The notes beneath the pieces were generated by a model, which worked only from the letters and a program-made list of their open reading frames with translations, was not told the DNA's origin and did no database searches. DNA of 26,337 nucleotides from a virus: positions 1 through 26,337 of the IMG/VR virus record IMGVR_UViG_3300048918_000369; one strand, given 5' to 3'. The position numbers and the translations under genes were made by a program. The stretch's first letter is position 1. Each line of letters opens with the position of its first letter. This document shows positions 1 to 26,337 of the stretch, piece after piece.

Positions 1-172
1 CAATCAGGCACTGACGACGGTAACGCTGGGTGCTCTGACCACGTGCGGCTCCTACTGCTTCCACTCCAATCAGGCACTGACGACGGTAACGCTGGGTGCT
101 CTGACCACGTGCGGCGACGACTGCTTCCGCTCCAATCAGGCACTGACGACGGTAACGCTGGGTGCTCTGACC
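1..172 (+). repeat. 66-bp tandem repeat coding for LRR units
   Basis: Units start at 1, 67 and 133; the third is cut after 40 bases. Copies are nearly identical at the DNA level and differ only in a few bases around 50-64 of the unit. The length is a multiple of three and the frame is open throughout, so this is an in-frame coding repeat. The near identity suggests recent unit duplication or homogenisation. Confidence 0.9.
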
Positions 173-598
173 TATACCGTTAAGGATGTCGATGGATATT
201 GTTTTGTGGTAACCTCAGAAAAATCTTCTAAAGGGATCGCTATATACACTGGGTACAACTTCATATCGATGACGGACCAGGTGATAAAGAAGCAGGTGTG
301 CTATGTAGCGTCAAAAGAGAACTTCTACGCACACGGTGAAACGGTAAAGAAGGCCATTGCTGATGTGCAATTTAAAATAGTGGCTGAGAAGCTGAAGAAT
401 GAGCCGATAGAAGCTGACACGATTGTAACTGTTAATCACTACCGCTTAGTAACCAGTGCTTGTGAGATGGGTTGTAAAGCCTGGATGGAGCAGAATAATA
501 TCAAAGGTGATAGTATGAAGGCTTCTGACCTGCTTCCGTTGTTGGAAAAGACAAGTGCCTATGGCGCAGAAAGGTTTAAGAGCCTGATGAGGGGCTAG
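2..598 (+). CDS. BspA-type leucine-rich repeat protein, 3' part
   Basis: The reading frame is open from base 2 and ends with TAG at 598, so the start is outside the window. The first 57 residues are almost three copies of a 22-residue unit (for example ALTTVTLGALTTC followed by YCF), which matches the LRR_5/BspA leucine-rich repeat type of Bacteroidota and other bacteria. The remaining 140 residues form a non-repeat domain with motifs HGETVKKAI, YRLVTSACEMG and YGAERF; I recall similar C-terminal domains on Bacteroidota LRR proteins but cannot name a family. An ATG at 206 would give a shorter product, but the repeats upstream are in frame and belong to the same protein. LRR_5 proteins usually bind proteins or surfaces; the role in this phage is unknown. 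Confidence 0.75.
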   Translation, partial: NQALTTVTLGALTTCGSYCFHSNQALTTVTLGALTTCGDDCFRSNQALTTVTLGALTYTVKDVDGYCFVVTSEKSSKGIAIYTGYNFISMTDQVIKKQVCYVASKENFYAHGETVKKAIADVQFKIVAEKLKNEPIEADTIVTVNHYRLVTSACEMGCKAWMEQNNIKGDSMKASDLLPLLEKTSAYGAERFKSLMRG

Positions 599-610
599 TT
601 TCTAATAAGT

Positions 611-814
611 GTGAGTGATAGGTGCCGTGGAACGGTTTGCCGGGTGGAGTATAGAGGAGACTTTATAGCTCTATCGATGCTGGGAGGCATGGAGCACTGT
701 CGAAGGTGTGCCGGCAACGAGATAAGTAAATGGGACTGGTGGTGTCTACCGCTGGTTTTTATTCGAGTCTTTTATTTCCCCAATAGATTTTATGCAAACC
801 AAATTTTCTATTAA
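611..814 (+). CDS. doubtful small Cys-rich ORF
   Basis: A GTG-started frame of 67 residues fills the gap between the LRR gene and the DnaA-like gene and overlaps the latter by 23 bases. It has a CRRC motif and a hydrophobic, aromatic C-terminal half. There is no convincing ribosome binding site and I recognise no family. It may be a spurious frame across a leader; apart from this I see nothing in 599-791. Confidence 0.2.
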   Translation: MSDRCRGTVCRVEYRGDFIALSMLGGMEHCRRCAGNEISKWDWWCLPLVFIRVFYFPNRFYANQIFY

Positions 815-1160
815 AGAGGAATCTCAGTTAGTACGCCCAAAGGATGTTATATACCGAGAGGTGATAGCTATCGTAGATGTGGTGTCGGTTCACTTCGGAG
901 TATCGAAGGAAGCTATTTGCGGCAATAACAGGAACGCGCTGGGCTCCAAATGCAGGTTTATCTGCATGTATTTAATGATACAGATACCTGAGCTATCACT
1001 ATCTAAGGTGGCAAATCATTTCGGTAGGGCTAACCATACAACCACGCTACATGCTATCTCCAGTGTAGCCCAAATGATCAAAGAAAATGATGCTTACAGA
1101 GATGACATCATAGTAATAATTGATCGTTTGAATGAATCGCTTGAGCAGACTGCAAAATAG
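792..1160 (+). CDS. stand-alone DnaA domain IV-like DNA-binding protein
   Basis: The 122-residue protein matches the C-terminal DNA-binding domain of the replication initiator DnaA. A helical N-terminal part (about residues 20-45) is followed by SLSKVANHFGRANHTTTLHA around residues 69-88, which corresponds to the DnaA signature that contacts the DnaA box. Full-length DnaA is about 450 residues; the AAA+ ATPase and DnaB-interaction domains are absent here, so this protein can bind DNA but cannot assemble the ATP-dependent filament. It sits directly before an initiator-like gene containing an array of palindromes. It may bind phage origin sequences, compete with host DnaA, or act as a regulator. 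The family assignment is secure; the role is inferred. Confidence 0.8.
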   Translation: MQTKFSIKEESQLVRPKDVIYREVIAIVDVVSVHFGVSKEAICGNNRNALGSKCRFICMYLMIQIPELSLSKVANHFGRANHTTTLHAISSVAQMIKENDAYRDDIIVIIDRLNESLEQTAK

Positions 1161-1164
1161 CATA

Positions 1165-1608
1165 TGATATAACAGGTGTTATAACACAAGTAATAACAGG
1201 ATGGCAAGGAAGGTATATATACAGTTGTTTATCGGGGATTGGATACGTGATACCAGGCGCATGAGCGTACCTGCTCGGGGTATGTATACGGAGCTTCTTA
1301 TGCATCTGGATATGAGTGAAACACCTGGTGTTATGGATTGTGTTATAACAGAGCTACCATTTCTGTTAGGCGTCTGTTATGAGTCTGTTATAACACTCCT
1401 GAATGAGATTGTTATAACGGGTGTTATAACACGTGAGGAATTGCCAGATGGAAAAGTAAGGCTTAGGGATGATGCGATGGTGGCCAGATACGCCAAGAGT
1501 GCAGTAAAATCAAGGGCTGGCAGTGAGGCGATGAAAAAAAGGTGGGGCAAGGGAAAAAAAGAAACGGAACAGCCTGTTATAACTTCTGTTATAACAGATG
1601 ATATAACC
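1165..1608. repeat. iteron-like array of TGTTATAACA palindromes
   Basis: Five exact copies of the 10-bp palindrome TGTTATAACA start at 1177, 1341, 1386, 1422 and 1587. Copies with one mismatch start at 1165, 1410 and 1575, and two-mismatch copies at 1189 and 1599. Many lie on a 12-bp grid: 1165/1177/1189, 1410/1422 and 1575/1587/1599. The first cluster is just upstream of the initiator start codon and the others are within the gene, where they force repeated Val-Ile-Thr codon runs. The number, palindromy and spacing point to protein binding sites. Confidence 0.8.
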
Positions 1609-1650
1609 CATAATGGTAATGGTAATAATAATGATAACAGGGATAGTGAA
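1165..1650. other. candidate phage replication origin
   Basis: The palindrome array ends at 1608 and is followed to about 1645 by an AT-rich stretch coding for an Asn/Gly/Asp linker. Iterons inside an initiator gene followed by an AT-rich segment is the arrangement of the lambda origin within gene O. The inference rests on layout and on the replication-like products of the three surrounding genes. An operator array for autoregulation is the alternative. Confidence 0.5.
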
Positions 1651-2163
1651 AGTGGGGGTGCAGGGGGAGAAAGCGAAAGGGAGCCAGAAACGGTGCGCAT
1701 AAACAGCAGCAGCTACTTGTCCGTGGATGATTGCTTGCAGGCTTTCCTAGAAACGAACATATGCGCAGAAAGCAGGGACGTGATACTGATGCAGAAGTGC
1801 GCCGAAGTGAAGAGGCGCATGGACGATAAACTGCCGAGAGATCTTGACTGGGAGTACGGGTGGTTACTAAGATGGGGTAAAGCTTTCAATCAAGGACTTA
1901 AAGCCGCCCTGCAACCGAATAGAGTGCTTCATGAGTGGGCCAGCCACTTCTTTAACTGGATGATGAAACGAGATACAAGCAAAGAACCTGAAAAACTACA
2001 CGAGTATGCAAACAACGGCAATAGCAGTAACGGATCTAGTGCAAAGGCAGCAGGCGCTGCTGGGCGCGGGGGAACGCTTAATGACCTTGCGCAGCTTAAA
2101 CGTGGTGCAGCGCCAGGTGGTAATGAACGAACTGAACTCACCTCGTTTGAATTGGTTGACTGA
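1201..2163 (+). CDS. DUF1376-type replication initiation protein
   Basis: The N-terminal 100 residues carry the DUF1376 pattern: a start like YIQLFIGDWIRDTRRMS, then ARGMYTELLMHL. This module is found at the N-terminus of many phage replication proteins and is thought to bind DNA. Residues about 115-175 are a charged, Asn/Gly/Ser-rich linker. The C-terminal part (about 176-320) is helical at first and ends in a Gly/Ala-rich low-complexity tail. The Val-Ile-Thr triplets at residues 48-78 and 126-137 reflect the palindromes in the DNA. By analogy with lambda O or other phage initiators it would bind an origin in its own gene and recruit a helicase-loading partner, for which the next gene is a candidate. 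The family call is fairly secure; the initiator role is inferred. Confidence 0.7.
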   Translation: MARKVYIQLFIGDWIRDTRRMSVPARGMYTELLMHLDMSETPGVMDCVITELPFLLGVCYESVITLLNEIVITGVITREELPDGKVRLRDDAMVARYAKSAVKSRAGSEAMKKRWGKGKKETEQPVITSVITDDITHNGNGNNNDNRDSESGGAGGESEREPETVRINSSSYLSVDDCLQAFLETNICAESRDVILMQKCAEVKRRMDDKLPRDLDWEYGWLLRWGKAFNQGLKAALQPNRVLHEWASHFFNWMMKRDTSKEPEKLHEYANNGNSSNGSSAKAAGAAGRGGTLNDLAQLKRGAAPGGNERTELTSFELVD

Positions 2164-2929
2164 GGATGAGGTGCATAACAAGTTGATAGATGTATGGCAG
2201 GAGGTGAAGGTATTGACCGGGGCTGTGCTGTACAAGATGGGTGAGGGACTGGAGGAGCAGTTGGAGGTGCTGAAGCTGTTTGTGGCGAGTCACCCGCAGT
2301 TTACGGGGCTTACGGTGAAGGAGATAGCGCATGCCTTTTACCTGAATGCGCAGGGTGAGTATGGTGAGGTGTACCGGCACTATAACAAGGAGCTGAATGC
2401 TGAGTTTGTAGGGGATGTGCTGCGGGCGTATGTGAAGTATAAACGGGTGATCTATAGCCAAAGTGGCAAGGCGATAAAGGATGTGCTGAACCCGGAAGCG
2501 GCTAAGGTGCGTGTGGCATTGCCAGGTGAGGAGGAGCTGCAGCAGCTGGTGCAGATGCACTATGAGTTGTACCAGCAGGGATTGAAAGACTTTATAGTGA
2601 TGCCGGTGACGGTGTATAAGCTGATGAGGAAGTATGGTGGGATAAGCATTAGCAGTAAAGAGCACTGGCGGAGCCTGGTGTTCTATGGGATGAGGGAGCG
2701 TAAGTATTTCGGTGAACAGTCGACGCTGCGGAAGGATGCCTGGGAGAAGGAGCGGATAGAGCGCGCAAGGGCGATATATAGCTGCTATGCGCGTGAGGGG
2801 TGGATATCGTGGGCGGAATACCGGATGGTGGTAGATACGTTTAGGAAGATGCTGTACCTGAGTGTGTTTGAAGCGATGAGCTATATGGGTGTGAAGGACA
2901 TTTTTAAGGAGGTGAGCTGTGAAAGATGA
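2006..2929 (+). CDS. replication-associated protein, possible helicase loader
   Basis: The longest form has 307 residues and overlaps the initiator gene by 158 bases in another frame. Starts at 2081 or 2123 would shorten the overlap; 2081 has a G-rich stretch about seven bases upstream, so the true start is uncertain. The core (from LTEDEVHNKLIDVW to about residue 145) is helical, with LTVKEIAHAFYLNAQGEYGEV and a following VLRAYVKYKR, a pattern I associate with replication-region proteins of Bacteroidota phages. There is no Walker motif, so it is not a DnaC-type ATPase. Its position right after an initiator gene suggests a DnaT/P-like partner role, but that is inference from context. Confidence 0.5.
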   Translation: MQTTAIAVTDLVQRQQALLGAGERLMTLRSLNVVQRQVVMNELNSPRLNWLTEDEVHNKLIDVWQEVKVLTGAVLYKMGEGLEEQLEVLKLFVASHPQFTGLTVKEIAHAFYLNAQGEYGEVYRHYNKELNAEFVGDVLRAYVKYKRVIYSQSGKAIKDVLNPEAAKVRVALPGEEELQQLVQMHYELYQQGLKDFIVMPVTVYKLMRKYGGISISSKEHWRSLVFYGMRERKYFGEQSTLRKDAWEKERIERARAIYSCYAREGWISWAEYRMVVDTFRKMLYLSVFEAMSYMGVKDIFKEVSCER

Positions 2930-3059
2930 GCAAGAAGTGATACCGGAGCCTGAGCGCAGGTGGGAGGGGTGTACGGGAATGTGTGAGCTAGTAGCACAGT
3001 GGTGCGGGCTGGTGTGTAAGGTGTGTGGATGGGATGATGTGCCGGTATCAGGAAGTTAA
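2919..3059 (+). CDS. 46-residue Cys-rich protein
   Basis: The GTG at 2919 is preceded by a strong Shine-Dalgarno sequence, AAGGAGGT at 2906-2913, which lies within the preceding gene; the two genes overlap by 11 bases. The product has five cysteines after an acidic N-terminus, arranged CTGMC, then C and CKVC, all within 23 residues, which suggests a small metal-binding knuckle. I recognise no family. The ribosome site and tight coupling are the main support for its being real. Confidence 0.55.
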   Translation: MKDEQEVIPEPERRWEGCTGMCELVAQWCGLVCKVCGWDDVPVSGS

Positions 3060-3094
3060 AAAGTGAAAGATTAAAAAGTAAAAAAAATAAGCAT

Positions 3095-3412
3095 ATGCTA
3101 ACGCCTAAAACAGCTGCAGCTTTTTACAACTGCAACCAACAAATCGAAAGAGCTGAGAAGTTATTGGTAGATGTAACAAAAATGATCGACAAGATTGATC
3201 CGAAGGAATTGCGTGATTCATTTGGGAGGGTTCAGCACTCTTTGCAGTTGGGTATTCCTAGCATCGGATCAAGTCATTACATAGTAAACGTAGATCCTGA
3301 GTTGGCAGTGATCATTATAGAGGCTCAGATTGTTAAGTACAAAGAGCAACTAAAGGCTCTCAATGTATTGGCTGGGAAGGAGTGTGTAAATACTGAAACT
3401 GCTCAAAACTAA
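3095..3412 (+). CDS. hypothetical protein with helical N- and C-termini
   Basis: The 105-residue product has a helical N-terminus (residues 1-50, rich in Lys and Asp) and a C-terminal helix (about 72-95), separated by a Gly/Ser-rich middle. No catalytic or binding motif is visible. It follows a 35-base AT-rich gap and sits in the same direction as its neighbours, in the early-type accessory block. It could be a small phage accessory protein; I do not recognise it. Confidence 0.6.
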   Translation: MLTPKTAAAFYNCNQQIERAEKLLVDVTKMIDKIDPKELRDSFGRVQHSLQLGIPSIGSSHYIVNVDPELAVIIIEAQIVKYKEQLKALNVLAGKECVNTETAQN

Positions 3413-3422
3413 CCTGACCATT

Positions 3423-3662
3423 ATGAGAAACTCACGAACACCGATGACGGATAAGCCTATAGGGCTGGGTGCTTTTAATGGTGGTATCAGGAAGCAATCT
3501 GTGGCTGTAAAGCGCCGGGAGGTGGAGAAGGTGCCTATGTATGTGCCGGAGCTGAAGTGTACTGTGTATGTGGTACCTGGTACTGATATGGCTACTGTCA
3601 TTGCTAAGTATAGGGCTCAAAAGGAATTTGAGCGGGGATTGTTGAGGGGGAATAAAAAGTAA
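3423..3662 (+). CDS. hypothetical small basic protein
   Basis: The 79-residue product is basic, with a Gly-rich N-terminus (PIGLGAFNGGIRK) and a hydrophobic strand pattern (MYVPELKCTVYVVPG) followed by a helix. It starts 10 bases after the previous stop and ends 6 bases before the next start, which supports a shared transcript. No family is recognised. Confidence 0.6.
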   Translation: MRNSRTPMTDKPIGLGAFNGGIRKQSVAVKRREVEKVPMYVPELKCTVYVVPGTDMATVIAKYRAQKEFERGLLRGNKK

Positions 3663-3668
3663 GGGAGT

Positions 3669-4526
3669 ATGGAGATAACAGACAAAGGGAATAACATGTA
3701 TTATAAAGAGATGGATCTATTTGGGAATGAAGAAATTCGCATCGTAACGAGTAAAAACAATCGTGTACAAACATCGTTTACGGATTACGATGGTTTTGTT
3801 GAGAAGTTTGAACCTAAAAAGACAACTGATGACTGTTACACACCTTCGGAAGTTTATAACACCATCGTAAAGTATGTATGCGAACAGGTAGATCTTACTG
3901 GACATAAGATAATAAGGCCATTTTACCCTGGAGGTGACTATCAAAGTATTGAATATAGCATCACGGACGTAGTAATCGATAATCCTCCTTTTTCAATTGT
4001 ATCGCAGATTGCCAAATTTTACATTAATAGAGGTGTGAAGTTTTTCATTTTCGCTCCCCACATGACTTTATTCTCTTCTGATTTGAACTGCACATGTGTT
4101 GTTTGCGGAGCTAGTATTGTTTACGAAAATGGCGCAAATGTCAAGACATCTTTTTTATCAAACTTATTTGGAGATAAACAGGTAATTGCCACACCAGAGC
4201 TATACGCGGCCTTAAAAATTATTAATAAAAACGAGATAGAGCTGCCGAAGTATCAATATCCAAACCACGTATTGACTGTGTCGAATGTTCAGAAGTTTGT
4301 GGAGAGAGGAATAAATTTCTCCGTTGAAAGAAAACATATCAAACACATTCGGCGTCTTGATGACCAAACTAAGCATAATAAGTCCCTTTTTGGTAGTGGG
4401 TTTCTTTTATCCGATAAAGCAGCAGCCGATAAAGCAGCAGCCGATAAAGCAGCAGCCGATAAAGCAAATATAATCGAGTGGAAACTGTCAGAAAGGGAAT
4501 TGAAAATAATCAGCGATTTAGGCTAA
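3669..4526 (+). CDS. adenine-specific DNA methyltransferase, EcoRI-methylase-like
   Basis: The key feature is motif IV, DNPPFS, at residues 104-109, diagnostic of N6-adenine methyltransferases. It is preceded by YTPSEVYNTI (57-66) and PFYPGG (84-89), which take the place of the usual motif I region and resemble the EcoRI-methylase-like family found in phages. At 285 residues it is a full-length stand-alone enzyme with no restriction partner nearby, so anti-restriction or regulatory methylation is the likely role. An internal ATG at 3696 has a better Shine-Dalgarno (AAAGGGA) than the one at 3669, so the true protein may lack nine residues. A DKAAA repeat lies near the C-terminus. Confidence 0.75.
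   Translation: MEITDKGNNMYYKEMDLFGNEEIRIVTSKNNRVQTSFTDYDGFVEKFEPKKTTDDCYTPSEVYNTIVKYVCEQVDLTGHKIIRPFYPGGDYQSIEYSITDVVIDNPPFSIVSQIAKFYINRGVKFFIFAPHMTLFSSDLNCTCVVCGASIVYENGANVKTSFLSNLFGDKQVIATPELYAALKIINKNEIELPKYQYPNHVLTVSNVQKFVERGINFSVERKHIKHIRRLDDQTKHNKSLFGSGFLLSDKAAADKAAADKAAADKANIIEWKLSERELKIISDLG
4413..4466 (+). repeat. 15-bp in-frame tandem repeat (DKAAA units)
   Basis: The unit GATAAAGCAGCAGCC occurs three times from 4413, plus nine bases of a fourth copy. It codes for repeated Asp-Lys-Ala-Ala-Ala near the end of the methyltransferase, probably a charged helix or linker. Copies are identical, so the number may vary by replication slippage without breaking the frame. Confidence 0.9.
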
Positions 4527-4560
4527 GGCGAGGGAACAGATAAGATACCACTATTTTAAA

Positions 4561-4959
4561 ATGTCAATGGAGATAACTGGATTTATAGATGCAATGTGGC
4601 CTACGGTGCAGGTGACGGAGAAGTTTAAGAAGCGTGAGTTCGTGTTGGAGATCGAGACGAATATTAATGGCAACGTCTATAGTGACTTTGCAAAGTTCCA
4701 GCTATTGAATGGGCATTGCGCATTGGCTGATGACTTTGCGAAGGGAGATAAAGTTGAAGTGCATTTTAAGATAACCGGGACAAAGTGGGAGCGAGATGGA
4801 AAGGTTAGCTTCTTCACTAATCTTACTGCTTTACGTATTCACGCTGTACAACAGACTTATGCGCCAGTACAACCGAGTACACCTGCCGTGAATGCTGAAG
4901 TACAAAAGGAAGCTTTCCAAGCGATGCAGCCGAATTCGATGGATGATATCCCTTTCTAA
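4561..4959 (+). CDS. DUF3127 single-stranded DNA binding-like protein
   Basis: Residues 1-100 match the DUF3127 pattern (MEITGFIDAM, then KREFVLEIET, then a strand-rich part), a family of OB-fold-like proteins in Bacteroidota and their phages. The protein ends in a Gln/Pro/Ala linker and the tip MDDIPF, the conserved acidic end by which SSB recruits replication and repair enzymes. It has 132 residues, close to the usual family size. The SSB role is inferred from the fold family, the tip and the position among DNA-metabolism genes. Confidence 0.75.
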   Translation: MSMEITGFIDAMWPTVQVTEKFKKREFVLEIETNINGNVYSDFAKFQLLNGHCALADDFAKGDKVEVHFKITGTKWERDGKVSFFTNLTALRIHAVQQTYAPVQPSTPAVNAEVQKEAFQAMQPNSMDDIPF

Positions 4960-5094
4960 GTCGGTTAGGTAAGTGACCTGTTTATAATATCAATCAGTTA
5001 CGTATAATAAAAAATTAAGGTACTTCCAGCCATACCACCGACCTCCGCAACGTATGGGACGCCGTGGGAGAGAGCATGGATCAGGGTATTTGAA

Positions 5095-5154
5095 AGTTTG
5101 TAGTCAGTTTGTAGTGAGGGGTAGGGCTGTAGCGGTAAAATGACGGTTTGTAGT
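5095..5154 (+). promoter_or_regulatory. direct repeats GTTTGTAGT before the packaging/resolvase block
   Basis: In the 206-base gap between the SSB-like gene and the next gene, GTTTGTAGT occurs at 5096, 5107 and 5146. The first two are 11 bases apart, about one helical turn. A TATTTG at 5088 resembles part of a Bacteroidota -7 box. This is probably a promoter or operator for the following operon, but no complete promoter is clear. Confidence 0.35.
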
Positions 5155-5165
5155 GGAAAATATAT

Positions 5166-5822
5166 ATGGCTTTACTAAGTAAAAAGGAGTTTGCTGAAGG
5201 TGTTTGTGGGATTACTACGAAGGACCTAGCCGTATATATAGGACGCAAGCAGGTTGTAGTGACAACCGATGACCTTATTGACACTACGAATGATAAAAAC
5301 AAGGCTTTTGCTGAGAAGTGCCTGGTAAATAAAGAGAAAAAGAAGGGAGCGGTACCGGCCGCTGAGCCACCCAAGGTAAAAAAGGTGCAAGAGGCGGTGA
5401 GTGCTGCGGTTACAAGCGATAGCGACGACGAGGAAGATGAGGAAGGCATACCGAGCCTGATCGCAAGTGAGCGGAAACTGAAGCACCTGGACACACAGAA
5501 GCGGGAAGAGGAGATACAGATACTGAAGCTGAAGAAGGACAAGCTGCGAGGGCTGGTGATACCGACAGAACTGGTAAAGCCGCTGCTAAAACGGAATAAC
5601 CAGGAGATACTGAACAGTTTTAAAGCGCTCTTCTTTGATGATTTTGTACGAAAGGTGGGTAAGCGCCATGGGCTAACGGTTGATGAGATCGCTGAATTAA
5701 AACGGGATGGCATTGCCACTATAAACAAGGCCATGACCGATGCTAAGAATAACTCTGTAAAGAACGTAGATAACATTATCGATGAATTCAGCGAAAAGAA
5801 AGGGAAGGGAGAGCGTGAGTAG
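5166..5822 (+). CDS. candidate phage terminase small subunit
   Basis: The 218-residue protein has a possible N-terminal DNA-binding domain (GITTKDLAVYIGRKQ, residues 14-28), an acidic linker (about 85-94) and a long Lys/Glu-rich helix followed by KLRGLVIPTELVKPLL and a helical C-terminus. The pattern of a long coiled coil ending in LxRGxxVxxxxV resembles Nu1-type small subunits, which bind the phage cos or pac site and partner the GpA-type large subunit. The large subunit is 5 kb downstream rather than adjacent, which weakens the call. A general phage DNA-binding protein is the alternative. Confidence 0.45.
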   Translation: MALLSKKEFAEGVCGITTKDLAVYIGRKQVVVTTDDLIDTTNDKNKAFAEKCLVNKEKKKGAVPAAEPPKVKKVQEAVSAAVTSDSDDEEDEEGIPSLIASERKLKHLDTQKREEEIQILKLKKDKLRGLVIPTELVKPLLKRNNQEILNSFKALFFDDFVRKVGKRHGLTVDEIAELKRDGIATINKAMTDAKNNSVKNVDNIIDEFSEKKGKGERE

Positions 5823-6243
5823 TGAGCCTAAGCCACGGCCGTTGTACGCTATTGGCATAGATGCCGGTACCAAAACCGGACTTGCTGTGTGGGACGTGAA
5901 AGCGAAGCGGTATGATATGGTGCTGACGGTACCAATACACAGAGCCTGGGAGATAGTACTGGAGTATAAGCTGAAGTATGACAACATACTGGTGGTATGT
6001 GAGGATGCAAGGCAGGTGAAGTTTAAAACCAGTGTGGAGAAAGCGCAAGGTGCAGGATCTGTGAAGCGTGACGCAGCAATATGGGAGGGCATTTGCGTGG
6101 ATAAAGAGATAGCATACGAGATGCGCCGGCCTAACAAGGCGTTTACCAAATGGAGTGCGCAGCAGTTTGCTACAGCAACCGGTTACCCAGGGCGCACAGA
6201 CAACCACGGCAGAGACGCCGGGATGCTTGTATACGATTTTTAA
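5815..6243 (+). CDS. RuvC-like Holliday junction resolvase
   Basis: The protein has the RNase H-like nuclease layout: GIDAGTKTG near the N-terminus (Asp16 with the GTG start), VVCED with Glu63, and DNHGRDA near the C-terminus with Asp129 and Asp134, the positions of the RuvC metal ligands. At 142 residues it is slightly shorter than bacterial RuvC (about 170). I chose the GTG at 5815 because a purine-rich AGGGAAGGGA lies just upstream; an ATG at 5782 is in frame but would overlap the previous gene by 41 bases instead of 8. Phage RuvC-like enzymes usually resolve branched replication intermediates before packaging. Confidence 0.75.
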   Translation: MSSEPKPRPLYAIGIDAGTKTGLAVWDVKAKRYDMVLTVPIHRAWEIVLEYKLKYDNILVVCEDARQVKFKTSVEKAQGAGSVKRDAAIWEGICVDKEIAYEMRRPNKAFTKWSAQQFATATGYPGRTDNHGRDAGMLVYDF

Positions 6244-6261
6244 CAACCTGTTTGATAAACT

Positions 6262-6702
6262 ATGAGCAAGTACGATGAGCACATAGCATATGTGCAACAA
6301 AATGTAAAGGACATAGGACTACCGGCCTGCGCAAAGCACCTAGAGACAACCGTGGGGAATTTAAAAGAACTCATTACAAACTGGAGGAAGAGGGGGATAG
6401 ATATACCCTATGTGCGGAAGGCTGAAGTGGGCGACATAACTGTGCGCACGGTGCGTGGGAAGGAGCGGAAGTTTATAAAGACTGAAAAAGGTTGGCGCCG
6501 CATGGAACTGTTGCCCCGAGGCGGTGCACGGAGGATGAAGCTGCCGAACCATAAGCCTCCGAAAGAGCAGCTAAAGGGTGTGTACATGAAGCGTGCGCCA
6601 AAGCCTGAACCGACGCGCTACCCAGACCGGGAAGTGGATATGAGTAAGCACCGGTGGCACCAAACAGGAAAGAATCAATGGACCCTTAAAAAAATAGCAT
6701 AA
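6262..6702 (+). CDS. hypothetical basic DNA-binding-like protein
   Basis: The 146-residue protein starts with a helical segment like a helix-turn-helix (KDIGLPACAKHLETTVGNLK) and continues with a strand-rich basic part, DITVRTVRGKERKFIKTEKGW. The C-terminal half is very rich in Lys, Arg and Pro. I recall the GDITVRT...FIKTEKGW pattern in small Bacteroidota phage proteins of unknown function. DNA or RNA binding is likely from charge and fold; nothing more can be claimed. Confidence 0.6.
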   Translation: MSKYDEHIAYVQQNVKDIGLPACAKHLETTVGNLKELITNWRKRGIDIPYVRKAEVGDITVRTVRGKERKFIKTEKGWRRMELLPRGGARRMKLPNHKPPKEQLKGVYMKRAPKPEPTRYPDREVDMSKHRWHQTGKNQWTLKKIA

Positions 6703-6707
6703 CAATT

Positions 6708-7391
6708 ATGAATACTACAACTAAGCAGATACCAATACTATTTAGCACGGCCATGGTGCAGGCGATACTGGCCGGGAGGAAGACTGTGACGAGGCGGCTC
6801 GTTTCGAGACTTAGCAGTAAAACTACAGGTGACTGGTGGGACTTATATTTTAAGAATATAACCCGCGATGGCAATGGGACTACTGATCAATACCTGAAGA
6901 TACCGCAGAAGTCTGATGACACACGGCATAGGGTCTTTTGCAGAATAGCAGCGGGCGATTTGCTGTATGTGCGGGAGACTTGGACAAAATACGGGAATAG
7001 TTATGTGTTTAAGTCGCTGCAAGATGAGCACACTGAATGCAGGTGGAAGCCGAGTATACACATGCCGAAGGAAGCTGCGCGCATATGGCTGAAGGTGACT
7101 GGGGTGGAGGTGCAGCGGTTGCGGGAGATCAGTGAGGTTGATGCGCTGGCGGAAGGAGTGGCGAGATACCATTGCGAGGTTGCCGGAAGGGACCGCTACA
7201 AGGATTATACGGCAGATGCCTCCGGTTATGGCGAGCCTAATGTTGACTACCCATCGTTTGGAGTAGCTACGGCATCGTTTGCGACTCTTTGGGAAAGCAT
7301 TAACGGCCGTGAGAGCTGGGAGGCTAACCCGTGGGTGTGGGTGGTGAGGTTTGAGGTGTTGAGTGTAAATGGTAAACCTGAGGGGATATGA
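6708..7391 (+). CDS. ASCH-domain-like phage protein
   Basis: The start contains PILFSTAMVQAILAGRKTVTRR, typical of phage proteins related to the ASCH fold, followed by GDLLYVRETWTKY and IWLKVTGVEVQRLREISEVDALAEGV, all characteristic of this group. ASCH domains are RNA-binding-like beta barrels related to PUA; the phage members have no settled function, though some are annotated as morphogenetic proteins. The 227-residue length is normal. It overlaps the next gene by 4 bases (ATGA). Confidence 0.7.
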   Translation: MNTTTKQIPILFSTAMVQAILAGRKTVTRRLVSRLSSKTTGDWWDLYFKNITRDGNGTTDQYLKIPQKSDDTRHRVFCRIAAGDLLYVRETWTKYGNSYVFKSLQDEHTECRWKPSIHMPKEAARIWLKVTGVEVQRLREISEVDALAEGVARYHCEVAGRDRYKDYTADASGYGEPNVDYPSFGVATASFATLWESINGRESWEANPWVWVVRFEVLSVNGKPEGI

Positions 7392-7744
7392 TAAAGGATT
7401 TAGGTGGAACTATGGTGCACTATGAGCCGCCCGACTTGTTGATTGGTGATCATATGGGAATAGTTGTTACGCCGGTGGCGCCGATAATAAAAGAAGCACA
7501 TGAGGTGCGGCAGCGTGGGATTGTGATGGTTGGTGTACTTGGGTTGTTGGCGCAGGTGTCGAGGATGGTGGCGGATAAGGGATATAGTGTTACTACCAGA
7601 GACGAATTGCGGCAACCTGAGATTTTGATACCGATTATGGCACCACCGCGGATAGATTATGAAGCTTATGCGCCTAAGCCGACTTGCCCGCCGAATGTGT
7701 GGGGCGTGCAGAAGAAAAGGAAGAATAAACGCAAAAAGAGGTAA
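7388..7744 (+). CDS. hypothetical protein with basic C-terminal tail
   Basis: The 118-residue product starts within the stop of the ASCH-like gene, implying translational coupling. It has a hydrophobic middle (about residues 22-62) and ends in a strongly basic tail (KKRKNKRKKR), which may bind nucleic acid. I recognise no family. Confidence 0.6.
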   Translation: MIKDLGGTMVHYEPPDLLIGDHMGIVVTPVAPIIKEAHEVRQRGIVMVGVLGLLAQVSRMVADKGYSVTTRDELRQPEILIPIMAPPRIDYEAYAPKPTCPPNVWGVQKKRKNKRKKR

Positions 7745-7790
7745 GACCTATCTATTTCGATAAAGTAATCATAAACCAGTAGAACATCGT

Positions 7791-9212
7791 ATGAGTATTC
7801 AACTAAAGAGCAAATTTAAGCGCAGGAAGATCGCAGAAAGTGAGTTATCTGTGTTTACTGTGGGTAGTTCCAATATAGACGACGTTATTAATTCTATAGT
7901 TCGCAAGGCAAATGCGCCGCGGTTTTTGGTGGTGGATCTGTTTTGTGGCGCGGGTGGTACCAGTACGGGTTTTGAAATGACGGATGGCAGGGCGCAGGTG
8001 ATCGCTTGCGTGAACCATGACTATATGGCTATAAAGAGCCACTGGCGGAACTATCCCCACATTGCCCACTTTGAAGAGGATATCCGTACGCTGGAGCTCG
8101 CGCCGCTTGTAAAGCTGCTGAATCATTACCGGATGCTTTACCCGGAAGCAAAGGTTATCCTGTGGGCGTCTCTGGAGTGCACCAACTTCAGCAAGGCCAA
8201 AGGAGGACAACCACGAGATGCGGATAGCCGCACACTGGCTGATCACCTGGACAGGTATATAACGGCGCTGAACCCTGACTATGTGCAGATAGAGAACGTG
8301 GTGGAGTTTATGAGCTGGGGGCCGCTCGATGAGAATGGCAAGCCGGTGAGCCGTAAGAACGGGACCGACTGGATGAGGTGGCGCAACCATATAAACAGCT
8401 TTGGCTATTACGATGAGTGGCGCGAAATGAACAGCGCAGACTACGGGGCATATACGAGCCGTAATCGCTTGTTTGGCTGTTTTGCGAAGCATGGCTTACC
8501 GATCGCATGGCCAGCTCCGACACATGCTAAAAAGCCAAACATGGGCAGCATGTTTGATACGCCGCTGCAGAAGTGGAAGGCGGTAAAGGATGTGCTGGAT
8601 TTTAGTGACGAAGGAAAAAGTATATTCAACAGGAATAAACCGCTTTGTGATAAGACTCTGGAGGTGATTGCTACAGGGTTAATCAAGTGCTTGCAGTCTA
8701 ATGAGCCCGGCTTTCTTTTCAAGTATTACGGCAACGGAGATAATATTAATGAGCTAGACAGGCCTGCCGGCACTATAACTACCAAGGATAGGTTTGCACT
8801 CATTCTACGACAATACAAACGCGGATTTACAACGTCGATATCGGAACCGATAGGCGCTTTACCTACTAATCCCAAAGCTAACCTTGTGACGTTTATCATG
8901 AACAAATCACATGGCGGGCACACTACATCGACTGACCAACCATGCCCTGTAATAGTCGCGAGACAGGATAAAGCTCCCCTCTATTTCATTAGGGCGATAA
9001 TGGATGCCAATGGTATTGCTGATATCACTATGCGTATGCTTAAAGTAATGGAGCTGCTGCCAATACAGGGTTTCCCGGTTGGTTTCCAGCTGGAGGGTTC
9101 GCAGGCGGACCAGAAGAAATTTATTGGTAACAGCGTGGTGCCGTTGGTGGTGAAGCGTTGGTGCCTGGCACTTGATGGTAAATTATCTGATGACCTTTTA
9201 AAAGTGGCGTAA
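7791..9212 (+). CDS. DNA (cytosine-5) methyltransferase, variant motif IV
   Basis: Motif I is DLFCGAGG at residues 49-56, motif VI is ENV at 168-170, motif VIII is YTSRNRLF at 221-228, and the C-terminal motif X is GNSVVP at 446-451. The catalytic motif IV reads SLECTNFS with Cys130, so the usual Pro before the cysteine is Glu; I believe related phage enzymes share this variant. A target-recognition region lies between motif VIII and X. At 473 residues it is full length. No cognate endonuclease is near, so it is an orphan, probably anti-restriction enzyme. The next gene starts in its stop codon (TAATG). Confidence 0.85.
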   Translation: MSIQLKSKFKRRKIAESELSVFTVGSSNIDDVINSIVRKANAPRFLVVDLFCGAGGTSTGFEMTDGRAQVIACVNHDYMAIKSHWRNYPHIAHFEEDIRTLELAPLVKLLNHYRMLYPEAKVILWASLECTNFSKAKGGQPRDADSRTLADHLDRYITALNPDYVQIENVVEFMSWGPLDENGKPVSRKNGTDWMRWRNHINSFGYYDEWREMNSADYGAYTSRNRLFGCFAKHGLPIAWPAPTHAKKPNMGSMFDTPLQKWKAVKDVLDFSDEGKSIFNRNKPLCDKTLEVIATGLIKCLQSNEPGFLFKYYGNGDNINELDRPAGTITTKDRFALILRQYKRGFTTSISEPIGALPTNPKANLVTFIMNKSHGGHTTSTDQPCPVIVARQDKAPLYFIRAIMDANGIADITMRMLKVMELLPIQGFPVGFQLEGSQADQKKFIGNSVVPLVVKRWCLALDGKLSDDLLKVA

Positions 9213-9805
9213 TGAGTGGTGTGACATATCTATTTGAGCCGGAGATAAAGATGCCGCATAGTGATTTTAGGCTGTTTGTGGCTTGTAATAATGCGGATAG
9301 GGACTGGGTGTATAAGCAGAGCTTTTATAAGCTGAAGAACGAGCTGCTGGAGAAATATGCTGATGCTGCCGGGTATGATAGGCAGATTGTGAAGCACGTC
9401 TGTAATGTGTGCCGCGGTACTGGATGGTATTCAACTGATGCACGGTGCAGAAGGTGTATAGATGGGGTGTATGCTGAGTATTCTTATATACTGAAGCGGT
9501 ATGCACTGAATGGGCAGCTGTTTCATAGGCCGGTGGAGCGTGCAGACGGACCTATTGTGGAGGTGATAAAGGGTATCATAAAGCATAACACTCCTGATGT
9601 AAGGCCGGGATTTGCTTATGCGTGCCTGCTGAAGAAGTATAAGCCAGCGGACTTTAATGAGCATTTGCGTCTATTCAGGTCGCGGTTCACGAAGAGTGAC
9701 TGGAAAAAGTGGGGCGAGATCGCTGCTAAGAGCGATAACATAATTACTGCATTGGCTACGTGGCACGAGGTAGCAGTTGAGGTAACTGATGATCTGCCAT
9801 TTTAA
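9212..9805 (+). CDS. zinc-binding protein with SSB-like C-terminal tip
   Basis: The 197-residue protein has CNVCRGTG (Cys64, Cys67) and CRRC (Cys79, Cys82), a four-cysteine zinc site whose first part resembles the DnaJ CxxCxGxG repeat. The C-terminal half is helical and basic. The last six residues, TDDLPF, closely match the SSB C-terminal tip (DDIPF), which is also present on the SSB-like protein at 4561. This suggests docking on the same host replication or repair partners. It is translationally coupled to the cytosine methyltransferase. No family is named with confidence. Confidence 0.6.
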   Translation: MSGVTYLFEPEIKMPHSDFRLFVACNNADRDWVYKQSFYKLKNELLEKYADAAGYDRQIVKHVCNVCRGTGWYSTDARCRRCIDGVYAEYSYILKRYALNGQLFHRPVERADGPIVEVIKGIIKHNTPDVRPGFAYACLLKKYKPADFNEHLRLFRSRFTKSDWKKWGEIAAKSDNIITALATWHEVAVEVTDDLPF

Positions 9806-9814
9806 AAATAAGAT

Positions 9815-10057
9815 ATGAGTTTACGGATACGGTTGGTGATGTGTGGGGTGTATGCGGCGCTGGCGTGGCTGATGAGGGTGGCGTGTGAGCTACATGAGCC
9901 GCTGATGGTGTGGATGGTTGCGATATCTCTGGTGGCTGTGGTGGTGGTTGATCTTGTGGAGACGGTGGAATATGCTGAGTGGCGCAGGTTGGAAGCGGAG
10001 GTTCGGAAGACAAATTTGCTGGATGACTTGCCGGAGGAAGACGATGAACCAGAATAG
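9815..10057 (+). CDS. small membrane protein
   Basis: The 80-residue product has two hydrophobic segments, about residues 7-25 and 30-48, followed by a charged, acidic C-terminal tail (LDDLPEEDDEPE). It looks like a small inner-membrane protein with a cytoplasmic tail. A holin-like role is possible by size and topology, but no lysis gene is adjacent, so this is only a guess. Confidence 0.5.
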   Translation: MSLRIRLVMCGVYAALAWLMRVACELHEPLMVWMVAISLVAVVVVDLVETVEYAEWRRLEAEVRKTNLLDDLPEEDDEPE

Positions 10058-10124
10058 AAAGGTATCAACCGTTCGCGGGCGGGGCTGGTGGCCATGCGGC
10101 GAACCGTTGATGGGGGCTAATTAT

Positions 10125-10171
10125 CCGCTGGAGCGCATTCCGTTGCATGCGCAACCAATGCGCTCCAGCGG
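10125..10171. promoter_or_regulatory. strong 47-base hairpin
   Basis: A perfect 15-bp inverted repeat (left arm CCGCTGGAGCGCATT at 10125-10139, right arm 10157-10171) encloses a second stem, GTTGC at 10142-10146 with GCAAC at 10151-10155, loop ATGC. Together they give about 20 base pairs with a small internal bulge. No T-run follows, so it is not a typical intrinsic terminator. It lies in the 157-base gap before the first hairpin/Shine-Dalgarno element. Confidence 0.75.
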
Positions 10172-10189
10172 AGCCAAACGAAGTAAAAA

Positions 10190-10206
10190 CCCGCCGAGGA
10201 GGGCGG
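10190..10206 (+). promoter_or_regulatory. hairpin/Shine-Dalgarno element, copy 1
   Basis: The 17-base sequence CCCGCCGAGGAGGGCGG is found identically at 12902 and 13262, each time 7-8 bases before an ATG and after a run of A. CCGCC can pair with GGCGG and leaves GAGGAG, a Shine-Dalgarno-like sequence, in the loop. The AGGAGG is about 12 bases from the start codon unless the stem forms. Confidence 0.7.
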
Positions 10207-10214
10207 TAAATGAT

Positions 10215-10475
10215 ATGAGTGAAAACTATAAATGGGCTCGATTAATCGAGCTGGGAAATGGGAAAACCGTGCTTGTCATCAAGGAAGAAGCCGAGGACGA
10301 AGACAGCGAGGCGCCGTACCAGGTAAAGGTTATTTGTGATTTTGAGGGTGCGCGCGGCAATATCGCTCTCGGGTTCCGCGATGAAGCTAAACGCGACGAG
10401 TGTTTTAAAGAATACTCTTTAGAACAAGCTAGTAGCGTATATGACTCAATAGCTGAAATGTTTAGTGTAGAGTAA
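10215..10475 (+). CDS. hypothetical acidic protein
   Basis: The ATG at 10215 follows the hairpin/Shine-Dalgarno element, which decides the start. The frame is also open upstream to an ATG at 10044 that has its own GGAGGAAG, but that extension would translate the strong hairpin and has no protein-like character. The 86-residue product has a strand-rich pattern (ARLIELGNGKTVLVIKEE, then YQVKVICDFEG) and a helical C-terminus. I recognise no family. It shares its leader with two other small genes, so they may be co-regulated. Confidence 0.6.
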   Translation: MSENYKWARLIELGNGKTVLVIKEEAEDEDSEAPYQVKVICDFEGARGNIALGFRDEAKRDECFKEYSLEQASSVYDSIAEMFSVE

Positions 10476-10503
10476 CCTTCCTGGTGCTTGTAAATGTTAA
10501 AAA

Positions 10504-10734
10504 ATGGTAGATAAAAAGGGACCACTGGAGCGGATAGCTGATGCGTGTGAGCTGATGGCTAAGAATAATGCGGAGCTGAAGGAGATGCTGGACCATATGC
10601 GGGATAGCAGGAATCACTGGCAGGAGAAGTGCCAGAGGATGGAGCGTAGTATGAATACCATGAAGGGTGTAAATACCAAGCTACGCAATAAGCTGCGCCA
10701 GCTGGAGGCGCCGCAGATAGGTGAACAGTTATAA
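10504..10734 (+). CDS. coiled-coil hypothetical protein
   Basis: The 76-residue product is almost wholly helical and charged, with heptad-like spacing of Leu and Met (about residues 8-68), so it is likely a coiled coil. It lies 9 bases before the terminase large subunit gene. A packaging accessory or terminase small subunit role would fit its position, but there is no DNA-binding motif. Confidence 0.55.
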   Translation: MVDKKGPLERIADACELMAKNNAELKEMLDHMRDSRNHWQEKCQRMERSMNTMKGVNTKLRNKLRQLEAPQIGEQL

Positions 10735-10743
10735 GCCGGCATT

Positions 10744-12894
10744 ATGGATCTGATCGATTATAGTAGTTACAGGGGGCAGATGGTGGACATACTGGAGGAC
10801 AGTGTGGCGCTGATCAAGGATATACGGCCGAGTGTGTGGACCGAGCAGAACCTGATTATGAAGAAGAAGCCTTTTGAGGGGCCTTTTCGATATGACCGGA
10901 CGCCATACACGCGGGAGATCGTGGATTGCCTGGACCCTAATCACCCGGCGCGGGTGATAGCGGTGATGAAGGGCGCACAGATCGGGTTTAGCGCAGGGGT
11001 GATATACCCCGGGGTGCTGTACATCATGAATATTTGCCCTGGCAATACTATAGTAACCGTGGGTGACCCCGAGCTGATAGGGGCGGCCATGGAAAAGATA
11101 GACGAGGCGATAGATAATAGCGGATCGCGCTACCTGATAAAGCCGCAGGTGATGCGGAACCGGAACAATAAGAGCGGTGATACGAACTTTCAGAAGGATT
11201 TCCCGCTGGGGTATGTGCGCCTGATCAGCGCGGATAAGCACAAGGCGATGCGCCAGCGCGACCTGCAGTATGGGTTCCTTGATGACTACGAGGCGATAAA
11301 GATGGCCAGTAAGGAGAGTGGTGCCACGGATGACCTGATAGAGCAGCGCTTTGCATCGTTCAGCGACCAGATGAAGATATTTAAGATCAGCACACCGGAG
11401 CGGGCGGAGTCGAGCAACATTAATACAGCGTACAAAAAAGGTGATCAGCGGAAATATAATGTAGAGTGCCCCTGCTGCCACGAGCCGATAGTGCTGGAAT
11501 GGAAGGTGAAAATTGATGAAAAGAATTTTGGCGGGATAGTATGGGAGCCTGATAACCACGGCAACGTAATAGAAAGCTCGGTGGGATATGTGTGCCAGTT
11601 GTGTGCCGGCTACTTCCAGGACAGGTATAAAGATGAGATGCTGGGCGGCGGGATATGGGTCCCGACAGCTGTACCGCGCAGGCCTGATTACCGGAGCTAC
11701 CACATAAATAGTTTGTATGCACCACTTGGTATGTATAGCTGGTACTCGTATGCCGCCAAATATGTGGACATACAGGCGGAGGTGGATGAGCGGCTGAAGG
11801 AGTCGCGGATGCGCACCTTTAAGAATGTTGTAGAGGGATTGCCCTATGAGAGTGAAACGGAGCAGGTGAAGCCCGGGGAGCTGCAACAGAACTGCAGGCC
11901 TTATCTGCCAGGTGTGATACCCGAGGAGCTGAGCATTAAGGATGGTAACGGCCGGATAGTGCTGATAACGATGGCCTGTGACCTCAACGGGAGGATGAAG
12001 GGTTTTAATAAGGCCGAATACGATGATGTGCGACTGGACTACCAGCTATATGCCTGGGCAGAGAGTGGTGCGCGGTATAGCTTTCTGCATGGGAGCCTGG
12101 GAACCTTTGTACCTAGGGAAAATACACTTGCCGACTCAGAAAGGAAGGACCGTGAGCGGTGGAGTTACCGGATGAACGTGGACCGGAGTGTATGGCCCCT
12201 GCTGGAGGAGATAAGGAATCGCAGGTACATGAGTGATACCGGCAGGCCATTTACTGTGGGCGTGTGCGGAGTGGACTGTGGCGCCTATACTGAATTTGCC
12301 GAGGCGTACCTGGACTGGACCATAAGGCGTACGCCGGAGAACCCTGCCGTGGGTGTGCGTGGGCAGAAAGAGGATAAGTATAACCGTGACGATGTGAATA
12401 CCAAGTGGTATGATCGAGGCCGCCAGCGGACGGATATCTACTACATACGCGTAGGCCTATATAAAGAGCTGCTGGCAAAAATAATGGCAAAGAAGTGGCT
12501 GCAAGGAGAAGACCAGCCGCCGGGATATATGAATTTCCCTACTCCTGGTATGTTCGTATGTCCATCGAAGAAGGCTGCATATAGCAAAATGGGTATGAGC
12601 TACGACGGTGATATGCTGTATAGTAACGAGGGATTTTTTAAGCACTACGAGGCGGAGAAGCGTGAGCTGGTAGATGATAAAGACGGCGGCAAGCTGTACC
12701 GCTGGGTGAAAACCGATACTGCAGTACAGAACCACTTCTGGGATACCGATGTGTATAATATGGCCGAGCGGGATATAATAGTGAATAACCTAGGGGACGC
12801 GCTGCGCCGGCAGGGGAAGTGGACGGAAAAGGACTTCCTGTGGGTGGATTATGTGCGGTATGTACTGAGACAGCACAGCCTGCTTTATAAATAA
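10744..12894 (+). CDS. terminase large subunit, GpA family
   Basis: This 716-residue protein matches lambda GpA-type large terminases, which pump DNA into proheads and cut it. A Walker A-like MKGAQIGFS is at 75-83, Walker B FLDDYE at 178-183, and the coupling motif STPE at 216-219. A family-typical zinc-binding insertion has CPCC at 242-245 and CQLC at 284-287. The nuclease half begins around ACDLNGR (Asp413), with a further acidic cluster near VDCGAYTEFAEAY. Length agrees with the family (about 640-720). It is the best evidence that this is a tailed phage. Unusually, no portal or head gene follows. Confidence 0.9.
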   Translation: MDLIDYSSYRGQMVDILEDSVALIKDIRPSVWTEQNLIMKKKPFEGPFRYDRTPYTREIVDCLDPNHPARVIAVMKGAQIGFSAGVIYPGVLYIMNICPGNTIVTVGDPELIGAAMEKIDEAIDNSGSRYLIKPQVMRNRNNKSGDTNFQKDFPLGYVRLISADKHKAMRQRDLQYGFLDDYEAIKMASKESGATDDLIEQRFASFSDQMKIFKISTPERAESSNINTAYKKGDQRKYNVECPCCHEPIVLEWKVKIDEKNFGGIVWEPDNHGNVIESSVGYVCQLCAGYFQDRYKDEMLGGGIWVPTAVPRRPDYRSYHINSLYAPLGMYSWYSYAAKYVDIQAEVDERLKESRMRTFKNVVEGLPYESETEQVKPGELQQNCRPYLPGVIPEELSIKDGNGRIVLITMACDLNGRMKGFNKAEYDDVRLDYQLYAWAESGARYSFLHGSLGTFVPRENTLADSERKDRERWSYRMNVDRSVWPLLEEIRNRRYMSDTGRPFTVGVCGVDCGAYTEFAEAYLDWTIRRTPENPAVGVRGQKEDKYNRDDVNTKWYDRGRQRTDIYYIRVGLYKELLAKIMAKKWLQGEDQPPGYMNFPTPGMFVCPSKKAAYSKMGMSYDGDMLYSNEGFFKHYEAEKRELVDDKDGGKLYRWVKTDTAVQNHFWDTDVYNMAERDIIVNNLGDALRRQGKWTEKDFLWVDYVRYVLRQHSLLYK

Positions 12895-12901
12895 GTAAAA
12901 A

Positions 12902-12918
12902 CCCGCCGAGGAGGGCGG
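12902..12918 (+). promoter_or_regulatory. hairpin/Shine-Dalgarno element, copy 2
   Basis: Identical to the element at 10190, here 7 bases before the ATG at 12926 and 7 bases after the terminase stop codon. Confidence 0.7.
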
Positions 12919-12925
12919 AAATAAT

Positions 12926-13249
12926 ATGAGAATTATAGCAACAAGTGATGATATAAAAACAATGAAGGCGATATTGGAGAAGCTAAAGAAAGATGAAACC
13001 ACCGATGAAACCCATGTTGATTGGGAGAATGCAGAAATGCAGTTTGGCTTAATGAGGGTAATAAATAACATAGAGAATTTCGACAATTACTTCAAGACAT
13101 TACCAGAAACAGAAAAAAGATACTACACAGCTGAATGTTCTAAGTGTGGATGGTTTGGGGGTAGTCAATATTGTAATGGCGGTGGCGCTATTGCTGATAC
13201 TGGAGATTACTCAGTGGTGACTTGCCCAATATGCGACAATGAAATTTAA
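12926..13249 (+). CDS. hypothetical zinc-ribbon protein
   Basis: The 107-residue protein has a helical, charged N-terminal part and a C-terminal zinc ribbon: CSKC, a lone Cys in YCNGGG, and CPIC near the end. Such ribbons bind metal and often nucleic acid or protein. The start is fixed by the hairpin/Shine-Dalgarno element. The family is not recognised. Confidence 0.6.
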   Translation: MRIIATSDDIKTMKAILEKLKKDETTDETHVDWENAEMQFGLMRVINNIENFDNYFKTLPETEKRYYTAECSKCGWFGGSQYCNGGGAIADTGDYSVVTCPICDNEI

Positions 13250-13261
13250 TCAATTTAAAAC

Positions 13262-13278
13262 CCCGCCGAGGAGGGCGG
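13262..13278 (+). promoter_or_regulatory. hairpin/Shine-Dalgarno element, copy 3
   Basis: Third identical 17-base copy, 7 bases before the ATG at 13286, in the gap after the zinc-ribbon gene. Confidence 0.7.
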
Positions 13279-13285
13279 TAGTAAT

Positions 13286-13540
13286 ATGACAACAGAAAAA
13301 AAACTAACGTGGCGAGATGTAAAGGAAATGGCCAACGGGCTGACCGATGAGCAACTGGATATGCCTGTGAAATGGTGGGGTGAAGAAGAGGGGGGTACTG
13401 TGCTTGATGTTAACCAGCTACCGGAGGATTATGTGACCGATGGCGAAGCATATAGTCCCCGATCGGAAATGGACCCTGAATTGATTGATGCGGATGAGCC
13501 TGTATTCGTTAAGGGTACCCCGATGATTTGGATTTATTAA
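13286..13540 (+). CDS. hypothetical acidic phage protein
   Basis: The 84-residue product is acidic. It begins with KLTWRDVKEMANGLTDEQLDMPV, a pattern I recall from small Bacteroidota phage proteins of unknown function, and then has a strand-rich region with several Asp and Glu. The hairpin/Shine-Dalgarno element decides the start. No catalytic residues are evident. Confidence 0.6.
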   Translation: MTTEKKLTWRDVKEMANGLTDEQLDMPVKWWGEEEGGTVLDVNQLPEDYVTDGEAYSPRSEMDPELIDADEPVFVKGTPMIWIY

Positions 13541-13582
13541 CCCTGCATGGTGCTTGTGCTGGTTCGAGTCCGGCACAGGGGC
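13541..13582 (+). other. tRNA 3'-end-like fragment
   Basis: The sequence contains a perfect T-arm: GCTGG at 13558-13562, the T-loop TTCGAGT, then CCGGC at 13570-13574, followed by acceptor-like ACAGGGG. CCCTG at 13541-13545 could pair with CAGGG at 13576-13580. No D-arm or anticodon arm fits upstream, so it is not an intact tRNA. It may be a pseudo-tRNA, an attachment-site remnant or a tRNA-mimicking hairpin. Confidence 0.45.
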
Positions 13583-13613
13583 AATTTGAAAAACTATCAC
13601 TAAAAGAATAGTT

Positions 13614-13919
13614 ATGGTATACGTTGATAACATGAATGCCCCGTACCGTGGGATGCTGATGTGTCACATGATAGCAGATAGCACAGATGAATTGCTTGAT
13701 ATGGCTACCAAGATAGGCGTTAACCATAAGTGGTTGCAAGACAAAGGAACCTATCAAGAGCATTTTGATATATGCGCAAGCAAAAAGAAGTTGGCTATTC
13801 AATATGGTGCGAAAGAAATAACAATGCGCGAGTTATCTGAGATGACATGCACGAGAGAAGGTTCACCTCTAAGAGACTGGCTTTTATCTACTAGACAATC
13901 ACTAACACATAACTTTTAA
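13614..13919 (+). CDS. DUF4031 family protein
   Basis: The 101-residue protein follows the DUF4031 pattern closely: VYVDNMNAPYRGMLMCHMIAD, then ATKIGVNHKWLQ, HFDI, KKLAIQYGAKEITMREL. The conserved Asp, His and Arg residues suggest a catalytic or nucleotide-binding role, but the function of the family is not established to my knowledge. A short inverted repeat, AACTAT with ATAGTT (13592-13613), directly precedes the ATG and could modulate translation. Confidence 0.75.
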   Translation: MVYVDNMNAPYRGMLMCHMIADSTDELLDMATKIGVNHKWLQDKGTYQEHFDICASKKKLAIQYGAKEITMRELSEMTCTREGSPLRDWLLSTRQSLTHNF

Positions 13920-13921
13920 TC

Positions 13922-14206
13922 ATGGATACATTTTGCGATAGTGAGAAGAAGGGTTTCCCGAGTAAGGCCGATGCAACGCAGTTTGGCAGGGCAATAAAGG
14001 AGCGCAAGCGTGACAAGACTGCGTTTAAAGTGTACCAGTGCAACCTATGTAGTCAATGGCACATAACGACTACCTATCAAAGTGATGTGCGCGAGCGCAG
14101 CCGGCGGAAATATGCTGAGCGGAAGGATAAGTATAAGAGTAACTACCTGCTTGTGCCGCCGCAGGAGCAACAATACAAACCGAAAAAGAAAAAAGTAAGG
14201 AGGTAG
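13922..14206 (+). CDS. small phage zinc-finger-like basic protein
   Basis: The 94-residue product contains YQCNLCSQWHITT, a CxxCxxWH motif of a small phage protein group, where the cysteines and histidine probably bind zinc. The rest is very basic, ending in a Lys-rich tail (KPKKKKVRR). It starts 2 bases after the DUF4031 stop. Its 3' end carries the strong ribosome site (AAGGAGGT) of the next gene. Confidence 0.6.
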   Translation: MDTFCDSEKKGFPSKADATQFGRAIKERKRDKTAFKVYQCNLCSQWHITTTYQSDVRERSRRKYAERKDKYKSNYLLVPPQEQQYKPKKKKVRR

Positions 14207-14209
14207 ACG

Positions 14210-14503
14210 ATGGAAGACGTAACCCCGAAGTTTCCCGAGCAAAAGGAGCTGGGATATAAGCCTTTGCAACCTACGGACCAAATGCCAAATGGGGCATACC
14301 AGGGGCGTATGATGAAGGACGTACCTGCAGCGGTGCTTCTGTGGCTTGCAGATAATGATAAATGTACAAAGCAGGTGCGGATGTACATAACTGAGCACTG
14401 GAACGAGCTTTGTAAAGCGGTGGGGCGTGACCCTAAAGCAGTAGGAGATCGTACCGCGAGTATCGATGCGCGGCCGCAGAAATTTAAGCCGCGAAGGAAA
14501 TAA
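14210..14503 (+). CDS. DUF3820-like protein
   Basis: The 97-residue product contains MPNGAYQGRMMKDVPAAVLL followed by a helical tail, similar to the DUF3820 pattern (MPFGKYKG, then DVPxxYLxWL). That family is found alone or next to exonuclease domains; its role is not settled. It has a strong Shine-Dalgarno, AAGGAGGT, within the preceding gene. It is the last gene before the terminator. Confidence 0.6.
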   Translation: MEDVTPKFPEQKELGYKPLQPTDQMPNGAYQGRMMKDVPAAVLLWLADNDKCTKQVRMYITEHWNELCKAVGRDPKAVGDRTASIDARPQKFKPRRK

Positions 14504-14509
14504 AGGAGG

Positions 14510-14597
14510 TCGCTCCGGGCATGGCGTATGTAAGGTACCACCCAATACAAAACAACCCCACAGGCAGGGCCTGTGGCGCCCGGAGCGATTTCTTTTT
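14510..14597 (+). terminator. intrinsic terminator with long loop
   Basis: TCGCTCCGGGC at 14510-14520 pairs perfectly with 14578-14588 (11 bp) and is followed by TTTCTTTTT. The 57-base loop holds a second hairpin (CCACAGGC at 14558-14565 with 14569-14576) and one copy of the leader motif seen in the minus-strand genes. It ends the plus-strand small-gene operon before the minus-strand radC gene. The other strand also has a moderately T-rich tail, so it may work both ways. Confidence 0.7.
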
Positions 14598-14649
14598 ATG
14601 ACAAAGGAAATCCGGACCGGTGTTACCGGTTGTTTTGTATTAGGTGGTA
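14536..14649. repeat. 22-bp inverted repeat enclosing 70 bases
   Basis: The left arm at 14536-14557 begins TACCACCCAATACAAAACAA and the right arm at 14628-14649 is its reverse complement with a single mismatch. The arms match the leader motif found again near 15184 and 24332. The enclosed DNA has the right half of the terminator and no plausible gene. Confidence 0.75.
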
Positions 14650-14652
14650 GGA

Positions 14653-14660
14653 CAAATATA
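14653..14660 (-). promoter_or_regulatory. minus-strand -7 box (TATATTTG)
   Basis: Exact match to the Bacteroidota TAnnTTTG -7 consensus on the minus strand, followed after three bases by the shared leader motif. It lies just past the radC stop codon, centred in a small palindrome (GGAC and GTCC arms). A clear -33 TTG is not seen. Confidence 0.45.
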
Positions 14661-14666
14661 GTCCAC

Positions 14667-15113
14667 CTACTCGAAATAGCCAGTTTCCTTAAGGGAAAGG
14701 TGGGCGTCGGCGGTGATGATAATGTGATCTACCAGCTCTTTTTTCTGCGCCTTTAGAGCACTGTGCAGCTCGTATGTACGTAACAGGTCGGCCGTACTGG
14801 GGCGTGTGCTACCGCCGGGATGGTTGTGTGCCAGTATGACTTTTTTTGCGCACAGCCGAGACGCAATACACTGAATTATGTCCAGATCGATCACGGTGCT
14901 ATCTCTGCCACCGATGGCCAGCCTCTTATAACCCATGAGCTTGTTGCTATGGTCGAGGCAGAGGATGTATACATATTCTGCCCAGCGAATAGTACGCTTA
15001 GGGAAGATGTTTCTCAGGACTTCTACGGCATGCTCTGTGGACTCTACGATGGGTTGTTCCGTGAACCTGCCTGGCCGTAGGCGCACAAGAATCTCAATTG
15101 TGGGGTATGGCAT
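14667..15113 (-). CDS. RadC-like JAMM/MPN+ domain protein
   Basis: The 148-residue protein carries the JAMM metal-binding set: a Glu near residue 46 (WAEYVYIL), HNHPGG at 96-101 and PSTAD with Asp109. This is the RadC C-terminal domain alone; the helix-hairpin-helix part of longer RadC proteins is absent. Such short RadC proteins are common on mobile elements and phages, and despite the name a repair role is doubtful; metal-dependent hydrolysis is likely. It is on the strand opposite to its neighbours with its own promoter, so it looks like an independent (moron) gene. Confidence 0.8.
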   Translation of the reverse strand: MPYPTIEILVRLRPGRFTEQPIVESTEHAVEVLRNIFPKRTIRWAEYVYILCLDHSNKLMGYKRLAIGGRDSTVIDLDIIQCIASRLCAKKVILAHNHPGGSTRPSTADLLRTYELHSALKAQKKELVDHIIITADAHLSLKETGYFE

Positions 15114-15183
15114 TTTTGATAAGTGTTAGTAGTTATAACGGTGATAGAGATTAAGTAATGAGTACCACGCTACAATGAGATGT

Positions 15184-15217
15184 GGTTGTTTTGTAATTGG
15201 GTGGTATAGCTAATATA
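15184..15217 (-). promoter_or_regulatory. radC promoter and shared leader
   Basis: On the minus strand TATATTAG (15210-15217), one base off the TAnnTTTG box, is followed after three bases by the leader motif (15184-15206, with one extra T). The radC start is about 70 bases further on. A TACCAC at 15163 can pair with the GTGGTA of this site on the opposite strand, so the leader may fold. Confidence 0.5.
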
Positions 15218-15321
15218 ACGGATAAAGGCAGTTTTAGTACACCGAGCGGCTATATTTAATTGAGTATAATTAAAGTATACTAGCAATTAATTATATATAA
15301 TATATTACTGAGGATTAAAAT

Positions 15322-15344
15322 AAACTCCCGGGAGCCGGGAGTTT
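15322..15344. terminator. GC-rich hairpin, probable minus-strand terminator
   Basis: AAACTCCCGG at 15322-15331 pairs perfectly with CCGGGAGTTT at 15335-15344 around the loop GAG. On the minus strand it is followed by TTTATTTTAA, as expected for a terminator; on the plus strand no long T-run follows. Its place between divergent units suggests it insulates them. Confidence 0.5.
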
Positions 15345-15413
15345 ATCGCACAATAGTCGCTTGCCGGAACGGCACTTAGAGGAGCTACTAAGGTAGTATA
15401 CTTATTTACGGTT

Positions 15414-15447
15414 GGGAAATTTTTCCATTATTGTGGAAAAATTTCCC
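15414..15447. promoter_or_regulatory. 13-bp perfect inverted repeat, candidate operator
   Basis: GGGAAATTTTTCC at 15414-15426 is exactly mirrored at 15435-15447 across 8 bases. It has no terminator tail and ends one base before a TTG that could be the -33 element of the sheath promoter. Operator for tail-operon control and RNA hairpin are both possible. Confidence 0.5.
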
Positions 15448-15473
15448 TTGGTGGTGTAGTCGTAGGTAGTTTG
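15448..15473 (+). promoter_or_regulatory. possible late (tail operon) promoter
   Basis: TTG at 15448-15450 and TAGTTTG at 15467-15473, 16 bases apart, loosely resemble the Bacteroidota TTG/TAnnTTTG promoter. The sheath start codon is 16 bases further. Weak match, supported mainly by position. Confidence 0.3.
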
Positions 15474-15489
15474 CAGGAAAATGTAAAGT

Positions 15490-17010
15490 ATGCAAAGTAC
15501 TGCGGTAGCATCAAACAGGGTAGCGGCTGTTATTGGTTACAATATCGATAAAGGAAGTTCAGCGGCCTCATCAGGAAACCTACCGCAGCGCATAGCCCTC
15601 ATTGGCGAGGCCAATACGGCCAACCAGAGCGGCCTCGATACAACACCATACCAGCTAACCAACTCGCAACAAGCGGGTAAGAAATACGGCTGGGGTTCTC
15701 CACTTCATTTAATGGCATTGCAACTGTTCCCGGTAGGCGGCGGTGGTACGAGTGTACCCGTATGGGCTATGGCATTGCCTGCCCCAAGTGGTGCTGCTGC
15801 GCGTGTACAGACAATAACTGTAACAGGCACAGCTACCGGTAATGGTACCCACTATGTGAAGGTAGCGGGCCGTACCAATGTAGCCGGTAAATACTACGCT
15901 GTAAACATCGTAACTGACGATGACAATGCAGCTATCGCAGCAAAAATAAAGGACGCGATCAATAATGTGTTGAGCGCGCCAATATCTGCCACAAACACTA
16001 CCAACTTGGTAACGGCTACCAACAAGGCAAAGGGAGCCAGTGGCGGCGCATTGATGCTGGAAATGGACACCAATAACAATGACCTTGGTATTACCTATGC
16101 AATAGCACAGACTGTTGCAGGCAGCGGCACACCGGATATACAGGATGCGCTGGACCTGTTTCAAGATACCTGGTATACCATCGTAGCTAATGGCCTTGGT
16201 GCAGTAAGCTCGACACTGGATACACTGGAGGCATTCAACGGTGTACCTGGCATCGATAACCCGACCGGAAGGTATGCGGGCATTATCATGAAGCCGTTTA
16301 TGGCGCTTACAGGCACTGTGGCCGATGATCCATCTAGCGTTACTAGTGGTCGCAAAGACGAATGCACCAACCTAATGTGCCCGGCGCCGCTGAGCCATAA
16401 CCTGCACTACGAGGTGGCTGCTGCATATGTGCTGAAATATGCACAGATAGCACAAGATAAGCCACACCTGGACGTGATGGACCAGACGCTGGATGATATC
16501 ACCCTGCCAGATGCAGACGAGATACCGGCAATGCAGGATTATAACGAGCGTGACCGCATAGTGCAGCTGGGATGCAGCACGGCCATGATACGTGGCAACA
16601 AATACGTGATCAAAGACTTTGTTACTACCTACAGGCCTGATGGAGAGAACCCACCACAGTTCCGCTGGGCCCGTATCCTGAACATTGACTGGAACGTGTT
16701 CTACACCTACTACCTGCAGCAACAGGCGCATGTGATAGGTAATGTGCTTGCGAACGATAGTGATGCTATAGATGTGGAGGAGGTGATAAAGCCAAAGGAC
16801 TGGAAGGCAATAGTCGCAACAGACGTGATAGAAAATCTAGTATCGCGCGGAATGCTGGTGAAAGCAGAACAAAGTATCGCAACGATACAATCGCAGATCA
16901 GCTCAGTGAACCCTGACCGCTTTGACACAATATTTGACTACACCAGAAGCGGAGTAGGCCGCATAGCACCGACGAATGCCAGCGCCAACTTTAACTACGG
17001 GGCGGTATAA
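15490..17010 (+). CDS. contractile tail sheath protein
   Basis: The 506-residue protein begins with the sheath-like IALIGEANTA motif and SPLHLMALQLFP, and continues with long Thr/Gly/Ala-rich strands and RYAGIIMKPFMALTGTVAD. The C-terminal third (RDRIVQLGCSTAMIRGNKYVIKDFVTTY to the end) is the conserved domain of Mu gpL-type sheath subunits. The sheath surrounds the tail tube and contracts to drive it into the host. Length (Mu L has about 495) and the following tube gene fit. First gene of the tail operon. Confidence 0.85.
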   Translation: MQSTAVASNRVAAVIGYNIDKGSSAASSGNLPQRIALIGEANTANQSGLDTTPYQLTNSQQAGKKYGWGSPLHLMALQLFPVGGGGTSVPVWAMALPAPSGAAARVQTITVTGTATGNGTHYVKVAGRTNVAGKYYAVNIVTDDDNAAIAAKIKDAINNVLSAPISATNTTNLVTATNKAKGASGGALMLEMDTNNNDLGITYAIAQTVAGSGTPDIQDALDLFQDTWYTIVANGLGAVSSTLDTLEAFNGVPGIDNPTGRYAGIIMKPFMALTGTVADDPSSVTSGRKDECTNLMCPAPLSHNLHYEVAAAYVLKYAQIAQDKPHLDVMDQTLDDITLPDADEIPAMQDYNERDRIVQLGCSTAMIRGNKYVIKDFVTTYRPDGENPPQFRWARILNIDWNVFYTYYLQQQAHVIGNVLANDSDAIDVEEVIKPKDWKAIVATDVIENLVSRGMLVKAEQSIATIQSQISSVNPDRFDTIFDYTRSGVGRIAPTNASANFNYGAV

Positions 17011-17073
17011 CCACCTCCCCCTTCGGGTTGAGCTTCGCTCGTGCCCAGAGGTATCCTAAGAACAGGAGGAGAG
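17011..17073 (+). repeat. structured intergenic repeat, copy A
   Basis: This 63-base element recurs at 20171 with about 85-90% identity, each time just after a tail-gene stop codon. It can form three small hairpins closed by CCTCC with GGAGG: CCCC-UUCG-GG, GAGC-UUC-GCUC, and UGCC with GGUA. In the other copy the tetraloop is UGCG (also UNCG class) and the last stem is UGCC with GGCA, so differences keep the pairing. The GGAGGAG is 40 bases from the tube start, so it is not that gene's ribosome site. Confidence 0.6.
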
Positions 17074-17110
17074 TGTAATAATAACAAAACATCATTTTAA
17101 ATAGTCTTTT

Positions 17111-17518
17111 ATGGCAGACATATATAGCGGTGGTATTATCGAAGAGATCGTGTGTAAACATCCTGATCTCGGCTCGTTCACTTTTGAGGCTATCAGCAAT
17201 GTGGATAGCGAATACTGCGAGGGTGGCGTTATGAGCGAAGATGATGATAACCTTATCACCGCGAGCGGCACGCCAATAGACAAGATGAACAGGCAGCGTG
17301 GTTACTTCCAAGTGGCAGTTGCTGCAGCTATGGGCGATGGTACCGTAAAGGACCTGCAAACCCTGCAAGCATCGACGAAACCAGGCACGTGGACATTTAC
17401 CAGTATCAATGGCAATACCTATCGTATAAAGGGCAAGCCAGTAGGCAAGCTCAGCGGTAACGGTGCGACGAGCCAAGTGACACTGAAGGTGGCAGGCGGC
17501 CAGCTGAGTGTGATATAA
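17111..17518 (+). CDS. tail tube protein
   Basis: The 135-residue product fits Mu gpM-like tube proteins in size and place. It is strand-rich, with FTFEAISNVDSEYCEGGV and a C-terminal YRIKGKPVGKLSGNGATSQVTLKVAG, typical of tail-tube beta barrels. Tubes form the inner channel for DNA passage. It follows the sheath after a 100-base gap containing structured repeat A, and precedes the chaperone gene. Confidence 0.75.
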   Translation: MADIYSGGIIEEIVCKHPDLGSFTFEAISNVDSEYCEGGVMSEDDDNLITASGTPIDKMNRQRGYFQVAVAAAMGDGTVKDLQTLQASTKPGTWTFTSINGNTYRIKGKPVGKLSGNGATSQVTLKVAGGQLSVI

Positions 17519-17566
17519 CCTCGTTCGGCATCGTTCGGCAAGCTCACGATGACAGATGACAGAATA
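17519..17566 (+). repeat. REP-like intergenic sequence
   Basis: The gap after the tube gene has CGTTCGGCA twice in tandem (10-bp period) followed by AAGCTCACGATGACAG and a near repeat GATGACAG. TTCGGCAAGCTCACGATGAC-like sequences are widespread interspersed bacterial intergenic repeats as far as I recall. Function unknown. Confidence 0.35.
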
Positions 17567-17594
17567 AGAATTATCAACCAGAAATATACAAACC

Positions 17595-18008
17595 ATGTTT
17601 TCAGAAAAAGTAAAGCCAGACGTAGCCTTAGCAGATATAACGCGATTGCTTGACTCGCGTAATTTGCTGCCCAGCATGCGTAAGTCGAAGGAGTCGGTAA
17701 TACCGATAGTACAAGAAGCCATACAGTATGGCTTAGTAACCATAGACGATAACTGCCAGGTGGCGCAGAGCCTAATAGAGCCTGTGAAGGACGATAAGGG
17801 GAATGTGGTGCTCGACACACTGGTTTATGTATCGCGCATAGATCCAGCGAAAGTGAATAAGCGCATCAACGAATTGAAGGTGCGTAACGAGACTACAAGG
17901 CTGCTTTGCTATACTATAGAGCATACCGGTGAAACAGAGGGCATACTGAACAAGATGGAGAGCCAGGACAGGAACATCTGTGACGCAATCACAATTTTTT
18001 TTTCCTAG
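17595..18008 (+). CDS. tail assembly chaperone, short form
   Basis: The 137-residue protein is helical and charged and sits exactly where lambda G, P2 E or Mu gp41 lie, between the tube and the tape measure gene. These chaperones coat the tape measure before tail assembly. It ends (AITIFFS) at TAG directly after a run of nine T, and the -1 frame continues open to just before the next gene, the known pattern of a frameshift pair. Confidence 0.75.
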   Translation: MFSEKVKPDVALADITRLLDSRNLLPSMRKSKESVIPIVQEAIQYGLVTIDDNCQVAQSLIEPVKDDKGNVVLDTLVYVSRIDPAKVNKRINELKVRNETTRLLCYTIEHTGETEGILNKMESQDRNICDAITIFFS

Positions 18009-18196
18009 ATGAACAGTACAGTCTTGATTACATCATCAAGACCATAGCTATAGAGTTTAAATCATGGGAGCCGGGGGTATACTCCCGGCTTTTTTGGGAT
18101 AGAATGGACCATATGGGCCTGCTGTACTGGTTTGACCTGGCACAGGAGCTCATAAAACATAGGGTTCCAAAGAAAAAACCACAAGGAAGAAGATAG
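17595..18196 (+). CDS. tail assembly chaperone, -1 frameshift product
   Basis: A -1 shift at the T-run joins the first 136 residues to a 64-residue extension in the other frame (LDEQYSLDYIIKTIAIEFKS onward), ending with TAG at 18196, one base before the tape measure ATG. Total about 200 residues. The extension has no good start codon of its own and reads as a real protein (rich in aromatic residues and a basic C-terminus). In lambda (GT) and P2 (E+E') the extension binds the tape measure protein or tube. The frameshift is inferred from sequence. Confidence 0.7.
17996..18002 (+). other. -1 frameshift slippery site T TTT TTT
   Basis: In the chaperone frame the last codons read ATT TTT TTT TCC TAG, so T TTT TTT satisfies the X XXY YYZ rule two codons before the stop. 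P2 uses the related T TTT TTG. A GC-rich hairpin lies about 65 bases downstream, too far to be a standard stimulator. Confidence 0.7.
18068..18095 (+). terminator. terminator-like hairpin inside the chaperone extension
   Basis: AGCCGGG pairs with CCCGGCT and is followed by six T, a textbook intrinsic terminator shape, but it lies inside the frameshift extension and upstream of the tape measure gene. If active, it would reduce expression of all later tail genes unless antiterminated or read through by translating ribosomes. Confidence 0.4.
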
Positions 18197-18197
18197 C

Positions 18198-20168
18198 ATG
18201 CCATATACATCGCCGTTAGTAATACCATCGATATACAGGGCTATAGATGAAATATCTAAGCCGATGGCTGCGATGCGTGCGAGCATGAACGCTTTTGCCG
18301 ACAGGGCCGATACGGCCATGAAGTCTTTTACCCCGAACATAATAGGCGAAACCACAAAGCAAATGTTCTCATTTGCCAAGAGTGCATCTATAGTGGGTGG
18401 TGCTGTGGCAGGCGCCGGATTTACGGGCAAGGCGATCATGGATTACGAGACGGAGATAGCCAACCTCGGAGCGCTTACGGGCGCGAGTGGTGAAGACCTG
18501 GACAACCTGAAGAAAAATATAGTGTCTGTCGCCGGCGAGGTGCATAAGAGCTCCGTGGAAGTGGCGCAGGCCTTCACTGCAATAGCTAATAACCGGCCAG
18601 AGCTGCTGAAGGATGCGGATGCGCTATCGATAGTGACTGCTGCCAGTATAAAGCTGGCGCAAGCGGCACGGATGGAAGTAGCCCCTGCAGGTGAAGCCGT
18701 GACACAGATACTGAACCAGTATGGCGCCAGTGCAAAATATGCTACCAGCCTTGTGGATATACTGGCTGCAGGTAGTGTGGCCGGCAGTAGTGAGATACAA
18801 GATACTTCGAATGCAATACAGGCATTTGGTACGGTAGCCGCCAATGCGGGAGTGAATATATTGGAAAGCGTTGCCATGACCGAGCTGGTATCCCGCTTTG
18901 AAAAAGGTACCGAGGCCGGCACCAGGCTGCGTAACGTGCTACTGGAGATGAGCAAGGGCAGGGCGCAGGACCCGACCGCACTGGGCGACCTGAAGCGGCT
19001 GCATGTGAACATAGACCTCGTAGCTAATAAAGCTGTTCCGATAACAGACCGACTGCATGAGCTGAAGAAGATAGCTAACGATAATACCGCAATACTCCAT
19101 GTATTTGGCAAGGAGAATGCTGCGCTGGCGACAGGCCTGCTGCAAAGTGCGGATAACATGAAGAGCTACATAGACCAGGTGAGCGCAAAGGGTGTAGTGG
19201 ATGAAATGGCTGCGAAGAATACCGATACGCTACGCGAAAGCCTGAACCAGGCTGCTGCAAAATGGACCACAATAGTTACAAGCAGCACCGGAGCGAACCT
19301 AGCGCTGGACACCGTAAAAGGCACGGTGCATATGGTGACTGATCATATGGAAGAGCTGATATCTGTGGCGCTTACTGCAGGATCCGTATTCTATGGAATT
19401 AAAGGAACCATATGGGCGCTGCGAGCAGCTACATCGGCCTACAACTTTGCATTGGGGGTGAATACGGCTCTGCAGGGCGAATTTGCGACGAAAGCATTCG
19501 CTACTCAGGCGGGCATGAAAGGCATGATATCAGCCACATGGCTGATGGAACAGAATATGCTAGCGCTGGGCACCGGTGTAGGCGCCGTCGTAGCGGTGCT
19601 TGGCACATTGACAGTGGGCTTCCTTAATGGATATGATGCCACCAAAAATTATACTAATGAGCTTGACCGTACAAAGAATGGTTTTATAGAAATTAAGAAA
19701 CCTATTGACGAAGCCAAAGTAGCAATGGAGCAATATAATCAGGCTGCTAAGGATTATAACGATCTTAAAAAGTTTGAGGGAAACCTCGGATTCTTTGAAA
19801 AGAAGGGTGCGGTAACCGGATTCTTTGCTGATCTGTTTAATGCGTATAGGCATCCTTTGATGTATAGTCAGGCACGAATGGAAATGCAGACTGGACACGC
19901 GAGTGATTTATTAGCACCAACGAAGAGTGATTTCTTTATTAACGCTGCAGATACACTTCATGCGGAGCAGTTGGGTCGGCAGGATAGCCTTGCGCAATTT
20001 TCAGCTGCTCAGCTGGAGCCGGTGAATGATACCAGCCACCATTATAGCGAGAAGAAAGACACGAAGGAAGTAGTGATAACGGTAAACGACGCCAGCAAGG
20101 GCGGCGTAAATGTGAGCAGCGGCGGTGTGCCCGTAAAAGTGAATAGTACATTCCAATTTGGACAGTAA
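18198..20168 (+). CDS. tail tape measure protein
   Basis: The 656-residue protein has the TP901-type tape measure domain around residues 75-260 (YETEIANLGALTG, then ALSIVTAASIKLAQAARM and TQILNQYGASA), is largely helical, and has hydrophobic segments near residues 390-470 that may be membrane-interacting. Tape measures set tail length at about 0.15 nm per residue, suggesting a tail near 100 nm. It directly follows the chaperone pair and is followed by structured repeat B. Confidence 0.85.
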   Translation: MPYTSPLVIPSIYRAIDEISKPMAAMRASMNAFADRADTAMKSFTPNIIGETTKQMFSFAKSASIVGGAVAGAGFTGKAIMDYETEIANLGALTGASGEDLDNLKKNIVSVAGEVHKSSVEVAQAFTAIANNRPELLKDADALSIVTAASIKLAQAARMEVAPAGEAVTQILNQYGASAKYATSLVDILAAGSVAGSSEIQDTSNAIQAFGTVAANAGVNILESVAMTELVSRFEKGTEAGTRLRNVLLEMSKGRAQDPTALGDLKRLHVNIDLVANKAVPITDRLHELKKIANDNTAILHVFGKENAALATGLLQSADNMKSYIDQVSAKGVVDEMAAKNTDTLRESLNQAAAKWTTIVTSSTGANLALDTVKGTVHMVTDHMEELISVALTAGSVFYGIKGTIWALRAATSAYNFALGVNTALQGEFATKAFATQAGMKGMISATWLMEQNMLALGTGVGAVVAVLGTLTVGFLNGYDATKNYTNELDRTKNGFIEIKKPIDEAKVAMEQYNQAAKDYNDLKKFEGNLGFFEKKGAVTGFFADLFNAYRHPLMYSQARMEMQTGHASDLLAPTKSDFFINAADTLHAEQLGRQDSLAQFSAAQLEPVNDTSHHYSEKKDTKEVVITVNDASKGGVNVSSGGVPVKVNSTFQFGQ

Positions 20169-20170
20169 CA

Positions 20171-20235
20171 CCACCTCCCCCTGCGGGTTGAGCTACGCTC
20201 GTGCCCTGGCAGGCATCCTAAAAACAGGAGGAGAG
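20171..20235 (+). repeat. structured intergenic repeat, copy B
   Basis: 65-base second copy of the element at 17011, two bases after the tape measure stop codon. Loop and stem differences from copy A mostly preserve base pairing (UNCG tetraloop; UGCC with GGCA). The next start codon is 17 bases away with its own AAAAGGAAG. Confidence 0.6.
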
Positions 20236-20252
20236 GTTAAAAGGAAGAAATT

Positions 20253-21398
20253 ATGTCTTTTGATATACAAATACTGGAAACACTGAACGGCGGCGACAGC
20301 TGGATAAGGGGCAATGATCTTGCCACTACGCAGGGGTATGAGAGTATGGTATATCAAGCGCTGTTTTGCGGGGACGGTAACTGGTGGGGAAATAAGCTGC
20401 TAGTAAACGAAGATGAAAGTGTGTTTTTTAAATGTGAGACAGAGCAACTGCTGAAAAAGGTGGCCCTTAACAGCGCCGGCAGGGTGCAGCTGGAACAGGC
20501 TGCAAAACGAGACCTGTCATTTTTTGAAAGGATACTAGGCGCGACGGTGACCGTGAGCGTGGTAATTGAGAGTGACGACAGGGTGCGCTTTGATGTGGGA
20601 ATAGATAGTGAGGAGGTGAGCGTGCACTGGAACAAAGCAGGCGATATAACATCGTATATGCCTTATGTGCCCCCGCCACTTACTGCCAGCGTGGTATTAT
20701 TCCCGAGAATGGAATATTCTGCGCAAACAACCGGTGATCCGCATGCAATAGGCCATTGGATGTTCCAGCTGGAAGACAATGGCACATTCATTAATGCTTA
20801 TGATCTAGTAGACGATTATCTCACCGACTGCGAAGTAATCGCATTGACGGAAGACGCATATGTGTCTGGTGGAACACCTGTGACTATAACGCCTACATCG
20901 TTGCCTCCACAGAGTAGTAAAGCTGTAAGGTGGCGAGTAGATTGGAACCATCCACCCCAAGGGTTCGGTTACCTGCTGGTATGGAGCGACGTGACCACAT
21001 CTACACCGACGATCACGTACAAAGATGTAAATAACAATGTGGCGTATGTGTCGCCGCTGTTGATCATTGATAACCTAAGCCAGGACCTGATACAGTATAT
21101 GCTGGCAGATGTGGTGATAGAGACTGTATCGGCCACCGCCGAACAAGTGGTAGTGCGTGTGACACGTAGCCACCCGCCTATTTTCCTTGCGGATTTCAGT
21201 GATCATACCATGAGCTGGAAAGGCACGATGGCGCCTTTCCTGATGGATGACCCTGACAACCCAGGTAATCCGGATATACAGATAGCGACATTGCCCGCGG
21301 GAAAATATACCATTGGCGTGCGAACAGTATATACGTTAACGAGCATATCAGTGACGTATCCCCCAAGTGAATTCACCGCAGTAGTAGAAATCTTTTAA
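20253..21398 (+). CDS. gp46-like baseplate protein with long C-terminal extension
   Basis: Residues 1-130 fit the Mu gp46 baseplate family: a start like DIQILETLNGGDSWIRGNDLA, then GYESMVYQALFCGDGNWWGN. Mu gp46 itself is only about 145 residues, so residues about 140-381 are an extra module, rich in Thr, Val and Pro with strands, resembling immunoglobulin/fibronectin-type or receptor-binding domains. It lies between the tape measure and gp47-like genes, consistent with a baseplate wedge role. The added domain may contact the host or other tail parts. Confidence 0.65.
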   Translation: MSFDIQILETLNGGDSWIRGNDLATTQGYESMVYQALFCGDGNWWGNKLLVNEDESVFFKCETEQLLKKVALNSAGRVQLEQAAKRDLSFFERILGATVTVSVVIESDDRVRFDVGIDSEEVSVHWNKAGDITSYMPYVPPPLTASVVLFPRMEYSAQTTGDPHAIGHWMFQLEDNGTFINAYDLVDDYLTDCEVIALTEDAYVSGGTPVTITPTSLPPQSSKAVRWRVDWNHPPQGFGYLLVWSDVTTSTPTITYKDVNNNVAYVSPLLIIDNLSQDLIQYMLADVVIETVSATAEQVVVRVTRSHPPIFLADFSDHTMSWKGTMAPFLMDDPDNPGNPDIQIATLPAGKYTIGVRTVYTLTSISVTYPPSEFTAVVEIF

Positions 21399-21407
21399 TA
21401 GTGCAGC

Positions 21408-22535
21408 ATGTTTACGATACCTACAGTAGATCAACTATATAACAGCATCATATCCCGCATGCAGGTGACATTCGGGATCACCATATTCACATTCGGTAAA
21501 GTGTTTTTCCGTGCACTGGCGATAGTATTTGCCGGATTGCTGAAAGGCCTATGGCTGGCGCTGGGGCTGCTGCAAAAGGAACTGTTTGTAGACCTATGCA
21601 GCGCGGAGCAGCTGATACGTATAGGGTTTAAGAAGATAGGCCGCGGCCCAAACCAGCCGACACAGGGCAAGTATTCTGTTACGGTGACGGGAGCTATAGG
21701 TGCGGTGATAGATGGTGTTATTACTGCGAAGAGCGACGATAACTCGATGAACCCAGGGCAGCTGTATGCAGTGGAGGGCGCACCGATAACACTTTCGGCC
21801 ACCAGCCAGGACATAGCAATAAGGGCACTTGAAGGAGGGCTGGAAAGTAAGCTTGCCGTTGGTGACACGCTGACATTTACCGCGCCTATACCAAATGTGA
21901 ATGCCGGCATGGTGGTGACCGCTGAAACAGTGGCACCTGTGGCGGCAGAGGCGATAGAGGATTACCGTAAAGTAGTGCTGGCCAGCTTCAGGATATCGGC
22001 GGGTAGCTGGAGCGCAGCGGATTACAGGCTGGTGGGCATCAATGTGGCCGGCGTAGCGAACATATATGCCTACCCAGTGAGTGGCAATGCCACCCATATC
22101 AATGTATTTATAGAGGCAATACTGGCAGATAGCTCCGACGCCCATGGCACTCCGACGCCCACAATAATTGACAACGTTGAGGCTGCATTGGAAGTAAAGA
22201 GGCCAGCGCAGGCGGTGCCAGCTTACCTGCCCATAGTCATAAAAACGGTGGCGCTAAACGTGGCGACCTCAACATTTACCACAGGGGAGAAGAATACAAT
22301 ATTGAACGCCATGCGAGACTACGTATCGCAGGTGCGGCCATTTATACCTGCAGTAGATCCGGTGGCAGACCGTAAGGACGTGTTTGATGTGAATGCCGCT
22401 ATCAGTGTGATCGTGGCTGCATTCCCAGGGCGCGCATTTGGGGCAGTGACTATGACCGTAGATGGAGTGAGTATGGCGTCATACCTATTCGATAATGGCG
22501 AAATACCATGGTTGGATGATATTACTTATGTATAA
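21408..22535 (+). CDS. baseplate J/gp47-like protein
   Basis: The 375-residue protein matches the baseplate J family: helical N-terminus, a central AEAIEDYRKVVLASFRISAG with the following SAADYRLVGINVAGVANIYAYP, and a C-terminal EVKRPAQAVPAYLPIVIKTV. J proteins are wedge components of contractile-tail baseplates. The position after the gp46-like gene matches the Mu order 46-47-48. Confidence 0.85.
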   Translation: MFTIPTVDQLYNSIISRMQVTFGITIFTFGKVFFRALAIVFAGLLKGLWLALGLLQKELFVDLCSAEQLIRIGFKKIGRGPNQPTQGKYSVTVTGAIGAVIDGVITAKSDDNSMNPGQLYAVEGAPITLSATSQDIAIRALEGGLESKLAVGDTLTFTAPIPNVNAGMVVTAETVAPVAAEAIEDYRKVVLASFRISAGSWSAADYRLVGINVAGVANIYAYPVSGNATHINVFIEAILADSSDAHGTPTPTIIDNVEAALEVKRPAQAVPAYLPIVIKTVALNVATSTFTTGEKNTILNAMRDYVSQVRPFIPAVDPVADRKDVFDVNAAISVIVAAFPGRAFGAVTMTVDGVSMASYLFDNGEIPWLDDITYV

Positions 22536-22546
22536 ACAGAGGCGAA

Positions 22547-23302
22547 ATGTATAGGAGTGTGTTCAGGTGGCTTGCACGATTGTTCTATCCCAAAGGGAGG
22601 GCATATGCTGCGCCTATGGGCGGCCCTGTAGACCAGGTGCACGATGTATTGTCGCAAAGCCTCGATGACGTATATAAGGCCATAAAGCAGCTGCGTGATG
22701 CTGCAATACCCGGCAATGCGAAGACCGTAGAGGAAGCGGGATACTGGTACCGTATGCTCGGGATATACAACAGCGGGAGCGTGGCGCTTGACGATATGAA
22801 TGCCGCAATCGTGCAAAAATATAACTACCCCGGCGATGAAATATACCGGCAGCATGTAGCATTTATAGAAGCGAAGCTGCGACTGGCGGGGTTTGACGTG
22901 CGCGTAAACGAGAACCTGTTTCAAAACAATTCGGGAGATACCGTATCGCTGCCAACGATGAACATGGCAATAAAGCCAACGATGGCCAGCAGCTATACCT
23001 ATTGTGGTAGCAGCATGTGCGGCGGTGGCGGCTACCAACAAAAGGCGGTGCGGTACCTGGAACAGGAGAAGGATATAACATTTGATGCCGGACCATACTA
23101 CCGCTGCACCATTTTCATTAGTGGCGATTGGTACAGAGGAGCGAGGGTGAGCCCGCGGACAATGTGCGGCAGCACCTATTGCGGGCATGATCACCTTACG
23201 GTAGCCACTGTGCCTGCAGTGCGTAAAGTAGAGTTCAGGCAGCTGGTAATACAACTAAAACAGGCTACGCATGTGGCGTACCTATTCGTTCAATATTCAT
23301 AA
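22547..23302 (+). CDS. gp48-like (YmfQ/DUF2313) tail protein
   Basis: The 251-residue protein starts with YPKGRAYA, followed by a helical region with WYRMLGIYNS and LRLAGFDVRVNENLF, as in Mu gp48/YmfQ proteins. It then has two Cys-containing loops (CGSSMCGGGG and MCGSTYCGHD) and a strand-rich end (VEFRQLVIQLKQATHVAYLF). These proteins link baseplate wedge to fibres. It follows the J gene by 11 bases. Confidence 0.7.
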   Translation: MYRSVFRWLARLFYPKGRAYAAPMGGPVDQVHDVLSQSLDDVYKAIKQLRDAAIPGNAKTVEEAGYWYRMLGIYNSGSVALDDMNAAIVQKYNYPGDEIYRQHVAFIEAKLRLAGFDVRVNENLFQNNSGDTVSLPTMNMAIKPTMASSYTYCGSSMCGGGGYQQKAVRYLEQEKDITFDAGPYYRCTIFISGDWYRGARVSPRTMCGSTYCGHDHLTVATVPAVRKVEFRQLVIQLKQATHVAYLFVQYS

Positions 23303-23310
23303 TTAATACT

Positions 23311-23919
23311 ATGGCAAAGAAGCTATTAAATTTTCCTAACTCCCCGGGCGCATCGAGTGCGTTCCCGTATTCTACGATCGTAGACGAGTCGGCGCCGGGT
23401 GCAGCTGATGGCACACCGCTCGATCTGGTTACGCTCAGTGATCTATTCCAGCTGATGGCCAGGGCGATGGCGCAGAGTGGTATAACGCCCAATGACCTTG
23501 TGGACAATGCTGATAATGGCTGGCAACTGGCAAAGGCGTTTGGCCTTGAGGCGTGGAATGATGGTGGTACGCCAACGCTGACACCGAATACAGGTACCGT
23601 GACCGTAGATGCGGGTGATGTGCTGGCTAACAGATGGCGCCTAGTAGGACGTACGCTGCAATGGCAGATAGCGCTGCAGTCGGTAACCGTATCCGGTTCG
23701 CCTGCGACCATAACGATACCGTTGCCCGCGGAGATCACGGCCATGGGCTTAAACTTCCAGCACCAGCATTACAGGCATGGGATATACAATATCACCGACT
23801 ACATGCTGGTGAGCACTGTAGGTAACCATATTGCATTAGCAGAGAAATCGCTGGGCACATTTGCCAACGGTACGAATAACCAGGTATTCCACATTGATAT
23901 CGTAGCCGAGCTAGCTTAA
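23311..23919 (+). CDS. tail fibre-like or other small structural protein
   Basis: The 202-residue product is Thr/Ala/Gly-rich and strand-rich, starting with FPNSPGASSAFPYSTIVDES, a common shape for N-terminal parts of phage fibre proteins; it has no named domain. It is last in the plus-strand run and shares its TAA stop with that of the minus-strand lipoprotein (TTAA overlap). Fibre, spike or head-decoration are the options. Confidence 0.5.
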   Translation: MAKKLLNFPNSPGASSAFPYSTIVDESAPGAADGTPLDLVTLSDLFQLMARAMAQSGITPNDLVDNADNGWQLAKAFGLEAWNDGGTPTLTPNTGTVTVDAGDVLANRWRLVGRTLQWQIALQSVTVSGSPATITIPLPAEITAMGLNFQHQHYRHGIYNITDYMLVSTVGNHIALAEKSLGTFANGTNNQVFHIDIVAELA

Positions 23920-24326
23920 CGCTGGATCGGATTGTCGATAGTCATGTAGATGTAGTCGGGGCTGAAATACTTAAGATTAATAACCCACCGAGTAGAATTG
24001 CTAGCCTGTATGCTTGAAGCGCCATTTAATAGTAGGACCTGCTTTACAGTGCCGTTAAGGAGCTTAACGGTTACCATGTTGCCTGCGGTGGTAGGCGTGA
24101 CTATGTTGACCTCATTACCAATCACGGCGTTTTTAAGGTCGATATTGATCGTGTTGATATCGGCGGTAGTGCGCGAGGTGTACGTGATATCGGAATTGCT
24201 GCGGAAGTTGACCGTATCGCCATCCATCTGGTTGTGCGTTGCGGCGGCAGTAGGAGTTGGCGTTGTTGTTTTTGAGCAGGATGCAAGGCAAGCGACAGCC
24301 GCCAGCATGAAGATAGTTTTTTTCAT
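23916..24326 (-). CDS. prophage lipoprotein
   Basis: The start at 24326 gives MKKTIFMLAAVACLASC, a typical type II signal peptide with lipobox LASC and lipid-attached Cys17. The mature part begins with a Thr/Pro-rich linker and then has regular beta strands (about 120 residues). A longer frame upstream lacks a signal and runs into the promoter. The gene is opposite to its neighbours and has its own promoter. Phage lipoproteins of this size often block superinfection; that role is inferred only from context. Confidence 0.75.
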   Translation of the reverse strand: MKKTIFMLAAVACLASCSKTTTPTPTAAATHNQMDGDTVNFRSNSDITYTSRTTADINTINIDLKNAVIGNEVNIVTPTTAGNMVTVKLLNGTVKQVLLLNGASSIQASNSTRWVINLKYFSPDYIYMTIDNPIQR

Positions 24327-24330
24327 GTTA

Positions 24331-24366
24331 GTGTTGTTTTGTATTGAGTGGTACGAAGCAAATATA
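24331..24366 (-). promoter_or_regulatory. lipoprotein promoter and shared leader
   Basis: On the minus strand TATATTTG (24359-24366) is preceded 16 bases upstream by TTTTTG and followed after five bases by the leader motif (24332-24353). The start codon is only a few bases beyond the motif. Confidence 0.6.
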
Positions 24367-24389
24367 CTAACAATTGTTATGCCAAAAAT

Positions 24390-25175
24390 ATGCGGGTAGT
24401 TATAGACATGCGGGCGGTGCGGCAATATGGCGATCGGTTAATAGCCGTGAGCCGTAGCGCGTATCCTGTAGTAATACGGCAGACCCTGAACAGTACCGCA
24501 TACGACCAAAAGCAGCGGACCATGCCGGCGGCTACCAACATATTTACCCAGCGTAAGCAATCGTTTTTTAAAGCTAACAGTAAGGTGGTGGCCGCGCAGG
24601 GGTTTGACATTAATACCATGGTGGCCGTGGTGGGCTTTGCCCCGAAAGCTGGTGATAAAAGCCACGCGGTAGAGGACCTGGAGCAACAGGAGCACGGCGG
24701 CGAGATAGGTAACCGCGCCTTTGTGCCACTGGCAGCGGCGCGCACGAGCCGATCGTGGAACCGGATGGTAAAGGCTAACCTGCGGCTGGCGCAGATAAAC
24801 GAGCAGATGGTGGATAGCCGCAACGTGAAGATGAAGCGGAAATACAGCACCGGCAAGAATAAGCGGCAACAATGGATAAAGAGCGCCATATATGCAGGTA
24901 AAGGTGGGCTAGTGCTGGGCACCGATCGCAAGAAAGGTAGCAGGCTATTGCTGTATATAAACAGTGTGCACCGGCTGAAGGGCAACAGGAGCGGAAGAAC
25001 AAAGGGAGATACCGTGATCAATGCTACGCCAGTGTACCAAGTGAAGCGCGGGCGAAAGGTAATGGTGCATGGCCGCAACTTTATGGAGAAGGCCAGCATG
25101 GCCAGTGCCGAAACGATGCAGACGACATTTAACCGGCTGGCGGCAGACAAAATATATAAAGAGCTTAAGAAATGA
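24390..25175 (+). CDS. probable tail completion or minor tail protein
   Basis: The start at 24390 (MRVVIDMRAVRQYGDRL) is preferred over the ATG at 24348, which lies in the lipoprotein promoter. The 261-residue protein is basic, with a helical N-terminal half (PVVIRQTLNSTAYDQKQRTM) and strand-rich end. The pattern of a conserved early Pro and TLN..A motif occurs in tail completion-like phage proteins, but no family is certain. It is coupled to the next gene by an ATGA overlap. Confidence 0.5.
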   Translation: MRVVIDMRAVRQYGDRLIAVSRSAYPVVIRQTLNSTAYDQKQRTMPAATNIFTQRKQSFFKANSKVVAAQGFDINTMVAVVGFAPKAGDKSHAVEDLEQQEHGGEIGNRAFVPLAAARTSRSWNRMVKANLRLAQINEQMVDSRNVKMKRKYSTGKNKRQQWIKSAIYAGKGGLVLGTDRKKGSRLLLYINSVHRLKGNRSGRTKGDTVINATPVYQVKRGRKVMVHGRNFMEKASMASAETMQTTFNRLAADKIYKELKK

Positions 25176-26337
25176 GTTGGTTAGCAGATATAACGACTGA
25201 TCTTGTCATCTCTACCGGAGACAATAAGGTGTATACCCCAGACTGGATAAATGCCACCAAGGGGCGCGGCTATAACATAGCACGCTTTGAGTTCTCGGGT
25301 ATTCCAGGCACACAGGTAGACCGTGGGGAGGAGATGGGTGCACAGTATAACATGGAAGTATTCTTCCAGGGGGAAGATCACCTGGACGTGGCCAAGGATT
25401 TTGAGCGCAGCGCGGCCAATAAGAACCCATGGACCATAACGCACCCCTACTATGGGCAGCTACTGGTGCAGCCATTGGAACTGACACTGGACAACACCGC
25501 CATGAACGTGACGCGCGTGATAGTGCCGGTAATGGAGACCCTAAGCGCCAAGGCGCTGCAGGCGGTGATCAGCAGAGTAGACAAGGTGGTAGCAGATGCA
25601 CCAATAGCCCAGGCAACCGTATCGAGCTCATACCTGACGGAGGTACCAGTGCCGAAAGTAAGCACCATACAGAGGCTGGCCGCTGATGTTAAGATAGCCC
25701 GTGATAAGGTGACCAGCATCATACAAACCGCAAAGGATGCGGCAGACCTGAGTAACTACTACGACACCTTTGATGCGGCAGTGAACTGTACCGCCTATGA
25801 TATGGCCACCATCATAGATGCGGCAGGTAGCGTGCTGGGCTTGCTGTCGGGGGTGAATGCAAGTGTTACGAACAGATTGGATGCTATCTCGGGAGCATAT
25901 GGAGAGATAAGCGATGCGGTAGACAACTTCATCGCTAAAGGGTTGAAGCTTGCAAAGCAACTGAAAAAGAACTACGAGCATAACGGCGGATGGCTGGTGA
26001 TAGGAGCATGTGTATCGACTGTGACCAACTACAACTATGCGAGTCGTAAGGAGGTGGCGCAAGTGATGGATACAGTAGTGAACCTGTATAACGACTATGT
26101 GCGGCACCTGGACACCATACAAAGCGCTGATGGCGGGGACGTAGATTCGTATGTACCGGATCCTGATAGTGTACAGGGGGTAACGGATATACTCGACACA
26201 ACGATAGCTGCACTGCTGGAGATAGCAAGTGACGCAAAGCAGGAGCGGACAAAGACGCTGGACGCAGACAGCAATGTGATGCTGGAGGCGTATGCGCTAT
26301 ACCCGGATATGGAGCTGGACGTTGCACTGGACCTGCT
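25172..26337 (+). CDS. DNA-circularisation N (Mu N-like) protein, 5' part
   Basis: The frame starts at ATG 25172, overlapping the previous stop, and stays open to the window end, giving at least 388 residues. The N-terminal 120 residues (IARFEFSGIPGTQVDRGEEM, then AQYNMEVFFQGEDH, then ITHPYYGQLLVQPLELTL) follow the pattern of the DNA-circularisation N family, the N-terminus of Mu gpN, a baseplate hub or tail component. The rest is mainly helical. Mu N is about 490 residues, so the C-terminus is probably not far outside the window. Confidence 0.7.
   Translation, partial: MSWLADITTDLVISTGDNKVYTPDWINATKGRGYNIARFEFSGIPGTQVDRGEEMGAQYNMEVFFQGEDHLDVAKDFERSAANKNPWTITHPYYGQLLVQPLELTLDNTAMNVTRVIVPVMETLSAKALQAVISRVDKVVADAPIAQATVSSSYLTEVPVPKVSTIQRLAADVKIARDKVTSIIQTAKDAADLSNYYDTFDAAVNCTAYDMATIIDAAGSVLGLLSGVNASVTNRLDAISGAYGEISDAVDNFIAKGLKLAKQLKKNYEHNGGWLVIGACVSTVTNYNYASRKEVAQVMDTVVNLYNDYVRHLDTIQSADGGDVDSYVPDPDSVQGVTDILDTTIAALLEIASDAKQERTKTLDADSNVMLEAYALYPDMELDVALDL

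Follow-up and report, generated by a model that had tools for sequence, protein, structure and literature searches.

Palindromes in and before a DUF1376-type phage gene as likely intragenic iterons of a lambda-O-type origin

Why would a phage keep ten short palindromes in and just before a single protein-coding gene, and which protein, if any, reads them? These questions are raised by a linear IMG/VR virus record of 26,337 bases, analysed here over its full length and called the window throughout. The record likely represents a phage of Bacteroidota, apparently a contractile-tailed one: it carries tail sheath, tape measure and baseplate genes, and its GpA terminase is closest to those of Cellulophaga and Flavobacterium phages. 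The original prediction, made from sequence alone, took the palindromes for an iteron array in an initiator gene, resembling the lambda O origin. This is supported and remains the best-supported reading, because the array is conserved in a homologous gene that is followed by a gene for a DnaC-like helicase loader, and because DUF1376 genes in other phages precede DnaC, IstB or DnaB genes. Both binding and origin activity are inferred.

The array and its conservation at the DNA level

The claim of ten TGTTATAACA-like palindromes, five of them exact, in and just before the DUF1376 gene held, positions included. The sites start at 1165, 1177, 1189, 1341, 1386, 1410, 1422, 1575, 1587 and 1599 (span 1165-1608); the copies at 1177, 1341, 1386, 1422 and 1587 are exact, three others carry one mismatch and two carry two mismatches. 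The proposed 12-bp spacings (1165/1177/1189, 1410/1422 and 1575/1587/1599) held as well, and seven of the ten sites fall inside the initiator gene. Specifically, the first cluster (TGATATAACA, TGTTATAACA, AGTAATAACA; 1165..1198) proceeds in 12-bp steps through non-coding DNA and fills the 40 bp ahead of the start codon (ATG at 1201), while a degenerate TGTTATGGAT and an exact TGTTATAACA, again one 12-bp step apart, occupy 1329..1350. The middle cluster (1386..1431) consists of the sites at 1386, 1410 and 1422, two exact and one with a single mismatch, and the last (TGTTATAACT, TGTTATAACA, TGATATAACC; 1575..1608) runs in 12-bp steps through linker-coding DNA just past a motif discussed below. 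No exact TGTTATAACA copy occurs outside the array in the whole 26,337-base record, and sites with at most two mismatches number 27 record-wide against 14.2 +/- 3.8 in shuffles, none of the 100 shuffles reaching 27. With ten palindromes, mostly at 12-bp steps, the window's array is the cleanest found in this analysis.

The coding sequence had further been claimed to be constrained to keep the sites, as suggested by its repeated Val-Ile-Thr, and this held as a constraint on the DNA. All in-gene copies of the window encode (V/D)IT in a single frame, and each of the six V-I-T occurrences is spelled GTT ATA AC, yet GTT makes up only 11% of this phage's Val codons. When the initiator gene was shuffled among synonymous codons, 0.03 exact sites were expected where 4 are observed, and 0.54 sites with at most one mismatch where 6 are observed (p < 5e-5). 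The first triplet, being non-coding, cannot be explained by a peptide repeat at all. The biased spelling, the synonymous shuffles and the non-coding copies before the ATG thereby identify the repeat as a feature of the DNA.

Conservation agrees with this. Viral contigs were scanned, without any protein information, for three GTTATAAC separated by flexible gaps; among the 70 stretches returned was the phage contig L269, whose gene turned out to be a nearly full-length homologue of the window's initiator (33% identity, E 1e-49). This gene also holds ten sites, nine of which form three triplets at exact 12-bp steps. Its first triplet lies in the protein region that matches the window's sites at 1329..1350, and its last triplet, SVITSVITNDIT, sits on the same codons as in the window (VITSVIT-DIT). 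The counterpart of the window's middle cluster is a triplet in another reading frame, read as CNNNSNNRCYN, in which Asn-Asn/Cys-Tyr-Asn replaces Val-Ile-Thr; the constraint therefore acts on DNA and not on Val-Ile-Thr. Absence of the palindromes from close relatives would have counted against the prediction, and they are instead conserved in L269, the sole close relative found.

No other close homologue of the window initiator was present among 2.9 million viral contigs. Neither viral contigs nor annotated phages yielded a close relative in protein searches with the initiator, the product of its partner gene or the DnaA-like protein. A prophage search of 396 genomes in the family of a Puia MAG gave distant members only, all without the array, and a pattern scan of genome contigs gave chiefly low-complexity or repetitive arrays. 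Elsewhere, pairs of GTTATAAC exactly 12 bp apart are scattered three to five times over several kb in phage contigs L083, L118, L077 and L088, without forming a compact array. Ten further viral contigs (L206, L209, L218, L220, L232, L236, L237, L257, L261 and L262) have in common an array of four GTTATAAC, with spacings of 18, 18 and 45, outside the open frames found by script. Small MazE/AbrB-like genes in L230 (10942-11193, minus strand) and L212 (3136-3411, plus strand) contain three to five in-frame GTTATAAC (V-I-T) copies. Directly upstream of its initiator homologue, L269 itself carries a reverse transcriptase gene and repeated GCGGGCTTCGGCCTGTCGTTC stretches (at 3400-4150 and 2150-3274 (-)), a region that resembles a diversity-generating retroelement with two variable repeats and a template.

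The initiator gene, its neighbourhood and the origin reading

The gene that contains most of the sites (1201..2163, plus strand) encodes a protein of 320 aa, which is classed as a DUF1376-type initiator on the strength of a weak Pfam match, the PHROG annotation primosomal protein, the homologue in L269 and structure prediction. Its score against DUF1376 (PF07120) is 18.3 bits, below the cut-off of 30.1, while the full-length homologue in L269 scores 31.0, above the cut-off. An alignment-based AF2 model, weak overall (pLDDT 42.6), predicts a winged helix at residues 23-89 (for the most part with a block pLDDT of about 58-86). A long helix then runs to residue 116, followed by a low-confidence linker at 117-174, taken as disordered, and a helical C-terminal part at 175-271; the last triplet of sites encodes residues 125-136, within this linker. 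Foldseek lists mostly winged-helix DNA-binding proteins (MarR, CodY and ArsR types), none below E 0.001.

Upstream and adjoining the initiator gene lies a gene for a 122-aa protein (792..1160, plus strand), of which it had been claimed that it encodes only a DnaA domain IV. This held: Bac_DnaA_C (PF08299) is the sole domain and matches over 66 residues (26-91; E 3.3e-16; 59.5 bits against a cut-off of 31.5). The next gene downstream (2006..2929, plus strand; 307 aa), termed the partner gene, overlaps the initiator gene by 158 bp. By analogy with L269 it occupies the position of a helicase loader; this function is not shown, and neither Pfam nor PHROG searches revealed a recognisable loader signature, a single-sequence fold model being too low in confidence. 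The same replication region includes a gene for an SSB-like protein (4561..4959, plus strand; PHROG single-strand binding protein, E 2.5e-15) and, farther along, beyond the initiator and partner genes, one for a RuvC-like resolvase. Two repeats in the window are minor observations: at positions 1-180, a unit of about 66 bp (CAATCAGGCACTGACGACGGTAACGCTGGGTGC...) occurs three times within an open frame that matches BspA-type leucine-rich repeats, and a run of AAADK repeats (SDKAAADKAAADKAAADKA) at 4440-4500 ends a phrog_21498 protein.

The replication context of the relatives is shown more directly. In L269, the gene after the initiator homologue encodes a DnaC-like helicase loader (PHROG E 1.3e-16). 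In annotated phages, retrieved with the N-terminal domain of a different DUF1376 protein, the DUF1376 gene is followed by a DnaC/helicase-loader, IstB-like, DnaB helicase or DnaA-like domain gene, and one such DUF1376 gene is itself annotated as replication protein O. This neighbourhood is the lambda O-P arrangement. Phage DUF1376 proteins (PHROG 3992 and 9327, 'primosomal protein') share the same N-terminal domain and, in complete phages, the same DnaC/IstB-like/DnaB neighbourhood; so far, they have been described only as of unknown function or as primosomal proteins.

The parallel with lambda extends to the architecture of the origin. The middle of the lambdoid O gene contains both iterons and an AT tract, and Stx phages likewise have them within the initiator's coding sequence (PMC7466680); the order of lambda O followed by a helicase-loader gene is that of L269 and the annotated DUF1376 phages. 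The systems differ in that lambda has four iterons and Stx phages six, with an adjacent AT tract, whereas the window's 10-bp palindromes number ten, follow 12-bp steps and form about four clusters, the first of which precedes the gene; the window protein, whose likeness to lambda O is drawn here from gene architecture alone, falls under DUF1376 and the primosomal protein PHROGs in family searches. An AT-rich stretch had been said to follow the sites, which held only in part: the candidate unwinding element at 1577..1636 (60 bp, 77% A+T, 99.9th percentile) is present but modest and overlaps the last cluster, and the most AT-rich place of the record lies away from the array, at 15.2 kb. TTATAAC had been noted not to be a standard DnaA box, and a search for DnaA boxes near the array found none. 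GC skew, a proposed check, is positive throughout the record and points to no origin.

As such, it is likely that the array represents the intragenic iterons of a lambda-O-type origin with the DUF1376 protein as binder, in a mechanism of which binding, unwinding and loading are all inferred. In this model, the iterons would belong to an origin lying within and just before the gene of its own initiator. The DUF1376-type protein would bind TGTTA/TAACA half-sites via its winged-helix domain and the basic motif AGSEAMKKRW, dimers or neighbouring monomers would fill each 10-bp palindrome, and the 12-bp steps would make for a helically shifted array. The bound copies, in some four clusters spanning 440 bp, would bend the DNA or wrap it and unwind a nearby AT-rich stretch, and the C-terminal domain of the initiator would recruit the helicase by way of the product of the overlapping partner gene. 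Since the first triplet stands immediately in front of the ATG, it may additionally let the initiator throttle its own expression. Against the origin reading stand the single close homologue, the modest AT element, the absence of GC-skew support, the unrecognised next gene, the weak Pfam score and the lack of any experiment. Nor does intragenic location prove an origin, since MazE/AbrB-like genes, which are not initiators, carry arrays of the same word.

Competing readings of the sites

The original prediction had left the binder undecided between two dedicated phage proteins, the DnaA-like and the DUF1376 protein. The alternative that the sites belong to the neighbouring stand-alone DnaA domain IV protein, acting as a phage-specific origin binder helped by the DUF1376 protein, can draw on the position of its gene directly upstream, on Rhizobium phage RHph_N28_2, which also pairs a DnaA-like domain protein with DUF1376, and on L126, which has a DnaA-like gene near a replisome-organizer-like gene. 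The usual target of DnaA domain IV is a non-palindromic box of 9 bp; in comparison with DnaA, the window's DnaA-like protein stands alone, without an AAA+ domain, and no DnaA boxes lie near. The DUF1376 protein is favoured, because no DnaA-like gene adjoins the array in L269 (a 4.7-kb contig, so short that the gene may sit elsewhere), and because L126 has the DnaA-like gene in a comparable region and no array. Across families, moreover, the repeated word tracks the motif of the DUF1376-type protein. The contrast of L269 and L126 rests on one case each and is merely suggestive, but the motif-word relation agrees with it, so that a DUF1376 binder appears likely, if only by inference, and a DnaA-like binder unlikely. 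In RHph_N28_2 (L544, 1186-2524), the DUF1376 gene comes first and the DnaA-like domain gene directly after it; the window's pairing thus recurs in a phage of another phylum. A candidate set of stand-alone domain IV proteins, namely 16 hits of the DnaA-like protein in a phage collection, was discarded: the six that were opened are full-length bacterial dnaA genes beside yidC, rnpA and dnaN and, being host DNA, are uninformative on stand-alone domain IV. Six records labelled 'Bacteriophage sp.' (L483-L488; MT838222, MT835860, MT835859, MT837747, MT836079 and MT836067) contain regions of the dnaA-dnaN-yidC-rnpA type and are host chromosome filed as phage.

Two further readings dispense with an origin at the array. 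The sites could be operators, through which the DUF1376 protein or another regulator controls its own operon while replication starts elsewhere; the first triplet does occupy the gap before the ATG, 10-bp palindromes fit a dimeric repressor, and in-frame arrays of the same word occur in MazE/AbrB-like genes. Most sites, however, are found as far as 400 bp into the gene and are grouped at 12 bp, and the relatives have a helicase-loading neighbourhood, which makes operators alone improbable; autoregulation on top of an origin role remains quite possible. Finally, the repeat might be a Val-Ile-Thr repeat kept at the protein level, or a recent product of DNA slippage, without function as DNA. In its favour, every in-gene copy of the window encodes (V/D)IT in one frame. 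This reading is all but ruled out by the non-coding copies before the ATG, the other frame used in L269, the synonymous shuffles (p < 5e-5) and the similar placement of clusters despite only 33% protein identity.

A motif-word association across initiator families

The preferred reading, iterons bound by the DUF1376-type protein, connects to a pattern that extends beyond this family. In several initiator families, the ten residues that end the winged-helix domain predict a word that recurs in that gene within the 150 bp that follow: AGxxGMxxRW, the class of the window, goes with ATAAC, AGxxGAxxRW with TGGCAA, and NGxxGGR with AACCC. The proposed word-specifying motif of the window is AGSEAMKKRW (residues 106-115; 1516..1545, plus strand), in which AG, A-M and RW are invariant with L269. 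Among the 70 array stretches were other phage replication genes, encoding a Lin1244_N protein (L227), a DUF6291 protein (L268) and a PHROG replication initiation protein (L223/L254), and in all of these, as in the window and L269, the sites come after a motif of the form AGxx(G/A)MxxRW. Phage DUF6291 and Lin1244_N proteins thus resemble the window protein in having AGxxGMxxRW followed by ATAAC half-sites in linker-coding DNA; they differ in their N-terminal domains and usually show looser half-sites instead of clean 12-bp palindromes. For DUF6291, 26 non-redundant genes were fetched by protein sequence and all included: the 135 bp behind the motif hold a mean of 5.1 ATAAC/GTTAT, against 2.5 in synonymous shuffles and 0.5 in the rest of the gene, and variants without Met (GKKGAAARW, GKEAADKRW, GRDAANKRW) have zero or one. 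The TGGCAA and AACCC pairs were first noticed in genes taken from genomes according to their Pfam family.

Once this hypothesis had been put in writing, new phages were fetched, selected either on the N-terminal domain or with a motif query of 22 residues, without reference to any DNA word. In the first later set (n=18), at least three AACCC occurred in 5/5 NGxxGGR genes and in 0/13 others (Fisher 1.2e-4). The motif query matched L554 (GMAKRW; 56% GC), with six ATAAC after the motif and seven in the whole 2.7-kb stretch, as well as L553 (GAKSRW) and L555 (GAEARW), both annotated as replication initiation proteins, each with two TGGCAA and no ATAAC. Among genes not chosen by word, the word of the gene's own class is present at least twice in 11/11 of the M class, 7/7 of the A class and 9/18 of the GGR class, and label permutation gives 27 genes observed against 10.6 expected (p <= 5e-5). 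The permutation pool includes the discovery genes, and the GGR class is diluted by two unrelated proteins (L022 and L065); the hold-out L550 (AGxxGAxxRW) is left out of the counts, its sequence ending right after the motif. Word lengths and thresholds were set after the first data had been seen, and the two-copy TGGCAA counts are small. The tests also treat genes as independent without correction for phylogeny, although many share ancestry, above all DUF6291. The pattern is therefore shown as an association: it is correlational, uncorrected for phylogeny and, in the GGR class, only half successful.

In a bolder reading, towards which the evidence tips by a narrow margin, initiator families that look unrelated share a motif at the end of the winged helix that sets the iteron word directly behind it, so that motif and origin would travel as a self-addressed module, with AGxxGMxxRW reading TGTTATAACA/ATAAC, AGxxGAxxRW reading (A)TGGCAA and NGxxGGR(P) reading AACCC. 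DUF1376, DUF6291 and Lin1244_N are widespread phage proteins whose functions are unknown or vaguely named. If the reading is true, their genes contain phage origins, which would become predictable from sequence in many uncultured phages, and initiator specificity would be readable from ten residues and directly testable. In the literature searched, from which most subscription journals were excluded, no report was found of sites within these initiator genes or of a motif-word relation, DUF1376 being merely named there; likewise, no two of the terms DUF6291, DUF4373, Lin1244 and 'replication initiation' were mentioned together in one paper.

A separate idea, that every family member has a private repeat word, was only weakly supported: by a repeat score against synonymous shuffles, 8/35 genes reached p <= 0.05, compared with 4/60 controls, and some of the eight had been chosen by word. 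DUF1376 proteins with xxAAxARW-like motifs (L551, L548, L544 and L542) tend to have ATGC-containing words behind the motif, and these may represent a fourth motif-word class.
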